Origin: Salinispora tropica CNB-440
GTDB taxonomy: Bacteria > Actinomycetota > Actinomycetes > Mycobacteriales > Micromonosporaceae
Assembly (NCBI RefSeq): GCF_000016425.1
Contig: NC_009380.1
Span: 4,282,144 to 4,346,143 of the forward strand
DNA length: 64,000 nucleotides
Direction of reading: 5' to 3'
In this document: piece by piece, positions 1-64,000 of the stretch
How positions within the stretch are numbered: position 1 is the first letter of the stretch
Layout: every line of letters starts with the position of its first letter
Made by a program: the position numbers and the translations under genes
Notes under the pieces: generated by a model
Told to the model about the DNA's origin: nothing
What the model saw: only the letters and a program-made list of their open reading frames with translations
The model's database searches: none

Positions 1-26
1 GGACGCGCGTTGCGGTAGATCTCCAT
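1..26 (-). CDS. 5' end of a gene running off the window
   Basis: An ATG on the minus strand at 26 follows the ribosome binding site GGGAGGTGG and opens a frame reading MEIYRNAR before the sequence ends. The strong ribosome binding site is the only support. In mycobacteria whiB7 lies downstream of uvrD2 in the same direction, so a WhiB-type gene is possible by position, but eight residues are not diagnostic. Confidence 0.5.
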
Positions 27-70
27 TGGGGCCACCTCCCTGACTCTTCTCGTGCCGACCGAATCACGCC

Positions 71-99
71 CGTGAGCAGCTCGAATGCCGCCGCTCACG
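71..99. terminator. Stem-loop between uvrD2 and the next gene
   Basis: CGTGAGC and GCTCACG pair across a 15-nt spacer, and two more pairs form after one mismatch. There is no T-tract. It could end uvrD2 transcription or be a leader structure of the downstream gene. Confidence 0.35.
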
Positions 100-147
100 A
101 GGTATGTCCCGAGGCTATGCCGCACCCGGGGGCGAGGGCAAACGAAT

Positions 148-2307
148 TTAGGGCAAGATTTTGAAAGTTCTCTCCGGGCAGACCTCGTCCACCGTCGCGC
201 CAGCTACCAGGGCCAGCACCGCCTCCCCGTAGAGCCCCAGCTTCCGGGAACCGATTCCCGCGATCGCGGTGAGGTCGCGGGGCTGCTGCGGGCGCCGCTC
301 CGCCAACGCGACCAATGTCGCGTCGGTGAACACCACGTAGTCTGGTACCCGCTGGCCGCCGGCCACCCGACGCCGCCACTCGCCCAGCCGCCCGTGCAGC
401 TCCTTGTCCATGTCGGATGGACAGGCGGTGCAGCGGCCCAGCTTACGCTCCGCGCCGGCGAGAAGAGTTGTACCGCAGACCCGGCAGGAGACGATCTGGG
501 TACGCCGACGCTCGGTCCGCCGTACCCCGCTCGCGCCAGCCCGCACACTGGTGCCGGAGGAGTCCAGCCGGGGCAGGAAGCGACAGGGCCGCCGAGGACG
601 CCCTCCCGGTGAGCGAGCTGAGGCGTACGACAACCAGAGCCACTCCCGAGCCCGGGTGATGCCCACGTAGAGCAACCGGCGCTCCTCCTCCACCTGCTCC
701 GGTGTCTTCGCGTAGGTGGTGGGCAGGGTGCCCTCGGCGAGGCCGACCAGGAAGACGGCATCCCACTCCAGACCCTTCGCCGAATGCAGCGAGGCGAGTG
801 TCACGCCCTCGACCGTCGGCACGTGCTGCGCGGCGGCGCGCCGGGCCAGCTCGTCGGTGAAGTCGGCCAGCGTGGCCGGCCGCTCGACCGCGGCGGCCGG
901 CCCGATCGGCAGCACCGGGGCGTTGGCGGCGTACTCCTCGGCGAGCTGGACCAGGGCGGCGAGGGCCGCCCACCGTTCCCGGGCAGCCCCACCGGCTGGC
1001 GGTGTATCCGGTGCCCAGCCCACCGCGGCCAACGCCTCGACCACGGCCGCCGGCAGCGGGGTTCCACCGGGAAGGGAACGGGTGGCGGCGCGCAGCGCAA
1101 CCATCGCCTGCCGTACCTCGACGCGCTCGAAGAACCGCTCCGCGCCCTGCACCTGGTACGGCACCTCGGCCTCGGTCAGCGCCTCCTCGTACGCCTCGGA
1201 CTGCGCGTTGGTCCGAAACAGCACGGCGATCTCCCGGGCCGGTGTGCCGGCGTCCACCAGGGCACGGCAGCGGGCGGCGACGGCGGCGGCCTCGGCCGGC
1301 TCGTCGGTGAAGATCCGTAACTCGGGCTCGGGGCCCGGCGGGCGCTGGCCGACCAGCTCCAGCCGAAGCCGCGCCTCGGCGCCCCGGGCCGGTGCGATGA
1401 CCGAGTTGGCCAGCCCGACCACCTGAGGGGTGGAGCGATAGTCGCGCACCAGACGGACCACCGTCGCACCACGGTACCGACGGGGGAAGTCGACCAGGTA
1501 GGACGAGGTCGCACCGGTGAACGAGTAGATCGTCTGGCTTGCGTCACCCACCACCGTCAGGTCGTCTCCGCCACCGAGCCACGCCTCCAGCAGCCGCTGC
1601 TGGAGCGGGTTGACGTCCTGGTACTCGTCGACGACGAAGTGCCGGTACTGGGCGCGTACCTGGTCGGCCACGTCCGGGTGGTCTTCGATTCCCCAGATCG
1701 CGGCACGCAGCATGTCCTCGAAATCGATCACCCCACCGGCGCGTTTTGCCTTCTCGTACGCGGCGAAGACATCGGCCACCCTCGCCGGCTCGTACGGGGT
1801 GTCCCGCAGCGCCCGGGCAGCCGCGACCACGTACTCCCCGGGCTCGACCAGGGACGACTTCGCCCACTCGATCTCGCCCGCGAGGTCCCGGACACCGGCC
1901 CGGTCGGAGCGGATCCCGACCTTCGCCGCGGCGAGGGTGACCAGCCGGACCTTGCTGTCCAGCAGTTCGGGCATCGCCCGACCGGCGAGCAGCCGGGGCG
2001 CGAAGTACCGCACCTGACGCAGCGCCGCCGCGTGGAAGGTGCGCGCCTGTACACCCGGTACCCCGAGCGCGGTGAGCCGGCTGCGCAGCTCGGCGGCGGC
2101 CCGCGCGGTGAAGGTGACCGCGAGCAGGTGCCGGGCCAGGATCTCCCCGGTCAACGTCCGATGGGCGATCCGGGAGGTGACCGCCCTGGTCTTCCCGGTG
2201 CCGGCACCGGCCAGGACGCAGACCGGGCCGGCCGGAGCGGTCACCGCCGCCCGCTGCTCTGGGTCGAGGCCGGCGAGCACCCGGTCGGACGCTGAGTGGG
2301 ACACCAC
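148..2307 (-). CDS. uvrD2: ATP-dependent DNA helicase UvrD2
   Basis: This is a superfamily 1A 3'-5' DNA helicase acting in repair and replication-fork processing. The 719-residue protein has Walker A GAGTGKT (residues 34-40), motif II DEYQD, motif III GDASQTIYSFTGA and motif VI VGITRARE. After the motor come four cysteines in two CxxC pairs (CRVC and CTAC) and a C-terminal HRDC domain of about 65 residues. That tetracysteine plus HRDC arrangement is the signature of mycobacterial UvrD2 and separates it from UvrD1/PcrA. The start is GTG GTG at 2307; no clear Shine-Dalgarno precedes it. It is divergent from the mycoredoxin gene, as in Mycobacterium. Confidence 0.93.
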   Translation of the reverse strand: MVSHSASDRVLAGLDPEQRAAVTAPAGPVCVLAGAGTGKTRAVTSRIAHRTLTGEILARHLLAVTFTARAAAELRSRLTALGVPGVQARTFHAAALRQVRYFAPRLLAGRAMPELLDSKVRLVTLAAAKVGIRSDRAGVRDLAGEIEWAKSSLVEPGEYVVAAARALRDTPYEPARVADVFAAYEKAKRAGGVIDFEDMLRAAIWGIEDHPDVADQVRAQYRHFVVDEYQDVNPLQQRLLEAWLGGGDDLTVVGDASQTIYSFTGATSSYLVDFPRRYRGATVVRLVRDYRSTPQVVGLANSVIAPARGAEARLRLELVGQRPPGPEPELRIFTDEPAEAAAVAARCRALVDAGTPAREIAVLFRTNAQSEAYEEALTEAEVPYQVQGAERFFERVEVRQAMVALRAATRSLPGGTPLPAAVVEALAAVGWAPDTPPAGGAARERWAALAALVQLAEEYAANAPVLPIGPAAAVERPATLADFTDELARRAAAQHVPTVEGVTLASLHSAKGLEWDAVFLVGLAEGTLPTTYAKTPEQVEEERRLLYVGITRAREWLWLSYASARSPGGRPRRPCRFLPRLDSSGTSVRAGASGVRRTERRRTQIVSCRVCGTTLLAGAERKLGRCTACPSDMDKELHGRLGEWRRRVAGGQRVPDYVVFTDATLVALAERRPQQPRDLTAIAGIGSRKLGLYGEAVLALVAGATVDEVCPERTFKILP

Positions 2308-2347
2308 AGCGAGGAATTGTTCCAGCCGCCGCCAACGTTGGTGCGGT

Positions 2348-2353
2348 TAGCCT
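2348..2353 (+). promoter_or_regulatory. Candidate -10 element of mrx1
   Basis: TAGCCT matches the actinobacterial TANNNT -10 pattern about 37 nt before the mrx1 ATG, leaving room for a short leader with its ribosome binding site. No -35 match was recognised. Confidence 0.35.
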
Positions 2354-2389
2354 GGCTTGAATCACGACCAGCCCCTTGGAGGCCTGACG

Positions 2390-2632
2390 ATGTTGACGAT
2401 GTACTCCACGCCTTGGTGTGGCTACTGCCACCGGCTTAAGTCACAGCTGGACCGGGAGGGCATCGGGTACGAGGTGGTCGACATCGAGCAGGAGCCGGAG
2501 GCCGCCGCGTTCGTGATGAGCGTCAACGGCGGCAACCAGACCGTGCCGACGCTGCGCTTCGCTGACGGCAGCGCGCTGACCAACCCCACTATTCGGCAGG
2601 TCAAGGAGCACCTGTCGGAGATCTCCGCCTAA
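2390..2632 (+). CDS. mrx1: Mycoredoxin-1 (glutaredoxin-like)
   Basis: Small thioredoxin-fold protein of 80 residues that reduces mycothiol mixed disulfides, taking electrons from mycothiol and mycothione reductase. The active site is W-C-G-Y-C (cysteines at residues 10 and 13). The TVPT cis-proline loop and the following FADG and LTNP are typical of the family. The ATG at 2390 is chosen because GGAGG lies 7 nt upstream; a TTG 33 nt earlier lacks one. The presence of mshB in this window supports a mycothiol-using cell. Its 3' end overlaps the convergent MFS gene by 32 bp. Confidence 0.93.
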   Translation: MLTMYSTPWCGYCHRLKSQLDREGIGYEVVDIEQEPEAAAFVMSVNGGNQTVPTLRFADGSALTNPTIRQVKEHLSEISA

Positions 2633-3881
2633 CCGGTACGTGCCCGGTGAGCGGCGCCGGCTGGGCCGGAGGGCTCAGCCGGCGACCGCCCCAGAGGTAG
2701 CCGCTGGCGAGGAGGGTGACCAGGCCCACCACCACGAAGAGCTGCCGATAGTCGAAGACGCCGACGAGTAGTGCACCGCCCCCGATCGAGACGGCCCGTG
2801 GGCCGTTGACCATCGCATCGGTACCGGCGGCGACCCGTCCGATCAGCGGCTCCGGCGTACGTCGCTGGATCAGCGTGTGCAGGCCGACCATGGTGAACGG
2901 CAGGGAGACCCCAGCCAGTAGGACGGCAGCGCAGCCCAGCCAGAGGTTGGGGTGGGAGAGCGTCAACGCGGCCGACCCGAAGAGCGCCACCCCCACGGCG
3001 AGCGCGCCGACCTCTCCCACCCGCCGGATCATGCCGGGGGAGACCAGTCCACCCGCGAGGCCACCGATCCCCTGCACGGTCACGAGCACCCCCACGAACG
3101 CCGCGTCGCGGCGGAGCCCGTGGTCAACATAGGCGAAGATCAACGACTCGCTGAAGCCCATCACCAGCGAACCGAGACCGTAACCGAGCAGTGCCCGGCG
3201 CAGCGCCGGCTCACCGGCCAGGTACCGCAGGCCAGCACCGAGCTCGGTCGACCAACGCGCCGTGCAGGTGCAGCCCGGGTGGCAGCAGCAGCTCCGTCCC
3301 GGCCACGACCGGGGCGACTCGGCTACTCGGAGCAGGCCCACCAGCACCGCTGCGGCCAAAAAGCCAACCATCGCCACGCCGACCAACAGTCCGCCGCCGG
3401 CGGCGGTATAGAGGGCGGCCCCCGCCAGCGGGCCGATCAACCGCAGCCCCTGTCGCACCGTCTGTAGCACGCCGTTCGCGTCGGCCAACAACTCCGTCGG
3501 CACCAGGTGCCGCAGGAGGCCACTGAGCACCGCGCTGAGGGTGATGTATGACAGGCCGTAGAAGATCGCGACCAGGTAGATGAGCCAGAGGTCGGTACGG
3601 TCGCCGACGGCGAACAACGGAGTGAGTAGCGCGGCCGTGACCAGGTTGGCGGCCACGAACAGGGGCCGGCGGGGATACCGGTCGACGATCCAGCCGACCA
3701 ACGGTGCCAGCGTCATCGGGGCGATGATCGCGAAGATGGTGGCCCCGGCCAGTCCACTCGACCCGGTCAGCTCCTTGACCCAGATGGCGAGCGCGAGCAG
3801 CAGGATCGACTCGGCGGTCATGCTGGCCACGAGGCCACCGAAGAGCAGCCGGAAGTCCGGGCGGCGCAGGACGGTACGCAT
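2601..3881 (-). CDS. MFS transporter (exporter-like)
   Basis: Integral membrane protein of 426 residues, with about 10-12 hydrophobic segments starting at RLLFGGLVASMTAES. The loop between segments 2 and 3 carries GWIVDRYPRRP, the major facilitator motif A variant G-x3-D-R-x-x-R. It resembles the MFS_3/enterobactin-exporter-like group, often annotated as macrolide or drug efflux; the substrate cannot be read from sequence. The start ATG at 3881 follows GGAGGG and begins MRTVLRRPDF. The frame stays open about 115 codons further upstream, but that stretch is arginine-rich and not membrane-like. It is divergent from the XRE regulator, which could control it. Confidence 0.85.
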   Translation of the reverse strand: MRTVLRRPDFRLLFGGLVASMTAESILLLALAIWVKELTGSSGLAGATIFAIIAPMTLAPLVGWIVDRYPRRPLFVAANLVTAALLTPLFAVGDRTDLWLIYLVAIFYGLSYITLSAVLSGLLRHLVPTELLADANGVLQTVRQGLRLIGPLAGAALYTAAGGGLLVGVAMVGFLAAAVLVGLLRVAESPRSWPGRSCCCHPGCTCTARWSTELGAGLRYLAGEPALRRALLGYGLGSLVMGFSESLIFAYVDHGLRRDAAFVGVLVTVQGIGGLAGGLVSPGMIRRVGEVGALAVGVALFGSAALTLSHPNLWLGCAAVLLAGVSLPFTMVGLHTLIQRRTPEPLIGRVAAGTDAMVNGPRAVSIGGGALLVGVFDYRQLFVVVGLVTLLASGYLWGGRRLSPPAQPAPLTGHVPVRRRSPTGAP

Positions 3882-4039
3882 CGACCCTCCGTCGGAAGTG
3901 GTACACGGTATGCCGCCTTTGGTGGAGACACGCCCCCGCCAGAACCTCCGGCGCCGGCCGCGTCGTTCCATACTGAGGGTTAGGGGCGAATTCAGAGAGT
4001 TACCGTCGCATCTACGACGGTCTACGGAAAAGAGGACAC

Positions 4040-5020
4040 GTGCCTCCAGTCGCACCCAGCCCCATCCTGCGGCGCCGCAGGTTGGGCACCGAACTGCGTC
4101 GACTGCGCGAGACCACCGGCCTGACCGGGGACCAGGTGGTCGAACGGGTCGGCTGGGCCTCCGCTTCCAAACTGTCTCGCCTGGAGAATGGCCGCAGCCG
4201 GCCGGACCCGCAGGATGTCCGCGCACTGCTCGATCTCTACCGAGTGGACGTGACGCTGCGGGACGAGCTGCTGACCATCACCGGCGAGGCCGGCGACATC
4301 CGTGGCTGGCTTCGAAACTACCCGGTCATGACGCCGCAGCAGCGCGGCTTCGCCGAGTTGGAGGCGGGCTGTGTGGAGATCTCGGAGTATCACCCGCTCC
4401 TCGTGCCGGGGCTGCTCCAGACGCCCGGTTACGCCCGCATCCGAATCGCCTCCGCCCGTGATGTCGAAGAAGCGGCTGGCGAGCCGGATGTCACCGAGGA
4501 CATCGAGACCGAGGTGGGCGCCCGGCTGGCCCGTCAGTCGCTGCTCACCCGGGGACCGGACGCACCCCGATACACGGCCGTACTCGAGGAGACCGCACTC
4601 GGGGGGCGGGCCGGGCCGGCCGACGTGCTACGGGAGCAGCTCACGCAGCTCTACGAGTTGGCCATGCTGCCCAACGTCACGCTGCATGTCCTCACTCGGG
4701 ACACCCAGGCGAGCGGTTGGTACCTGCCACCGACGGCCTTCTCCCTCTACCGGTTCACCGACCCGCAGGATCCCGAGACCCTGGCGATCGAAAGCGGGTT
4801 CTTGAACACCATGTCGACTGAGGCAAAAATCCTAAATCGCTATAAAGTGGTCTTTGAGTGGTTATGCACGGCAGCACTCCCCGCATCGGACACCCTCTCC
4901 TGGCTGAATCAGGCCAGGGGACGGCCACTCGATGCAGCACCCTCGTCGACAGCGGCGTTCGGGGCGGCAGCACCGCCGGCCCAGCGTCGCCGGCGCCCCG
5001 GGCGACTGACGGAACGCTGA
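4040..5020 (+). CDS. XRE-family regulator with DUF5753 domain
   Basis: The 326-residue protein has an N-terminal helix-turn-helix of the HTH_31 type (about residues 10-65, with LGTELRRLRE and SASKLSRLENG). A DUF5753 domain follows, recognised by LVPGLLQTPGYAR and the downstream region to about residue 280. This architecture is abundant in Streptomyces and Micromonosporaceae and is normally paired with a small DUF397 protein, as here. Start is GTG at 4040 behind AGAGGA. A basic low-complexity tail (QRRRRPGR) ends the protein. It likely regulates itself, its partner and possibly the divergent MFS gene; that is inference from position. Confidence 0.9.
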   Translation: MPPVAPSPILRRRRLGTELRRLRETTGLTGDQVVERVGWASASKLSRLENGRSRPDPQDVRALLDLYRVDVTLRDELLTITGEAGDIRGWLRNYPVMTPQQRGFAELEAGCVEISEYHPLLVPGLLQTPGYARIRIASARDVEEAAGEPDVTEDIETEVGARLARQSLLTRGPDAPRYTAVLEETALGGRAGPADVLREQLTQLYELAMLPNVTLHVLTRDTQASGWYLPPTAFSLYRFTDPQDPETLAIESGFLNTMSTEAKILNRYKVVFEWLCTAALPASDTLSWLNQARGRPLDAAPSSTAAFGAAAPPAQRRRRPGRLTER

Positions 5021-5091
5021 CCCACCGGCACCCATCGTCGGTCCGTGCGGGCACTACTCGTCCATCGGCCGGTTCACACAGGAGTGCAACC

Positions 5092-5319
5092 ATGAACGAA
5101 ATCCACGACACGCCGACCGTCCTCCCCGACCTGGCGCGGGCAGCGTGGCGAAAGAGCACCCGCAGCCAGACCTCAAACTGCGTTGAGGTGGCACCGCTGC
5201 CAGCCACGGTGGCCCTCCGGGACAGCAAGGATCGGGGCGGTCCGGTGCTGCTGTTCGACCGGGGCGAGTGGCGGAACTTCCTGGCCGCGGCCAAGGAAGG
5301 CCGGCTCGACCGAATCTGA
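5092..5319 (+). CDS. DUF397 protein
   Basis: A 75-residue acidic protein with the DUF397 core: W-R-K-S-T-R-S near residue 20, N-C-V-E-V near 29, VALRDSKD near 40 and a final FLAAAKEG. The family forms regulatory pairs with XRE/DUF5753 proteins such as the one immediately upstream and is implicated in developmental or antibiotic control in Streptomyces. The ATG follows GGAG by 7 nt. The 71-nt gap to the regulator is consistent with one operon. A terminator hairpin follows the gene. Confidence 0.9.
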   Translation: MNEIHDTPTVLPDLARAAWRKSTRSQTSNCVEVAPLPATVALRDSKDRGGPVLLFDRGEWRNFLAAAKEGRLDRI

Positions 5320-5332
5320 TTCGCAGCTCCGT

Positions 5333-5368
5333 CGGGGCCGCCGGTGAGTAAGTACACCGGTGGCCCCG
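5333..5368 (+). terminator. Hairpin after the DUF397 gene
   Basis: CGGGGCCGCCGGTG pairs with CACCGGTGGCCCCG over 14 positions with one G-U, around the 8-nt loop AGTAAGTA. It begins 13 nt after the stop codon. There is no U-tract, which is usual for high-GC actinobacterial terminators. Confidence 0.65.
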
Positions 5369-5545
5369 CATCGTCTCCGAACTCCGCGGCGACGGTCAGT
5401 TCGCGCACCCTCGCCCGATCGGCCAGTCTGCCGGCCGATCACGGCATTTCGGTTGCCAGGCCTGCTAAGCGGCGTAGCATGACCCGCAGTGACGTGGAAC
5501 TTCCACTCCGTTCCCGATCGTCGCGGCACCCATCCGGAGACCGAC

Positions 5546-5821
5546 ATGCGGTTCCTGATCGTTCGCACCGATGTCCGCGCGGCGGCTGACGTGGACCTCA
5601 CCGCCGCCTGGGCCGACGGGGGCCGGCTGCGCGACGAGACCGTCGCGCCCGAGCCACGCCGGCAGGTCGTCCACGCCGACGACCGCGAAGCCGCACTCGT
5701 ACTCGCCCGTGCCCTCGCCGCCGTCGGCGCGGTCCGTGCCGGTCGGCAACGGGTCAAGGTGCTCCCGCTCGACGAACCCCCGTCCGTCTGGCCAAGCTGG
5801 CCGGACGACCAAGGCGGCTGA
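5546..5821 (+). CDS. Hypothetical protein, 91 aa
   Basis: Not a family I recognise. The ATG at 5546 follows GGAGA and starts MRFLIVRTDVRAAADVDL. The middle, roughly residues 48-66, is a predicted alpha helix rich in alanine (REAALVLARALAAVGAVRA), and the end is proline/tryptophan rich (PPSVWPSWPDD). High GC at third codon positions and the ribosome binding site support a real gene. It has no signal peptide or membrane segment. The frame is open 57 nt further upstream, but no better start is seen. Confidence 0.6.
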   Translation: MRFLIVRTDVRAAADVDLTAAWADGGRLRDETVAPEPRRQVVHADDREAALVLARALAAVGAVRAGRQRVKVLPLDEPPSVWPSWPDDQGG

Positions 5822-5892
5822 GCGGCTACCCGTCCGTCGGAACCGGCCCGGCTCACCGCCGCGCTTCTCGCCCCAGCCGGTCTCGACGGTAC

Positions 5893-5941
5893 GGTCCCCG
5901 GCCCGTGACCGTCGCGGCAACGGCGGTCGCGGGCCGGGACC
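5893..5941. terminator. Long hairpin between convergent genes
   Basis: Positions 5893-5911 and 5924-5941 form about 18 pairs with one bulged C and one G-U, around a 12-nt loop. It lies between the 91-aa hypothetical gene and nudC, which converge, so it can serve either direction. Confidence 0.6.
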
Positions 5942-5985
5942 ATGTTCCGGGTCGACACCGCCCTCTGGCGCCGCCCGCCCCGCAC

Positions 5986-6933
5986 TCAACAGTGGCCGTC
6001 GAGCCAGTGGCGCAGCAGGAAGGACGCGATCGAAGACGACCGCGGCAGGACCAGCCGAGCGCCCTGAACGTCGACGCTCTGCCCGGCCAGCGCCGCGCCG
6101 ATCTCGGCCCGGGTGAACCAGCGGGCTACCGCGATCTCCGCTGGGTCGACCCGCACCGGACGCCGCGGATCGGCCACGGCCTGGAAACCCAGCATCAACG
6201 ATCCGGGGAACGGCCAGGCCTGGCTACCCACGTAGGTGATGTCCGTGACCGGTACGTCGACCTCCTCGCGCACCTCACGCAGCACCGCCGCCTCGGCCGA
6301 CTCCCCGGGCTCCACGTAGCCCGCGAGGCAGGAGAAGCGCAGCTCACCCGGCACCCGCGGCCACGCGGCGTTGTTACCCAACAGACAGCGCCCGTCCCGA
6401 CCGGACCCGCCATCGTGTACCAGGACGATCATCGCCGGATCGGTCCGCGGCCACATCCGCTCCCCCGCCGGGGCGAGCCGGGACCAACCGGCCTCATCCA
6501 TCGTGGTGGCCTGCCCGGTCCGCGGGGAGTACCGGTGCCCGCGGTGCCAGTTGTGCAGGGCCAGACCGGTGGTGAGCAGGCCCGCGTCTCGATCGGTGAG
6601 CAGGTGGCCGACCTCCAGAAGGTGTGCCGCACGGGTGCCGGGGAGCACCGGCAGGGGCGCCTCCACCGTAAACACTGGTACGCCATCGGGCTCGACGCCG
6701 AGGAACATCGCCCGCGCGGCCGTCTCCTCCGGCACCTCCCCCGGGCCGACCAGCACCAACACCGGCGGCTCCGGTTCGGCTGACACCAACGCCCGCCCCC
6801 CGTTGTCACTGTCCAACACGAGCACCCGACACCGCCCCCAGGCCTGGCCCAGCCAGTCGGGATCGGTACGCCGGTGCGCGACCCGGTCCAGGGTGGAGCG
6901 GGCCAGCGACGGGGCCGGTCTGCCGGCCGTCAC
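5986..6933 (-). CDS. nudC: NudC-type NAD(H) pyrophosphatase, zinc ribbon lost
   Basis: NUDIX hydrolase of 315 residues; the family splits NAD(H) to NMN(H) and AMP and removes NAD caps from RNA. The NUDIX box is at about residues 212-234 (GYVEPGESAE then REVREEV). The NudC-specific motif appears as SQAWPFPGS, with alanine where SQPWPFPxS has proline. The box ends EEVDV, with Asp in place of the usual Gly. The zinc ribbon before the NUDIX domain has no cysteine at all: the expected CxxC positions read Y-S-P-R-T-G and R-L-A-P-A-G. The GTG start overlaps the upstream peptidase stop as GTGA. NudC sits near adnAB in mycobacteria too. Confidence 0.88.
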   Translation of the reverse strand: MTAGRPAPSLARSTLDRVAHRRTDPDWLGQAWGRCRVLVLDSDNGGRALVSAEPEPPVLVLVGPGEVPEETAARAMFLGVEPDGVPVFTVEAPLPVLPGTRAAHLLEVGHLLTDRDAGLLTTGLALHNWHRGHRYSPRTGQATTMDEAGWSRLAPAGERMWPRTDPAMIVLVHDGGSGRDGRCLLGNNAAWPRVPGELRFSCLAGYVEPGESAEAAVLREVREEVDVPVTDITYVGSQAWPFPGSLMLGFQAVADPRRPVRVDPAEIAVARWFTRAEIGAALAGQSVDVQGARLVLPRSSSIASFLLRHWLDGHC

Positions 6934-8273
6934 GGCCCCGCCGGTTCGGTCACAACCTCGGTGAGAGTCGCCAACTGCCCGGCAACCCGCTGCGCGTCCC
7001 CCAGCACAACGGTGACCGCCCGGGCCGGCGCGAGGTACTGGGCCGCCGCGTCGGCGACATCAGCCACCGTCGCCTTCGCCAGCCGAGCCGCGTGCTCGGC
7101 CAAAAAGTCCAGACGCAGGCCGCTACCCGCGTACGCACTGGTCAGCGCCGCCAGCCCGGCCTGGGTGGAGATGCCGAGTTGGAGCGTCCCGAGAGCGTAC
7201 TGGCGGGCCTGCTCCAGCTCCTCCTCCCCCGGTGCGACGCAGGCCAGTCGACCCAACTCGTACTGGGTCTCCAGCAGTGCCGCCCCGGTCACGTCGGTGG
7301 CCACCTCGGCGGCGGCGAGCAGGACCGACCCGGCGGCCGAGTGCTCGACCAACGAGTGCGGTCCGTACGTGTAGCCCTTCTCCTCGCGAATGTTCTCCAC
7401 CCAGCGAGACGAGAAGTAGCCACCAAAGATCAGGTTCGCGAGTTGCAGGGCGGCGTGGTCGGGGTCGGTGCGCGGCACCGCCGGCAGCGCCATCCGCAGC
7501 GACGACTGCACTGATCCGGGGCGGTCAACGAGGAGCAGCGGCCCCGGCTCCAACGGTGGCGTGGCCGGTAGCTCGGCGACGTGCCCGGTACCGTTCCACC
7601 CGCCGAGCGCCTGCTCGGCCGCGTCCAACGCCCGCTCCGGCTGGATGTCCCCGACCAGCACCAGGACGGCACCCGTCGGATGCACCCGCTGGTCATGCAG
7701 CTTCCGCAGCACGGTCGGCCGCACCGCGCGGACCTGATCCGGGGTCGGTGTCTGCACCGCATACGGGTGCCGGCCGTAGATCCGCCTGAGCAGGGCGGTG
7801 CGGGCCAGATGGCCGGGCTGGCACTGGGCCAGCTGGATCCGATCGACCAGCCGGTCCCGCTCGGTGGCGACCTCGTCGGCCGGATAGGCCGCTGTGGCAA
7901 GCACCTCGGCCAGAATCTCCAACATCCGGTCCAGGCCGGTCACCAGGCCCGCGCCGGAGAGCATCAGCCGGTCTGGGTCGACCCCGGCGGAAAGCCCACC
8001 GCCGACCTTCTGCAACTCCGCAGCGATCTGCACCCCGGTCAGTGTGGTCGTACCGGAGAGCAGGGTCTGTGCGAGCATCGCAGCCCGGGCCGGATGCACC
8101 CGCCCGAACGGCATCCCGAGCCGCAGCTCGACCAGGGGCACCGCCGGCCGACGGACCGCGATCACGGTGAGACCGTTGCTGAGCGTCCGCTCGGCCTGCT
8201 TCGGCAGCCTTAGTTTCCGGGTCGGACCGAGCGGCGGCAGGGCGCGCGACACGGTCGTCATCGGGCCGCTCAC
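6930..8273 (-). CDS. M16-family peptidase-like protein, non-catalytic subunit
   Basis: Pitrilysin-fold protein of 447 residues. The position of the zinc motif HxxEH reads A-M-L-A-Q, so no metal site exists. The C-terminal half keeps the substrate-binding R...Y signature in SSRWVENIREEKGYTYG (about residue 310). Family knowledge: M16B enzymes act as pairs in which one subunit carries the zinc and the other the R/Y pair, as in mitochondrial processing peptidase. Its start overlaps the stop of the active subunit (GTGA at 8270-8273) and its stop overlaps nudC, so the three genes are translationally coupled. The cytoplasmic substrate is unknown. Confidence 0.9.
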   Translation of the reverse strand: MSGPMTTVSRALPPLGPTRKLRLPKQAERTLSNGLTVIAVRRPAVPLVELRLGMPFGRVHPARAAMLAQTLLSGTTTLTGVQIAAELQKVGGGLSAGVDPDRLMLSGAGLVTGLDRMLEILAEVLATAAYPADEVATERDRLVDRIQLAQCQPGHLARTALLRRIYGRHPYAVQTPTPDQVRAVRPTVLRKLHDQRVHPTGAVLVLVGDIQPERALDAAEQALGGWNGTGHVAELPATPPLEPGPLLLVDRPGSVQSSLRMALPAVPRTDPDHAALQLANLIFGGYFSSRWVENIREEKGYTYGPHSLVEHSAAGSVLLAAAEVATDVTGAALLETQYELGRLACVAPGEEELEQARQYALGTLQLGISTQAGLAALTSAYAGSGLRLDFLAEHAARLAKATVADVADAAAQYLAPARAVTVVLGDAQRVAGQLATLTEVVTEPAGP

Positions 8274-9616
8274 TGCTCCACCCCCGCCAGCACCTCGATG
8301 GTGGCCCGGCGCTGCGGGCGCAGGGTGGCGGCGGCGGCACGGACCGACTCCTCGGTGACCTCGCCGACCAGCCGGGGCAACTCGTTGAGCAGGCCGGGCT
8401 CGCCGCGTTGCTGCTCCAGGACGGCCATCCGCAGGGCCCGGCCGAGCACCGCGTCCGTGTCGCGCAACAGGTGCGTGGCCATCCGGGCCTGGATGCGGGC
8501 CAACTCACCGTCGGCCAGCCCGTCGGTGGCCAGCCGGTCCAGCTCCTCATCCACCGTCCGCAGCACCTTGTCCACATCGCCGTCGGGTGGCAGGTGCGCC
8601 TGGAGCAGTAGGGCCGTCGGATCGCGGACATCGAACGGGTCTCCCATGAAACCCAGGTAGCCACCGACGCTGGTGACCGACCTGTCCCGCTGGACCAGCC
8701 GTTCGACCAGCCGGGCGGCGTCCCCGTCGGTGAGCACCTCGGCGAGCACCGTGTACGGGAGGTAGCCGGCGAAGTCGCTGATCGGGTCCGGCACGCGCCA
8801 CGCCGAGGCGACCGCCGGCAGTGGGGCCAGCCGATCGGTGTACGACACCCGCCGCTCGGCAGAGAGATCCGGCTCGACGAAGCTTGGCCGGACGGGGGCC
8901 GGACGGGCTGGCACATCGTCGAAGTGCCGCTCGACCAGCTCGACCGCCTCGGCTACGTCGATGTCGCCGCTGACCGCCAGTACCGCGTTACCGCTGGCGT
9001 AGTAGTGCTGAAAGAAGTCGGCGGCGTCGGCCACCGTCGCCGACTCGAGGTCGGTGAAGGACCCGTAGCCGTCGTGCGCGTTGGGGAAGGTGTCGAAGAG
9101 CACCGGTGGCAGGGTGAGCCAGGGAAACCCGCCGTACGGCCGGTTAAGCACGTTGACCCGAATCTCCTCCTTGACCACGTCGACCTGGTTGCGCAGGTTC
9201 TCCTCGGTCAACCGGGGGCCGCGCATCCGGTCCGCCTCAAGGAAGAGCGCCCGTTCGAGGGCGTTGCCCGGCAACGTCTCGTAGTAGTCGGTGTAGTCCA
9301 GGTGGGTGGAGCCGTTGAAGGTGCCACCCGCCCCCTGTACGTGCCGGAAGTGAGCCAGCTTCTCCAGGTTCTCCGAACCCTGGAACATCAGGTGTTCGAA
9401 GAGGTGCGCGAAGCCGGTGCGCCCCTCGGGCTCGGAGCGGATGCCGACGTCGTAGACGACTGCCACCCCGATCACTGGGGCGCTGCGGTCGGGGGTGAGC
9501 ACCACCCGCAGGCCGTTGTCGAGGGTGAGTCGCTCGACGGGGTACCTCGTCGCTGGAATCGTCGCTCTGCGGGTGGTCGACACGCGTTCGACCCTAACCC
9601 GTCCGCGCTGACGCAC
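8270..9616 (-). CDS. M16-family zinc metallopeptidase, catalytic subunit
   Basis: M16B peptidase of 448 residues. The inverted zinc motif is H-L-F-E-H (about residue 71), with the distal glutamate in the VVKEEIRVN region about 75 residues later. No secretion signal is seen, so it is cytoplasmic. The GTG at 9616 follows GGGAGG by 6 nt, so it is preferred to the later GTG before STTRR. It forms an apparent heterodimer with the non-catalytic product of the next gene. First gene of the M16-M16-nudC operon. Confidence 0.92.
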   Translation of the reverse strand: MRQRGRVRVERVSTTRRATIPATRYPVERLTLDNGLRVVLTPDRSAPVIGVAVVYDVGIRSEPEGRTGFAHLFEHLMFQGSENLEKLAHFRHVQGAGGTFNGSTHLDYTDYYETLPGNALERALFLEADRMRGPRLTEENLRNQVDVVKEEIRVNVLNRPYGGFPWLTLPPVLFDTFPNAHDGYGSFTDLESATVADAADFFQHYYASGNAVLAVSGDIDVAEAVELVERHFDDVPARPAPVRPSFVEPDLSAERRVSYTDRLAPLPAVASAWRVPDPISDFAGYLPYTVLAEVLTDGDAARLVERLVQRDRSVTSVGGYLGFMGDPFDVRDPTALLLQAHLPPDGDVDKVLRTVDEELDRLATDGLADGELARIQARMATHLLRDTDAVLGRALRMAVLEQQRGEPGLLNELPRLVGEVTEESVRAAAATLRPQRRATIEVLAGVEQ

Positions 9617-9635
9617 CGATAGCCTCCCGCTGGAC

Positions 9636-9818
9636 TCAGTCCTCGGTCGCTGTCGGTTCCGGACTGCGCAGCTCCACCGGGGCCGCCGGCGCGGCCTTGT
9701 CCGGCACGGCGTGCCACGGGGTGAAGACGACGATCAGGGCGAGCACTACCCCGACCACAGCGACCGCCGCCACCAACAGCAGTTCCCGTACCGCGTTCAG
9801 GCTGCTTTGCCCCGTCAT
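9636..9818 (-). CDS. Small single-pass membrane protein, 60 aa
   Basis: A 60-residue protein with one transmembrane helix at about residues 11-33 (ELLLVAAVAVVGVVLALIVV), a short polar N-terminus and an acidic proline-rich tail ending TATED. The ATG at 9818 follows GGGAGGGG. It lies between adnB and the M16 peptidase gene on the same strand, so it may be co-transcribed with either. No family recognised. Confidence 0.75.
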   Translation of the reverse strand: MTGQSSLNAVRELLLVAAVAVVGVVLALIVVFTPWHAVPDKAAPAAPVELRSPEPTATED

Positions 9819-9931
9819 TCATACCCCTCCCACACCGAGCGGACGGCCGGTGTCGTGCCCTTGGACCAGCCTCACCGGACCTGCCGCCGGATACAGTCAC
9901 CATTCGGACCCACCCAACGCAAATTACTGAC

Positions 9932-12900
9932 TCAGCCAGCGGTGGCCTCCACAGCCCCACGTTCCGGGACCGAGGCGATCAGCGCGGTGAGACCCGCCGC
10001 GTCAAGCAGGTCCACCGGTCGCACCGTCATCCCGTCCCGGACGTAGTGGAACGCCGCGCCCACCTGCGCAACCGAGACTCCCGCCAGCTCCGCCCAGGCC
10101 AGCCGATAGACGGCGAGCTGCACCGCTGCCGCGGCGGCGGCCGCTCCGGTGGGCTGCCGGCCGGTCTTCCAGTCCACCACATCGAACCGGCCGCCGGGCC
10201 GGCCAAAAACCGCGTCCATCCGGCCCCGGACGACCACTCCGGCGATCACCGTCGCGAACGGCACCTCGACCTCGGCCGGCGTCCGATCCGCCCACTCGCT
10301 GGCCAGGAAGCGCTCCTGGAGTTCGGCAAGCGCCTCATCCGGCGCGGCGTCCGCGTCCGCGGCACCGGGCAACTCGTCCACGTCGAGCAGTCGGCCAGCC
10401 CCGAACCGCTGCTCCAGCCAGGTATGGAAGGCGGTACCCCGACGAGCGTACGGGTTCGGCTCGGTGGGCAGGGGCCGGCGCAGTGACCGCGCCAGGGCCG
10501 CCGGGTCCCGTCGCAGCGTCACCAGTTGGGTGACCGAGAGCGCAGCGGGCAGCGCGACCTCGATCGGGCCAGCCTGCCGGGTCAGCTCGGCCCGCTCGGC
10601 GAGCAGCAGGTCGGCCTCCCGGCGCCAACGCACCACCTCCGGGTCGTCGCCACCCGGGTCGTCCGCAACCGAATCGCTCGCACCCGGCACCGGGGGGCCG
10701 GCCGCAGTCACGCCGCCGGACGCTGGACGGGTCGGCACCCCATCCGTCAGATAGCGTCGAACCAACGTGGCCGCCTCGGCGAGCACCGGCCGTCGGGCGC
10801 CCAACGGGTCAGCCGGCCACTCCGCCCGAAGCACCACCTCGGTCGTGGGGTTCACCGCGTCCGGGGCGGGCTCCGCCGCCCACTCGTCGACCACCTGCCC
10901 AGCGCCGCCGTTCAGGCAGGCCTGATGCACGTCACGGAGCAGCGCGGAGGGACCGCGCGGGCGTTTGGTGCCCTCCCCCCACCAATGCCCGGAGCAGAGC
11001 AGCAGCCGGCGGGGACGAGTCACCGCGACATATGCCAACCGCCGCTCCTCCCGCTCGTCGTGCGCCCGCCATGCAGCGGTGAAGTCCGCCAGGGCCTGCG
11101 CCACCCCGCGCTGCTCCTCCGCCTCTGCCAGCGCCAACACCGGCAACCCGTCGGCGTCGCCGCGCAGCGGGAACGGCAGCACCCCCAGCCCGCCCAACCA
11201 GTGATCGGAGTTGCGCACCGGCCCCGGCCACACCCCGCGACTGAGCCCGGCCACCGCCACGACGTCCCACTCCAGGCCCTTGGCCGCGTGCGCGGTGAGG
11301 ACCTGCACCGCCCCCTCGACCACCTCTACCTCACCGGGGGCGAGCCCGCGCTCCTCGTCCTCCGCCGCCGCCAGATAGGCGAGGAAGGCCGAGAGTGTGG
11401 CACCTGGCGTCTCCCCACTGAACCGGGCCGCGACGTCACCGAGCGCATCCAGGTGGCCCCGGGCCAGTCCGGCGTCGCCAGCCCCGTCCCGGCCGGCACG
11501 CACCGCCACCTCCACGTCCAGGCCGATCGTCCGCTCGACGTCGGCGATGAGGTCTGGCAGCGACTGGTCCAGCCGGTAGCGCAGCAGGCCCAGCTCCTGG
11601 GCGGCGGCACGCAGCCGGGCATAGCCCTCCGCCGAGTACGCCGGCGCCGGCCCCAGATCGGCCAGGGCCTCCACCAGGGTCGCCTCGTCCAGCACATCCG
11701 GCACGATCTCCGGCTCGTCATCCGCCGCGAGTTGCCGGCGCGCGGCGGCGATGGCCCGGGCCCGACGGTGTAGGGCCACCAGGTCCCGCGGCCCGATCCG
11801 CCACCGGGCACCGGTCAGCAGCCGAAGCAGCGCCGCTCCGTCGGTCGGGTCGGCCAACACCCGCAGCGTGCAGACCACATCCCGCACCTCCGGCGTGTCC
11901 AGCAGGCCGCCCAGCCCCACCACGTCGACCGGCAGGCCCCGGGCCCGCAGCGCGGACTCGATCGCCGGAATCTGGCTGCGCAGTCGTACCAGCACCGCGG
12001 TGGTGGGGCGCGCCACGACCGGGAGGTGTTCGGGCATCACGCCGGGCGTCCCCGCCGCCCCCTGCCAGGCGCGCAGCAGGCTGTCGGCGATCCAGTCCGC
12101 CTCGTCCGCGTAGGTGCTCAACAACGCACAGTGGACGGTGCCGGCTGCGAACCCGCGGGGGGTGCGGTGCGGGATCGGCTCCTTGACGCTGAGCGCGGCA
12201 CGCAGCTCCGGCACCCGGGCACCGGCGGCACGGAGTGGGGTGGCGAGGGCGTTCGCCACCCCGAGGATCTCCGGTCGGTTACGCCAGCTGGTGGTCAGCG
12301 TGCGGACCTGGGCCGGAGCACCATCGGTCTGGGCGAACTCGGTGCGGAACCGGTCGAGGGTGCCCGCGCTCGCGCCCCGCCAACCGTAGATCGACTGGCA
12401 GGGGTCACCGACCGCGGTCACCGGGTGCCCGCCACCGAAGAGCGCGTTCAGCAGCACCACCTGGGCGTGGCTGGTGTCCTGGTATTCGTCGAGCAGTACC
12501 ACCCGGTAACGATCCCGCTCGATCTCACCGACCACCGGGTGATCCCGGGCGACCCGGGCCGCCCGGGCGAGCTGGTCGGCGAAGTCCATCGCCTCGAAAT
12601 CCTCCTTGCGCCGGGCATATGCCCGGACCAGCGGCAGCAGCTTCAACCGGACCTGCGCGAGCGTGAGAGCCCGACGCACGTCGGCGTAGACGCGGCCGGG
12701 GCGGGACTGCACGTCGGCGAAGAACCGCCCGGTCCAGGCCGACAGGTGATCCGGCTCAACCAGGTGCTCGTCCAACTCGCCGGCGAGGGCCAGCACCGCG
12801 TCGGTGACCGTGCTCGGCATCCGGTCCACCTCGGACATGTCGCCGTCGTAGGTGCGCACGATCAGGTCGACGAGCTGCCAGCGGGACGCCTCGGTGAGCA

Positions 12901-13366
12901 GCCGGGTGGCCGGCTCGTAGCCGGCGCGCAGCCCATGTTCGGTCACCACCCGCCCGGCATACGAGTGGTAGGTGGCGACCGTCGGCTCGCCGGACAACGG
13001 ATCGTCGAGCGGGTGACGCCCGTTGCGCCCGAGCCGGCGAACGAGCTGACCGAGTCGGGTCCGGACACGGTGCGCCAGCTCCCCGGCGGCCTTGCGGGTG
13101 AACGTCAGACCGAGCACCTGCTCCGGTTGGACGTACGAGTTGGCCACCAACCAAACCACCCGGGCGGCCATCGTCTCGGTCTTGCCGGAACCGGCGCCCG
13201 CGACGACAAGTAACGGCTCCACCGGGGCGGCGATGATCGCGGCCTGTTCCCGGGTGGGTGCCGGCAGTCTCAGCAGCTTCGCCAACTCGACCGGGGTGTA
13301 CCGGGGCCCGGAATCGGCCGTACGGGGTGTCGGGGTCGCCGCGCTGAACAGGGTCGGCTGGTTCAC
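9932..13366 (-). CDS. adnB: AdnB subunit of the AdnAB helicase-nuclease
   Basis: Motor-nuclease of 1144 residues for resecting double-strand breaks, the actinobacterial counterpart of RecBCD/AddAB. N-terminal UvrD-type motor: Walker A GAGSGKT (about residue 62), motif Ia TFTRKAAGE, motif II LLDEYQDTSH, motif III GDPCQSIYGWRGA, motif VI YVAVTRPRRLL. The C-terminal RecB-type nuclease has GRMDAV, VVDWKTG and QLAVYRLA, giving Asp, Asp-x-Lys and Gln/Tyr of the PD-(D/E)XK site. No iron-sulfur cysteines. GTG at 13366 overlaps the adnA stop (GTGA). By order and canonical Walker motif it corresponds to AdnB, the leading motor in mycobacteria. Confidence 0.92.
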   Translation of the reverse strand: MNQPTLFSAATPTPRTADSGPRYTPVELAKLLRLPAPTREQAAIIAAPVEPLLVVAGAGSGKTETMAARVVWLVANSYVQPEQVLGLTFTRKAAGELAHRVRTRLGQLVRRLGRNGRHPLDDPLSGEPTVATYHSYAGRVVTEHGLRAGYEPATRLLTEASRWQLVDLIVRTYDGDMSEVDRMPSTVTDAVLALAGELDEHLVEPDHLSAWTGRFFADVQSRPGRVYADVRRALTLAQVRLKLLPLVRAYARRKEDFEAMDFADQLARAARVARDHPVVGEIERDRYRVVLLDEYQDTSHAQVVLLNALFGGGHPVTAVGDPCQSIYGWRGASAGTLDRFRTEFAQTDGAPAQVRTLTTSWRNRPEILGVANALATPLRAAGARVPELRAALSVKEPIPHRTPRGFAAGTVHCALLSTYADEADWIADSLLRAWQGAAGTPGVMPEHLPVVARPTTAVLVRLRSQIPAIESALRARGLPVDVVGLGGLLDTPEVRDVVCTLRVLADPTDGAALLRLLTGARWRIGPRDLVALHRRARAIAAARRQLAADDEPEIVPDVLDEATLVEALADLGPAPAYSAEGYARLRAAAQELGLLRYRLDQSLPDLIADVERTIGLDVEVAVRAGRDGAGDAGLARGHLDALGDVAARFSGETPGATLSAFLAYLAAAEDEERGLAPGEVEVVEGAVQVLTAHAAKGLEWDVVAVAGLSRGVWPGPVRNSDHWLGGLGVLPFPLRGDADGLPVLALAEAEEQRGVAQALADFTAAWRAHDEREERRLAYVAVTRPRRLLLCSGHWWGEGTKRPRGPSALLRDVHQACLNGGAGQVVDEWAAEPAPDAVNPTTEVVLRAEWPADPLGARRPVLAEAATLVRRYLTDGVPTRPASGGVTAAGPPVPGASDSVADDPGGDDPEVVRWRREADLLLAERAELTRQAGPIEVALPAALSVTQLVTLRRDPAALARSLRRPLPTEPNPYARRGTAFHTWLEQRFGAGRLLDVDELPGAADADAAPDEALAELQERFLASEWADRTPAEVEVPFATVIAGVVVRGRMDAVFGRPGGRFDVVDWKTGRQPTGAAAAAAAVQLAVYRLAWAELAGVSVAQVGAAFHYVRDGMTVRPVDLLDAAGLTALIASVPERGAVEATAG

Positions 13367-16300
13367 GGGCCCTCCGGTGGGCGAGTGCTCGGCGGCTCGA
13401 CGACCTGACGCCCCTGCCCGGACACCGGGCAGCTGGTGCGCACCGGACAGACCCGACACTTCGAGTTGGCGACCGCGGCAAAGGTGGTGGCGGCCATCGT
13501 CTCGGCGGTCCGCCGGACCAGGGCGGTCGCCCAGCCGGCCGCCGGCCCCTCGCCGGCCGGCGGCTGGGCCTGTTCCCGGGCTTCCTTGGCGCCGGTGCCG
13601 AGCTGCACCAGGGATGCTCCCCCGGACTCCGTCCCGAACTCAGCGAACGCGCCCGCCTCGACCGCCGCCTGGTACGCGCCCAGCTGGGGATGCTCGGTGA
13701 GGTCTGCCGCGGTCACCGCAGTCGACTTGCCGGTCTTGAGGTCAACCACCACGAGCCGGCCGTCCGAGTCGACCTCCAGCCGGTCCACCCGGCCGACCAG
13801 GTCAACCGGGTGGCGTGAGTCGTCCAGTCGGACGGCGAACTCGTGCTCGATGGCGAGCAGCCGACGCGGGTTGGTGGCCAGCCAACGCAGCAGCTTGTCC
13901 ACCATCGCCTCGGCGCGGGCCTGCTCCGGGCCGACCATCCAGCGGGCCGCCAACTCGATCGCGTCGAACCGGGCCGCCACGTAGTCGAGCAACGCCCGCC
14001 GGTCCGAGCTGGCGTTCTCGGCCAGCATCGCGGCGGCGTGCACCAGGTTTCCCACCCCCTGCGCCGCGCTGGCCGGCGCGCCGCCGCCGTGGCGTTCGAG
14101 CAGCCAGCGCAGGCTGCACCGCAGAGCGCTCTCCATCCCGGACGGAGTGACCCGCACCGGCTCGCCGTCGGCGACCAGCGGCCGTTCGTCGGAGAGCGGA
14201 CGCAGCCCCCACCAGTCATCCGGGTGCGCCCCGGCGACCCCCTCGGCGGCGAGCCGGGCCAGCTCCGCCGCGGCCGCCCGCCGCCGGAGCACCGGCGCGC
14301 TCGGGTCGGTCACCGCGGTACGCAGCTCCGCCACCAGCGACGCCAGCGTGAGCGCCCGGGGCGGCCGGCTGAGCGGCAACGCGCCCGTCCGGGCGTCGTC
14401 CGATCCCGCGTCCTCGCCCGGTCCCGCGTCTCCGTCCGATCCCGCGCCCTCGCCCGGTCTCGCGTCTCCGTCCGGTCCTCCGCCCCCGCCCGGCGGGGGG
14501 TCGGCCACGCCGAGTTCGTGCAGGAATCGGCTCGGCTGCTCGTCGTGGTCGTCGCCGCCGACGGCGGCGCTGGCGACGGCGCTGACCATCAGCCGGCGTC
14601 GCGCCCGGGTCACCGCGACGTGGAAGAGCCGTCGTTCCTCGTCCAGCAGGGCCGAGGTCTGGCCAACGACGGAGACCCGCCGTCCCTCGCCGGCCGAGCG
14701 GCCGGCGAGCACGTCCACAAGGCGCTCCGACCCGAGTAGACTGCCACGCAGCCGCAGGTCAGGCCAGACGCCCTCCTGCACTCCGGCGACGGCGACCAGG
14801 TCCCACTCCAGCCCCTTCGCGGCGTGCGCGGTGAGCAGCCGGACCGCGTCGCCCCGGTCGGCGGTCGGGGCGAGGGTGTCGGCGGGCAGGTCCTGCCCGA
14901 GCACATGATCGAGGAAGACCTCGACCCGCGCCCCGGGCAGCCGGTCGGTGAACCGGGCCGCAGCGTCGAAGAGCACCATCACCGCGTCCAGGTCCCGGTC
15001 GGCCGCCTCGGCACGACGACGCCGGGCGACCTCCCCCTCCCCGGCCGCCGCCGGGGTTCGGGCCAGCGCCGCCGACCAGAGCTCGGCGAGGCCACTGACC
15101 CGCCACACCGCCCAGAGCACCTCCTCGGCGGTGGCACCCGGCCGGGCGGCCGTCTCCCGGGTGACCGCCAACAGACCGGCCACCGTCTGCGCCGGCTCCG
15201 CCCACCGGCGGTCGATACCGGCCAGTTCGGCCGGGTCCCGCAGCGCCTCGACGATCAGCTCACCGGAGGGTCGGCGGTCACCGGCGGCCAAAGCCATGAC
15301 CCGCAGCCCCTGCCGCAGCCGCCGTTCCGCCAGCGGATCCGCCCCACCCAACGGCGAGTGCAGCAGGGCGACCGCGGCCTCCTCGTCGAGCCGGTCCGGG
15401 GCAAGCGCGCAGCGCAACAGCAGCAACAGCGGGGCGACCGCCGGTTGCAGGTGCAGCGGCAGGTCCTCACCGTGCACGACGGTGGGCACCCCGGCGGCGT
15501 GCAAGGCGCGCCGCAACGAGGGCAACGCTCGCCCGGTTGAGCGCACCAACACCGCCATTTCCGACCAGGGCACCCCGTCGAGCAGGTGCGCCGCCCGCAA
15601 CGCGTGCGCCAGCCAGGCCGCCTCACTGGCGGCGGAGCGGAACGTACGGACCTCCGCCGCGCCCGCCGCCGCTGCGGGTAGCGCCCGCGTCCGCCGGTGC
15701 GTGGCCGGGCCGCGCAGCCGGCGGGCCAGCCGCGCGTGCGCCGCCAGCAGCCGGGGACCGGCCCGGTACGACGTGGTGAAGACGACCTGCGCGGCCGGTG
15801 CCCCGGAGGCGGTCCGGAATCGGTGCGGGAAGGTCACCACACCGCCGGGGTCGGCACCACGGAAGGCGTACGTGGACGAGTCGGGATCGGCGAGGACGAC
15901 CAGCGCCTTGCCGCCCCCCGCCACGGTCGCCAACAGCTCCTGCTGGGCGGGGTCGGTGTCGGCGTACTCGTCCACGTAGACGTGCGCCAGCCGGCGCCGC
16001 TCCGCGGCCAGCAGCGCCGGATCGTCGAGCAGCATTCCGGTGGCGGAGCGGACCAGCTCGGCCGGGTCGTAGGCGATCGAACCGCGGTTGCCGACATCAC
16101 GCAGCGCGAGCACGGCGACGTATTCCCGAAGGAACCGGGCGGCGGCCGGCCAGTCGGCCCGACCGAGCCGCTCGCCCAGCCGAGCCAGCTCCACCGGACC
16201 GACGCCACGCTCGGCGGCCCGCATCAGCAGGTCCCGCAGCTGGGCGGCGAAGGCGCGGGTACGCAGGGCCGGGCGCAGGTCCTCCGGCCAGCCCACCGGA

Positions 16301-16797
16301 TCGGCATCCGGCTCCTCGCCCACCAGGTCCAGCAGCTCCCGAATGATCAGATCCTGCTCGGGGCCGGTGAGCAGCCGGGGCGATGGCTCGCCGCGCTCCG
16401 CGGCGGCCCGGCGCAGCAGCCCGAACGCGTACGCCGGGAAGGTGCGCACCAGTGGTTCCCGCAGCACCCGGTGACCGCCGCCGGCGATCCGGGCCTCGAT
16501 GCGCTGGCGCAGGCCGGTGGCTTGTCGGCGGCTGAAGGTGAGCACCAAGATGCGCTCGGGATCCACCCCCTCGGCGACCCGCGCGGCGACCGCCTCAACC
16601 AGGGTGGCGGTCTTGCCGGTGCCCGGACCGCCAAGCACCAACATCGGCCCGATGGTGTGTCCGGTCACCTCTGCCTGCCGAGGGTCGTCGATCCGCCCAC
16701 CCAACCGACCGTGCTCGCCCCGCGGAGCATGCCCGCCCGCCGGGGCGGGCGCCTCCGCCGGCCCGGCGGACCGGCGTACCAGCCGGTATGCCTGCAT
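13363..16797 (-). CDS. adnA: AdnA subunit of the AdnAB helicase-nuclease
   Basis: Partner of AdnB, also 1144 residues from the preferred ATG. Motor domain: Walker A GGPGTGKT (about residue 57), TFSRRQATG, VYVDEYADTD as motif II, and FHVAVTRARRRL. The nuclease core reads GRVDRLEV and VVDLKTGKS. An iron-staple cysteine set is visible: one Cys in ALRCSLRW about 210 residues before the end and C-x2-C-x5-C (CRVCPVRTSC) near the C-terminus, as in AddB-type nucleases. A glycine/aspartate-rich linker near residue 800 (GDARPGEGAGSDGDAGPGED) is low complexity. The frame is open 75 nt further upstream, so the start is uncertain. First gene of the adnAB operon. Confidence 0.9.
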   Translation of the reverse strand: MQAYRLVRRSAGPAEAPAPAGGHAPRGEHGRLGGRIDDPRQAEVTGHTIGPMLVLGGPGTGKTATLVEAVAARVAEGVDPERILVLTFSRRQATGLRQRIEARIAGGGHRVLREPLVRTFPAYAFGLLRRAAAERGEPSPRLLTGPEQDLIIRELLDLVGEEPDADPVGWPEDLRPALRTRAFAAQLRDLLMRAAERGVGPVELARLGERLGRADWPAAARFLREYVAVLALRDVGNRGSIAYDPAELVRSATGMLLDDPALLAAERRRLAHVYVDEYADTDPAQQELLATVAGGGKALVVLADPDSSTYAFRGADPGGVVTFPHRFRTASGAPAAQVVFTTSYRAGPRLLAAHARLARRLRGPATHRRTRALPAAAAGAAEVRTFRSAASEAAWLAHALRAAHLLDGVPWSEMAVLVRSTGRALPSLRRALHAAGVPTVVHGEDLPLHLQPAVAPLLLLLRCALAPDRLDEEAAVALLHSPLGGADPLAERRLRQGLRVMALAAGDRRPSGELIVEALRDPAELAGIDRRWAEPAQTVAGLLAVTRETAARPGATAEEVLWAVWRVSGLAELWSAALARTPAAAGEGEVARRRRAEAADRDLDAVMVLFDAAARFTDRLPGARVEVFLDHVLGQDLPADTLAPTADRGDAVRLLTAHAAKGLEWDLVAVAGVQEGVWPDLRLRGSLLGSERLVDVLAGRSAGEGRRVSVVGQTSALLDEERRLFHVAVTRARRRLMVSAVASAAVGGDDHDEQPSRFLHELGVADPPPGGGGGPDGDARPGEGAGSDGDAGPGEDAGSDDARTGALPLSRPPRALTLASLVAELRTAVTDPSAPVLRRRAAAAELARLAAEGVAGAHPDDWWGLRPLSDERPLVADGEPVRVTPSGMESALRCSLRWLLERHGGGAPASAAQGVGNLVHAAAMLAENASSDRRALLDYVAARFDAIELAARWMVGPEQARAEAMVDKLLRWLATNPRRLLAIEHEFAVRLDDSRHPVDLVGRVDRLEVDSDGRLVVVDLKTGKSTAVTAADLTEHPQLGAYQAAVEAGAFAEFGTESGGASLVQLGTGAKEAREQAQPPAGEGPAAGWATALVRRTAETMAATTFAAVANSKCRVCPVRTSCPVSGQGRQVVEPPSTRPPEGP

Positions 16798-16895
16798 TCC
16801 CCCATCCCACCAGACCCCGCCGACAGATCCACACCCGCCCACGCCCACCCGGGTGCCCGGACTACCTCGCAACGCCCAGCGGGCCGGTCACGCGC

Positions 16896-17441
16896 TCAGC
16901 TCAACCGGGATTCCAGGAGGTCGAGGGCCGCGGGGACGGTCGCCACGACGGAGAGCAGCTCCAGCCCCGCCGGTTTCAGGAAGGTCTGCCCGGCAAGGTC
17001 ACCCAGCCAGTCGAGCAACGGGCGGTAGAAGCCGTCGGCGTCCACCAGCGTCATCGGCTTGCTGTGCAGCGTCAGCGTGGCGGTCGTCCAGACCTCGAAG
17101 AGCTCGTCCAGCGTGCCGAGGCCGCCGGGCAGGGCGAGGAAGGCATCCGACTTGTCGATCATGATCGTCTTACGATCGGCCATCGACTCGGTGATCAGCA
17201 GCTCGTCGGAGGCGAGGTCGGCGACCTCCAGATCGACCAGGGACTGCGGGATGATGCCCAGCGTGCGCCCGCCGGCGGCCCGCACGCCGGCCGCCACCGC
17301 CCCCATCATCCCGACCCGGCCACCACCGCTGACGAGCGTGTGACCACGACGGGCCAGCTCCGCGCCGGTCTCGGTGGCCAGGTCCAGGAAACGCTGGTCA
17401 AGCGTGCGGGAAGACGCACAGAAGACACAGATGGCCGCCAT
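16896..17441 (-). CDS. LOG-family protein (TIGR00730)
   Basis: Rossmann-fold protein of 181 residues with both signatures of the LOG family: SGGGRVGMMG near residue 40 and PGGLGTLDE near 108. LOG enzymes hydrolyse cytokinin riboside 5'-monophosphates or related nucleotides to base and ribose phosphate; in bacteria they were long misannotated as lysine decarboxylases. The ATG is 2 nt after the stop of the upstream LOG gene, with GGGG in reach, so the two are co-transcribed. Cytoplasmic. Confidence 0.9.
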   Translation of the reverse strand: MAAICVFCASSRTLDQRFLDLATETGAELARRGHTLVSGGGRVGMMGAVAAGVRAAGGRTLGIIPQSLVDLEVADLASDELLITESMADRKTIMIDKSDAFLALPGGLGTLDELFEVWTTATLTLHSKPMTLVDADGFYRPLLDWLGDLAGQTFLKPAGLELLSVVATVPAALDLLESRLS

Positions 17442-17443
17442 GG

Positions 17444-18295
17444 TCAGCCCCGACCCCCCTCGTCGGCAGCGGCCTGTCGCTCGGCCGCGGCGACGGCGAC
17501 GGACTCCTCGCGAACCGCCTCCTGCTCGGCGGAGAGCACCGCCTCCGTCTCGACGATGTGCCGCACCGCCGTCTTCACATCGTCGGTGAGGCAGATCAGC
17601 TCAAGATCAATCGCCCCGATCTTACCCTCGGCCGCCATCGTGTCCCGCAGCCAGTCGAGCAGGCCGCGCCAGTAGTCGGAGCCCATCAGCACCACCGGGA
17701 ACCGGGTCACCTTGCCGGTCTGCACCAGGGTGAGCGACTCGAACAGCTCGTCCATCGTGCCGAAACCGCCCGGAAGCACCACGAACGCCTGGGCGTACTT
17801 GACGAACATGGTCTTCCGCGCGAAGAAGTACCGAAAATCGATCGCCACGTCGACCCAGTCGTTGATGCCCTGCTCGAAGGGGAGCTCGATGCCCAGGCCG
17901 ACGGAGAGCCCGCCGGCCTCGCTGGCCCCCCGGTTGGCCGCCTGCATCACCCCCGGCCCCCCACCGGTGATGACCGCGTAGCCGGCCCGGGCCAGCGCTC
18001 CACCCAGTTCCTCGGCCATCCGGCACTCCGGGCTGTCCGGCAGGCTTCGCGCCGAACCGAAGACGCTCACCGCTGGCTGTAGGTCGGAGAGGGTGTCGAA
18101 GCCCTCGACAAACTCGGAGAGGATCCGCAGCGCCCGCCAGGCGTCCCGGGTCTTCCAGTCACTGCGCTGACGGGAGTCGAGCAGCCGCTGATCGGCGGTG
18201 CTGCCGCCGATCACTGACCGACGTGGTGCCCCAGCACCCCGGTGCTGGTCCCGCTGGGCCGCACCGGCCGCTTCCCGCCCGTTGCTCTCGCTCAT
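17444..18295 (-). CDS. LOG-family protein, long form (TIGR00730)
   Basis: Second LOG-type Rossmann protein, 283 residues. The core is at about residues 55-245: SVFGSARS, TGGGPGVMQAANRGA and PGGFGTMDELFE. About 50 charged residues precede the core and a 30-residue alanine/glutamate-rich helix follows it. Compared with its 181-residue neighbour it belongs to the longer subfamily seen next to dapE in actinobacteria. ATG at 18295 has no Shine-Dalgarno but sits 7 nt after TACGGT, consistent with a leaderless mRNA. It is 50 nt downstream of dapE on the same strand. Confidence 0.9.
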   Translation of the reverse strand: MSESNGREAAGAAQRDQHRGAGAPRRSVIGGSTADQRLLDSRQRSDWKTRDAWRALRILSEFVEGFDTLSDLQPAVSVFGSARSLPDSPECRMAEELGGALARAGYAVITGGGPGVMQAANRGASEAGGLSVGLGIELPFEQGINDWVDVAIDFRYFFARKTMFVKYAQAFVVLPGGFGTMDELFESLTLVQTGKVTRFPVVLMGSDYWRGLLDWLRDTMAAEGKIGAIDLELICLTDDVKTAVRHIVETEAVLSAEQEAVREESVAVAAAERQAAADEGGRG

Positions 18296-18302
18296 GCAGG
18301 CA

Positions 18303-18308
18303 ACCGTA
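18303..18308 (-). promoter_or_regulatory. -10 element for leaderless LOG gene
   Basis: TACGGT (TANNNT) is followed by exactly 7 nt and then the ATG at 18295, which places the transcription start at the start codon. Confidence 0.45.
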
Positions 18309-18345
18309 GTGGAGAGGTGCCGACGGGCGGGCGGAGCAGGGCCGT

Positions 18346-19419
18346 TCAGGCGGCCGAAAGCCAGCGACGCAGCACAGCCGCACCGTCGCGGATCTTCCCG
18401 ATCTCGACGTGCTCGTCCGGGTGGTGGGCGAAATTGGGGTCTCCCGGACCGAAGTTCAGCGCCGGGGTGCCCAAGGCCGCGAAGCGGGCGACATCCGTCC
18501 AGCCCAGCTTGCCGATCGGTGCCGTACCGACGGCGGCCAGAAACTCCTGCGCCGGCGCGGCCTCCAGCCCCGGCATCGCACCGGGCGCCAGGTCGGTGAT
18601 CGCCACCTCGAAGTCGGCGAACAGTTCCCGCACATGCGCCTCGGCCTGCTCCGGGGTACGGTCCGGCGCGAACCGGTAATTGACCTCGACCGTGCAGCGG
18701 TCGGGCACCACGTTGCCGGCGACCCCGCCGTTGATGCGCACCGCGTTCATCCCCTCCCGGTATTCGCAACCATCGACAGTCACCCGACGGGCCTCGTACG
18801 CCTCGAGCCGACGCAACACCTCCCCGGTGGCGTGGATCGCGTTGACGCCGCGCCAGGAGCGCGCCGAGTGGGCCCGTACGCCGCTGGTGGTGACGGTTGC
18901 CCGCATGGTGCCCTGGCAGCCCGCCTCCACGATCCCGTACGTCGGCTCCAGCAGCAGCGCGAAGTCGGCCGCGAGCCACTCCGGGTGTGCCTCGGAGACC
19001 AGGAAGAGACCGTTGTACGTCGACTCGATCTCCTCCGCCTCATAGAAGAAGTACGTCACGTCGTACCGTGGCTCGGCCAGGGTCACCGCGAGGTGCAACG
19101 CGTACGCGACACCGCTCTTCATGTCCGAGGTGCCGCAGCCGTACATCAGGTCGCCGCGCACCGTGGCGGGGAAGTTGTTGTTGATCGGGACCGTGTCGAG
19201 GTGGCCGGCGAGCACCACCCGCTGGTCCCGGCCGAGGCTGGTACGGGCCATCACGGTGTTGCCGTGCCGATAGGTGGTCAGGTGCGGCTCAACGCGCAGC
19301 ACATCCTCGACACAGTCCGCGATCGCCCTCTCGTTGCGGGAGACGGACTCGATATCGACCAGGGCGCGGGTCAGGGCCACCGGATCAGCGAGGACCTCGG
19401 GGGTCAGCGGGTTCTTCAT
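18346..19419 (-). CDS. dapE: Succinyl-diaminopimelate desuccinylase
   Basis: M20-family zinc hydrolase of 357 residues that converts N-succinyl-LL-diaminopimelate to LL-diaminopimelate and succinate, in lysine and peptidoglycan synthesis. Metal ligands: LAGHLDTVP (His and Asp near residue 74), GCGTSDMKSG (Asp), YEAEEIES (catalytic and ligand Glu pair), LLEPTYG (Glu) and NFAHHPDEHV (C-terminal His). The ATG at 19419 has no Shine-Dalgarno; TACCGT lies exactly 7 nt before it. It diverges from dapD across only 24 bp. Upstream in-frame sequence is antisense dapD and is not coding on this strand. Confidence 0.95.
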   Translation of the reverse strand: MKNPLTPEVLADPVALTRALVDIESVSRNERAIADCVEDVLRVEPHLTTYRHGNTVMARTSLGRDQRVVLAGHLDTVPINNNFPATVRGDLMYGCGTSDMKSGVAYALHLAVTLAEPRYDVTYFFYEAEEIESTYNGLFLVSEAHPEWLAADFALLLEPTYGIVEAGCQGTMRATVTTSGVRAHSARSWRGVNAIHATGEVLRRLEAYEARRVTVDGCEYREGMNAVRINGGVAGNVVPDRCTVEVNYRFAPDRTPEQAEAHVRELFADFEVAITDLAPGAMPGLEAAPAQEFLAAVGTAPIGKLGWTDVARFAALGTPALNFGPGDPNFAHHPDEHVEIGKIRDGAAVLRRWLSAA

Positions 19420-19426
19420 AAGCCGC

Positions 19427-19436
19427 ACGGTACCGT
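19427..19436. promoter_or_regulatory. Symmetric bidirectional -10 palindrome of dapE/dapD
   Basis: ACGGTACCGT is a perfect 10-bp palindrome centred between the two start codons. Read rightward it gives TACCGT, then 7 nt, then the dapD GTG at 19444. Read leftward it gives TACCGT, then 7 nt, then the dapE ATG at 19419. Neither gene has a Shine-Dalgarno. Two leaderless transcripts would thus start from overlapping -10 elements that cannot both be bound at once. Confidence 0.6.
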
Positions 19437-19443
19437 CACACAG

Positions 19444-20403
19444 GTGACGACTGCGCAGTCTGCCTGGGGCATCGGCCTGGCCACCGTAACCGCTGATGAC
19501 CAGGTACTCGACACCTGGTATCCGACCGGCAAGCTGGGCCTCGGCGAGCTGCCGCTGGTCCCGGGCGAGGATGAGGCGGATGTCCTCGACCTGCCGCCGG
19601 GAGCGGTCGGCGACCGGGCCCTGCCGGGCCTGCGGACCGTCCAGCTGGTGACCGTGCTCAGCTCGTTGGCCGACCCGATCAAGGACGCCGCGGACGCGTA
19701 CCTCCGGCTCCACCTGCTCTCGCACCGCCTGGTGCGGCCCAACGAGCTCAACCTCGACGGCATCTTCGGCAAACTGGCCAACGTCGCCTGGACCTCGGCC
19801 GGGCCCTGCCCCCCGGAGCGGGTGGACGAGCTGCGGGTCATCGAGCGGGCCGCCGGCCGGCACCTGACCATCTACGGGGTGGACAAGTTTCCCCGAATGA
19901 CCGACTACGTGGTCCCCTCCGGAGTTCGGATCGCGGACGCGGACCGAGTCCGGATCGGCGCCCACCTGGCCTCCGGTACGACCGTGATGCACGAGGGCTT
20001 CGTGAACTTCAACGCCGGCACGCTCGGTGCCTCCATGGTCGAGGGACGCATCGTGCAGGGCGTGGTGATCGGGGACGGCTCCGACATCGGTGGCGGCGCC
20101 TCGATCATGGGCACTCTCTCCGGGGGCGGCACCGAGAAGGTCCGCGTCGGCGAGCGGAGCCTGATCGGCGCGAACGCGGGCGTGGGCATCTCGCTCGGCG
20201 ATGACTGCGTGGTCGAGGCGGGCTGCTACATCACGGCCAGCTCCAAGCTCACGCTGCCGGACGGTCGGGTGGTGAAGGCCCGCGAACTGTCCGGCGTTGA
20301 CGGCCTGCTCTTCTGGCGCAACTCGGTCACCGGCGGGCTGGAGGCGAAGCCGCGCTCCGGGCAGGGCATCGCGCTGAACGCCGCGCTACACGCCAACGAC
20401 TGA
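19444..20403 (+). CDS. dapD: Tetrahydrodipicolinate N-succinyltransferase
   Basis: Actinobacterial DapD of 319 residues, a trimeric enzyme using succinyl-CoA to make N-succinyl-2-amino-6-ketopimelate. The C-terminal half is a left-handed beta-helix of hexapeptide repeats, from about VRIADADRVRIGAHLA to NAGVGISLGDDCVVEAG. MVEGRIVQGVVIGDGSDIGGG is characteristic of the mycobacterial type. GTG at 19444 is the only reasonable start and lies 7 nt after TACCGT. The stop is embedded in a four-fold CTGACCGG repeat and followed by a strong hairpin. It works with DapC and DapE, both in this window. Confidence 0.96.
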   Translation: MTTAQSAWGIGLATVTADDQVLDTWYPTGKLGLGELPLVPGEDEADVLDLPPGAVGDRALPGLRTVQLVTVLSSLADPIKDAADAYLRLHLLSHRLVRPNELNLDGIFGKLANVAWTSAGPCPPERVDELRVIERAAGRHLTIYGVDKFPRMTDYVVPSGVRIADADRVRIGAHLASGTTVMHEGFVNFNAGTLGASMVEGRIVQGVVIGDGSDIGGGASIMGTLSGGGTEKVRVGERSLIGANAGVGISLGDDCVVEAGCYITASSKLTLPDGRVVKARELSGVDGLLFWRNSVTGGLEAKPRSGQGIALNAALHAND

Positions 20404-20431
20404 CCGGCTGACCGGCTGACCGGCTGACCGG
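20400..20431 (+). repeat. Tandem CTGACCGG x4 at the dapD stop
   Basis: Four perfect 8-bp copies run from the dapD stop codon. Because 8 is not a multiple of 3, the four TGA triplets fall in all three frames and form a stop cassette. Confidence 0.85.
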
Positions 20432-20462
20432 TGGTTCCGCGGTGCTACCGCGGAACCACCGG
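20428..20462. terminator. Bidirectional terminator, dapD / S8 protease
   Basis: CCGGTGGTTCCGCGG pairs perfectly with CCGCGGAACCACCGG (15 bp) around the loop TGCTA. It lies between the convergent dapD and the protease gene, 6 nt beyond the protease stop. Confidence 0.85.
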
Positions 20463-20468
20463 GGTGAC

Positions 20469-23400
20469 TCACTTCAGGCGGTACGCCTGCAGGATTCGCG
20501 TGCTCACCGTGTTGCCGTCGGTGTCCCGGGCGTGAGCCCGCAGCGACACGTGTCCCGGGGTGTCGGGGTGCCGGACCAGGGCGGTCCAGCCGTCACCCGT
20601 ACGCCGTACGGGCACCGTCCGCCACGTCTTCCCACCGTCGTACGAGGCGTCTACGGTCAGCTTCGCGACGGTCGCGGTCCCCGCGCCGGACTGTCGCCGC
20701 ATCTCGACCGGGATCCGCAGCAGCCGACCGGCGCGGGCACTGTTGTCGGCGGCCAACGGCGGGTTGAACCGGATCGACGACAGCGGTAGCCGGACCGGCT
20801 CCGGACCGGTCTCGTGTTTCGAGCGGAAGGTCCAGGTGGACTCCACCTCGGTGCTGAGGTCGGTGAAGCCGCGGGTCGCCTCGACGGTAAGCCGGTAGTC
20901 CGCCTCCGCGGGCGGCACCGGGAACTCGCCCAAACGTGCCACCTCCGACTCGCCGACCAGCTTCCCGTCGCGCCACAGCCGCATCCGCTCGGTCTCTTCC
21001 AGAGAGTTGCCGCGGTGGCCGGTGGCGTCGCTGAAGACCGGGATCCCGGCGTGAATGGTGTCGCCCAACCGGCTCACATGAATGAAGTCCCCCGGGTCGC
21101 TCACCGTCTGCACGGGGAACGAGGGACCGTGCGGTGCCTGGTTCCAGGTTTCCCGGGTGGTCCGGCCGGCCCGGTACGCTGTCGGCTCGGACACCAGCCA
21201 GGCCGTCGGCTCCTGCCACGCCAGCGTCAGGTCCGGTGCAGCAAAATTGATCACGCCGCTCCAGCGGACCCCCCTGGTGTTGTAGTACTCGACTCGTTGG
21301 CCGGGCACCGTGGTGGGCAGCCTGACGAATGCTCCAAAAATGGGCTGCTCCAGTGTGGCCAGGACGTACCGCTCCGCGGCCATCCCCTCGTAGCCACCGT
21401 GGAACCGGTGCTTCACGGTGGCGAGATCCCTCTTGTGGTACTCCCGGACGAAGCCGGTGGGCGCCCGTCCGGGGATCGTCTCACTGAGCGCGTACAGGTA
21501 GGGGCTGTGTGCCGCCTCCAGGTCGGCCCACTGACTACTGATGGTGGCGATGAATATCTCGTCGGAGAAGCTGCCGTTTCCGATCTGACCGATGGTGATG
21601 TCGTCGAAGTCGTCCGCCCGCAGGAAGAGGTTGTAGGAGTCGCCGTCGGCGCTGTAGAAGGACGAGCCGATGCCGACCACCGCCGGGGTCGCATCCCGTC
21701 GGGGGACGGTTACCCGGATCGGCTTCGCGGTCCGCGCGTCCACGGTGATATCTCGTTCACGGTCGATCACCAACTCCGGCGCAACCAGATCGGTCACGCC
21801 GACAGGCCCCTCCCCGGCCGGCTCGAAGATCGTCGACTTCAGCCCGTACCGGCCCTTCGGAAGCCGCACCTCCACCGTCCCGTCGGCGTCGTAGGCGGAC
21901 CAAAGACCGAGCGAATCCAGCCCGACCAGGTTGGTCCAGTATTCCGCCGTCGCCGCTCCCGCCCGATCTCGGTGGGTCAGGGTGAGGTCGTAGCTCTCCA
22001 CCTCACGGTTCACCGCCAACGGGGTGACCGACACGATGTCACCGGAGCGGGCCACCACGCGACCGGTCCAGTAGCCGTCGACGTCACCCAGCCGGGTGTC
22101 CACGGTGACGGTGGTCTCGGCCCGCCCGCCGGCGGGGATGGTGACCCGGTCCGTGCCGAGGATGAACATGCCGACGGGCGCGGCCCGGCCGCCAGGGCCG
22201 GCCGCCTCGACCGTGAGGTCGAGCGCGACCAGGCTGGATCCCGAGTTGCGCCAGGAGACGGCACGGGTGACCGGCTGGTCGTCGTCGTGTGGCCAGCGAA
22301 CCAGGCCGAAGGAGACGCTCACCGGATCGCTGGTCACCGTCTGCCCGATCGCCCGGGTCAGGTCGACCCGCCCGGCTCCCTGCTGGTACGCGGTCTGCGC
22401 CGGATGCGGCCGGGCGGCCGCCATCAGAGTCGACTTGAGCTGCTCCGCCGTCCAGTCCGGATGCTGTTGGGCGAGCAGTGCCGCCGCACCGGCCACGTGC
22501 GGGGCGGCCATTGAGGTACCGGAGAGCCGGGCGTAGTGCTCTCCTACCGGTTCACCGATGCGACCGTGGGCCGACCGAGCGGCAACGATGTCGACCCCGG
22601 GGGCGGTGATGTCGGGCTTCAGCGCGTCGTCACCTGCGCGTGGCCCCCGACTGCTGAAGTCGGCGAGTTCGTCCTCCCGGTCGACGGCGCCGACAGCCAG
22701 GGCAGCGTCCGCGCTGGCCGGAGAGCCCACCGTACCGTCTCCGCCGGCATTGCCGGCCGAGACCACGAAGAGCGCGCCGGTCTGCGCGGTCAACGCTCCG
22801 ACCGCCTCCTCCAGCGGGTCGATCTCTGGGCTGTCCCACCCGCCCAGACTCATGTTCACCACATCAGCTCGCTTGTCGACCGCGGCCCACTGCATGCCGG
22901 CCAGGATCGCCGACTCGGGACAGCCGACGTCCTGGCAGACCTTGCCATCGAGCAGCGTCGCGTCGGGAGCCACACCCTGGTACCGACCGTCGGACGCGAC
23001 ACCGCTGCCGGCGATGGTCGAGGCGACGTGGGTTCCGTGCCCGACGGTGTCGTGGGCATCGGGCGTCTCGGTGAAGTTGCGCGCCTCGGCGATCTTGCCG
23101 ATCAGGTCGGGGTGGGTGGCGTCGACGCCGGTGTCCAGTACCGCCACGGTCACCCCCGTTCCGGTGAGGCCCGCCGACCAGGCGGTGGGAGCCCCGATCT
23201 GGCTGACGCTGTGGTCAAGGGTGATCGTGCGACGGCCGTCGAGCCAGAGCCGCTCGACGCCCTCCTCCGCGCCGAACCGGACGTCGGTCGCGCCCACGTT
23301 GAGGGCGGACCAGACCGCGGCGACGTCAGACTTGCCGGCGGTCACCGCGGCACCGTTGATCGCTGGCAGGTCGCGGGTCACCCGCACGCCGGCCGACACG

Positions 23401-23828
23401 CCCGCACCACGGCTGCCCGGTTCCCCCGAGTACGACACGAGCAACGGCAGCGTGTCCCGACGGGCATCGTCGTAGCCGGCGTCGATCAACCCGGTGATGT
23501 CGAAGAGCCGACGGTCGACCCGACCGGCCTGGATCAGCGCGACCGCGTCCTGTGGCACGACGGAGAGCTGGCCGCCGCGCTCGTGGTCGATCAGGAAGCG
23601 CATGTCCTTCCGGTCCGGGCCGGGACGCACCTCGGTGTTGCCGGCGGCGGTCACCGTGACTCGGTCCCCGGTGATCAAGGTAACGGTGTGTAGCCTGTTG
23701 GGCTCGACCTTCGGGGCTCCCGCCGTGGCGGCGGAAGCGGCGGTCGGCGCGGCGGAAGCGGCGGTCGGCGCGGTCAACGCCAGCGTGAGCACGAGGCCGA
23801 TGACGGCCGTTGTTCTTCTCCGGTGCAA
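20469..23828 (-). CDS. Secreted subtilisin-family (S8) serine protease
   Basis: Exported protease of 1119 residues. The preferred start is TTG at 23828, preceded by GAGGAGG at 5 nt, giving MHRRRTTAVIGLVLTLALT, a classic signal peptide ending near TAASA. An N-terminal pro-region follows. The catalytic domain has Asp in VLDTGVDATHPD (about residue 235), His in VGHGTHVAS and Ser in SGTSMAAPHVAGAAALLA (about 440). The remaining 650 residues are beta-rich, with no other catalytic motif recognised, and probably aid folding or substrate binding. The frame is open 102 nt upstream, but that part lacks an export signal. Terminator hairpin downstream. Confidence 0.92.
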   Translation of the reverse strand: MHRRRTTAVIGLVLTLALTAPTAASAAPTAASAATAGAPKVEPNRLHTVTLITGDRVTVTAAGNTEVRPGPDRKDMRFLIDHERGGQLSVVPQDAVALIQAGRVDRRLFDITGLIDAGYDDARRDTLPLLVSYSGEPGSRGAGVSAGVRVTRDLPAINGAAVTAGKSDVAAVWSALNVGATDVRFGAEEGVERLWLDGRRTITLDHSVSQIGAPTAWSAGLTGTGVTVAVLDTGVDATHPDLIGKIAEARNFTETPDAHDTVGHGTHVASTIAGSGVASDGRYQGVAPDATLLDGKVCQDVGCPESAILAGMQWAAVDKRADVVNMSLGGWDSPEIDPLEEAVGALTAQTGALFVVSAGNAGGDGTVGSPASADAALAVGAVDREDELADFSSRGPRAGDDALKPDITAPGVDIVAARSAHGRIGEPVGEHYARLSGTSMAAPHVAGAAALLAQQHPDWTAEQLKSTLMAAARPHPAQTAYQQGAGRVDLTRAIGQTVTSDPVSVSFGLVRWPHDDDQPVTRAVSWRNSGSSLVALDLTVEAAGPGGRAAPVGMFILGTDRVTIPAGGRAETTVTVDTRLGDVDGYWTGRVVARSGDIVSVTPLAVNREVESYDLTLTHRDRAGAATAEYWTNLVGLDSLGLWSAYDADGTVEVRLPKGRYGLKSTIFEPAGEGPVGVTDLVAPELVIDRERDITVDARTAKPIRVTVPRRDATPAVVGIGSSFYSADGDSYNLFLRADDFDDITIGQIGNGSFSDEIFIATISSQWADLEAAHSPYLYALSETIPGRAPTGFVREYHKRDLATVKHRFHGGYEGMAAERYVLATLEQPIFGAFVRLPTTVPGQRVEYYNTRGVRWSGVINFAAPDLTLAWQEPTAWLVSEPTAYRAGRTTRETWNQAPHGPSFPVQTVSDPGDFIHVSRLGDTIHAGIPVFSDATGHRGNSLEETERMRLWRDGKLVGESEVARLGEFPVPPAEADYRLTVEATRGFTDLSTEVESTWTFRSKHETGPEPVRLPLSSIRFNPPLAADNSARAGRLLRIPVEMRRQSGAGTATVAKLTVDASYDGGKTWRTVPVRRTGDGWTALVRHPDTPGHVSLRAHARDTDGNTVSTRILQAYRLK
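23728..23773 (-). repeat. In-frame 21-bp duplication in the protease signal region
   Basis: A 21-bp unit occurs 2.2 times and encodes two copies of PTAASAA at the likely signal peptidase site and just after it. It lengthens the alanine-rich cleavage region without changing frame. Confidence 0.8.
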
Positions 23829-23922
23829 CGGGGCCTCCTCGTCGAGGGTCACATCTACGGGAGTCGCATTGACGAAGGGCAGAATGTCATTCCCAGCGCA
23901 CGCTCCGGCAGCCGGCAGATAA

Positions 23923-24057
23923 CGTTCCATCTACACTTACGAACTCGGCACAAGCACTGACGCCATCGCCGGATGGGTACGCTTCGACGACGACCCGCAG
24001 CTCATCAACGGGACAGCGGCGAGCGGCGGGCCCGCCACGCCACAGTCGTACGGCGAC
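23923..24057 (+). pseudogene. Possible coding remnant without a start
   Basis: Between the S8 protease and the kinase, the plus strand reads IYTYELGTSTDAIAGWVRFD and then DDPQLINGTAASGG, with about 80% GC at third positions, the profile of a real coding sequence. The frame begins after TAA at 23920 with no ATG, GTG or TTG, and runs into antisense kinase sequence. This looks like the 5'-truncated end of a lost gene. No family recognised; could be chance. Confidence 0.3.
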
Positions 24058-24705
24058 TCAGACCGGCGGGGGCTCGGCGAGCCGCACCACCAGATCAGCC
24101 CGGTGCGCCGTACTCGCCACCAGCGCGGCGTTGATCTCGTCGGTGCCGTGTGCCCAGGTTCGGGCCTGGGCCGGCGAGCGCCCGTACGCCTCGTGCCGCG
24201 CGGTGAGCCGACGCAGCCGCTGCTCCACGTCGAGATCCAAGAACCACGTCTCGTGCAGCAGCGGCCGGATCTCCTCCCACGGCCAATCCGGCAGCAGCAG
24301 ATAGTTACCCTCGGTAACCACCAGGCGGACCGCCGGCGGCACCTCGACCACACCGGCCACCGGCTCGTCCAGCTCCCGCCGAAACTCCGGCGCGTAGACC
24401 GAGGTGGGCTCCAGACGCCGCAGCCGGCGCAGCAGCGAGACGTAGCCATTGGCGTCGAACGTGTCCGCGGCGCCCTTTCGCCCCGCCCGGCCCAACCGGG
24501 CAAGCTCGGCGTGCGCAAGGTGGAAGCCGTCCATCGAGACCAGTCGGGCTGCCGGCCCGACGGCGGCGACGATCTGCGCGGCCAGAGTGGACTTGCCCGC
24601 CCCGGGAGCACCGGCGATGCCCAGCAGCTGACGCGAGCCGGTGTCGGCGAGCGCGCGAGCCCGCGCCACCAGCTCGGCAACAGGTACCACTCGGGCCGGC
24701 CCCAT
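24058..24705 (-). CDS. P-loop nucleoside/sugar kinase family protein
   Basis: Cytoplasmic kinase-like protein of 215 residues with Walker A GAPGAGKST (about residue 32), VSMDGFHL near 57 and VTEGNYLLL near 128. These three match the uridine kinase/pantothenate kinase-like group often annotated as nucleoside/nucleotide kinase or fructose transport kinase (FrcK/YggC-like). The acceptor substrate cannot be decided. The ATG shares its A with the stop of the upstream SIMPL gene (TGATG), so the two are translationally coupled. Confidence 0.85.
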   Translation of the reverse strand: MGPARVVPVAELVARARALADTGSRQLLGIAGAPGAGKSTLAAQIVAAVGPAARLVSMDGFHLAHAELARLGRAGRKGAADTFDANGYVSLLRRLRRLEPTSVYAPEFRRELDEPVAGVVEVPPAVRLVVTEGNYLLLPDWPWEEIRPLLHETWFLDLDVEQRLRRLTARHEAYGRSPAQARTWAHGTDEINAALVASTAHRADLVVRLAEPPPV

Positions 24706-25343
24706 CAGCCGAGGACCGGTTCACTGATCGTGAAACGTGCGTGCACCGCTGCCTGCACCGACTGGGATCGCGGATCCAGATCGAGCTCGGGAGCCCCTTC
24801 GGCCGTAGCCGAGTAGGCCATGGCGGCCAACGTGGGTGGCCGATCGACGCCCACGTCGGCGAGCTCGACCAGCGCGGTCACCTGGGCACCCAAGGCCTCC
24901 GCGTACTCGTGGGCCCGCCGCAACGCGTCGGCGATCGCCGCCTGCCGGGCCTCGCGATAGACCGGGCTGTCCGGACGCAGCGACCACCACGGCCCCGACA
25001 CCTCGACCTGGTCCTGGTCAGCGAGGCGCAGCATCAGCTCGCCCAGGGTGGTGAAGTCAGCAACCGTGACGGTGGTGCGCACGCTGCCGTGATAGGCGCG
25101 CACCCGTTCCCCGGAGCGTCGCAGCTCCGGTCGGACGCGCAGCTCGCCGGTCTCCCGACGCTCAATCATCGGGCCGTACCCGTCGAGGAGCACCCGGACG
25201 GCCGCGGCCCGCTCGGCCAGCCGGCTCAGCGTGGTCTCCCGATCCCGGTCCCGGGCCAGCACGGCCACGGCGAACCGGGCCTGCTCCGGCGCGACCTCCC
25301 GGAAGGACTCTCCGCGAACCGCCACCACCGGCCCAGTCACCAT
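24705..25343 (-). CDS. SIMPL (DUF541) domain protein
   Basis: A 212-residue protein covering one SIMPL domain: it begins with VVAVRGESFREVAPEQA and ends with AAVHARFTIS, the paired strands that frame the family. A helix-rich middle includes YREARQAAIADALRRAHEYA. No signal peptide, unlike periplasmic homologues, so it is probably cytoplasmic. Function of the family is poorly defined. The ATG at 25343 lies 6 nt after TAGGGT, whose TAG is the tyrA stop codon; a GTG 6 nt earlier is possible. Confidence 0.8.
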   Translation of the reverse strand: MVTGPVVAVRGESFREVAPEQARFAVAVLARDRDRETTLSRLAERAAAVRVLLDGYGPMIERRETGELRVRPELRRSGERVRAYHGSVRTTVTVADFTTLGELMLRLADQDQVEVSGPWWSLRPDSPVYREARQAAIADALRRAHEYAEALGAQVTALVELADVGVDRPPTLAAMAYSATAEGAPELDLDPRSQSVQAAVHARFTISEPVLG

Positions 25344-25349
25344 GTGCAC

Positions 25350-25355
25350 ACCCTA
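25350..25355 (-). promoter_or_regulatory. -10 element built on the tyrA stop
   Basis: TAGGGT followed by GTGCAC and ATG fits a leaderless start. Its first three bases are the tyrA stop codon. AGGG could instead be a weak Shine-Dalgarno. Confidence 0.35.
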
Positions 25356-26447
25356 GCGGCGGTCGACCGCGTCGGCGGGCCCGTCGGGGCCGCGCGTCAC
25401 GCCCGATCCGGCCCGCGGCAGCCGGGCGGTGTAGCGAACCCGGCCCTCGCGCACCTGACAGGCACCCAGATAGCCGCCGGCCGCGCCGGTCTCCCGAAGC
25501 CAGCCGACCTCCCCGGTGTGGTCCCCGTCGACCGGGAAGTCCCGGACCCGGGTGGTGTACGCCCGGTCGGACAGCAGCCGCCGAACCGCCCCCGCCTCGT
25601 CGTAGCGCGCGGTGAGCCGCTCCCGGTCACCGGTGCGCAGGGCCGCAGCCAGGTCGTCCAGGTACGCCCGCACCCCGGTCAGTTCCCGCAGCACCTCCTC
25701 CCGGTTGCCGAGCAGCAGGTTGACCGTCCGCGCCGCCGGGGTGGCCGCGACCCGGGTGCCGTCGCGAAAGCTGCCGGCGGCGAGGGCGAGAACGGCATCC
25801 GGTGCGGCTGTTCGATGGGTCGCCCCGGCCAGTGCCCCGGCGAGCAGGTGCGGCACGTGTGAGGCGAGGGCGGCGGCCCGGTCGTGCTCCGCCGCGGCCA
25901 GCGGCACCACCCGAGCCCCGAACACGGCCAGGAGCAGCCCGGTGAGCCAACGGAACGGGGCCGTCACCGGCCCGGGGCAGAGCACCCACGCGGCACCGTC
26001 GAGGAGCGTCGGCCCGGCCGCCGTGAGCCCAGCGAGCTCGGCGCCCGCCATCGGATGCCCGGGCACGAACCGGTGGAGCAGACCCTGCCGGGCCGCCGCC
26101 GCGGCCACCTCGGCCTTGGTGCTACCCACGTCGGTGAGGATGCAGTCGGGCCCACTGGCCGCGGCGACTGCCGACAGGGCGGTCGGCAGGGTCGGTAGCG
26201 GCCCGCACAGGAACACCAACTCCCGCCCGGCGACCGCCGCCTCGACGGTCTCCAAGATCGACACTCCCCGCTCGCGCGCCTGGTCCCGGGTCGTCGGGTC
26301 CGGGTCCCAACCGGTGACGTCCAGCCCGGCGTCGCGAAGCCGAAGCAGGATGGACCCCCCGATGAGACCGGTCCCCACGACCGCGGCACGGACCCCGCGG
26401 TATGCCGCTTCGGCCGCGGTGGTCCCAGCGTCGGTCACGGTCGGCAC
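25353..26447 (-). CDS. tyrA: Prephenate dehydrogenase
   Basis: NAD-dependent enzyme of 364 residues turning prephenate into 4-hydroxyphenylpyruvate for tyrosine synthesis. The N-terminal Rossmann fold shows VVGTGLIGGSILLRL (about residues 23-37), then VGSTK and GHPMAGAE, both typical of TyrA. The helical dimerisation domain follows with HDRAAALASHVPHLLA. No ACT domain is recognisable after about residue 300, although the tail YTARLPRAGSG is extra. GTG at 26447 is 9 nt after the dapC stop, so the genes form an operon. Confidence 0.92.
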   Translation of the reverse strand: MPTVTDAGTTAAEAAYRGVRAAVVGTGLIGGSILLRLRDAGLDVTGWDPDPTTRDQARERGVSILETVEAAVAGRELVFLCGPLPTLPTALSAVAAASGPDCILTDVGSTKAEVAAAAARQGLLHRFVPGHPMAGAELAGLTAAGPTLLDGAAWVLCPGPVTAPFRWLTGLLLAVFGARVVPLAAAEHDRAAALASHVPHLLAGALAGATHRTAAPDAVLALAAGSFRDGTRVAATPAARTVNLLLGNREEVLRELTGVRAYLDDLAAALRTGDRERLTARYDEAGAVRRLLSDRAYTTRVRDFPVDGDHTGEVGWLRETGAAGGYLGACQVREGRVRYTARLPRAGSGVTRGPDGPADAVDRR

Positions 26448-26456
26448 CCGCCGTTC

Positions 26457-27563
26457 TCAGCCGGTCAGCCGGTCGGCGACCGCCGCCACGTGTTGGTCGG
26501 ACGCGGTCAACGCCACCCGGACGTGCCGAGCGCCGGTGGGCCCGTAGAGGGCACCCGCCGCTACCAGGATGCCCCGCCGGGCCAGCCAGTCGACCGTGGC
26601 CCAGCAGTCCTCGTCCCGGGTCAGCCACAGATAGAGGCCGGCCTCCGAGTGCTCGACGGTAAATCCGGCGGCGGTGAATGCGGCGCGCAGCACGGCACGC
26701 CGGGCTCGGTAGCGCTCCCGCTGCTCGGTGGCGTCCCGCTCGTCCTGGAGGGCGGTCACCATCGCGGCCTGAACCGGCGCTGGCATGATCATGCCAGCGT
26801 GCTTGCGCACCTTGAGCAGCTCGGCGACGAGCACCGGGTCACCGGCCACAAGGCCGGCCCGGTAGCCGGCGAGGTTGGAGCGCTTCGACAGCGAGTGCAC
26901 CGCCAGGACGCTGCGGTACGAGTCGCCGCAGACCTGTGGCGACAGCACCGAGACCGGCTCGGCCTCCCAGCCCAACGGCAGGTAACACTCGTCACTGGCG
27001 ACGACCGCACCGCGCTCACGGGCCCAGTCGACCACCTTGCGCAGGTGGGCGGCGGGCAGCACCCGCCCCGTCGGGTTCCCCGGCGAGTTCACCCAGACCA
27101 GGCGGACCCGGGGGGTCGGACCGAGGGCGGTCAACGAATCAGACCGTACGACGGTCGCCCCGGCGAGCCGAGCCCCGTCCTCGTAGGTCGGGTACGCGAC
27201 CGACGGCACCACGACCACGTCCTGCGGCCCGATCCCGAGCAGCGTGGGTAGCCAGGCGACCAGTTCCTTCGACCCCACGACCGGAAGCACGCCCAGCCCC
27301 TCCGGGTTGGCACCGCAGGCCCGCGCCGCCCAGGCCGCCATCGCGGTCCGCAGCGCCGGCGAGCCGGCGGTCAGCGGGTATCCGGGAGCGTCCGACGCGT
27401 CCGCCAGCGCCTGCCGAATCGACGGCGGCACCGGGTCGACCGGCGTACCGATGGAGAGGTTGATCAGGCCCCCCGGGTGCGCCGCGGCCAGAGCGGCCGC
27501 GGCGTCCAGGGCGTCCCAGGTGAACTCCGGCAGCCGAGCCGAGACCGGCGTGGGCCGGTTCAG
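26457..27563 (-). CDS. dapC: Succinyldiaminopimelate transaminase
   Basis: Class I PLP aminotransferase of 368 residues that makes N-succinyl-LL-diaminopimelate using glutamate, the step between DapD and DapE. The PLP lysine is in [16 protein letters not shown]; other fold-type I markers are [10 protein letters not shown] and ASDECYLPL. No ATG, GTG or TTG lies near the conserved N-terminus. The best start is CTG at 27563, overlapping the fdxA stop as CTGA, with GGAGAGG 4 nt upstream. A GTG 132 nt earlier would sit deep inside fdxA. The fdxA-dapC order matches mycobacteria. Confidence 0.9.
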
Positions 27564-27886
27564 TGTGCCTCTCCACGCGGCGCCTGCGCCGCGACGAAGG
27601 TGGCGTCCTTCTCCACCTTGCCGATCTTCGAGGCTCCACCGGGCGAGCCCAGGTCCTCGAAGAACTCGTAGTTGGCCGCGGTGTAGTCCTTCCACTGCTC
27701 CGGCACGTCGTCTTCGTAGAAGATCGCCTCGACCGGACACACCGGCTCACAGGCACCACAGTCGACGCACTCGTCGGGGTGGATGTAGAGCATCCGGTTG
27801 CCCTCGTAAATGCAGTCGACCGGGCACTCCTCGATGCATGCCTTGTCGAGCACATCCACGCACGGCTCGGCGATGATGTAGGTCAC
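27560..27886 (-). CDS. fdxA: Seven-iron ferredoxin
   Basis: A 108-residue ferredoxin with one 3Fe-4S and one 4Fe-4S cluster. The first set is C-x7-C-x3-C-P ([14 protein letters not shown]) and the second is C-x2-C-x2-C-x3-C-P ([12 protein letters not shown]). It is a cytoplasmic electron carrier, often for cytochromes P450. The GTG at 27886 follows GGAGGAG by 7 nt; the frame upstream of it lacks this signal. It is translationally coupled to dapC. Confidence 0.95.
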
Positions 27887-27964
27887 CGATCTTCTCCTCC
27901 GCAGACACGCCGCGATCACCCGCGACGGTATGAGCCTAGTATCTCGTCAGGGAGGAGGTCGATC

Positions 27965-28927
27965 GTGCTCCGACAGGAGGATGTGGGACAGCGCGTCGTG
28001 GTCCGCCGGATTGTGGGGATTCGCGCAGGCCGGCCGCTCTTCTCCGACCTCCTCGGCGAGTTGGCGGAGCTGAGCGAGAGCCATCTCACCCTCGTCACCA
28101 CGCAAGGTCGGACCGAGGTGCCCAGGGCCGAGATCCACCGGGCGAGGCGAGTACCCCCCTCCCGACGGCCGACAGCTGCCGCGGTGGCCGCGCTGGAGCA
28201 CGCGGCCGACGAGGCCTGGCCGGCACCGACCCGGGCCCGCCTGGGCGGTTGGCTGCTGCGCAGCGCCGACGGCTGGACCGGACGCGCCAACTCGGCGCTA
28301 CCGGTCGGCGACCCAGACCGGCCGCTGCCCGCCGCGATCGACGCCGTGCAGCGCTGGTATGCCGACCTCGGTCGACCAGCACTGATCAACACGCCGCTTC
28401 CGCTCGCCGCCCCGGTCAGTGCGGAGCTCGATGCCCGAGGTTGGAGCGGTGGCCGGCCGACGCTCGTCCAGACGGCACCGCTGGCCGCGCTGCCGCCCGC
28501 CCGGCCCACCGTCGCCGGCGCACCGCCGGTCGAACTGACCACCACGCCGTCGGCGGACTGGCTGGCGGTCGCCGCCAACCGCAAGGGAGACCTGTCGGCC
28601 GCCGCCCGACACGTGCTCACCGCCGTGCCCCAGATCCGCTTCGCCCAGGTACGCGTTGACGGCCGGCTGGTCGCTGTCGGCCGGGGCACCGTCACCGGGG
28701 CGGGCCGTTGGCTCGGCCTCAGTCTGATCGAGGTAGCACCCGAGGACCGCCGGCGAGGACTGGCCCGGCAGGTGGTTCACGCCCTGGCCGCGTGGGGTGC
28801 GGCGGTCGGCGCGACCAACGCCTTCCTCCAGGTCGAACAGGGCAATGCGGAAGCGGTGCCGCTCTATCGAGCGCTGGGTTTCACCACCCATCACACCTAC
28901 CGGACCCGAACCGCACCGGCCGGCTGA
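27965..28927 (+). CDS. GNAT-family N-acetyltransferase
   Basis: A 320-residue protein with an N-terminal SH3-like small beta domain (VGQRVVVRRIVG to TTQGRTEVPRAEI, residues 6-60) and a C-terminal GNAT domain. The acetyl-CoA loop is PEDRRRGLARQVVHAL (about residue 265), followed by LYRALGF. The layout resembles mycobacterial Rv0428c-type proteins. Substrate unknown. GTG at 27965 lies 6 nt after GGAGGAGG. It is divergent from fdxA across 78 bp, which must hold both promoters. Confidence 0.88.
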   Translation: MLRQEDVGQRVVVRRIVGIRAGRPLFSDLLGELAELSESHLTLVTTQGRTEVPRAEIHRARRVPPSRRPTAAAVAALEHAADEAWPAPTRARLGGWLLRSADGWTGRANSALPVGDPDRPLPAAIDAVQRWYADLGRPALINTPLPLAAPVSAELDARGWSGGRPTLVQTAPLAALPPARPTVAGAPPVELTTTPSADWLAVAANRKGDLSAAARHVLTAVPQIRFAQVRVDGRLVAVGRGTVTGAGRWLGLSLIEVAPEDRRRGLARQVVHALAAWGAAVGATNAFLQVEQGNAEAVPLYRALGFTTHHTYRTRTAPAG

Positions 28928-28939
28928 CCCGGGGTCAGC
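28923..28939. terminator. Short hairpin containing the GNAT stop codon
   Basis: GCTGACC and GGTCAGC form a 7-bp stem around CGG, placed between two convergent genes only 7 nt apart and including both stop codons. Confidence 0.4.
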
Positions 28940-29402
28940 GGCGGACAGACCTGTGAGGCTTCGCCGCCTTCGACTCGGCGTACCGCTTCAGCGCCTTGGA
29001 GCGGTGGTCCAGGCCGAGCGCGACGGCCAGCAGGTAGCCCAGCAGCACCCCGATACCGGTGACCGCGAAATAGAGCCAGATCTGCGCGAAGAAGGTTCCC
29101 GCGCCGTCACCGAACGGATTCTTCCCCACCAGCAGCGGCCCGACCAGCACGGTCAACGCCAGCGCGACACCGACCGCGGCGGCGATGTCCGCCCCCCACT
29201 CGGCGGCGGGCCGGCGGCGGCTCCAGTCGAAGGCGACCGCGGCCAGGCCCACCCCGATCACCACGAACATCCCGAGTGACACCCGGTCAGCCGCGGTCGT
29301 GTCCGCATCGTCGAAACCCACTCGGATGATCACCCGAGCGACCACGTTGACCGCGAACAGCGCACCCGCCAGCGCTCCGGTCACCCGCCACCGCTGCCTC
29401 AT
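28935..29402 (-). CDS. Four-helix membrane protein, 155 aa
   Basis: Hydrophobic protein with four predicted transmembrane helices: about residues 9-27, 42-60, 73-93 and 108-130. It ends in a very basic cytoplasmic tail (KALKRYAESKAAKPHRSVRR). GGGAGGG precedes the ATG at 29402. No family recognised. Confidence 0.8.
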   Translation of the reverse strand: MRQRWRVTGALAGALFAVNVVARVIIRVGFDDADTTAADRVSLGMFVVIGVGLAAVAFDWSRRRPAAEWGADIAAAVGVALALTVLVGPLLVGKNPFGDGAGTFFAQIWLYFAVTGIGVLLGYLLAVALGLDHRSKALKRYAESKAAKPHRSVRR

Positions 29403-29483
29403 CGCACCCTCCCGCCATACCGCCCGCCACCACTCGTACGGGTCATCCTGGCAGGATTGTCTACCACCGGAGGCCGGGTGCCG

Positions 29484-29942
29484 TCAGGGCCCGGGCCGGT
29501 TAGCCGGCGGGGCGGCCAGAATCTGCCGGAACCCCAGCACCGCGAAGGTCATTGCGCCGGCCACGACGAGCAACAGGTCCACCCAGGTGCCGGCCAGCAG
29601 CACGTCCCCCTCCGAGGTGCGGATCCCAGCGACTCCGACCAGGAAGAACCACGGCACAGCGGGCAGCGCCACCGCCCACCGGCGGCCGACCGTGACGTGG
29701 GCGAACCAGCTCAGGGCCACGTTCAACCCGACCGCGACCAGCACGGCCACGCCGATCAGATAGCCGCCGACCCGCAGCGGGGCGAGCAGAAGCTCCAGCA
29801 CCGCGCTGAGGGCCCCGCCGACGACCGCCAACACGCCGCCGGTGAACCGCAACGCCCGGCTGGCGAATCGGGCGTTGCCCCAGGCCGGGGGCGGAACACT
29901 CTCGTCGGGCACGACCGACACCGGCATGGCGGGAAGGCTCAC
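29484..29942 (-). CDS. Four-helix membrane protein coupled to mshB
   Basis: A 152-residue protein with four predicted membrane helices after a short N-terminal tail: [52 protein letters not shown] and [21 protein letters not shown] at 29942 overlaps the mshB stop as GTGA, so it is translated with mshB. A membrane protein also follows mshB in mycobacteria (Rv1171 by position, from memory), which suggests a linked role, but none is known. Confidence 0.8.
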
Positions 29943-30883
29943 CGCTGACCGGTCGCGCCGACCGGGGCCCGGTCGGCGCCGTCGGCGACCGGAGTCCGGT
30001 CCGAACCCTCGGCGACCGGAAGCCCGGCGAAGAGGTCGTCCTCCCACCCGTACGGGCCGAAGCCGGGGCCCTTGTCCCCGACCGCGAGGGTGTAGTACTC
30101 CACCCCCATGAACTCGCTGCCGAAGTTGCCGGCGATCGAGTACAGCCAGGAGTTGTCCGGAATCTGGGTGGCGTGTGCGCGCATCGCCGCCTCCTTGGCG
30201 ACGTGCTGCCCGGTCGCGTCAATCCGGGCGGCGATGCGCTCATCCGGCGTGCAGAACGGTAACTCCACCGCCTCCTGGATGCCCTCGAACGGGTTGTCCG
30301 ACGAGCCGGCGAAGTGGGTCATCCCGGCCTCCAGCACGCTTTGCGGCATCGCCGTCCAGTAGACCTTCGCCGGAGCAAACCCCTCGGCGGCGGCCAACTC
30401 GTGTGCCCGCATCGCCACCCGGTGGGCCTGGATGTGATCGGGATGGCCGTAGAACCCGTTGCCGTCATAGGTGATCAGGACCTGGGGTTGGAGCTCCCGC
30501 ATGACCTCCACCAGCTGCCCGGCGGCCACATCGAGGTCGGCCTGCCAGAAGGCGCGCGGGTGCTCGTTGGTGGCCAGACCCATCATCCCGGAGTCGCGAT
30601 AGCGGCCGGCGCCACCGAGGAACCGGTGGTCGGTGACCCCGAGCGCGCGGCAGGCCGCCGCCAGCTCCCCGATCCGGTAGCCGCCGAGCTGGTCGGCTTC
30701 GGCCGCGGCGAGCTGCGCCAGCTCCGGCACGTGCACCTCACCCTCCTCACCCAAGGTGCAGGTGACCAGCGTGACGTGGGCACCGGTGGCCGCGTAGTGG
30801 GCCATCGTCGCGCCGGTGCCGATGGCTTCGTCGTCGGGGTGCGCGTGGACCAGCAGGAGCCGGCGAGCGGGCAGTGTCGTCAC
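29939..30883 (-). CDS. mshB: Mycothiol biosynthesis deacetylase MshB
   Basis: Zinc-dependent LmbE-type deacetylase of 314 residues that removes acetate from GlcNAc-inositol, the second enzymatic step of mycothiol synthesis. The zinc and base motif is VHAHPDDEA (residues 12-20), and the second metal histidine is in [13 protein letters not shown]. The protein otherwise follows actinobacterial MshB up to [11 protein letters not shown]. The last 30 residues are low complexity, with [15 protein letters not shown]. Two in-frame GTGs are possible (30892 and 30883). The second gives [19 protein letters not shown], matching family N-termini, and lies 7 nt after TAGAGT. Confidence 0.94.
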
Positions 30884-30890
30884 GTCCGTC

Positions 30891-30896
30891 ACTCTA
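30891..30896 (-). promoter_or_regulatory. -10 element for leaderless mshB
   Basis: TAGAGT then 7 nt then GTG at 30883. The upstream GTG at 30892 would overlap this element, which is an argument for the later start. Confidence 0.45.
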
Positions 30897-30964
30897 TCCG
30901 GCGGTTCTCGCGGCCGACCCGGACGCGTCCACGCAGGTCCGCCACATCACCCAGGGCACCGTCC

Positions 30965-30970
30965 TACGAT
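30965..30970 (+). promoter_or_regulatory. -10 element for leaderless S9 peptidase
   Basis: TACGAT then CCGACGT then GTG at 30978. No Shine-Dalgarno precedes the start. Confidence 0.5.
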
Positions 30971-30977
30971 CCGACGT

Positions 30978-33110
30978 GTGGACTTTCCGGAGCTGGCCGC
31001 GCGGACCCGTCGGTTCCGCCACGGGGCGCCACGCGCGATCTCGGTGGCCGACGACGGCTCCCGAGTGGTCTTCCTCCGCTCCGCCGGGCCCACGGACCCC
31101 ACCGAGGCGCTCTGGCTCCTCGACGTCGACACCGGGCAGGAGCGGATCGTCGCCGATCCGGGGGCGCTCCTGGAGGACGACGCCAACCGCCTCAGCCCGG
31201 GAGAGCGCACGCTGCGGGAGCGGCTGCGGTTGAGCGCTGCCGGCATCGGGTCGTACGCCCTCGACTCGGCCGGCCGGGTGGCGATCTTCGCGCTCGGTGG
31301 CCGGCTCTTCCGGGCCGACCTGATCCACGGGGACGTGGTCGAGGTGGCCGCCGCCGGCCCGGTGCTGGATCCGCGCCCCGACCCAACCGGACAGCGGCTG
31401 GCGTACGTGACCGACGCCGCGGCCGGGGTCCGCCGTGGGGAGCTTCGGGTGATCGAGTACGACGGCACCGACACCATGCTCGCCGGCGAGGACGCAGGGG
31501 TGATCTGGGGGCTGGCCGAGCACGTCGCGGCGGAGGAGTTCAACCGGTTCCGGGGCTACTGGTGGGCGCCGGACGGCCGCTCGGTGCTCGCCGCCCGGGT
31601 GGACGAATCCCGACTGGGCCGGTGGCACCTGCACGACCCGGCCGAGCCGGCGACCGCGCCGACCACCGTCGCCTACCCCCGGGCGGGTGGGCCCAACGCC
31701 GAGGTCAGCCTGCACCTGCTCGATCTCGACGGCGGCTGGGTCGACGTGCACTGGGACCGGGAGACCTACCCGTACCTGACCGCCGTGCACTGGGCCGACG
31801 GCGGACCGCTGATCACCGTGCTGCGTCGCTCCCAGCAGCACGGGCTGGTACTCGCGGTGGATCCGCGCACCGGGGAGACCCAGGTGCACGCCGAGCTGGC
31901 CGACCCGCGCTGGGTGGAGCCGGTCCCCGGCACTCCCGCCCACCTGCCGGACGGACGGGTGCTGGTGGGCGGGGAGCTAGCCCACGACGGCTACGACGCA
32001 CGTTGTCTCTTCGCCGACGGAACGCTGCTGACGCCGCCGTCGCTCTACGTGCGCCGGGTGGTGGGACGACTCCCGGCCCACTCCGGCACCGGACCGGCCG
32101 ACCTGCTGGTGGAGGCGGCCGAGGGCGAACCGAGCGAGCAGCACCTGTTCCGGGTCCGCACCACGATCGGCGGCGGCATGGACGTACGCCGGATCACCCC
32201 GGACGCCGGCTGGCACGTCGGCGCCGTGGGCGGGAACGTGTTGGTGGTGGGCAGCGCCTCCCTGGACCACCCGGGTCTGCGCTGGACGGTCTGGCGCGGT
32301 GACCGGGAGGTGGCGACGCTACGGTCGTTCGCGGCGACCCCGCCGTACTCTCCGCTGCCGTTGTTGGAGCGAGTGACCGACCGGCGGCTGCCAGCCGCGG
32401 TGCTCTACCCGGAGAACCACGTCTCCGGCCGCCGACTGCCGGTGCTGCTGGACGTGTACGGCGGTCCCGGCCACCAGGAGGTGCTGGCGGCACGGTCGGC
32501 GTGGTTGGAGCGGCAGTGGTGGGCCGATGCCGGGTTTGCGGTGGTCGTGATCGACAACCGCGGGACGCCGGGGGTCGCGCCGTCGTTCGAGAAGGCGATC
32601 CACCGGCGGGTGGCGGACATGGTCCTCACCGATCAGGTGGAGGGGCTCACCGCGCTCGCCGAGAAGCATCCGGACCTGGACCTCGGCCGGGTGGCGGTAC
32701 GGGGCTGGTCGTTCGGCGGCTGGCTGGCGGCGCTGGCGGTGCTGCGCCGGCCGGAGCTGTTCCGGTGCGGGATCGCCGGGGCGCCGGTAGCCGACTGGAG
32801 CCTGTACGACACCGCCTACACCGAGCGCTACCTGGGCATGCCCGAGGACGGTATGGACGTGTACGCCCATCATTCCCTGGTGGAGCTGGCCGCCGCCACG
32901 GAGCAGGCCCAGCCGCTGCTGCTGGTACACGGGATGGCCGACGACAACGTGGTGGCGGCGCACACCCTGCGGCTGTCCGCCGCGCTGCTGGCCAACGGAC
33001 ACCCACACTCGGTGCTGCCGCTCACCGGCGCGACGCACATGGCGGCCGGTGGCATCGGTGAAAATCTGTTGAAGCTGGAGCTGGCCTTCCTCCGCACGCA
33101 TCTGGAGTGA
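30978..33110 (+). CDS. S9 prolyl oligopeptidase / dipeptidyl-peptidase IV family
   Basis: A 710-residue peptidase with an N-terminal eight-bladed propeller region (about residues 20-440) containing EFNRFRGYWWAPDG, the DPP-IV type Glu region. The alpha/beta hydrolase domain has catalytic Ser in GWSFGGW (about residue 577), Asp in HGMADDNV and His in GATHMAAGG. No signal peptide is present, so it is cytoplasmic and probably clears proline-containing peptides. GTG at 30978; sequence upstream is divergent promoter, not coding. It begins a run of peptidase genes with tldD and tldE. Confidence 0.92.
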   Translation: MDFPELAARTRRFRHGAPRAISVADDGSRVVFLRSAGPTDPTEALWLLDVDTGQERIVADPGALLEDDANRLSPGERTLRERLRLSAAGIGSYALDSAGRVAIFALGGRLFRADLIHGDVVEVAAAGPVLDPRPDPTGQRLAYVTDAAAGVRRGELRVIEYDGTDTMLAGEDAGVIWGLAEHVAAEEFNRFRGYWWAPDGRSVLAARVDESRLGRWHLHDPAEPATAPTTVAYPRAGGPNAEVSLHLLDLDGGWVDVHWDRETYPYLTAVHWADGGPLITVLRRSQQHGLVLAVDPRTGETQVHAELADPRWVEPVPGTPAHLPDGRVLVGGELAHDGYDARCLFADGTLLTPPSLYVRRVVGRLPAHSGTGPADLLVEAAEGEPSEQHLFRVRTTIGGGMDVRRITPDAGWHVGAVGGNVLVVGSASLDHPGLRWTVWRGDREVATLRSFAATPPYSPLPLLERVTDRRLPAAVLYPENHVSGRRLPVLLDVYGGPGHQEVLAARSAWLERQWWADAGFAVVVIDNRGTPGVAPSFEKAIHRRVADMVLTDQVEGLTALAEKHPDLDLGRVAVRGWSFGGWLAALAVLRRPELFRCGIAGAPVADWSLYDTAYTERYLGMPEDGMDVYAHHSLVELAAATEQAQPLLLVHGMADDNVVAAHTLRLSAALLANGHPHSVLPLTGATHMAAGGIGENLLKLELAFLRTHLE

Positions 33111-33199
33111 GCGCCGAGGGCGGGCCGGGCCGGCGGTCAGCTGATCCGGCCACCCGGGCGGCGCTGCGCCACGGTCCGGACGAATGCGGCCGGCTCGCC

Positions 33200-33205
33200 T
33201 AGGGT
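33200..33205 (+). promoter_or_regulatory. -10 element before tldD
   Basis: TAGGGT then 6 nt then ATG at 33212. AGGG could also act as a weak Shine-Dalgarno, so leaderless initiation is not certain. Confidence 0.4.
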
Positions 33206-33211
33206 CGAGCC

Positions 33212-34648
33212 ATGACCGAGTTCGATGCCGCGTCCACCGCTGTCCAAGCCGCCCTTGACGCGGGCGCCCGGTACGCGGATGCCCGCGTGATGCACCGGCG
33301 ATACGAGTCCATGACGGCCCGCGACGGCGACATCGAGGAGCTGAACCAGGACGAGAGCGTCGGGCTTGGGGTTCGGGCGCTGGTCGGATCGAGCTGGGGC
33401 TTCCACGCCGTCCCCGACCTGTCCGGTCCCGCCGCCCGCGACGCCGGCCGACGGGCGGCGCGGATCGCCGCGGCCAGTGCCCGCGTCCCGGGCCCGCCCA
33501 TCGACCCGATCCCGGCCGAGCCGGTCACGGCGAGCTGGGCCTCGGCCTACGCGGTGGATCCGCTCGGCGTGCCGCTGTCGGTCAAGGGCGACCTGCTGGT
33601 CGAGGCGACCCGGCTGATGGCCGAGCACGGCGCCGACCTCGCCGAGGGCCTCTACCAGATCTGGGACACGACCAAGTGGTTCGTCTCCAGCGAGGGCCAC
33701 CGGATCGACCAGCGCATCCGCGAGTGCGGCGGTGGCATCTCGGCCACCTCGATCGGCGCCGGGGAGACCCAACGCCGGTCGTACCCGAGCTACCGGGGCC
33801 AGTACGGCACCAGCGGGTGGGAACTGGTCGACTCGCTCGACCTGACCGCGCACGCGGCCCGAGTGGCCGAGGAGTCCCGGGCACTGCTCACCGCACCGCC
33901 CTGCCCCGCTGGCGAGACCGACCTGATCCTTGGCGGCGAGCAACTCGCCCTCCAGATCCACGAGTCGGTCGGGCACGCCATCGAACTGGACCGGATCCTG
34001 GGCTGGGAGGCGGCCTTCGCCGGTACCTCCTGGTTGGAACTGGCCCAGCTCGGGTCGCTGCGGTACGGCTCGGAGCTGATGACCATCACCATCGACCCGA
34101 CGATCCCCGGGGCGCTGGGCAGCTTCGGCTACGACGACGAGGGTTCCCCGGCGGTCCGCCGGGACGCCGTCCGGGAGGGGCGCTGGGTGGGCGTGCTCGC
34201 AGGCCGTGACTCGGCCGCCGTCGCGGGCCTGGACTACGGCGGTAGCGTCCGTGCGGACGGCTGGGCCCGGCTGCCGATGGTGCGAATGACCAATGTCGGG
34301 CTGGAGCCCGGTCCACACAGCCTGGACGAGATCATCGCCGCCACGGACGAGGGGGTGTTGATGGACATCAACCGGTCCTGGTCCATCGACGACAAGCGGC
34401 TCAACTTCCAGTTCGGCTGCGAGGTCGGCTGGGAGATCAGGAAGGGGAGGCGGGGACGGATGCTGCGCAACCCCACGTACACCGGGATCAGCCCGCTCTT
34501 CTGGCGTTCGATGGACATGCTCTCCGGCGAGACGGTCGCCTGGGGCACGCCCAACTGCGGCAAGGGTCAGCCGGGGCAGGTGGGGCACACCGGCCATCCG
34601 GCCGCACCCGCCCGCTTCCGTGGCATCCGGGTGGGGGTGCACGCGTGA
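33212..34648 (+). CDS. tldD: TldD-type metallopeptidase
   Basis: Catalytic subunit of the TldD/TldE protease, 478 residues, family U62. The zinc motif HExxxH reads H-E-S-V-G-H (about residue 250). GLDYGGSVRADGWARLP and TDEGVLMDINRSWSIDD are also conserved in TldD. In E. coli the heterodimer opens substrate peptides, including microcin B17 precursor and CcdA. No peptide-antibiotic genes lie nearby, so a housekeeping role is more likely here. Its stop overlaps the tldE start (GTGA). Confidence 0.93.
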   Translation: MTEFDAASTAVQAALDAGARYADARVMHRRYESMTARDGDIEELNQDESVGLGVRALVGSSWGFHAVPDLSGPAARDAGRRAARIAAASARVPGPPIDPIPAEPVTASWASAYAVDPLGVPLSVKGDLLVEATRLMAEHGADLAEGLYQIWDTTKWFVSSEGHRIDQRIRECGGGISATSIGAGETQRRSYPSYRGQYGTSGWELVDSLDLTAHAARVAEESRALLTAPPCPAGETDLILGGEQLALQIHESVGHAIELDRILGWEAAFAGTSWLELAQLGSLRYGSELMTITIDPTIPGALGSFGYDDEGSPAVRRDAVREGRWVGVLAGRDSAAVAGLDYGGSVRADGWARLPMVRMTNVGLEPGPHSLDEIIAATDEGVLMDINRSWSIDDKRLNFQFGCEVGWEIRKGRRGRMLRNPTYTGISPLFWRSMDMLSGETVAWGTPNCGKGQPGQVGHTGHPAAPARFRGIRVGVHA

Positions 34649-36057
34649 CGGCGACGAAGCTGCCCGGGTCCGAGCTGGACCTGGCGAGCCAGGTGATCGA
34701 GCTGGTCCACCGGCTGGCTGGGCCGGCCGCGTCGGCCGAGGCGACGGTGACCCGGGCCAATCTGGCGCTGACCCGGTTCGCCAACTCGTTCATCCACCAG
34801 AACGTCGGCGAAGCCCACCTCACCGTACGGCTGCGGCTGCACGTCGCCGGTCGAACCGTCGCCAGCAGCGGCAGCTTCGGCACACCAGACGGGCTGCGGG
34901 CACTCGTCGAGCGCACCCTGACGGCGGTACGGCTCGGTCCGCTCGACCCGGCCTGGCCGGGGCTCACCCCGCCTACACCGATCCCGCCCGGAGCGCCGTT
35001 GGACGCGGCGACCGCGTACGCGGAGCCGGATGAGCGGGCCGATCGGGTCCGCGCCTTCGTGGCGGCGGCCGACGGGCTGGAGACGGCCGGCTACTGCCGC
35101 ACCACCCACCGTTCGTCGGCGTTCGCCAACTCGGCCGGCCACTCGGTGTGGGGCGAGACAACCGAGGCGGCGATGGACGGCATCGCCCGCACCGACGTCT
35201 CGGACGGGGTGGCCCGGCTGGCCGCCGACCGCCTGGCCGACCTGGACGGTTCCGTCCTCGGCACCCGTGCCGCCGGCAGGGCTCGCGCGGCGACCAACCC
35301 CGTCGAGCTGCCGCCTGGCCGGTACGAGGTGGTGCTGGAGCCGGCCGCCGTCGCCGACCTACTCCAGAACCTGTCCTCCTACGGGTTCAACGGCAAACGG
35401 CACAACGAGGGTCAGTCCTTCGCCGAGCCCGGCACCACGCAGTTCGATCCGATGGTGACCCTGGTGGACGACCCCCTCGACCGGTCCGGTCCGCCGTTCG
35501 ACGTGGAGGGCACTCGGCGGGCGGCGTTGACCCTGGTCGACGCCGGCGTCACCGGTGCCGTCGCGCACGATCGGCGCTCCGCGGCCCTGGCCGGCACCAC
35601 CTCAACCGGACACGCCGCCCCCGGCGGCGCCGCCTGGGGTCCGGTCCCCCGAAACCTGCGCCTCACCGCCACCTCGAGCCCGGCGGTGCGGCAGCCCGAG
35701 TCCGGCGACACCCGAACCGGAACGGTCGTTGACCCGGACACCGCCGCGCTACTCGCCGGCGTCCGCCGTGGCCTGCTGGTCAGCGACCTCTGGTACACCC
35801 GGGTGCTCGACCCGAAGAGTCTGGTCATCACGGGCCTCACCCGCAACGGGGTGTGGCTGGTGGAGGAGGGCGTGGTGACTCGGGCGGTACGCGACCTCCG
35901 GTTCACCGAGTCCTATCCGCGCGCGCTCGGCCCCGGGGCGGTGCTCGGCGTCGGGCACACGCTGGCCCGCCAGCCCGACCGCGTGGACGGAGTCTGGTGG
36001 GAGGCGCCGGCGCTGCGCCTCGCCGGATGGAACTTCACCGGTGGGGCCTCCGGCTGA
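34645..36057 (+). CDS. tldE: TldE/PmbA-type partner protein
   Basis: Non-catalytic partner of TldD, 470 residues with the same fold but no HExxxH. Recognisable segments are ALTRFANSFIHQNVGE near residue 40, GFNGKRHNEGQSF near 245 and the C-terminal LVITGLTRNGVWLVEEG. The GTG at 34645 overlaps the tldD stop, consistent with equal production of both subunits. 248 bp without a gene follow before sdhC; they contain only a weak 6-bp hairpin (GCGCCG/CGGCGC near 36190) and presumably the sdh promoter. Confidence 0.92.
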   Translation: MTATKLPGSELDLASQVIELVHRLAGPAASAEATVTRANLALTRFANSFIHQNVGEAHLTVRLRLHVAGRTVASSGSFGTPDGLRALVERTLTAVRLGPLDPAWPGLTPPTPIPPGAPLDAATAYAEPDERADRVRAFVAAADGLETAGYCRTTHRSSAFANSAGHSVWGETTEAAMDGIARTDVSDGVARLAADRLADLDGSVLGTRAAGRARAATNPVELPPGRYEVVLEPAAVADLLQNLSSYGFNGKRHNEGQSFAEPGTTQFDPMVTLVDDPLDRSGPPFDVEGTRRAALTLVDAGVTGAVAHDRRSAALAGTTSTGHAAPGGAAWGPVPRNLRLTATSSPAVRQPESGDTRTGTVVDPDTAALLAGVRRGLLVSDLWYTRVLDPKSLVITGLTRNGVWLVEEGVVTRAVRDLRFTESYPRALGPGAVLGVGHTLARQPDRVDGVWWEAPALRLAGWNFTGGASG

Positions 36058-36305
36058 CCCGCGACCTCCAGTCGCACGAACGGACGGGCCTCGATGTACC
36101 GACAGGCCTTTTCAAGAACGGGGACACACGGGACACTGCCTTGCGCGGACGGCTCGCAAAGATCGGCGTAACGTGTGTCACTTAGCTGCGCCGTTTCTCC
36201 GGCGCGGTCGTTGGTGTGCGCATGACGTCGGCAAGCGGGTGCGGCCCGGTTGCCTACCGAACTTGATCCGCCGCCCATCCGGGCCCCGTCAGGGAGACGA
36301 CTGGA

Positions 36306-37124
36306 ATGACATCAACGGCAACGAGGCCGGGAGGGCCGGGCGCGCCTCCGCGGGCTGCCATCGCGGCGAGAACGTTGCGTACGGACCGCTGGTGGGTGCA
36401 GCCCGTCGGCATCGCCGCGATTCTGCTCCTCTTCATCGTCTATTCGACGATCCGAATCTTCATGGCGAAGTGGTACTACGTCGAGGACTACCACTACCTC
36501 ACGCCGCTGTACTCGCCGTGCATGACCGACTCGTGTGTACCCGGCTCGTCGCACTTCGGCACCCCGTTCGGGGAGTTCCCCTTCTTCCTCCCACTCGGCA
36601 TCGTCGCCTTCCCGATCGTCGCCGGGTTCCGGGTGACCTGCTACTACTACCGCAAGGCGGGCTACCGCTCATTGTGGGCGTCCCCACCGGCCTGCTCCGT
36701 GACCGAGCCACACCAAAAGTACACCGGGGAGACCCGGTTCCCGCTGTTCGTCATGAACTGGCACCGGTACTTCTTCTACCTGGCCTTCGTGATCCTGCTG
36801 ATCAACATCTACGACGCGTTCCTCGCGTTCCGCGGGCCGGACGGGGCCTTCGGCGTCGGCCTGGGCACGCTGATCATCCTGGTCAACATCGTCGCTCTCG
36901 CCGGCTACACGCTCTCCTGCCACGCCTGCCGGCACGTGATGGGCGGGCGGCTGAAGCACTTCTCCCGGAACCCGGTGCGTTACCGCTTCTGGACGTTGAT
37001 CTCGAAGCTGAACGTCCGGCACGGCACGTTCGCCATGGTGTCGCTGTTCACGGTGATCTTCACCGACTTCTACATCATGGCCGTATCTGCCGGCTGGTTC
37101 ACCGACCTGCGGTTCATCAACTAG
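36306..37124 (+). CDS. sdhC: Succinate dehydrogenase membrane anchor (Sdh1-type)
   Basis: Integral membrane subunit of 272 residues with about five transmembrane helices (residues about 33-53, 96-112, 155-175, 188-208 and 240-262). It matches the single large anchor subunit of actinobacterial Sdh1 (Rv0249c type) rather than a small SdhC/SdhD pair. Histidines in NWHRYFFYLAF and LSCHACRHVMGG lie in or next to helices and could bind heme. The ATG follows GGGAG at about 10 nt. First gene of sdhCAB, feeding electrons from succinate to menaquinone. Confidence 0.92.
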   Translation: MTSTATRPGGPGAPPRAAIAARTLRTDRWWVQPVGIAAILLLFIVYSTIRIFMAKWYYVEDYHYLTPLYSPCMTDSCVPGSSHFGTPFGEFPFFLPLGIVAFPIVAGFRVTCYYYRKAGYRSLWASPPACSVTEPHQKYTGETRFPLFVMNWHRYFFYLAFVILLINIYDAFLAFRGPDGAFGVGLGTLIILVNIVALAGYTLSCHACRHVMGGRLKHFSRNPVRYRFWTLISKLNVRHGTFAMVSLFTVIFTDFYIMAVSAGWFTDLRFIN

Positions 37125-37134
37125 AGGGCCCGAC

Positions 37135-39048
37135 ATGACCACTACCACGCGAATCGAACGACACCACTACGACGTCGTCGTGATCGGGGCCGGCGGCGCC
37201 GGGCTGCGGGCGGCGATCGAGGCCCGGCTGGCCGGCAAGAAGACCGCGATCATCTCGAAGTCGCTCTTCGGCAAGGCACACACGGTGATGGCCGAGGGCG
37301 GCGCCGCCGCCGCGATGGGGAACGTGAACAGCCGGGACAGCTGGCAGGTGCACTTCCGCGACACCATGCGCGGCGGCAAGTTCCTGAACAACTTCCGCAT
37401 GGCCGAGCTACACGCGAAGGAGTCGCCGCAGCGGATCTGGGAGCTGGAGACCTACGGCGCCCTCTTCGACCGGACGACAGACGGCAAGATCTCCCAGCGC
37501 AACTTCGGCGGGCACGAGTACCCGCGCCTCGCGCACGTGGGCGACCGAACCGGCCTGGAGCTGATCCGCACCCTCCAGCAGAAGATCGTCTCCCTACAAC
37601 AGGAAGATCAGCGCGAGCACGGCTCCTACGACGCCCGAATCCGGGTCTTCGCCGAGACCACCATCACCGAGCTGCTACTCGACGGTGACCGGATCGCCGG
37701 CGCCTTCGGCTACTACCGGGAGTCGGGGGAGTTCGTTCTCTTCGAGGCACCGGCAGTGGTGCTGGCGACTGGCGGGGTCGGCCGCTCGTACAAGGTCACC
37801 TCGAACTCCTGGGAGTACACCGGGGACGGCCACGCGCTGGCGCTGCGCGCCGGGGCGACGCTGATCAACATGGAGTTTCTCCAGTTCCACCCGACCGGCA
37901 TGGTCTGGCCTCCCTCGGTGAAGGGCATCCTGGTCACCGAGTCGGTGCGCGGTGATGGTGGGGTCCTGAAAAACTCCGAGGGCAAGCGATTCATGTTCGA
38001 CTACGTGCCGGATGTGTTCCGGAAGCAGTACGCGGACAGTGAGGCCGAGGCGGACCGCTGGTACGACGACCCGGACAACAATCGGCGTCCACCGGAGCTG
38101 CTTCCCCGCGACGAGGTGGCCCGGGCCATCAACAGCGAGGTCAAGGCGGGCCGGGGCACTCCCGCGGGCGGCGTCTACCTGGACATCGCCTCCCGGCTGC
38201 CGGCGGAGGAGATTCGTCGTCGCCTCCCGTCGATGTATCACCAGTTCAAGGAGCTGGCCGATGTCGACATCACCCGGGAGTCGATGGAGGTCGGGCCGAC
38301 CTGCCACTACGTGATGGGTGGGGTGGAGGTCGACCCCGACTCCGGCGCCGCGTTCGGCCACGTCCGCGGGCTGTTCGCCGCCGGCGAGGTCTCCGGCGGG
38401 ATGCACGGCTCCAACCGGCTCGGCGGTAACTCCCTGTCGGACCTGCTGGTCTTCGGCAAGCGGGCGGGCGGGCACGCCGCCTCGTACGCCGACGGGTTGG
38501 CGTCCCGGCCCCGGGTCCCGGTGCCGGCGGTCGAGACCGCGGTGGAGACGGCCCTGGCCCCGTTGCAGCGGGACACCGGCGAGAGTCCGTACGTTCTGCA
38601 GCAGGATCTCCAGGCGGTGATGGGCGACCTGGTCGGCATCATTCGGCGGGAGGGTGAGCTGGTTGACGCGCTGTCCCGGCTCGGGGAGCTTCGCGAACGA
38701 GTGGCCAAGGTGAGCGCGGCGGGTGGCCGGCGCTACAACCCGGGCTGGCACCTTGCCCTTGATCTCCGCAACATGCTGGTGGTCTCCGAGTGCACCGCGA
38801 AGGCAGCACTGGAGCGACGGGAGTCGCGGGGCGGCCACACCCGGGAGGACCATCCAACGATGGACCCGGCCTGGCGGCGGGTCAACCAGGTCTGCTCCCT
38901 GGAGGACGACATCGTTCACCTGGACCGCAAGCCGCTACCGCGGATGCGGCCGGAGCTTTTCGCGCTCTTCGACCGCGCGGAGTTGGCCAAGTACCTGACC
39001 GACGAGGAGCTGGCGGAGTTCGACGCCCTCGCCAAGGAGGAGCGCTGA
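37135..39048 (+). CDS. sdhA: Succinate dehydrogenase/fumarate reductase flavoprotein
   Basis: FAD-containing catalytic subunit of 637 residues. The dinucleotide-binding motif is VVVIGAGGAGLRAAIEA (about residues 14-30). The covalent FAD histidine lies in SLFGKAHTVMAEGG (about 48). Active-site segments are LQFHPTGM and RGDGG, and the C-terminal GGNSLSDLLVFGKRAG contacts FAD. The ATG is 10 nt after the sdhC stop. It forms the soluble head with SdhB on the cytoplasmic side of the membrane. Confidence 0.96.
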   Translation: MTTTTRIERHHYDVVVIGAGGAGLRAAIEARLAGKKTAIISKSLFGKAHTVMAEGGAAAAMGNVNSRDSWQVHFRDTMRGGKFLNNFRMAELHAKESPQRIWELETYGALFDRTTDGKISQRNFGGHEYPRLAHVGDRTGLELIRTLQQKIVSLQQEDQREHGSYDARIRVFAETTITELLLDGDRIAGAFGYYRESGEFVLFEAPAVVLATGGVGRSYKVTSNSWEYTGDGHALALRAGATLINMEFLQFHPTGMVWPPSVKGILVTESVRGDGGVLKNSEGKRFMFDYVPDVFRKQYADSEAEADRWYDDPDNNRRPPELLPRDEVARAINSEVKAGRGTPAGGVYLDIASRLPAEEIRRRLPSMYHQFKELADVDITRESMEVGPTCHYVMGGVEVDPDSGAAFGHVRGLFAAGEVSGGMHGSNRLGGNSLSDLLVFGKRAGGHAASYADGLASRPRVPVPAVETAVETALAPLQRDTGESPYVLQQDLQAVMGDLVGIIRREGELVDALSRLGELRERVAKVSAAGGRRYNPGWHLALDLRNMLVVSECTAKAALERRESRGGHTREDHPTMDPAWRRVNQVCSLEDDIVHLDRKPLPRMRPELFALFDRAELAKYLTDEELAEFDALAKEER

Positions 39049-39051
39049 GGA

Positions 39052-40152
39052 ATGGGAACTGAGAAGAGCCAGGCGGCCGGCACCCCGGCCACGAAGCGTC
39101 AGTTTCGCATCTGGCGGGGCGACGAGACCGGTGGCGACCTGAAGGAATACCTGGTCGAGGTGAAGGAGGGCGAGGTCGTCCTCGACATCATCCACCGACT
39201 TCAGAGCACGGAGGCACCGGACCTCGCCTGCCGCTGGAACTGCAAGGCCGGCAAGTGCGGCTCCTGCTCGGTGGAGATCAACGGCAAACCGAAGCTGGCC
39301 TGTATGACCAGGATGTCGACCTTCACGGAAGACGAGACGATCTCGGTCACACCGCTGCGCACGTTCCCGATCGTTCGAGACCTGGTCACCGACGTCTCGT
39401 TCAACTACGAGAAGGCCCGGGAGACACCGGCCTTCGCGCCGCCCCCCGGTGTCGCTCCCGGCGACTACCGGATGCAGCAGGTTGACGTCGAGCGCTCGCA
39501 GGAGTTCCGCAAGTGCATCGAGTGCTTCCTCTGCCAGACGGTCTGTCACGTGATCCGGGACCACGAGGAGAACAAGCCGGCCTTCGCCGGGCCGCGGTAC
39601 TTCATCCGGGCCGCCGAGTTGGACATGCACCCGCTGGACGCGCGGGACGACCGCAAGGAGTACGCGCAGGCCGAACAGGGCCTTGGCTACTGCAACATCA
39701 CCAAGTGCTGCACCGAGGTCTGCCCCGAGCACATCAAGATCACCGATAACGGGATTATCCCCATGAAGGAGCGGGTAGTAGACCGGAAGTATGATCCTCT
39801 TGTTTGGCTTGGAAACAAGATCTTCCGGAGGGGTCAGGTGCCTCAGACCAGCGTGACCAGCGAGCACTCCCCGGGTGCCGTGCGCACCCCCGCGACCGGC
39901 CCGCCAGCGGTCCACTCGCACGCGGGAGGGTCCCACGACCCGAAGGCCGAGGCGCAGGCGCAGGCGGGCGTCAACTGGCACCGCGAGGTGCCGAAACCGA
40001 CCGCCCCGGCGGTTGACGAGTCCGGCAAGCTGCCGCTGACCGAGCTCACCTTCGATCGGCCGGCGGCACCGTCGCCATTCGGCGAGGACGTGAGCTTCCC
40101 ACTGCCGCCGGAACACCTGAACTACGCCCACCCGGAGCAGGACAAGCACTGA
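39052..40152 (+). CDS. sdhB: Succinate dehydrogenase iron-sulfur subunit, extended C-terminus
   Basis: Electron-transfer subunit with all three clusters: 2Fe-2S in CRWNCKAGKCGSC with a later Cys in PKLACMT, then CIECFLCQTVC and CNITKCCTEVCP for the 4Fe-4S and 3Fe-4S centres. The protein is 366 residues, while family members of this type are near 250. After the usual end at about residue 262 (WLGNKIFRR) there is a tail of about 105 residues rich in Pro, Ala, His and Gly, with no cysteine and no membrane segment. The frame is intact. ATG is 3 nt after the sdhA stop; a strong terminator follows. Confidence 0.94.
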   Translation: MGTEKSQAAGTPATKRQFRIWRGDETGGDLKEYLVEVKEGEVVLDIIHRLQSTEAPDLACRWNCKAGKCGSCSVEINGKPKLACMTRMSTFTEDETISVTPLRTFPIVRDLVTDVSFNYEKARETPAFAPPPGVAPGDYRMQQVDVERSQEFRKCIECFLCQTVCHVIRDHEENKPAFAGPRYFIRAAELDMHPLDARDDRKEYAQAEQGLGYCNITKCCTEVCPEHIKITDNGIIPMKERVVDRKYDPLVWLGNKIFRRGQVPQTSVTSEHSPGAVRTPATGPPAVHSHAGGSHDPKAEAQAQAGVNWHREVPKPTAPAVDESGKLPLTELTFDRPAAPSPFGEDVSFPLPPEHLNYAHPEQDKH

Positions 40153-40168
40153 ACACGGCAGCGACGAT

Positions 40169-40202
40169 GACAAAGCCGGCGGCAGACTCCGCCGGCTTTG
40201 TC
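40169..40202 (+). terminator. Terminator of the sdh operon
   Basis: GACAAAGCCGGCGG pairs perfectly with CCGCCGGCTTTGTC (14 bp) around CAGACT, 16 nt after the sdhB stop. Confidence 0.85.
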
Positions 40203-40236
40203 CGCTTTCGGGTTGCCCTACCGGTTCTGCCGCGGG

Positions 40237-40623
40237 TCAGTCGGCAGCCAGCAACGGGCGGAGCGCGGCGACAATCGGGGCATCGGCGGGTAGCCAGGTG
40301 ACGCTGTCCAACTCGGCCGCGGAGAGCCAACGCAGCGCCGAGTGCTCCAATGCCTGCGGCCGGTCACCGTGCAGCAGCCGGGCCAGATACACCTTCAGCA
40401 CCGAGCGCCCGTGGGCCATCCGAACACTCCGGCCGACCCGGTCACCGATCTCCACCCGGACGGCCAACTCCTCAGCGCACTCACGCAGGAGCGCCGCGGT
40501 CTCGCTCTCCCCCGGCTCCACCTTGCCACCGGGGAACTCCCACTTGCCCGCCACCTCCGGCGGGGCAGACCGCGCGCAGGCCAACACCCGACCGTTCCGG
40601 ATGATTGCCGCGCCGACGATCAC
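40237..40623 (-). CDS. NUDIX hydrolase, MutT-like
   Basis: MutT-type protein of 128 residues from the GTG at 40623. The NUDIX box reads GGKVEPGESETAALLRE then CAEEL, with EFPGGK just before it as in 8-oxo-dGTP pyrophosphatases. It is probably a nucleotide-pool sanitising enzyme; the exact substrate is unproven. A second in-frame GTG at 40677 would add 18 residues. Neither start has a good Shine-Dalgarno. Converges with sdhB. Confidence 0.87.
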   Translation of the reverse strand: MIVGAAIIRNGRVLACARSAPPEVAGKWEFPGGKVEPGESETAALLRECAEELAVRVEIGDRVGRSVRMAHGRSVLKVYLARLLHGDRPQALEHSALRWLSAAELDSVTWLPADAPIVAALRPLLAAD

Positions 40624-40856
40624 CTTCGGCTCGGGTCGCTCGACCCGGCCGCCATCGCTTGCCTGTTCGGTCCGCACGAGCGTCCAGCGTGCCAGATCAA
40701 TCGGCGGTTTGGGTACCGTGGCCGACCCATCAGGCCAGGAAGACCCAGAAGTGTGGCCGTGGACACAGTTCCTACGGAGGGACAGACTAAGACCACCAAA
40801 AAGGCACGGGAAAGCGACGATCAGGCCACAAGACAGCAACGATGCCGGGAGGTGTG

Positions 40857-41162
40857 GTGGTACGCATGCCGTTCGGGCGGGGTAAGCACAACTATCTCAA
40901 CGATGTGTTGACCCTGCTGCCCGGTTGGACCCGGGAGGGCGAAGGAATCCGACGGACGCTCCCCATCGACGACTCGCAGCATGCGGCACTCACCGAGCGG
41001 GTGAAGGTGGTTGCTGACGCACTGCATCTTCGCCCCGAGATCAACCGCCGCGCCGATCAGACCGAGATCCGGGTCGGCCACGAGACCGTGCCGCTGACCG
41101 AAGGCGAAGTCCTGCTGGCCGCCCGCATCGAGGATGCGTATCGCGCCGTCACCGAGCCCTGA
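40857..41162 (+). CDS. Pterin-carbinolamine dehydratase-like protein
   Basis: A 101-residue protein with the beta-alpha-beta layout of 4a-hydroxytetrahydrobiopterin dehydratases: LPGWTREGEGIRRTL, a helix at ALTERVKVVADALHL, then RPEINRRADQTEIRV. The catalytic His-His-Pro of the family appears as H-L-R-P, so at least one catalytic histidine is missing. It may be a non-catalytic relative with a binding or structural role. GTG at 40857 is chosen because GGGAGG lies about 5 nt upstream; ATG at 40866 is an alternative. Confidence 0.6.
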   Translation: MVRMPFGRGKHNYLNDVLTLLPGWTREGEGIRRTLPIDDSQHAALTERVKVVADALHLRPEINRRADQTEIRVGHETVPLTEGEVLLAARIEDAYRAVTEP

Positions 41163-41238
41163 GGGCTCCACGAAGGACACCAGTAACAGACGCATCGCCG
41201 CCGATCGACTCGCTGATCTTCGATGTGCACCCCGTGCC

Positions 41239-41244
41239 TACGCT
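41239..41244 (+). promoter_or_regulatory. -10 element for leaderless PH-domain gene
   Basis: TACGCT then GAGAGC then ATG at 41251. Confidence 0.5.
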
Positions 41245-41250
41245 GAGAGC

Positions 41251-41613
41251 ATGGCGAACGCGACGTACGACCGCAAGGAGCAGTTCCAGCAGATCCAGAG
41301 CGGGCTCCTCGACGGCGAGCAGATTATCGCCGTCTACGACGCCGTCGGCACCGGCACCGGCTTCATCGGCGTGACCGACCGGCGCGTAATCATTCAGGAC
41401 CGCTCATTCATCGGCAAACGCTACGCGATCACCAGCATCCCGTACGCGAAGATCACCAGCGTGAGCGTGGTCAGCAACAAGTCGTGGGGCGGCTCGTTCT
41501 TCTCCACCGGCGCCATCGCCATTCACGTCGGCACGCACACCTACGAGGTGGAGTTCCGGGGCTCCCAGAAGAGCCACCATGTGCACAACGTGATCCTGCA
41601 CTACATCAGCTGA
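41251..41613 (+). CDS. Bacterial PH-domain protein, 120 aa
   Basis: One bacterial pleckstrin-homology-like domain covers nearly the whole protein: GTGFIGVTDRRVIIQD, then FIGKRYAITSIPYAKITSVSV and the C-terminal helix after YEVEFRGSQ. The phrase GVTDRRVII is the usual marker of this fold. No membrane segment. Function unknown; such domains bind lipids or proteins. No Shine-Dalgarno; see the -10 element. Converges with the aminopeptidase gene 41 bp away. Confidence 0.82.
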   Translation: MANATYDRKEQFQQIQSGLLDGEQIIAVYDAVGTGTGFIGVTDRRVIIQDRSFIGKRYAITSIPYAKITSVSVVSNKSWGGSFFSTGAIAIHVGTHTYEVEFRGSQKSHHVHNVILHYIS

Positions 41614-41654
41614 CCCACGGCCCGAATGCTGCGACCCGTCGGCGCGTCGCCCCC

Positions 41655-42473
41655 TCATGAGGTCGTCGTGGGCCTGCTGGTGGGATCGGTGCTGGTGGCA
41701 CCGCGGCTGGGGCGATGGGTCAGGATCTGGGGGCCCGTGGCGGTGATGGCGATCGAGTGTTCGGAGTGGGCGGTACGGGAGCCGTCGGCGGAGCGGATCG
41801 TCCAGCCGTCCTCGTCAAACTTGATCTTGTCGGTGGAGGCGCAGAACCAAGGCTCGATGGCGATGGTGAGGCCGGGATGGAGCTTCAGGCCGCGACGGGC
41901 GCGGGCGTTGTTGGCCACGTGTGGCGCCTCGTGCATAGTGCGGCCGATGCCATGACCACCGAACTCGCCGTTGACCCGGTAACCGTAGGAGTGCGCGACC
42001 TGACCGATCGCGGCGGAGATGTCACCGAGCCGGCCGCCGGGCTGGGCGGCGGCGATGCCGGCGTCGAGGGCAACCTCGGTGGCCTCGATCAGCTTCAGGT
42101 CGGCCGGGGCGGGGGTGCCGACGATGAGCGAGAGCGCCGAGTCGGCAACCCAACCCTCGATGCTGACCGCCATGTCGATGCTGAGCAGGTCTCCATCGCG
42201 GAGGAGATAGTCGTGCGGCAGGCCGTGCAGTACCGCGTCGTTGACCGACAGGCAGAGAACGTTGCGGAAGGGGCCGCGGCCGAACGAGGGAGCGTAGTCC
42301 CAGTAGCAGGACTCGGCGCCGCGTTGCGCGATCCGACGTCGGGCGTGGTGTTCGAGATCCATCAGGTTGACGCCGACCGCGGCAACCTCGCTCAGTTCGG
42401 CGAGCAACTCACCGACGAACTGGCCGGTCACCGCCATCTGGTCGATCTCCTCGGCGGACTTCAGCTCGATCAC
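41655..42473 (-). CDS. map: Methionine aminopeptidase, type I, paired with XRE regulator
   Basis: A 272-residue enzyme removing N-terminal methionine. All expected metal and active-site residues are visible: His in AVLHGLPHDY, Asp in LSIDMAV, Asp in WVADSA, His in GHGIGRTMHEAPHV, Glu in IEPWF and Glu in HSEHSIAIT. A serine/threonine-rich tail of 20 residues follows the fold. The housekeeping map of actinobacteria usually sits in the ribosomal protein cluster by adk, so this is probably a second copy. GTG at 42473 follows GGGAGG by 4 nt. Divergent from a small XRE gene, with AT-rich repeats between them. Confidence 0.93.
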   Translation of the reverse strand: MIELKSAEEIDQMAVTGQFVGELLAELSEVAAVGVNLMDLEHHARRRIAQRGAESCYWDYAPSFGRGPFRNVLCLSVNDAVLHGLPHDYLLRDGDLLSIDMAVSIEGWVADSALSLIVGTPAPADLKLIEATEVALDAGIAAAQPGGRLGDISAAIGQVAHSYGYRVNGEFGGHGIGRTMHEAPHVANNARARRGLKLHPGLTIAIEPWFCASTDKIKFDEDGWTIRSADGSRTAHSEHSIAITATGPQILTHRPSRGATSTDPTSRPTTTS

Positions 42474-42490
42474 GACGCCTCCCTCTCAGC

Positions 42491-42517
42491 GGTATTTTTA
42501 TACCCTATTTTTATACC
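42491..42517. promoter_or_regulatory. Tandem AT-rich operator-like repeats between map and XRE
   Basis: GGTATTTTTATACC (42491-42504) is a palindrome with GGTAT/ATACC arms. TATTTTTATACC recurs 13 bp later (42506-42517), so two protein-sized half-turn-spaced sites lie in tandem. The block is strikingly AT-rich in a 70% GC region. It ends 17 nt before the map start and overlaps where the map -10 should be, and it lies about 40-67 nt upstream of the XRE start. That is the position expected for an operator of the adjacent regulator. Confidence 0.65.
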
Positions 42518-42545
42518 ACCCCCGCGCCACAGGGGTACCGGGGGA

Positions 42546-42551
42546 TATCCT
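42546..42551 (+). promoter_or_regulatory. -10 element for leaderless XRE gene
   Basis: TATCCT then GCTGGC then ATG at 42558. Confidence 0.5.
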
Positions 42552-42557
42552 GCTGGC

Positions 42558-42824
42558 ATGGTTCGCCAACCCCTGACCGCCGAGCAGATCGCCGCGGGTC
42601 AGCGCCTCGGAGTCGCCCTCCGGGCCGCACGGGCCGACCGCAGTCTCGTCGAGGTGGCCCTGGCGGCCGGCATCTCCCCCGAGACACTACGCAAGATCGA
42701 GTCAGGTCGTCTGCCCGCACCGGCGTTCGGCACCGTGGTCCGCCTCAGCCGGGCCCTCGACGCCCCTCTCAGCGACCTGGCCGATGCCTGGCTGACCAAC
42801 CCGCCCATCCGCCAGGCATCCTGA
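42558..42824 (+). CDS. Small XRE-family regulator paired with map
   Basis: An 88-residue protein made almost only of a helix-turn-helix domain: RLGVALRAARADRSLVEVAL, then AGISPETLRKIESGR as the recognition region, then FGTVVRLSRALDAPLSDL. It has no ligand or dimerisation domain beyond this. Its start shows no Shine-Dalgarno but has TATCCT 6 nt upstream. Divergent from map with operator-like repeats between, so it probably controls map and itself. Confidence 0.88.
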   Translation: MVRQPLTAEQIAAGQRLGVALRAARADRSLVEVALAAGISPETLRKIESGRLPAPAFGTVVRLSRALDAPLSDLADAWLTNPPIRQAS

Positions 42825-43157
42825 CCAGCAGCGGCGAGTTCGACTCCCGGGCCGCCGCTCGCCGGCACAGCCCGCTGGTCGAGCGCACCTGCCCACTCGC
42901 GGTCCGCGCCGGACAACTGCTCCCGGCGACGTACCCGACTGCGTCGGTTAGCCACCCGAGCACGTCAGACTTCCGAGGGGTTCCGCTCCTGCCGCTTGCC
43001 GGTAGGGCGGAACCCCTCAGCCCGTTCCTACCGCTGCGTGGGCAGCCGACGCCAACGGCCGCCCCGCACGCAGCGCTGGGCCCGCCGGACCGAGCTGTAC
43101 CGGCGGGCCCGGCTAGGCGTGGACAGCGGGACGCGGATCAGAAGCATTACTGGAGCC
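42825..43157. other. Intergenic region between XRE and DoxX genes
   Basis: 333 bp with no convincing gene on either strand. The only structure seen is the long hairpin at 42975-43018. The short open frames here lack starts with ribosome binding sites. Confidence 0.6.
42975..43018. terminator. Long hairpin between convergent genes
   Basis: GAGGGGTTCCGC pairs with GCGGAACCCCTC (12 bp). The stem continues inward, after a bulged T, with CCTGCCG against CGGTAGG (one mismatch) around a 5-nt loop. It lies between the XRE gene and the DoxX gene and can end both. Confidence 0.75.
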
Positions 43158-43511
43158 TCATCGCGGGTGGTAGGCAAGGTTAACGGTGAGTGCGGCCAGC
43201 GCGAGCAGAAAGAAGAGCGCCCACGCGCCGAGCCGATAGTTGCCCGCCCGCACGTGTGCGCCCAGCCCGCCGACGAAGTACAGAACCAGACCGGCTGCCG
43301 CCAGCGTGCCCACAACCGGCACGACGATCCCGGCCAGCAGGCCGAGCGCGCCCGCTCCGAGAAGCACTCCCAGTGGCCGTACCCACGATCGAGGAATCTG
43401 GTTGCGGTCCGCCTCCGTCTTTGGATATTCGTGCCCGATCAGGTTGGCGACGGCAGCCGAACCGTTGAGCGTCGAGGCGAGCAGGGTAACGGTGAGATAG
43501 GCGACAAACAT
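43158..43511 (-). CDS. DoxX-like membrane protein
   Basis: A 117-residue protein with four membrane helices: MFVAYLTVTLLASTLN, PLGVLLGAGALGLLAG, VGTLAAAGLVLYFVGG and GAWALFFLLALAALTVN. IPRSWVRPLG between helices 1 and 2 is typical of DoxX-like proteins. ATG follows GGAGG by 5 nt. It lies 37 nt downstream of the ECF sigma factor gene on the same strand and is likely its co-transcribed target. Role in the family: poorly defined, linked to redox stress in mycobacteria. Confidence 0.85.
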   Translation of the reverse strand: MFVAYLTVTLLASTLNGSAAVANLIGHEYPKTEADRNQIPRSWVRPLGVLLGAGALGLLAGIVVPVVGTLAAAGLVLYFVGGLGAHVRAGNYRLGAWALFFLLALAALTVNLAYHPR

Positions 43512-43548
43512 CGATGCCTCCGAGGGTGCCGGAATGTTGACCAGTCGC

Positions 43549-44484
43549 TCACGGACGAGGTGGCACCGCGATGTGTGACACGGCGCGGGATGTCGTGGGT
43601 CCCAGCGCTACCGCTGTCAGCTTCTGCGGGTTGCTGACCACCTGGATACTCTGGACCAGACCCTCGACCAGGTGCAGGGTCATCGCGAGCACCGCCGTTC
43701 CGGCACAACTGACCAGGACCCCGGGGCCGCCGTTGAGCTGCACCACCACGGCCGTCGAGCCCACCGGCTGCTGCCGGGAGAGCACGACGATGGCACGGGC
43801 CACGAGGTCCGACCCGTGGATGGGCTTGCGTGGCGCGCCCGTGCGGCCACCGCCGTCGCTGACCATCGTCACGCTCGGTGCCAGAATCTCCATCAGGGCG
43901 GTGAGGTCACCATCGGAGCAGGCCGCCAGGAATCGCGTGGTCACCTGTTGCCGGGTCATCGGGTCGCTGTCATAGCGGTGGCGGCGGGTCGCCACCGCCT
44001 TCCGAGCCCGGTGCCCAAGCTGACGCACCGCCGGCTCGCTCCGCCCCAACAGGTGTGCGATCTCGGCGTACGGATATCCGAAGGCCTCGTGCAGCACAAA
44101 CACGGCACGTTCCATCGGTGACAGTGTCTCCAGGACGAGCAGCAGCGCGGTGGAGACGGAGTCCGCGAGGACCACATCATCGGCGATGTCCGCTCGGGTG
44201 AGGATGGGCTCCGGCAGCCACGGGCCGAGGTACGCCTCACGCCGTACCCGGGCGCTGCGCAGCTGATCGATCGCCAGCCGGATGGTCACCCGAACCAAGA
44301 ATGCCTCGGCATCCACGATGGTGGCCGGTTCGACCCGACTCCAGCGCAGCCAGGCCTCCTGCACGACGTCCTCAGCTTCCGTGGCGCTGCCGAGCGTCCG
44401 GTACGCGACCGCGTACAACTTTCCGCGGTGCTTCATGAAGGAGGGCTCGTGCTGGTCCCCCGCACCATGGCGTGTCTGTCGCAC
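43549..44484 (-). CDS. ECF sigma factor, ECF41/SigJ type
   Basis: A 311-residue sigma factor without a separate anti-sigma. Sigma-2 is at about residues 15-85 (YAVAYRTLGSATEAEDVVQE), sigma-4 at about 115-170 (SPMERAVFVLHEAFGYPYAEI). A SnoaL-like C-terminal domain follows. Between the sigma domains is WLPEP, and the tail has DGGGR and NPQKL, all hallmarks of ECF41, whose C-terminal domain tunes its own activity. GTG at 44484 lies 6 nt after GATAAT. ECF41 genes usually neighbour an oxidoreductase, decarboxylase or epimerase gene; here the neighbour is DoxX-like. Confidence 0.9.
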   Translation of the reverse strand: MRQTRHGAGDQHEPSFMKHRGKLYAVAYRTLGSATEAEDVVQEAWLRWSRVEPATIVDAEAFLVRVTIRLAIDQLRSARVRREAYLGPWLPEPILTRADIADDVVLADSVSTALLLVLETLSPMERAVFVLHEAFGYPYAEIAHLLGRSEPAVRQLGHRARKAVATRRHRYDSDPMTRQQVTTRFLAACSDGDLTALMEILAPSVTMVSDGGGRTGAPRKPIHGSDLVARAIVVLSRQQPVGSTAVVVQLNGGPGVLVSCAGTAVLAMTLHLVEGLVQSIQVVSNPQKLTAVALGPTTSRAVSHIAVPPRP

Positions 44485-44490
44485 GGAGCC

Positions 44491-44496
44491 ATTATC
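44491..44496 (-). promoter_or_regulatory. -10 element before the ECF sigma gene
   Basis: GATAAT then GGCTCC then GTG at 44484. It overlaps the stop codon of the endonuclease V gene. Confidence 0.4.
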
Positions 44497-45190
44497 ACCG
44501 CGACTCCGAGGCACCACTCGGTGCGCCCCCGGACCGACCCGTCGTGCGCAGTACTCGCCGGGATGCGACGTCCGCCTGACGGGTCGCCTCCGGGATTCGG
44601 TAGCGCGGACACAACCTCAGAGTCATGTCGCACGCCTGATCAAGACCAATTCGGTGGCCAACCGAAACGAAGACGGGCTTCACCCCGTCCTGCGTACGCA
44701 CCGCACGGCCGAGCGTCTCCCCGCCCTCCTTCAGCGGCGACCAGGCACCGCGACGGCGGTCCGGATTGACGAAGTCGGCGATGAAGGAGGTTTTGGCGAC
44801 TCCGAAGGATGGGAGCCCCGTCAACACACCGAGATGACAGGCCAGACCGAAACGCCTCGGATGCGCGATGCCATAGCCGTCACAGACCAGCACCTCCGGC
44901 TCATGTGCCAGCCCCTGGAGTGCCTCCAGCAGAATCGGCGCCTCCCGAAACGCCAGCAGGCCAGGAACGTACGGAAAAGCGACCTCCCCCAGCACGGTCG
45001 CCACCTCCGCCACCGCCAGCGACTCCAACTCGATCACCACAGCCGCCGCGCACACCTGATTTGTCGCTTTCGCGTACGACACGTCAAGCCCCACCACCGC
45101 CTCCGGGGCCGACCTGAGTCGAGTCGAAAGGTCGACCTGACGCCGAAGATGTCGCTGAACTTCCTCAGCATCGACGTCGCTCCACGGCAC
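44495..45190 (-). CDS. nfi: Endonuclease V (deoxyinosine 3' endonuclease)
   Basis: A 231-residue repair nuclease cutting at the second phosphodiester 3' of deoxyinosine. Motifs: GLDVSYAKAT (catalytic Asp near 34), FPYVPGLLAFREAP (wedge and Glu), VCDGYGIAHPRRFGLACHLG (Asp) and GVAKT with the conserved Lys. The C-terminus beyond about residue 205 (Arg/Ser rich) is extra. GTG at 45190 has no Shine-Dalgarno but lies 6 nt after TACCCT. Confidence 0.93.
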   Translation of the reverse strand: MPWSDVDAEEVQRHLRRQVDLSTRLRSAPEAVVGLDVSYAKATNQVCAAAVVIELESLAVAEVATVLGEVAFPYVPGLLAFREAPILLEALQGLAHEPEVLVCDGYGIAHPRRFGLACHLGVLTGLPSFGVAKTSFIADFVNPDRRRGAWSPLKEGGETLGRAVRTQDGVKPVFVSVGHRIGLDQACDMTLRLCPRYRIPEATRQADVASRRVLRTTGRSGGAPSGASESR

Positions 45191-45196
45191 TACGTG

Positions 45197-45202
45197 AGGG
45201 TA
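45197..45202 (-). promoter_or_regulatory. -10 element for leaderless nfi
   Basis: TACCCT then CACGTA then GTG at 45190. Confidence 0.45.
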
Positions 45203-45247
45203 CTTCCGCGCCCGGTGCAGTGAGGTCCAGCGTCCCGGGCGGGTACG

Positions 45248-45409
45248 TCATCGATCCAGCTGGTGGCTGTCCGCTAACCCGGCCTCCAGCTCCCGCAGAT
45301 GGCTCTTACTCCGATGAGCGAGCTGCCCGAGGGATCGAAACGACAGCCCACGCCGCTCCCGGAACTCACGCAGTGCTACCCCGAAGCGCGGATCAACGGA
45401 CGAGGCCAT
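45248..45409 (-). pseudogene. XRE helix-turn-helix fragment, 53 codons
   Basis: An ATG at 45409 opens a 53-residue frame ending in TGA. It reads FGVALREFRERRGLSFRSLG and then QLAHRSKSHLRELEAG, a clear N-terminal XRE domain like those of HTH_31 regulators. It stops directly after the fourth helix, while such proteins normally run to 200 or more residues. No ribosome binding site was seen. Most likely the 5' end of a truncated regulator; a very small functional DNA-binding protein is less likely. Confidence 0.55.
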
Positions 45410-45455
45410 AGCGCCGCTCCAAGCTCAACAGGCTCGGCGAACTCCCGACCGGTCA

Positions 45456-45632
45456 TCACGTTGACGGCACCCCCACCGTCGCGCACATCGGTGCCCCTCG
45501 ACACTTCACCGGCCACCTCGACGCCCTCAGCCCCGACGCTGACTCCCACAACCCTCTGGGCCGCCAGCCGGTCTCCTCCTCGACCTCCCGTACCGCGCTG
45601 TTGAGCTCTATCGTCGAGCCTCGTGGAGGGGT
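45456..45632 (-). pseudogene. NUDIX hydrolase fragment
   Basis: The minus strand reads GSTIELNSAVREVEEETGW, a NUDIX box shortened by two residues between the first Glu and REVxEE. The flanking sequence in this frame is Arg/Pro/Ser rich and not protein-like, and the frame ends soon after. It looks like a decayed NUDIX gene upstream of the XRE fragment. Confidence 0.4.
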
Positions 45633-45839
45633 TGTTCTGGATGGTCGCCGCACCGGTTTGCGGCCTGCCGGGCTGACTGCCCTTCTGCGCCGTCCTAGCG
45701 GCGCTGGCAACCTGGCCCAGGAAGAGCGACCGAGGACAGCAGCCCGCTCACGTTCGTCCGCGAGCGCATCACCGCTCACGAGGGCCTGCCAGGTGGAGCT
45801 TCAAGAGGCAGCGCCTTGGCTGTGATTGGCTAGGTGGGG

Positions 45840-45874
45840 CCGGCGGCAGGTGGGACTGACCCACCGGCCGCCGG
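45840..45874 (-). terminator. Terminator after the acylase gene
   Basis: CCGGCGGCAGGTGGG pairs with CCCACCGGCCGCCGG (15 positions, one mismatch) around ACTGA, 7 nt beyond the acylase stop. Confidence 0.7.
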
Positions 45875-45881
45875 GCCACGG

Positions 45882-48221
45882 TCAGTCGCGCTGCTCCCCC
45901 ACCCGGTATGTGACCAGGTTCGGGTCAGCTCGGAGCTGGCGCTGGGTGAATTTGATGGTGTCCCAACCCTTGCCCGAATACAGCCGGGTCTGATCGGCGT
46001 ACCAGGGTGAGTTCGGGTTGGCCGACTGCGAGTAGGTCAGGATCTGCCGGCCCGATGGCCCGTTGCTACCGAGCTCGACGGCCATCAGGAACGAGGTGCC
46101 GTGTAGGACCTTTGGATAGCCAACACCAGACTCGAAACCACCATTGATCATATTGAAAGCGCCGGCTTCGGAACGACCACCGTGGATCGGGATCTGTTCG
46201 GCACCACGCGGCTCGGTCTGGATATCGCCGAGACGGGCATCGAGCCGGATGCCGGCCAGCTTCTGAACGGCGTCCGCGAGAGCGGTACGCACCCCCGGGT
46301 CGTCGACGGCAAGCCGGCTCGGCGTGGTCAGCGGGGCGGTCGGGTCGAACGGGTCGGCGAAGCGCAGGCCGCCGGCCATAGCGAACTCGGTGAACAGGTG
46401 GGCGCCCCGACTGTCCAGATCGACCCGAAGATCCCAACCGCGCAGGGCGGCGCAGGCGGCGGTCAGATCAACGGTGGCGCCGTCGGAGGTCGTCGCCGTT
46501 GGCCGCGCCTCGCAACTCCGGACCAGGTCGTCGCGGACCAGTTCGCCGCCGTAGGCCCGGTTGCCGAGCGTCACGTCCCACAGGTTGCTGGTGGTGAAGC
46601 CCTTCCCGGGAAGTCCATCGATGCCGGTGAGGCGCTGCCGCACCTGATGCACGCCGAGCCGGGTCCGCAGGCTGCGCTGGGTTTGCTCGTCGCCGACGAT
46701 GCGCGGGTAGCCCTCCAGCGGATGCTCCGGATTGGCCAGCCAGTAGCTGTCGTTGGAGTTCGTCACGTAGTCACTGCGGACCAGGGTGGGCAGGTTGGCC
46801 GGGCCGAGGATGCCGGGTACCGCGGCGTCCGGATCCCGGCCCAACTCGCACGAGGAGCGAGACCCGTCGAGGACGGCCTGACCACTGCTCGCGTACACGG
46901 ATTGGAAGGGAGCCGGAATGCAGGCGGCGGCCAGGGAGTCGGTCACCCGGGGCACGACGGAGTGGTCGGCGTAGAGAGCCCGGCCGCGGCGGTCAACGGC
47001 GATGACGTTGACCCAGGGCAGGAACTGCCGCCGGTCCAGCACCTTCCGCAACTCACCCACCGACCCGGCCCGCCCCATGGCCAGCCAGCCGTCGAGTGCG
47101 CGGTTGTTGGTGGCGTTGGCGTCAGTGATCGCGTACGCCGTGGTGGTGGTCCAGTCGAAGTGACCGGGCACCACGACGACCGGACCGAAGTGGGTGTCGT
47201 AGAGGGTCCGGCTGATTGGCCCGGTGGGAGTCTGGACGGTGACCGTACGCGCGGTCATCTTCCGGGCCTGGCCGTCGTAGAGGTAGCTGGTCGGGTCGCC
47301 GGGCACCAGAGCCAGCCGGTGCCAGACGAATCGGTGGGCGGTGGAAACGGTGTGACTCCAGGCAATCTGGCCGTTATGACCAATCTGGATGAGTGGGTCA
47401 CCGACCAGTGCCGCACCTTCAACGTCATACCGGCCGGGCACCTTGAGATGCATCCGGTAGAAGCGCTCGGTGTCGTCCCACGGGAAGTGTGGGTTGGCCA
47501 GCAGGATGCTGGCGCCGCTGGTGGTGCCGTCCCGCCCCAAGCCGTACGCGTTGCTGCCCAACCCGGCCGGTGCGCCGTCCACGGTGGCGACGGCTGCTTC
47601 CGCCTGCGGGGCGTGCGCCGACTCGCCGTTCCCGCTGGCGGTAGGGGGAGCGGCGGCGACGATACCGTCGATGAGGGCACCAGAACTGGCCAGCACCATC
47701 CGGGCCCAGTACGCCCGCCACATGTCCAACTCGCTGATCGGGTCTACCCATTCCTTCCCGGCGCAGGCCGGGTCGGTGATCGCTTTCCCGTCGCGGAGGT
47801 ATGCGTTGTACCCGGCGACAAAGCCGCGAACTTGGTCGCGCACCGGTGTGGATGGTGCGCGGACACCGTCGCGGGAACCGGCGAGCAACTGCTCGGCGAC
47901 CTGGTCGTCGATGGCCTTCTGATGGAAGAGGTCGCTGCTGACATTGCCGGCCTCCGCGCCGAACCAGCGGGACCGTTCGGCGCGGACCGTCACCATCTGA
48001 TCGGCGATCAGGCAGATGTTGTCCTCGGCTTGCACGTAGCCGGCGCCGAAGCCGAGGCTGGCAAAATCACGGGCGGTGATGTGCGGTACGCCGTACGACG
48101 CGCGTTGGATCAAGGCCGAATAGCCGCCGCCGTTCGCGGTGGCGGCGCCGCCGGTGACGGTGAGTCCAGCGGTGACCAGTCCGACGACGGTGGCTGCGGC
48201 GGCGAGCCGGCGTGGGCTCAT
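45882..48221 (-). CDS. Secreted penicillin-acylase-family amidase
   Basis: A 779-residue N-terminal nucleophile hydrolase. The signal peptide covers about residues 1-30 (LAAAATVVGLVTAGLTVTGG, then ATA). The alpha chain begins at GYSALIQRASYGVPHI and runs to about residue 220. The beta chain starts at the autocatalytic site GLGSNAYGLG, where Ser becomes the new N-terminus. HFPWDDTERFYRMHLKVPG and NSNDSYWLANP (Asn of the oxyanion site) follow. Length and motifs resemble aculeacin A acylase of Actinoplanes and related lipopeptide or acyl-homoserine-lactone acylases. The substrate is not predictable. No clear Shine-Dalgarno. Confidence 0.9.
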   Translation of the reverse strand: MSPRRLAAAATVVGLVTAGLTVTGGAATANGGGYSALIQRASYGVPHITARDFASLGFGAGYVQAEDNICLIADQMVTVRAERSRWFGAEAGNVSSDLFHQKAIDDQVAEQLLAGSRDGVRAPSTPVRDQVRGFVAGYNAYLRDGKAITDPACAGKEWVDPISELDMWRAYWARMVLASSGALIDGIVAAAPPTASGNGESAHAPQAEAAVATVDGAPAGLGSNAYGLGRDGTTSGASILLANPHFPWDDTERFYRMHLKVPGRYDVEGAALVGDPLIQIGHNGQIAWSHTVSTAHRFVWHRLALVPGDPTSYLYDGQARKMTARTVTVQTPTGPISRTLYDTHFGPVVVVPGHFDWTTTTAYAITDANATNNRALDGWLAMGRAGSVGELRKVLDRRQFLPWVNVIAVDRRGRALYADHSVVPRVTDSLAAACIPAPFQSVYASSGQAVLDGSRSSCELGRDPDAAVPGILGPANLPTLVRSDYVTNSNDSYWLANPEHPLEGYPRIVGDEQTQRSLRTRLGVHQVRQRLTGIDGLPGKGFTTSNLWDVTLGNRAYGGELVRDDLVRSCEARPTATTSDGATVDLTAACAALRGWDLRVDLDSRGAHLFTEFAMAGGLRFADPFDPTAPLTTPSRLAVDDPGVRTALADAVQKLAGIRLDARLGDIQTEPRGAEQIPIHGGRSEAGAFNMINGGFESGVGYPKVLHGTSFLMAVELGSNGPSGRQILTYSQSANPNSPWYADQTRLYSGKGWDTIKFTQRQLRADPNLVTYRVGEQRD

Positions 48222-48374
48222 CGGTCGGCTCTATTCACGGGGCGTTTCTCCCTAACGGGTCGGTGTCCGTGCCCGACCGACGCTAGTGGCGGAAAATCGC
48301 CCGGGCTATCGGTAGATGACCATGAACTTTCGTCAGGGATCGCCCCGAGGGGGCCGCTCAACGATGATGACCAG

Positions 48375-48953
48375 ATGGACGACCTCAGCATCCGAGACCG
48401 GGTTCCGGCCGACCTGAAACGCTGCATCTCACTCCTCGCCGACGTGCACCGGCTGGACCGCTACCCACTGAACTGGCCCGCCGACCCGTACCAGTGGCTG
48501 TCCCCCGACAACACCCGCCACGCCTGGATCGCCGAGCGAGGAGCCGCCGTCGTTGGCCACGTCGTCGTCCACCACCACGCCGCCTTCGCGACCGACCCTG
48601 CCTCCCCGACCGTGGCCGAGGTCGGCCGCCTGTTCGTCGCACCGGCCGCCCGTCGCCACAACACCGCGACCCAGCTCCTGCACCACGCCCGTCAATGGGC
48701 CGCCGAGCACCAGCTCGACCTCACTCTGGAGATCGTCGACGACACCAGGTCAGCCGCCGCCATCGCCCTGTACGAGCGCACCGGCTGGCGGCACACCCAC
48801 ACCACCACCGCCGCATGGACCAGCCCGGAAGGCCGACCCGTACGGCTGCGCCGCTATACCCTCCGCGAAACCGTGCCGGCGTCGGGGCCTTCGGGCGATC
48901 CGGTCCTCAACGAGAACGTGGTCCAGCCGATCGGGTCACCGACCGGTAGGTGA
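48375..48953 (+). CDS. GNAT-family N-acetyltransferase
   Basis: A 192-residue protein with a full GNAT domain (about residues 3-155). AEVGRLFVAPAARRHNTATQ is the acetyl-CoA loop, with R-R-H-N in place of the usual R-R-x-G-x-G, and ALYERTGWRH follows. The ATG at 48375 (MDDLSIRD) is the best start, though no strong ribosome binding site is present. The last 25 residues extend past the domain, and the gene overlaps the convergent DUF418 gene by 47 bp. Substrate unknown. Confidence 0.85.
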   Translation: MDDLSIRDRVPADLKRCISLLADVHRLDRYPLNWPADPYQWLSPDNTRHAWIAERGAAVVGHVVVHHHAAFATDPASPTVAEVGRLFVAPAARRHNTATQLLHHARQWAAEHQLDLTLEIVDDTRSAAAIALYERTGWRHTHTTTAAWTSPEGRPVRLRRYTLRETVPASGPSGDPVLNENVVQPIGSPTGR

Positions 48954-50112
48954 GACTGCGTAGCAGCACCTCGGCCGGGCCACGAACGGACAGCCTGTCC
49001 ATCACCAGCGCACCGAGCACGCCAACGGTCCAGACACCGACAGCCACAGCAGAGTTCAGGGCAATACCGAAGTTGTCACCCAGCCCAAAAAAGTCCGGGT
49101 CAAAGAGGACGAGGAACAGCAGGGACTGGCTCAGGTACAGAGTCAAGGAGCGTTGCCCACTCACCGACAGCGCCTTCACTGTCAGGCCTGGAGGCCGCCG
49201 CGCGGCGGCCGCGAGTAGGGCGAACAGGGCCAGGTAGCCGGCTGCGGCCGCATACCCGCCCGCCAGGTGAAGCGTTCCCGCGATCGCACTGATACCAATC
49301 GACGGCTCATTCCACACTGATGCCGCCATCAGCGCCGAAGGAACCCCTGCAAGGATGCCGGCCGCCAGTCCGGCAAACGCGACCAGGCTGAGTATCCGTT
49401 TCCGCTCTGAACCCCAGGTTAAGACTGATTTACGTCCCGCGTAGACACCGAAGAGCACCGCCGGCATCAGTCCGAATAGACGAATAGCCCCTACGGCCCA
49501 CTCACTCATTCTCACCTGCAGCGCCTCGACGGCCTCACCACCGAATACGGTCGGTGTCGCCGTGACTACCTCTGCCTGGCCGAGAGCCTCCGCGGGTAGT
49601 CCGCGGACGGCACCGGAGAGCAGGGCGAGCGCCATCAGCGACAGGGCCACAGCCAGCAGGCCACGGTCACTGAGACGTACCACGAGCCCAGCGAATACGA
49701 GGGCACACAATCCGTAGAGAGCAATGATGTCCGCCGTAAACAACAGCATGCCGTGAACGAATCCAATGGCCACCAACCACATGCCACGTCGACGCAGTAG
49801 CCGAGCAGAACGCCCGGATCCTACAGAAGCCCGACTCTGTATAAGCTGCGTGAGGCCGTAGCCGAACAGCGCGGCGAAAAGCGGAAAGGCACGGCCGTCA
49901 ACCAAGACCATCCGCACCATGGTGAAGATACTGTCGAGTACGGACTGCTCGGCGGGGTACCCCCGGAATCCTGGAAGAAAGCCAAAAGCGAAGACATCAA
50001 CATTGGCCAGCGCGATCAACAACAGCATGCCCCCGCGCGCCAGGTCGGGTCCCAGCAGGCGCGATCGGACAGGAGTCGCCCGAGCAGCTACCTCTTGACG
50101 TACGGCAACCAC
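48907..50112 (-). CDS. DUF418-family membrane protein
   Basis: A 401-residue protein with about ten transmembrane helices. RLLGPDLARGGMLLLIALAN near residue 18 is the usual DUF418 beginning, and LTLYLSQSLLFLVLF near 325 lies in the C-terminal DUF418 domain. Related to acyltransferase-like membrane proteins, function unknown. GTG at 50112 has GAGG about 8 nt upstream. Base composition is slightly less GC-biased than its neighbours, with codons such as AAA, ATA and TTA-containing stretches in the middle, a possible sign of transfer. Confidence 0.88.
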   Translation of the reverse strand: MVAVRQEVAARATPVRSRLLGPDLARGGMLLLIALANVDVFAFGFLPGFRGYPAEQSVLDSIFTMVRMVLVDGRAFPLFAALFGYGLTQLIQSRASVGSGRSARLLRRRGMWLVAIGFVHGMLLFTADIIALYGLCALVFAGLVVRLSDRGLLAVALSLMALALLSGAVRGLPAEALGQAEVVTATPTVFGGEAVEALQVRMSEWAVGAIRLFGLMPAVLFGVYAGRKSVLTWGSERKRILSLVAFAGLAAGILAGVPSALMAASVWNEPSIGISAIAGTLHLAGGYAAAAGYLALFALLAAAARRPPGLTVKALSVSGQRSLTLYLSQSLLFLVLFDPDFFGLGDNFGIALNSAVAVGVWTVGVLGALVMDRLSVRGPAEVLLRSLTYRSVTRSAGPRSR

Positions 50113-50253
50113 ACCCGCTCACCTCACGTTCCTACTCGAACGACGAAGGAGATCAGTGCCAGTCACGCTACCGGTCACAACGTCCGATGGCACTGAAGCC
50201 AACCACCGCACCGCCGGTAGGGATAGCCCATCCCCGATCGAGGCTGGTTCACC

Positions 50254-50259
50254 TACCGT
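50254..50259 (+). promoter_or_regulatory. -10 element before the 27-codon frame
   Basis: TACCGT then CGACCC then ATG at 50266, the same spacing as at leaderless genes in this window. Confidence 0.35.
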
Positions 50260-50265
50260 CGACCC

Positions 50266-50349
50266 ATGAAATTCGGGGCGTTTGCCGGCTTCGGCCTGGG
50301 TGAAAGCCAAGGGCTGGCGGGGCCACCCGCACCGGAATTGTCTAGCTAA
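50266..50349 (+). CDS. Candidate 27-residue small protein
   Basis: ATG to TAA frame reading MKFGAFAGFGLGESQ and then GLAGPPAPELSS. The N-terminus is glycine/phenylalanine rich and the end proline rich. Support is the leaderless promoter pattern and its isolation in an otherwise empty region. MKFGAF is also how many LLM-class flavin oxidoreductases begin, so it could be a truncated remnant of one. Not similar to any peptide precursor I recognise. Confidence 0.3.
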   Translation: MKFGAFAGFGLGESQGLAGPPAPELSS

Positions 50350-50390
50350 GAAGGGTGGTGCCACCGGTGGTACTCAACGAAGCACCGCGA

Positions 50391-50432
50391 CAGTATGTCT
50401 GGCCCGCCGGCAGCGGCGGGCCAGACATACTG
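50391..50432. terminator. 19-bp perfect hairpin downstream of ychF
   Basis: CAGTATGTCTGGCCCGCCG pairs without mismatch with its complement at 50414-50432 around the loop GCAG. It lies 66 nt beyond the ychF stop and 41 nt after the 27-codon frame. No T-tract on either strand. The strongest hairpin in the window. Confidence 0.7.
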
Positions 50433-50497
50433 GGGTAGCCCACCAGAACCTGCGTGGCACTCCGGCGAGTCTCGGTGGAGAGTGAGTCGGAATGGCT

Positions 50498-51583
50498 TCA
50501 GACGTTGAAGCGGAACTCCACCACGTCGCCGTCCTGCATGACGTAGTCCTTGCCCTCGATGCGGACCTTGCCCACCGACTTCGCGGCGCTCATCGACCCC
50601 GCCTCCAGCAGGTCGTCGTAGGAGACGACCTCCGCCTTGATGAAACCGCGCTGGAAGTCGGAGTGGATAACCCCGGCGGCCTCCGGGGCGCTCGCCCCGA
50701 CCGGCACGGTCCAGGCCCGCGCCTCCTTGGGGCCGGCGGTGAGGTACGTCTGGAGCCCCAGCGTGCGGAAGCCGACCCGAACGAGCTGGTCCAGCCCGGG
50801 CTCGGACTGCCCGATCGACTCCAGGAGCTCGCGGGCCTCCTCCTCGGGCAGATCCACCAGCTCCGATTCGATCTTCGCGTCCATGAAGACGGCCTCGGCG
50901 GGGGCGACCAGGGCCCGCAGTTCGTCGAGGAACTCGGCGTTGGCCAGTTCGGCCTCGTCGACGTTGAAGACGTACAGGAAGGGCTTGGTGGTCAGCAGGT
51001 GCAGCTCGCGCAGATGCTCCAGCTCGACGCTGGCGGCCGCCGCACCGGCATACAGGGTGGTGCCGGTGTCGAGCACCTCCACGGCGGCCTTGGCGGCGGC
51101 GACCGCGGCGGCCCGGTCCTTGCGGAGCTTGGCCTCCTTCTCCAGCCGGGGAATCGCCCGTTCCAGCGTCTGCAGATCGGCGAGGATCAGCTCCGTGTTG
51201 ATCGTCTCGATGTCGTCCGCCGGGGCGATCTTGCCGTCAACGTGCACCACGTTCGGGTCGGAGAAGGCCCGCACGACCTGGCAGATCGCGGCGGCGTCCC
51301 GAATGTTGGCGAGGAACGCGTTACCCCGCCCCTGCCCCTTCGAGGCGCCCCGGACCAGCCCGGCGATGTCGACGAACGACACCGGCGCCGGGATCACTTT
51401 CTGCGAGCTGAAGATCTCGGCGAGCTTGCCCAGCCGCTCGTCCGGCAGGCCGACCACGCCGACGTTGGGCTCGATGGTGGCGAAGGGGTAGTTCGCCGCG
51501 AGCACGTCATTCTTGGTCAGCGCGTTGAAGAGGGTGCTCTTGCCGACGTTGGGCAGGCCGACGATGCCGATGGTGAGACTCAC
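50498..51583 (-). CDS. ychF: Ribosome-binding ATPase YchF
   Basis: OBG-like P-loop NTPase of 361 residues that binds ATP and 70S ribosomes. G1 is GLPNVGKST (residues 8-16) and G3 is VDIAGLVRGASKGQGRGN. The G4 position reads NVDEAE rather than NKxD, which explains ATP preference. A coiled-coil arm (about residues 125-205) precedes a C-terminal TGS domain ending DYVMQDGDVVEFRFNV. GTG at 51583 gives the normal length; TAAGCT lies 8 nt upstream and no Shine-Dalgarno is seen. Confidence 0.96.
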   Translation of the reverse strand: MSLTIGIVGLPNVGKSTLFNALTKNDVLAANYPFATIEPNVGVVGLPDERLGKLAEIFSSQKVIPAPVSFVDIAGLVRGASKGQGRGNAFLANIRDAAAICQVVRAFSDPNVVHVDGKIAPADDIETINTELILADLQTLERAIPRLEKEAKLRKDRAAAVAAAKAAVEVLDTGTTLYAGAAAASVELEHLRELHLLTTKPFLYVFNVDEAELANAEFLDELRALVAPAEAVFMDAKIESELVDLPEEEARELLESIGQSEPGLDQLVRVGFRTLGLQTYLTAGPKEARAWTVPVGASAPEAAGVIHSDFQRGFIKAEVVSYDDLLEAGSMSAAKSVGKVRIEGKDYVMQDGDVVEFRFNV

Positions 51584-51647
51584 GACGAGCCAGCTTACGC
51601 CGCCGCCCGTCGGCCACCGGCACCTGGCCGACGATTCCGCCGCCGGC

Positions 51648-52379
51648 TCAGCCCAGCAGGCGTGGACCGATGGGTGTCTCCCGGACGCTGCCGTCCGGAC
51701 CACGGCTGACCTCGTACGCGGACACGCCCGGGCGGTCCGCCACCGCCTCGACCAGCCGCTCACCCCGGTAGAGCAGACCGACGCCGTCGTCGGTGCACCG
51801 ACTGGTGGGGAGCGTGCCGTCGCCGACCAGCCGGTGCATCAACGGACGCCGCTGGTCCTCGCTGTCGTAGTGCACACCGTTGCCGTACGGCAGCCAGCCC
51901 AACCCGTCGGTGAAGCCACGCAGCGTGGTCCCATAGCTGTCGGTGGCGCCGCCCGCGTGCCAGCAGATCGAGCCGGCCGACACCCCACCCAACACGACAC
52001 CGGCCTCCCAACACTCGCGCAGGATCTCGCCGAGACCGTGCACCCGCCACACGGCGAGGAGGTTCGCCACGCTGCCCCCGCCGACCCAGATCACGTCCTG
52101 TGCCCGCAGATGAGCCCGTACGTCCTCGACGTTCGGCATCGGAAACAGCGCCAGGTGGGACATCCGGAACCGGCTGCCGGCGAACCCCTCGTACACCCGG
52201 GTCAGCGTCGCAGGCTGGTCCCCCTGGGCCTGGTCGAGGAAGCAGATTCGCGGCTCCACCGCCCCGGCCAGGTCCGCGGCCAGGTCGAAGACCGGGTTGA
52301 TCCGCCTGGGCTGGCTGGCTCGTCCCGGCGCGAAGATACCCATACTGGTGGCGAGGATGGTGGGTTCGTTCGCGGGCAC
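51648..52379 (-). CDS. Peptidase E-like protein (family S51)
   Basis: A 243-residue serine peptidase of the dipeptidase E type, cytoplasmic. Signatures are VIWVGGGSVANLLAVWR near residue 100 and the nucleophile serine in LGGVSAGSICWH near 135; the glutamine amidotransferase-like fold fits. GTG at 52379 follows GGAAGG by about 6 nt. An ATG 30 nt earlier lacks properly spaced ribosome binding. Likely cleaves short peptides, classically Asp-X; specificity unproven. Confidence 0.88.
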   Translation of the reverse strand: MPANEPTILATSMGIFAPGRASQPRRINPVFDLAADLAGAVEPRICFLDQAQGDQPATLTRVYEGFAGSRFRMSHLALFPMPNVEDVRAHLRAQDVIWVGGGSVANLLAVWRVHGLGEILRECWEAGVVLGGVSAGSICWHAGGATDSYGTTLRGFTDGLGWLPYGNGVHYDSEDQRRPLMHRLVGDGTLPTSRCTDDGVGLLYRGERLVEAVADRPGVSAYEVSRGPDGSVRETPIGPRLLG

Positions 52380-52430
52380 GGTCGTCCTTCCGTCGGATAT
52401 GTCACCCATCCTGCCGGAAAGCGCTCTCGG

Positions 52431-52910
52431 TCAGTTTGGGGGGCGAGGCTGGCGGGGAATGACCGGCTCGATCCGCGCTGTCCCTGGGGGCAGTTCGGCG
52501 GCGGCGGCGAACGGCAGGGTGAAGCGTGCGTCAGCCACCGGCCCAACCGCGTGCGACTCGCGGAGCATCCAGCGGACCTCGTCGGCCGTCCACCCCAGCC
52601 CCGGCCGGGCAGCGATCTCGGCGAGCAGCCGCAACGCCGCGCGGGTGTCATCGTCGTAGAAGCGGACGCACCAGTGGTGCACCCACATGCCGAGGGCGCG
52701 TAGCCCGTCGTTGTCCAGCGAACGGACGAGCCGGCCACTGGCCGTGTCCTCGAACGCCCGCTCCGGATCCCCGGCAAGGTCCCGGTCCAGCGCTCCGACC
52801 GCCGCCGGGGCAACCGCCCGCATACGGGTGAAGAAGCCCTGTGTGACCACAGGATCCAGCGGCGGGCGCCCGTCCCGTGTCGACGCCTGCCCGCCCGCCC
52901 CGCTCGCCAT
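52431..52910 (-). CDS. Hypothetical protein, 159 aa
   Basis: Unrecognised. Predicted mostly helical, with LRALGMWVHHWCVRFYDDDT in the middle and a proline-rich end. No membrane segment or signal. ATG at 52910 follows AAGGG by 8 nt. The codon pattern is that of a real gene. It is 51 nt upstream of the S51 peptidase gene on the same strand and divergent from the alkylation-repair operon. Confidence 0.65.
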   Translation of the reverse strand: MASGAGGQASTRDGRPPLDPVVTQGFFTRMRAVAPAAVGALDRDLAGDPERAFEDTASGRLVRSLDNDGLRALGMWVHHWCVRFYDDDTRAALRLLAEIAARPGLGWTADEVRWMLRESHAVGPVADARFTLPFAAAAELPPGTARIEPVIPRQPRPPN

Positions 52911-53049
52911 CGCCGCACCCTTCTCCCATGACTTGGTGTGCGAGACGGTACCGACCAGGACCGACCGTTCCGGCCCCGGGCACCCCAGCGGTACGCCAGC
53001 GTCCGATTCCCGCCAGCCGACCAGCGCCGGACGGAGGCATCATCGGTAC

Positions 53050-54498
53050 GTGGACCTGGACTTTGAACGGTGTTATCGGGCCGTTGACAGCCGCGACCAG
53101 CGGTTCGACGGCTGGTTCTACACCGGTGTGCTCTCCACCGGCATCTACTGTCGGCCGTCCTGTCCGGCGACCACCCCGAAGCGGAAGAATGTCCGATTCT
53201 TCCCGTCTGCTGCCGCGGCGCAGGGGGCCGGGCTGCGGGCCTGCCGCCGATGCCGGCCGGATGCGACCCCCGGATCACCACAGTGGGATCTTCGGGCCGA
53301 CCTGGTGAGTCGCGCCATGCGGCTCATCGCCGACGGCGTGGTCGACCGCGACGGGGTACCCGGGCTGGCAGCGCGTCTCGGCTACACCGAGCGGCACCTG
53401 CACCGGCTACTCCGCACCGAGCTGGGCGCCGGCCCGCTCGCCCTGGCCCGAGCGCAGCGCGCGCAGACCGCGCGGACCCTGATCGAGTCCACCGACCTCG
53501 GAATGGCGGAGATCGCGTTCGCCGCCGGGTTCGGCAGCGTACGGCAGTTCAACGACACCCTCCGCGAGGTGTACGCGGTCCCGCCGTCCGAGCTGCGGGC
53601 CACCCGACGCCGTCCAACGGCACCCGCCGGACCCGGCACGATCACGGTACGGCTGGCCTACCGGCCCCCACTGCACGTCGGGGCGCTGCTGGACTTCCTC
53701 GCCCCGCGGACGCTACCTGGGGTGGACGAGGTACGCGCCGGCACCTACCACCGGAGCCTGCGGCTGCCACACGGCACCGGCGCGGCGGCGCTGACCCCAA
53801 CGGACCGGCACGTGGCGGCGACCCTGCGCCTGACCGACCTGCGGGACCTCGCACCGGCGGTGGCCCGGTGCCGCCGACTGCTCGACCTGGACGCCGATCC
53901 CACCGCGGTGGATACCACCCTGGCCACCGATCCCGCCCTGGCCCCGATGGTCACGGCGGAGCCCGGCGTCCGGGTGCCACGCGCGGTCGACGGCTTCGAG
54001 GTGGCCGTCCGCGCGGTCGTCGGCCAGCAGGTCTCGGTGGCCTCCGCCCGCACCACCCTCACCCGGCTCCTGAGCCAGCTCTCCACCCCGGTGCCGGAGT
54101 CGGAGGCGGGAGGCGGCGGGCTACCCGGGTTCCCGGCCGCCGAGGAGGTGCTCGCCGCGCCGGATTCGGCATTCCGGATGCCGGCCGCCCGCCGGGAGAC
54201 ACTGCGTCGGCTCGCTGCGGCGGTGGCCGCCGGGGAGGTCGATCTGGAGCCGGGTGGGGATCGACAGGAGACCCGGCAGCGGCTGCTGGCCCTGCCCGGG
54301 ATCGGGGCGTGGACGGCGGATTATGTCGCGCTCCGCGCACTCGGCGACCCGGACGTCCTGCTGTCCACCGATGTGGCCCTCCGCCGGGGCGCCGCTGCCC
54401 TCGGCCTCCCCCACAGCCCCGACACCTTGCACTCGTACGCCGACCGCTGGCGCCCCTGGCGCTCGTACGCGATGATCCGACTCTGGAGAGCTGCATGA
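53050..54498 (+). CDS. Ada-like regulator fused to AlkA DNA glycosylase
   Basis: A 482-residue protein with three modules. The zinc methyl-acceptor domain (residues 1-80) has GIYCRPSCP and CRRCRPD, four cysteines as in Ada, where the first accepts methyl from phosphotriesters. An AraC-type helix-turn-helix follows (about 85-180, GYTERHLHRLLRTELG and EIAFAAGFGSVRQFNDTLRE). An AlkA-type HhH-GPD 3-methyladenine glycosylase ends it (about 200-480, LPGIGAWTADYVALRALGD with the catalytic Asp in LLSTDVALRRG). GTG at 53050. It probably senses methylation damage, activates the operon and excises methylated bases. The next gene overlaps its stop. Confidence 0.93.
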   Translation: MDLDFERCYRAVDSRDQRFDGWFYTGVLSTGIYCRPSCPATTPKRKNVRFFPSAAAAQGAGLRACRRCRPDATPGSPQWDLRADLVSRAMRLIADGVVDRDGVPGLAARLGYTERHLHRLLRTELGAGPLALARAQRAQTARTLIESTDLGMAEIAFAAGFGSVRQFNDTLREVYAVPPSELRATRRRPTAPAGPGTITVRLAYRPPLHVGALLDFLAPRTLPGVDEVRAGTYHRSLRLPHGTGAAALTPTDRHVAATLRLTDLRDLAPAVARCRRLLDLDADPTAVDTTLATDPALAPMVTAEPGVRVPRAVDGFEVAVRAVVGQQVSVASARTTLTRLLSQLSTPVPESEAGGGGLPGFPAAEEVLAAPDSAFRMPAARRETLRRLAAAVAAGEVDLEPGGDRQETRQRLLALPGIGAWTADYVALRALGDPDVLLSTDVALRRGAAALGLPHSPDTLHSYADRWRPWRSYAMIRLWRAA

Positions 54499-55007
54499 AC
54501 ACGATCGACGCCACCGTCGCCGACACCCCGGCCGGCCCGCTCGGCATCCTCGCCGGACCGGACGGGGCGGTCCGGGCCGCCGGCTTCACCACCGACCTGA
54601 CCACCCTGCTCGCCCTGGTCCACCCACACCTGCACGCCCCGTTGCGGGAACGACGCGACCTCGGCCCGATCACGGCCGCCGTCACCGCATACCTGGATGG
54701 CGAGCTGAGCGCAGTTGACGGGGTTCCGGTCGAGCAACACACCGACGGCGTGTTCCTGGCCCACGCCTGGGACATACTGCGGGACCTGAAGCCGGGCGAT
54801 CCGGTCACCTACACGGAACTCGCCGGGCTGGCCGGCCGCCCAGCGGCGGTCCGGGCCGCCGCCGCGGCCTGCGCCCGGAACGCCGCCGCGCTCTTCGTCC
54901 CCTGTCACCGGGTGCTGCGCACCGACGGAACGCTTGGCGGCTACCGCTGGGGGCTAGATGTGAAGAAGTGGCTGCTGAGTCATGAGCGGCAGTTGACAGC
55001 AAGCTGA
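54495..55007 (+). CDS. ogt: Methylated-DNA-protein-cysteine methyltransferase
   Basis: O6-alkylguanine-DNA alkyltransferase of 170 residues. The acceptor cysteine lies in FVPCHRVLR (about residue 136), followed by LGGYRWGLDVKKWLLSHE. The helix-turn-helix before it includes VTYTELAGLAGRPAAVRAA. A suicide protein repairing O6-methylguanine. ATG at 54495 overlaps the glycosylase stop (ATGA), so alkylation repair is one coupled operon. Confidence 0.94.
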   Translation: MNTIDATVADTPAGPLGILAGPDGAVRAAGFTTDLTTLLALVHPHLHAPLRERRDLGPITAAVTAYLDGELSAVDGVPVEQHTDGVFLAHAWDILRDLKPGDPVTYTELAGLAGRPAAVRAAAAACARNAAALFVPCHRVLRTDGTLGGYRWGLDVKKWLLSHERQLTAS

Positions 55008-55031
55008 CACCGGCGACACTCCAAAAGGACG

Positions 55032-55037
55032 TAACGT
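55032..55037 (+). promoter_or_regulatory. -10 element for leaderless ABC exporter gene
   Basis: TAACGT then CGGGTA then GTG at 55044. Confidence 0.5.
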
Positions 55038-55043
55038 CGGGTA

Positions 55044-56861
55044 GTGCCCGCGGAGGTTGACGGCGATCCGGCCCCCACCACAGGCCGACATCCGCTCGAC
55101 AGCCTCTGGCGGCTGCGGCACTACCTGCGGCCGTACGCGCACGAGTTCGCCTGGCTCTTCCTCGCCGGCCTGGCCGCCATGGCAGCGGGGATCGCCGTGC
55201 CGCTGGTGGCCCAGCGGGTGGTGGACGGCCCGGTCGCCCGGCAGGATCCGGCCGGGCTGTTCCGCCTCGCCGGCCTGGCGCTGCTGTTCGGGCTCGCCGA
55301 AGCAGTGCTGATCTTCATCCGCCGCTGGGTGCAGTCCTCCTCCTCGGTGGGGATCGAGACGGCCATCCGCGCCGACATCTACGCCCACCTGCAACAGCTC
55401 CCGGCCAGCTTCCACGACCGGTGGCAGTCGGGCCAGCTCCTCTCCCGGATCACCACCGACCTGTCGGCGATCCGTCGGTTCCTCTCCTTCGGCCTGCTCT
55501 TCTTCGTCCTGAACCTGGTCACCTACGCCGTGGTGGTGGCGCTGCTGATCCGGCTGCACCCCGTGCTGGGCCTGGTCGTGGCGGTCAGCGCCATCCCTCT
55601 GTTCCTCCTCGCGCGGCGGTTCGCCCGCGCCTACCACGCCGCCTCCCGGCGGATGCAGGACCAGCAGGGCGACCTGGCCACGCTGGTCGAGGAGACCGCG
55701 CAGGGGCTGCGCACGGCGAAGGCGTACGGGCGCGGGCCGGAGCTGGCCGCCCGATTCGCCGTCAGCGCCCGAGCGCTACACGACACCGCGGTCGGCAAGG
55801 GACGGCTGCTCGCCGACACCTCCGCCCGCCTTGACCTGGTGCCGAACCTGACCCTGGGCGTCGTCCTCATCGCCGGCGCGGGCGCCGCCGCGGCCGGCAC
55901 GCTCACCATCGGCGAGCTGGTGGCCTTCGTCAGCCTCCAGCTCCTGCTGATCTGGCCCGTGCAGGGCCTGGGGTGGATCATCGCGGGCGGGCAGGAGGCG
56001 GCCACCGCGGCCGACCGAATCTGGGAGGTGCTGGACACCCCGCCCGCAATCCTGGACGCTCCCGACGCCGCCGACCCACCCCGCTCCCAGATCCTTGGTC
56101 GGTTGCGGTTCGAGGGAGTCTCGTTCAAGTACCCGGGTGCCCGCGAACCGGTGCTGCGCGGCGTCGACCTCACCATCGAGCCGGGCGAGACGGTGGCGCT
56201 GGTCGGGGCGACCGGCTCCGGCAAGAGCAGTCTGCTGTCGCTGGTGCCCCGGCTGCACGACGTGACCGGCGGCCGCGTCACCATCGACGGGTACGACGTG
56301 CGGGGCCTGCGGCTGGCGACGCTGCGCCGGCTGGTCGGGGTGGCCTTCGAGGAGCCGACGCTCTTCTCCATGTCGGTGTGGGAGAACGTGACCCTGGGCC
56401 GACCCGACGCCGGTGACGAGGAGGTCCGGGCCGCGCTCACGCTGGCACAGGCCACCTTCGCCTACGACCTCCCGTGGGGGTTGGCCACTCGCGTCGGCGA
56501 GCAGGGCCTGTCGCTCTCCGGCGGCCAGCGGCAACGGCTCGCGCTCGCCCGGACGGTGCTCAGCCGTCCAGCCCTACTCCTGCTCGACGACCCCCTGTCC
56601 GCCCTCGACGTGCACACCGAGGCGCTGGTCGAGACGGCGCTACGCCGGGCCCTACCCGACACGACAACGCTGGTCGTGGTACACCGACCGGCCACGATCG
56701 CGCTCGCCGACCGGGTCGCCCTGCTGGAGGCCGGCCGGATCACCGCGCTGGGCCGGCACTCCGACCTGCTCGCCACCGTGCCCGCGTACCGTGCCCTGCT
56801 CTCGGCCGAGCCAGGGCCGCCGGCGGACGATCCGACCCCCAACGGCCTGGTGCGCTCGTGA
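55044..56861 (+). CDS. ABC exporter half-transporter, degenerate-site subunit
   Basis: A 605-residue type IV ABC exporter with six membrane helices (about residues 30-310) and a C-terminal ATPase. Walker A is GATGSGKS, the Q-loop position reads FEEPTLF with Glu, the signature is LSLSGGQRQR, and Walker B is LLLLDDP. In Walker B the catalytic Glu is replaced by Asp. That change marks the degenerate nucleotide site of heterodimeric exporters such as TM287/288. GTG at 55044 lies 6 nt after TAACGT. Its stop overlaps the partner's start. Substrate unknown; multidrug or lipid-like cargo is typical. Confidence 0.92.
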   Translation: MPAEVDGDPAPTTGRHPLDSLWRLRHYLRPYAHEFAWLFLAGLAAMAAGIAVPLVAQRVVDGPVARQDPAGLFRLAGLALLFGLAEAVLIFIRRWVQSSSSVGIETAIRADIYAHLQQLPASFHDRWQSGQLLSRITTDLSAIRRFLSFGLLFFVLNLVTYAVVVALLIRLHPVLGLVVAVSAIPLFLLARRFARAYHAASRRMQDQQGDLATLVEETAQGLRTAKAYGRGPELAARFAVSARALHDTAVGKGRLLADTSARLDLVPNLTLGVVLIAGAGAAAAGTLTIGELVAFVSLQLLLIWPVQGLGWIIAGGQEAATAADRIWEVLDTPPAILDAPDAADPPRSQILGRLRFEGVSFKYPGAREPVLRGVDLTIEPGETVALVGATGSGKSSLLSLVPRLHDVTGGRVTIDGYDVRGLRLATLRRLVGVAFEEPTLFSMSVWENVTLGRPDAGDEEVRAALTLAQATFAYDLPWGLATRVGEQGLSLSGGQRQRLALARTVLSRPALLLLDDPLSALDVHTEALVETALRRALPDTTTLVVVHRPATIALADRVALLEAGRITALGRHSDLLATVPAYRALLSAEPGPPADDPTPNGLVRS

Positions 56862-58762
56862 CCGACGGTAACGAGCCAGGCGGTGACCCGTTGCCGGCCG
56901 TCCCAGTGCCGCGACCACGGTCGGCCCAGGAAAACTGGCGCGGCATCGCGGTCGACCCGGACGCCGACCGCAGCCGGGCCGAGGACACCGATCCGGCGGC
57001 GGTGGCCCGGCTGCGCGCCCGCAGCCGGGTGCTGCTGCGCGACCTGCTCCACCCGCACCGCCGACAGCTCGCCGTCGCCGTCGCGCTGCTGCTCATCCAG
57101 AACGTGGCGAGCATGGCCGGACCGTATCTGGTGATGCTCGGCATCGACCGGGCCATTCCGCCGCTGCGGGCCGGCGACACCCGGCCACTGACGTACATCG
57201 CCGCCGCGTTCGTCGTCGCCACGGTCGCCGAGTACACCGCCCGCCGCGGCTTCCTCGCCCTCTCCGCCCGGATCGGTCAGGCTGTGCTCCTCGACCTCCG
57301 ACGCCGGGTGTACGGACACTTCCTACGCCTGTCGGTGGCCTTCCACCAGCGGTACACGTCCGGGCGGATGGTCTCTCGGCTCACCAGCGACCTGGACTCC
57401 ATCGGCGAGTTGGTCGGCGGTGGCATCGACAGCCTGGTCCTCGCTGCCCTGTCGATCCTGTCGGTGGCCGCGATCCTGCTCTGGCTGGATCTCCCGCTGG
57501 CCGCCGTGACGCTGCTGGCGTTCCCGTTCCTGTACTGGCTGTCCCGCTGGTTCGCCCGCACCTCGGCCGTGGCGTATCGGTGGACCCGGGACACCATCGC
57601 CCTGGTCATCGTGCATGCCGTCGAGTCGCTGCGGGGGATCCGGGCAGTGCAGGCGTTCCGCCGCGAGCCGCGCAACCAACGGATCTTCGTCCGGGTCAAC
57701 GACGACTACCGGCGGGCCAGCCTGCACGCGTTCCAGCTGATCGCCACCTACTCGCCCGGGGTCAAGCTGATCGGGAACGTCACCATCGCGGTGGTGCTCT
57801 GCTACGGCGGATGGCGCGTCCTCAATGGTCACGCCGAGGTTGGGGTGCTCGCCGCCTTCCTGCTCTACCTGCGTCGGTTCTTTGAGCCGATGCAGGAGCT
57901 GAGCCAGTTCTACAACTCGTTGCAGTCGGCCACCGCAGCGCTGGAGAAGCTCGCCGGTGTGCTGGACGAGCAACCTGAGGTACCGGAGCCGGCCCGGCCG
58001 GTGCCGTTGCCGGCCCCCGAATCCGGTCGCGGGGCGGTCACCTTCCACTCGGTCTCCTTCGGGTACTACCCGCAGTCCCCGATCCTGCACGGACTGGACC
58101 TGGACATCCCGGCCGGGCAGACCGTCGCACTGATCGGGGCGACCGGCGCCGGCAAGTCGACCATCGCCAAACTGCTCGCCCGTTTCCACGACCCGAACAC
58201 GGGCACCGTCGCGCTGGGGGGCGTGGACCTGCGGGACATCGCCGACGCCGACCTACGCCAGGCGCTCGTATTGGTCACTCAGGAGACCCACCTCTTCGGC
58301 GGGACCGTCGCGGAGAACATCCGTTTCGGCCGGCCGGACGCGGACGACGCCGCGGTGGCGGCAGCGGCGAAGGCGATCGGCGCGGACGAGTTCATCACCG
58401 CCCTGCCCGACGGGTACGCCACCCAGGTGCATCGCCGCGGCAGCCGGCTCTCGGCCGGTCAGCGGCAGCTCGTCGCGTTCGCTCGGGTGTTTCTGGCCGA
58501 CCCGGCGGTGTTGATCCTCGACGAGGCGACCTCGTCCCTCGACGTCCCGACCGAACGAGCGGTCCAACGGGCCCTGGCCACCATTCTGCGCGACCGTACC
58601 GCGCTGGTGATCGCGCACCGACTCTCCACCGTCGAGATCGCCGACCGCGTGCTGGTGCTGGAGTCGGGACGGATCGTCGAGGACGGCTCACCCGCGCGAC
58701 TGGTCCACCGCGACGGGCGGTACGCCGAGCTGCACCGCCAGTGGCTGGACTCCCTGAGCTGA
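56858..58762 (+). CDS. ABC exporter half-transporter, consensus-ATPase subunit
   Basis: Partner half-transporter of 634 residues. A 65-residue polar N-terminal extension precedes six membrane helices (about 70-350). The ATPase has GATGAGKST, Q-loop VTQETHLFGG, signature LSAGQRQ and Walker B ILDEATSSLD with catalytic Glu. The weakened signature SAGQ pairs with the Asp-type Walker B of the first subunit to form the degenerate site, while this subunit's Glu forms the active one. GTG at 56858 overlaps the upstream stop (GTGA). Confidence 0.93.
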   Translation: MTDGNEPGGDPLPAVPVPRPRSAQENWRGIAVDPDADRSRAEDTDPAAVARLRARSRVLLRDLLHPHRRQLAVAVALLLIQNVASMAGPYLVMLGIDRAIPPLRAGDTRPLTYIAAAFVVATVAEYTARRGFLALSARIGQAVLLDLRRRVYGHFLRLSVAFHQRYTSGRMVSRLTSDLDSIGELVGGGIDSLVLAALSILSVAAILLWLDLPLAAVTLLAFPFLYWLSRWFARTSAVAYRWTRDTIALVIVHAVESLRGIRAVQAFRREPRNQRIFVRVNDDYRRASLHAFQLIATYSPGVKLIGNVTIAVVLCYGGWRVLNGHAEVGVLAAFLLYLRRFFEPMQELSQFYNSLQSATAALEKLAGVLDEQPEVPEPARPVPLPAPESGRGAVTFHSVSFGYYPQSPILHGLDLDIPAGQTVALIGATGAGKSTIAKLLARFHDPNTGTVALGGVDLRDIADADLRQALVLVTQETHLFGGTVAENIRFGRPDADDAAVAAAAKAIGADEFITALPDGYATQVHRRGSRLSAGQRQLVAFARVFLADPAVLILDEATSSLDVPTERAVQRALATILRDRTALVIAHRLSTVEIADRVLVLESGRIVEDGSPARLVHRDGRYAELHRQWLDSLS

Positions 58763-58771
58763 GCGAAAGGA

Positions 58772-59482
58772 TCAGCTGGTCTCGCCGGCCACACTGAACG
58801 ACCGAAGTCGATCAATTGCCAGGGCGGTGAAGCCGGCCACGATCAGCGTGCTCATCACCGCCGCGACCGGCACCGACACATCGGTGGCGAGGAGCTCGGT
58901 CGGAGCGAACCGGTCGGCGAGCGCGATCACGTACTGCTGGATGGAGAGCACCTTCGTTCCGCTGACGAAATTGCCGAGCAGCCCCTCCCAGATCAGCACG
59001 TAGACCAGCCCGAGCAGCACCGGGCGCCGGGTGACCAGGCTGAGCGCGAGGAAGAGCGCACTGTAGGCCAGCGCGCCGACGGAGGCGGCGGCGGCGAGCG
59101 CCAGCCCGACCCGGACCGAACTGGCGAGCACACCGGCCACGTACAGCGGCACGGCGACGGTAGCCGCGGTGACGCCGGCAGCCACCGCCAGCTTCGGCAG
59201 CACGATCTGCCAACGCGGCAGCGGCTTGGTGAGGATGTGCACCACGGTGCCGTCCTCGATCTCCGCACCGAGCACGCCGGTCCCGACGATCAACGCGATC
59301 ACCGGCAGCGCCACGGCCAACCCGAGGCCGACCAGCACCGGCGGCCCCCACTCGCCGGGGTCGACCCCCAGGGCGCGGGAGAGCACCGCCAACAGGACCA
59401 GCAGCACCGGTAGCGGGAAGAGCAGCAGGAAGCGGCGCCGCCCCAACAGCCCCCGGGCGGTGATCCAGGAAACAGTCGACAT
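58772..59482 (-). CDS. ABC-2 type permease
   Basis: A 236-residue membrane protein with about six helices: near residues 20-36, 50-70, 100-120, 128-148, 155-170 and 205-222. GAEIEDGTVVHILTKPLPR between helices 2 and 3 is the coupling motif of ABC-2 permeases of the NosY/CcmB-like type. ATG is 2 nt after the stop of its ATPase gene. Last gene of a four-gene operon. Confidence 0.88.
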   Translation of the reverse strand: MSTVSWITARGLLGRRRFLLLFPLPVLLVLLAVLSRALGVDPGEWGPPVLVGLGLAVALPVIALIVGTGVLGAEIEDGTVVHILTKPLPRWQIVLPKLAVAAGVTAATVAVPLYVAGVLASSVRVGLALAAAASVGALAYSALFLALSLVTRRPVLLGLVYVLIWEGLLGNFVSGTKVLSIQQYVIALADRFAPTELLATDVSVPVAAVMSTLIVAGFTALAIDRLRSFSVAGETS

Positions 59483-59484
59483 GG

Positions 59485-60441
59485 TCAGGCCTCCACCAGG
59501 TAGGAGAACACACTCTCCAGGGACTCGTCCTCGGGCACGAGCTGCCGAACCCGGATCCCCCGGGCCGGGGCGATCTTGGGCAACGCCCGGGTAAACGCGC
59601 CGTAGTCGCTGACCCGTACGGTCAGCCCGGCCCGGCCCAGCTCCACACCGGTCACCGACGGTTCCGCCATCAGCGCGACGGCGAGCTCGCGGTCGTCGGT
59701 GGACCGGACCGCGAAGACGTGGGGCCGGTTGGTCATCAGTCGACGGATCGTCCGGAAGTCACCGGAGGCGGCGAGTCGGCCGGCGACCATCACCTGCACC
59801 GTGCCGGAGAGCTGCTCGACCTCCTCCAGAATGTGTGAGCTGAACAGGATGGTGCGCCCGTCGCCGCCGAGTCGGTGCAGCAGGTCCATCATGTGCAGCC
59901 GCTGTCGCGGATCCATCCCGTTGAACGGCTCGTCCAGCAGCAGCACCTGCGGGTCGTGGACCAGTGCCGCCGCCACCCGCGCCCGCTGTCGCATACCCTT
60001 GGAGTACGTGCCGATCCGGCGGGACTGCGCCCCCTCCAGCTCGACCAGGGCGATCGCCCGGCGAGCGGCCTCCGCGGGGTCCGACAGCCGGTGCAGCCGC
60101 GCGCTGGCCAGCACGAACTCGTACGCGGTGAGGAACGCGTGCACCGCCTCCCGTTCGCTGACCAGGCCCAGTCGCCGGTAGACCTCGGGGTTACGCCAGG
60201 TGGGCGCCCCATCCAGGGTTACCGTGCCGCGTGACGGCGCGAGGAAGCCGGCCATCATGTGCAGCAGCGTCGTCTTGCCCGCACCGTTGGGGCCGAGTAG
60301 CCCGGTGACCCCCGGCCCCAGGCTCATGCTGACGTCGTTGACGGCGACCACGTTGCCGTACCAGCGGGAGACGCCCGAAAGATCCAGGCGGCTGGTCGTG
60401 GTGGCGGCTGCCGAACTCGGCTCCACACTGGTCACGCTCAT
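59485..60441 (-). CDS. ABC transporter ATPase (second pair)
   Basis: A 318-residue ATPase: Walker A GPNGAGKTT (about residue 51), signature YSKGMRQR, Walker B LLLDEPFNGMD and H-loop SSHILEEVE. The signature is SKGM rather than SGGQ, usual for ABC-2 exporters. About 100 residues follow the ATPase core, with EDESLESVFSYLVE at the end as in CcmA/NosF-like proteins. ATG overlaps the upstream permease stop by 4 bp. Confidence 0.9.
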   Translation of the reverse strand: MSVTSVEPSSAAATTTSRLDLSGVSRWYGNVVAVNDVSMSLGPGVTGLLGPNGAGKTTLLHMMAGFLAPSRGTVTLDGAPTWRNPEVYRRLGLVSEREAVHAFLTAYEFVLASARLHRLSDPAEAARRAIALVELEGAQSRRIGTYSKGMRQRARVAAALVHDPQVLLLDEPFNGMDPRQRLHMMDLLHRLGGDGRTILFSSHILEEVEQLSGTVQVMVAGRLAASGDFRTIRRLMTNRPHVFAVRSTDDRELAVALMAEPSVTGVELGRAGLTVRVSDYGAFTRALPKIAPARGIRVRQLVPEDESLESVFSYLVEA

Positions 60442-61316
60442 CGAGTGGCCACCTTCCGGTAGCGGGCCAACAGGAGGACGACACAGCCGGCCACGAGCAA
60501 TCCGGCCGCGAGGGCGTAGAGCGGGCCGAACCCACCGATTGGCAGCCCACCCCCACGCTCGAAGAGCAGGTCACCGAGCGCCCAGGTGCCCACCCCGTTG
60601 ACCATGGTCATCGGGGAGGCGAGGAAGGCCAGCTCGGTGGTTGTCTGCGAGGGCAGGATGGCGAGGATGCCGACGATCGGTGTGGTCATCAGAAAGACCG
60701 CGACGATCCCGCCGGCGGCGAACGCCCGCTTGCCGGTGAGCGCGGCGACCAACAAGCCGATCGCGCCGAAGACCGCTGCCCAGAGGCCGGCGTAGAGCAG
60801 ACCCGGCAGCAGGTCGAGCAGCTCGTTCCAGACCCCCCGCAGCCCGTTGTCGACGGTGAAGGCGGCACCGAGGAACATCACCAGCTGCGGGCCGCCGAGC
60901 AGCAACCAGAGCGCGGTGACCAGGGAGAGGAGCTTGGCCAACGGATAGTCCGACCGGGCCAGCGGCCGGGAGAAGTACAGCGGCAGCACCCCGCTGCGGA
61001 GGTCGCGACTGACCAGCTCGGGGGCGGCGACGGCGACGAAGAAGATGATCAGCCAGCTCATCGTGTCGGCGAACTGCGCATAGGTCATGACCACCTCGCC
61101 GAGCTGACTGCGAACGGCGGTAACCCCGGCGGCGACCACGGTCACGATGCCCACCACCAGCCAAGGGAAGATCTTCGCCTTGGCGCTACGGCCGAAGCCG
61201 AAAACCGTGCGCAGCCCGTGCAGGTAGAGCGCGCCGAACACCGGACCACGGCCGAGGCGGGGGCCCGAGTAGCGCTGGTAGCCGATGTCGTGGATGACGC
61301 CGGTCGACTCAGACAT
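60438..61316 (-). CDS. ABC-2 type permease
   Basis: A 292-residue membrane protein with six helices (about residues 48-68, 80-100, 128-150, 168-195, 203-223 and 260-282). SRDLRSGVLPLYFSRPLAR is the ABC-2 coupling motif. ATG at 61316 follows GGGAG and overlaps its ATPase gene by 8 bp. Paired with the ATPase just upstream. Confidence 0.88.
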   Translation of the reverse strand: MSESTGVIHDIGYQRYSGPRLGRGPVFGALYLHGLRTVFGFGRSAKAKIFPWLVVGIVTVVAAGVTAVRSQLGEVVMTYAQFADTMSWLIIFFVAVAAPELVSRDLRSGVLPLYFSRPLARSDYPLAKLLSLVTALWLLLGGPQLVMFLGAAFTVDNGLRGVWNELLDLLPGLLYAGLWAAVFGAIGLLVAALTGKRAFAAGGIVAVFLMTTPIVGILAILPSQTTTELAFLASPMTMVNGVGTWALGDLLFERGGGLPIGGFGPLYALAAGLLVAGCVVLLLARYRKVATR

Positions 61317-62223
61317 GGCTGGACTCCCTCGTGGCGAACAACTCGGCCACCCGGTGGCGACGCTGGTCCAGCCGGTGCAGCGGCAGGTCCAGCTCGGCGA
61401 CCGCGCCGAGGATCTGGTCGTAGGTGCCGTCATCGGCCAGCTCGACGAGGAGCAGTCGGCCGTCTCGGCGGACCGGCAGCCGCAGTGCGGCCAGCCGGGC
61501 GGCCAGTTCCTCGGTGCCCTCGCTGACCTCCACGGCGAGCACGTCGGTAGCCGACGTCATGGCATCGATCCGGTCGGCCCGCAGCAGCCGCCCACCGTCG
61601 ATGGCGACCAGCGTGTCGCAGATCCGCTCGACCTCGCCGAGCAGGTGCGAACAGACCAGCACCGAGATGCCGAACTCGGTGCCGATGCGGTGGATCAGGG
61701 CGAGCATCGAGTCCCGCCCGGCCGGGTCGAGCCCGTTGGTGGGCTCGTCGAGCAGCAGCACATCCGGGTCGTGCACCAGGGCCTGAGCGAGCTTCACCCG
61801 CTGCTTCATACCGGTCGAGTAGCCGCCGACCGGACGGTAACGCTCCTCGTAGAGCCCGACGTGCCGCAGCGCCTCGCTGGCCCGCTCGCGGGCCACCGTC
61901 CGCGGCAGGCCGCTGATTCGGCCGAGGTGGGTGACCAACTCGGCGGCGGTGAGGTCGGGCGGGAGGGCCTCGTGCTCGGGCATGTAGCCGACCCGCGCCC
62001 GCACCTGGTCGGGCTGGCTGGTCGGATCCAGGCCGAGGACCCGGACCTGCCCGTTGGTCGGCGCGAGCAGGCCGAGCAAGATCTTGATCAGGGTGGACTT
62101 GCCGGCGCCGTTCGCGCCGACGAGACCGACGATGCCGGGCTCCACCGCGACGGTCAGATCGGCCAGCGCGGTGACCCCACCCCGGTAGGTTTTGGTCAGC
62201 GACTCGGTCGCGATGAGTGCCAC
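61309..62223 (-). CDS. ABC transporter ATPase (first pair)
   Basis: A 304-residue ATPase with Walker A GANGAGKST (about residue 36), signature YSTGMKQR, Walker B LLLDEPTNGLD and H-loop CSHLLGEVE. The end, from about residue 220, is a non-ATPase extension common in ABC-2 exporters. GTG at 62223 lies 6 nt after TAGGCT, and GGGGG precedes it too. First gene of the ATPase-permease-ATPase-permease operon; the exported substrate is unknown. Confidence 0.92.
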   Translation of the reverse strand: MALIATESLTKTYRGGVTALADLTVAVEPGIVGLVGANGAGKSTLIKILLGLLAPTNGQVRVLGLDPTSQPDQVRARVGYMPEHEALPPDLTAAELVTHLGRISGLPRTVARERASEALRHVGLYEERYRPVGGYSTGMKQRVKLAQALVHDPDVLLLDEPTNGLDPAGRDSMLALIHRIGTEFGISVLVCSHLLGEVERICDTLVAIDGGRLLRADRIDAMTSATDVLAVEVSEGTEELAARLAALRLPVRRDGRLLLVELADDGTYDQILGAVAELDLPLHRLDQRRHRVAELFATRESSHV

Positions 62224-62229
62224 GCCCCC

Positions 62230-62235
62230 AGCCTA
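62230..62235 (-). promoter_or_regulatory. -10 element of the ABC-2 operon
   Basis: TAGGCT then GGGGGC then GTG at 62223. The GGGGG run could also act as a Shine-Dalgarno, so the leaderless reading is moderate. Confidence 0.4.
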
Positions 62236-62347
62236 GGCAGGTGCCACCAGCTAGCGACACCCGACGCGCCCCTGATCATTCCCGTAGGGGCCGCAGTCGT
62301 AAGGCTCCGGTAATTCCCGCGCCGGCCCCCGCCGGCAGACTGGACGC

Positions 62348-62962
62348 ATGGCCTCAAAACTGCTGCGTACCCCGCTCACCTGGGTCGCGGTCACCGTTCT
62401 CGCCGCCGGCACCGCCTTCGGTCTCTACTGGTTCCAGCCGTGGAAGTTGGTGACCGACACCGAGGTGAACGAGGAACTGGCGATCGTCGCCACCGAAGCG
62501 CCACCGTCGCCCACAAACTCCGCACCGGATGGCGTTTCCACACCGACCGCCGGATCCACACCGACCGCCGGATCCGACCCGACCGCCGGATCCGCCCCGG
62601 ACGCCGGCCCGGTGATCGTCCGCAGCGGCGAGTTCATCACCCACGAACACAACACCAGCGGCACCGCCCGGATCATCCGCACGGCCGACGGCACGCTGCG
62701 GCTGGAGCTGGTCGGCCTGGCCACCTCCAACGGCCCTGACCTGCGGGTGTGGCTGACCGACCAGCCGGTCCGGACCGGAGAGGCCGGGTGGCATGTGTTC
62801 GATGACGGCCACTGGGTCGAGTTGGGCCGGCTCAAGGGCAACCGCGGCGACCAGGCGTACGACATCCCGGCCGAGGTGGATCTGGACAGGCTGACCAGTG
62901 TGTCAATCTGGTGTAAACGGTTCGCGGTGTCGTTCGGCGCGGCCCCCTTGGCCACCGGCTGA
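62348..62962 (+). CDS. Membrane-anchored DM13-domain protein
   Basis: A 204-residue protein with an N-terminal membrane anchor (residues 10-27, TWVAVTVLAAGTAFGLYW). A low-complexity linker with PTAGS repeats (about 48-85) leads to a DM13 domain (about 90-200). Domain features are IVRSGEFITHEHNTSGTARI, GPDLRVWLTD and a cysteine in SVSIWCKRFAVSFG, which is the conserved position proposed for redox or heme chemistry. No lipobox cysteine. Exported and facing outward. Divergent from the ABC-2 operon. Confidence 0.85.
   Translation: MASKLLRTPLTWVAVTVLAAGTAFGLYWFQPWKLVTDTEVNEELAIVATEAPPSPTNSAPDGVSTPTAGSTPTAGSDPTAGSAPDAGPVIVRSGEFITHEHNTSGTARIIRTADGTLRLELVGLATSNGPDLRVWLTDQPVRTGEAGWHVFDDGHWVELGRLKGNRGDQAYDIPAEVDLDRLTSVSIWCKRFAVSFGAAPLATG
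62538..62591 (+). repeat. Three 18-bp in-frame repeats in the DM13 linker
   Basis: Three units of an 18-bp sequence (two identical, the third with two changes) encode STPTAG-type hexapeptides. Such slippage-prone linkers often vary in copy number between strains. Confidence 0.8.
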
Positions 62963-63053
62963 CGTCCGGCCGCGGCCCCATCTCCTGGAGTGGCACTCGA
63001 CCGATCCCCCGGTCGGCTGAGAAACTAGTGCCGATCAGTGATTTGGGGGGTTC

Positions 63054-64000
63054 ATGAGTAACGGTTGGGTGCCGCCCGACGAGGTGCTGCGGGATGCGCC
63101 GGCGTACTCGCCCCGCCCGGGTGAACTGGCCGACCTGGAGCTACTCCTCACCGGGGCATACACCCCGCTGACCGGCTTCATGACCCGCGCCGACCTGGTC
63201 TCGGTGAGCCGGCGGAGCCGACTCACCGATGACGTTCCCTGGTCGGTGCCGGTGACGCTCCAGGTGCCCGCGGCCCTCGCCGAGCGGCTCGACGTACGGG
63301 ATCCGGCCCACCGCACGTTGGTGCTGACCGACGGCGAGGGAGCCCCGATGGCCGCGCTGGAGGTCACCGACGCCTGGCCGGTCCGTGACGGGGTGACGGG
63401 GGTCGGCGGTCCCGTACGCCGACTCGGCGACGGCGGACACGGCCCATTCCAGCGGCTACGCCGCACCCCGGAGGAGATCCGCTCGCTGCTGCCGCCCGGC
63501 CGGGTGCTCGGGGTGGTCGCCGATCGGCCGCTGCACCGGCCGCAGCTCGCCCAGATCGCCCACGCGACCCGCACCCTCGGCGCCCACCTGCTGGTGCTGA
63601 TCCCCATCGGCGAGGAGGGCGGCGAGCTGCCGCCCGAGGCTCTCATTCGCAGCGTCTTCGCGGCCCGGGACCGAATGCCGCCGGCGACGCTGGTCGCCGT
63701 TCCGCTGCCCCGCCGCCGTGAGGAGATCAGCGACGCGCTGCTCCGGGCACGGGTCTCGGCGGCGTACGGGGTGACGCACCTGCTCTCCACCGGCGAGATG
63801 CTCTCCGGGGCCGGGCTGCGGGTGCTGGTGCCGCGGGAGTTGGCCTACGACAACCGCGACGGACAGTGGCGGTGGCGGGAGGACATCCCGCCGCGCAACC
63901 GGCGGCAGGCGCTGACCCAGGCCGAGATCGACGACCTGTTGGACCGGGGGTTCCCACTGCCGGAGTGGCACACTCCCCCGGCGGTGGCGAAGGAGTTGGC
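63054..64000 (+). CDS. ATP-sulfurylase-like protein, 3' end outside window
   Basis: The first 315 residues are present. An N-terminal PUA-like domain (LLLTGAYTPLTGFMTRAD, about residues 27-44) and a second domain follow the ATP sulfurylase plan. The catalytic QxRNPxHxxH segment reads VADRPLHRPQLAQI, so the Gln-Thr-Arg-Asn part is lost and catalysis is doubtful. Actinobacterial proteins of this shape usually continue into an adenylylsulfate kinase domain, which would lie beyond the edge. The ATG at 63054 follows GGGGGG. Confidence 0.75.
   Translation, partial: MSNGWVPPDEVLRDAPAYSPRPGELADLELLLTGAYTPLTGFMTRADLVSVSRRSRLTDDVPWSVPVTLQVPAALAERLDVRDPAHRTLVLTDGEGAPMAALEVTDAWPVRDGVTGVGGPVRRLGDGGHGPFQRLRRTPEEIRSLLPPGRVLGVVADRPLHRPQLAQIAHATRTLGAHLLVLIPIGEEGGELPPEALIRSVFAARDRMPPATLVAVPLPRRREEISDALLRARVSAAYGVTHLLSTGEMLSGAGLRVLVPRELAYDNRDGQWRWREDIPPRNRRQALTQAEIDDLLDRGFPLPEWHTPPAVAKEL

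Follow-up and report, generated by a model that had tools for sequence, protein, structure and literature searches.

How are two divergent genes transcribed when almost nothing lies between them? In the window, by which we mean the whole 64-kb stretch of DNA analysed here, dapE and dapD, both of the lysine/cell-wall pathway, face away from each other from start codons at 19419 and 19444, positions that are 25 apart and leave 24 bp between the codons. The middle of this gap is a 10-bp palindrome. Both genes are identified by NCBIfam models: dapD scores 457.4 bits against TIGR03535 (DapD_actino, cut-off 441.5) and dapE 522.9 bits against TIGR01900 (dapE-gram_pos, cut-off 304.2). The features of the locus are listed below. 

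18346..19419, minus strand: dapE, succinyl-diaminopimelate desuccinylase, ATG at 19419 (TIGR01900 equivalog, above cut-off)
19444..20403, plus strand: dapD, tetrahydrodipicolinate N-succinyltransferase, GTG at 19444 (TIGR03535 equivalog, above cut-off)
19427..19436, no strand: 10-bp palindrome ACGGTACCGT, read as two putative -10 hexamers overlapping by TA (sequence and conservation)
19427..19432, minus strand: putative dapE -10, TACCGT, 7 nt before the ATG (sequence and 169 of 172 pairs)
19431..19436, plus strand: putative dapD -10, TACCGT, 7 nt before the GTG (sequence and 126 of 172 pairs)
19431..19432, no strand: TA base pairs common to both putative -10 hexamers (sequence; same overlap in 32 of 123 pairs)
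19428..19430, plus strand: CGG before the dapD -10 (sequence; matches the CGN context of Mycobacterium tuberculosis promoters, PMC3898074)
19433..19435, minus strand: CGG before the dapE -10 (sequence; same CGN context on the other strand)
19420..19426, minus strand: 7-nt spacer from the dapE -10 to the ATG (sequence; spacing of 7 in 25 of 25 Micromonospora-group loci)
19437..19443, plus strand: 7-nt spacer from the dapD -10 to the GTG (sequence; a longer leader here in 17 of 25 Micromonospora-group loci)

From 19417 to 19446 the sequence reads CAT-AAGCCGC-ACGGTACCGT-CACACAG-GTG, and each strand carries CGG-TACCGT, then 7 nt, then a start codon (ATG for dapE, GTG for dapD). The sequence-only reading had described just this, with ACGGTACCGT between the divergent genes, TACCGT on each strand exactly 7 nt from the start and a gap of 24 bp, and we find the same. 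It had also held that neither gene has a Shine-Dalgarno motif; none is visible by eye upstream of the dapE ATG or the dapD GTG in the window. Hence both genes look like leaderless ones, with TANNNT 7 nt before an ATG or GTG start and no Shine-Dalgarno seen, and the two -10s on opposite strands have base pairs in common (19431-19432), as in bidirectional promoters. The palindrome has a single copy within the 64-kb window, where 0.04 would be expected (mean of 100 dinucleotide shuffles).

The 24-bp gap is very probably one minimal bidirectional promoter, with a shared -10 core serving two leaderless mRNAs. This promoter would be of the housekeeping (SigA/HrdB-like) type, and its 10-bp core would consist of two TANNNT -10 hexamers, one per strand, with the TA pair in common. 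RNA polymerase bound in one orientation would start dapE at its ATG, or within a couple of nucleotides of it, and polymerase in the opposite orientation would start dapD at its GTG. Both mRNAs would be leaderless and would need no Shine-Dalgarno motif. The geometry of the overlap suggests that two polymerases would be sterically exclusive, with one orientation occupied at a time. We infer the transcription starts, the sigma factor and the exclusion of polymerases from the sequence.

The evidence for this proposal comes mainly from relatives. We gathered 237 dapD loci from the family (150 genomes, 148 with a dapD match), the class (197 genomes, 157 with a match) and 80 named contigs. From the family search we took its 30 best loci, a choice biased towards near relatives, together with 60 by place; the class search contributed 27 new loci and 40 by place. 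The 100 loci taken by place were hand-picked to spread over genera and families, and the named loci are the best 80 of 587 encoding a relative. A 400-kb sample of the window's own genome stands outside the 237 loci. Twelve loci without a tblastn hit to dapD were restored through the dapD position given by the genome search. Sixty-three of the 237 loci could not be used: 52 gave no dapE hit, in 9 the genes were not divergent neighbours and 2 had neither a dapD nor a dapE hit. Among the 174 loci with dapE as the divergent neighbour, two artefacts (L248 and L257) were excluded because their computed gap was -18, leaving 172 usable actinobacterial pairs, which are related to one another and not independent. 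Three of them (L050, L123 and L182) lack TANNNT before dapE; they remain inside the 172 and stand outside the class counts, which concern 169 pairs. The intergenic sequence is identical in eight sets of two loci: in three of these, whose contigs are also equal in length, the same genome is present twice, from two collections (L009/L034, L040/L165 and L078/L194), and five further two-locus sets also share it.

A TANNNT hexamer precedes a candidate start by 6-8 nt for dapE in 169 of the 172 pairs, for dapD in 126 and for both genes in 123. Candidate starts near the aligned N terminus average 1.3 per dapD and 1.9 per dapE, and mock motifs were given equal freedom: the other 63 motifs of the form xxNNNx reach at most 22 pairs for both genes (the best being GTNNNG), and the seven other AT-only motifs reach none. 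In high-GC Actinobacteria, leaderless genes are marked by TANNNT no more than about 10 bp from the start (PMC3160421). TANNNT is also the -10 of M. tuberculosis, and 45% of the cases that PMC3898074 names have CGN in front of it. Among 49 distinct loci with a shared core, CGN precedes the dapD -10 in 26 and the dapE -10 in 17. C is the commonest base at position -1 in these loci, before 34 of the 49 dapD starts and 30 of the 49 dapE starts, which is the preference of mycobacterial transcription starts (PMC4633059). The window's own -1 bases are G for dapD and T for dapE, and this counts against the proposal. Taken together, the comparison supports a putative -10 shared by dapE and dapD.

The arrangement is also rare in the window's own genome. 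We scanned 464 kb (the 400-kb sample plus the window) for open reading frames of at least 80 codons with GC3 of at least 0.85, and found 58 leaderless-like starts and five divergent pairs with a gap of at most 150 bp. Overlapping TANNNT motifs 6-8 nt before both divergent starts occur once in the 464 kb, at dapE/dapD, a count that is not an independent rate because the window was chosen for this pair. The seven AT-only mock motifs give 19 to 37 starts in the same 464 kb and no divergent pair within 150 bp. A second divergent pair in the window, starting at 30883 (minus strand) and 30978 (plus strand), has TANNNT 7 nt before both starts of open reading frames of 314 and 710 codons, with a gap of 94 and no overlap; we take the minus-strand protein starting at 30883 to resemble a PIG-L/MshB-type deacetylase.

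A weakness of the proposal is the -35 region. No sigma-70 type pair with a TTGACA-like -35 at 16-19 bp from the -10 was found between 19300 and 19560 (0 sites). Across the 49 distinct shared loci, the mean best -35 score lies below that of displaced controls for both genes (2.0 vs. 2.73 for dapD, 2.29 vs. 2.49 for dapE), and TTG stands at -35 in none of the 49 in either direction, the displaced controls themselves giving only 0 to 5. The literature describes both situations: no conserved -35 is reported for mycobacterial promoters (PMC3898074), and a -35 is reported for leaderless genes of Streptomyces coelicolor (PMC4895711). The missing -35 counts against the promoter reading.

How the two hexamers meet varies among relatives in a restricted way. 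They overlap in 56 pairs, and only as ANNNTANNNT, the window's form, with an offset of +4 (32 of 123 pairs), or as TANNNTA, with an offset of -1 (24 of 123). The remaining 67 of 123 have offsets from 7 to 427, with at most 4 pairs at any one value. The gap between start codons is 22-26 bp at offset +4 and 17-20 bp at offset -1. Both forms occur inside the family (22 pairs at +4 and 11 at -1) and outside it (10 and 13); examples of +4 beyond the family come from Saccharothrix (L051), Frankiales/Frankiaceae (L065, L078), Geodermatophilaceae (L067) and a Mycobacterium (L107). By our reasoning, +4 and -1 need the fewest A/T letters, four, of the conceivable overlaps, and this may be why only these two are seen in GC-rich genomes. 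The same genes, in the same orientation and with TANNNT near both starts, have hexamers without overlap in 67 of the 169 classified pairs, and therefore a shared core is not required. In this sample, separate hexamers are found in 3 of 3 named divergent Actinoplanes, 9 of 10 named Micrococcales and 9 of 11 named Mycobacteriales. A metagenome-assembled genome titled Bifidobacterium breve (L066) has dapD with a 17-bp shared -10 gap; its taxon label may be wrong.

Some relatives seem to have moved dapD away from the core without losing the core itself. A distance of 72-136 nt separates dapD from dapE in 17 of the 25 Micromonospora-group loci. In these 17, dapD has no leaderless hexamer and always a Shine-Dalgarno-like motif, yet the shared core retains both of its skeletons. 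More generally, 38 of the 46 pairs whose dapD lacks its own leaderless hexamer retain the overlap, as against 6 of the 67 whose dapD has a separate one (37 of 45 vs. 6 of 67 once identical intergenic sequences are merged). A Shine-Dalgarno-like motif precedes dapD in 41 of those 46 pairs. We read this as the shared core being able to drive dapD with or without a leader, the plus-strand -10 presumably decaying once dapD is given another promoter. Ancestry complicates the matter, since 34 of the 38 overlap-keeping pairs come from one family. Eight of the 46 pairs lack both the hexamer and the overlap. A test on 8 independent pairs was informative in few of them (mean 2.9 differing the same way, 0.2 the opposite way and 5.0 not differing; median p 0.25). 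The association between overlap retention and the absence of dapD's own hexamer is thus suggestive, and not significant after phylogenetic pairing.

Leaders show further variation. Outside the family, L245, L179, L084 and L090 keep a TANNNTA core without a leaderless hexamer before dapD, 3 of the 4 with a Shine-Dalgarno-like motif; these are the putative leader form in the -1 geometry. In L017 three tandem repeat units make up the dapD leader. Each unit ends in AAAGGCAAGCACC and is followed by GTG, which places three copies of a Shine-Dalgarno-like motif plus GTG in a row. We also considered the leader as a repeat family of the window's own genome: of 18 leaders (the 17 of the Micromonospora group and L017), two matched the 464 kb, with 4 hits of 18-20 nt between them, which lends this idea no support.

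What is the overlap for? One possibility, in line with the sequence-only reading's view of mutually exclusive polymerase sites as a simple means of linking the two genes, keeps the anatomy described above and adds that the shared -10 is selected, competition between polymerases coupling or quieting the expression of dapE and dapD. Steric exclusion would follow from the overlap, and at bidirectional promoters of Escherichia coli strong activation one way can repress the other direction, while constrained transcription is less variable, so that interference can cut cell-to-cell variation (PMC12825309). In addition, the dapE tree (172 rows) calls for a minimum of 16 changes in overlap and 20 in geometry, and the latter count means that the overlap was repeatedly regained or lost. 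Among the 40 loci in which both genes are nearly full, the class changes at least 6 times and the exact palindrome at least 3. Yet such repeated change fits neutral turnover equally well, 67 of the 169 pairs do with separate hexamers, and basal activity was too low for appreciable competition at all five E. coli promoters tested (PMC12825309). We therefore regard selection for coupling as unlikely. We are just as doubtful of the stronger view that actinobacteria widely and actively maintain the junction as a double-leaderless bidirectional promoter, in which one -10 core is the whole regulatory region, shifts between 18- and 23-bp geometries with its function intact and lets polymerase competition balance the enzymes or lower noise. 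The simplest view is that the overlap would be a matter of economy: a GC-rich genome can arrive at it, give it up or extend it, and does not need it as a means of coupling the genes.

A bidirectional promoter with a shared -10 has clear precedents. Like the bidirectional (pseudo-symmetrical) promoters of Warman and Grainger, the dapE/dapD gap would give divergent transcripts from -10s that share base pairs (PMC12825309, PMC10268837), a likeness drawn here from sequence and conservation alone. Transcription start sites at bidirectional promoters lie 18, 10 and 23 bp apart (PMC12825309), and in the 18-bp class position -11 is paired with -7 (PMC10268837). We derive that, with RNA starting some 6-7 nt past each -10, the +4 form would fall in the 23-bp class and the -1 form in the 18-bp one. 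The distance in the window is 25 by start codons and would be 23, among the published classes (PMC12825309), only if each RNA begins 1 nt upstream. The differences are that no -35 is seen on either side, that both overlap classes occur among relatives, and that the core would be the entire intergenic region, because both dapE and dapD products look leaderless. The likeness to actinobacterial leaderless genes is equally close (same TANNNT, ATG or GTG start and no Shine-Dalgarno; PMC3160421, PMC3898074, PMC4633059, PMC6448022), except that here two such genes would share one box. Amino-acid biosynthesis is reportedly enriched among the leaderless genes of Mycobacterium smegmatis. In M. tuberculosis closely juxtaposed divergent promoters are described as common, and prpD and the divergent regulator gene Rv1129c are both shown as leaderless (PMC3898074); doubly leaderless divergence is therefore not in itself new.

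TANNNT boxes are thus already known, and so are actinobacterial divergent genes without leaders and bidirectional promoters with such spacings. In the open-licence literature searched, we found no paper on a shared dapE/dapD promoter and no precedent for a double-leaderless shared -10 traced over many genera at one gene pair; the main text of transcription start site papers on Mycobacterium, Corynebacterium and Streptomyces names neither dapE nor dapD. The pair offers a small, readable case of a bidirectional promoter that can be traced through many genera, and in which the same genes occur with -10s that overlap in two geometries, are separated, or have a leader on one side only. This makes testable how such promoters originate, whether selection acts on the overlap and what a -10 can do without a -35 or a leader.

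An alternative to a shared core is that only dapE uses the -10, dapD starting elsewhere and the mirrored hexamer being due to chance or to an extended -10 of dapE. The CGG on one strand could serve such an extended -10, which speaks against a shared core, and CGN before the dapE -10 would explain 9 of the 10 bases of the palindrome. The near universality of TANNNT before dapE (169 of 172), which dapD does not match (126 of 172), points the same way, as do 6 of 40 family loci that lack both dapD's own hexamer and the overlap. Against this stands the tenth base, the T at 19436, whose equivalents are kept in 34 of those 40 family loci and in 4 of 24 with a separate dapD hexamer; the commonest base at this position in the 24 is G (71%), and in overlapping loci it is T by definition of the class. 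Furthermore, there are 56 pairs, including 23 from beyond the family, whose dapD start lies 6-8 nt past the mirrored hexamer. We consider a dapE-only -10 improbable, and a core used in both directions the better account.

The sequence-only reading gave weight to the palindrome as such, and here the relatives tell a different story. It had proposed one palindrome serving as both -10s: the two TANNNT skeletons stand in 25 of 25 Micromonospora-group loci, and symmetry as the key property does not, since seven loci of the group read ACGGTACCTT, which breaks the symmetry and spares both -10s. Retention of the palindrome in relatives that keep the gene pair, which it had expected, therefore fails. 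Its 7-nt spacing likewise survives on one side, in 25 of 25 loci for dapE, with leaderless placement of dapD in only 8 of 25. The exact palindrome is present in 18 of the 25 loci (the window's genome included, and two sets of two rows having identical gaps) and in 35 of 97 Micromonosporaceae loci. On a tree of dapE and dapD together, the window's genome is the first branch of this 25-row group, the other 24 rows having a support of 84. Core letters vary among ACGGTACCGT, ACGCTACCGT, AATCTAGGCT, ACCCTAAGGT, TAGCCTA and TACCGTA while skeletons and spacings stay constant, and equivalent positions in other loci hold ACGCTACCGT, AATCTAGGCT, ACCCTAAGGT, AGGCTAGCGT and others. The conserved property is the pair of putative -10 skeletons, not symmetry. 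This supports the view that evolution has treated the palindrome as a pair of -10 hexamers set back to back with a common TA, each apparently placed for a leaderless start.

It follows that a dimeric diaminopimelate-pathway regulator using the palindrome as its operator, with promoter overlap secondary, is very improbable: although the palindrome is perfect, lies symmetrically between two pathway genes and is exact in those 35 family loci, we reject this reading because both -10 skeletons outlast the symmetry (the dyad is not conserved in the group or the family), other lineages put different letters on the ANNNTANNNT or TANNNTA skeleton, the window has a single copy, and 10 bp is short for an operator. 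More broadly, an intergenic palindrome in GC-rich actinobacteria may be two back-to-back TANNNT boxes and not an operator. As a separate observation on the neighbourhood, two adjacent proteins of the LOG/TIGR00730 family (16896-17441 and 17444-18310, minus strand) lie on the dapE strand just past the 3' end of that gene.
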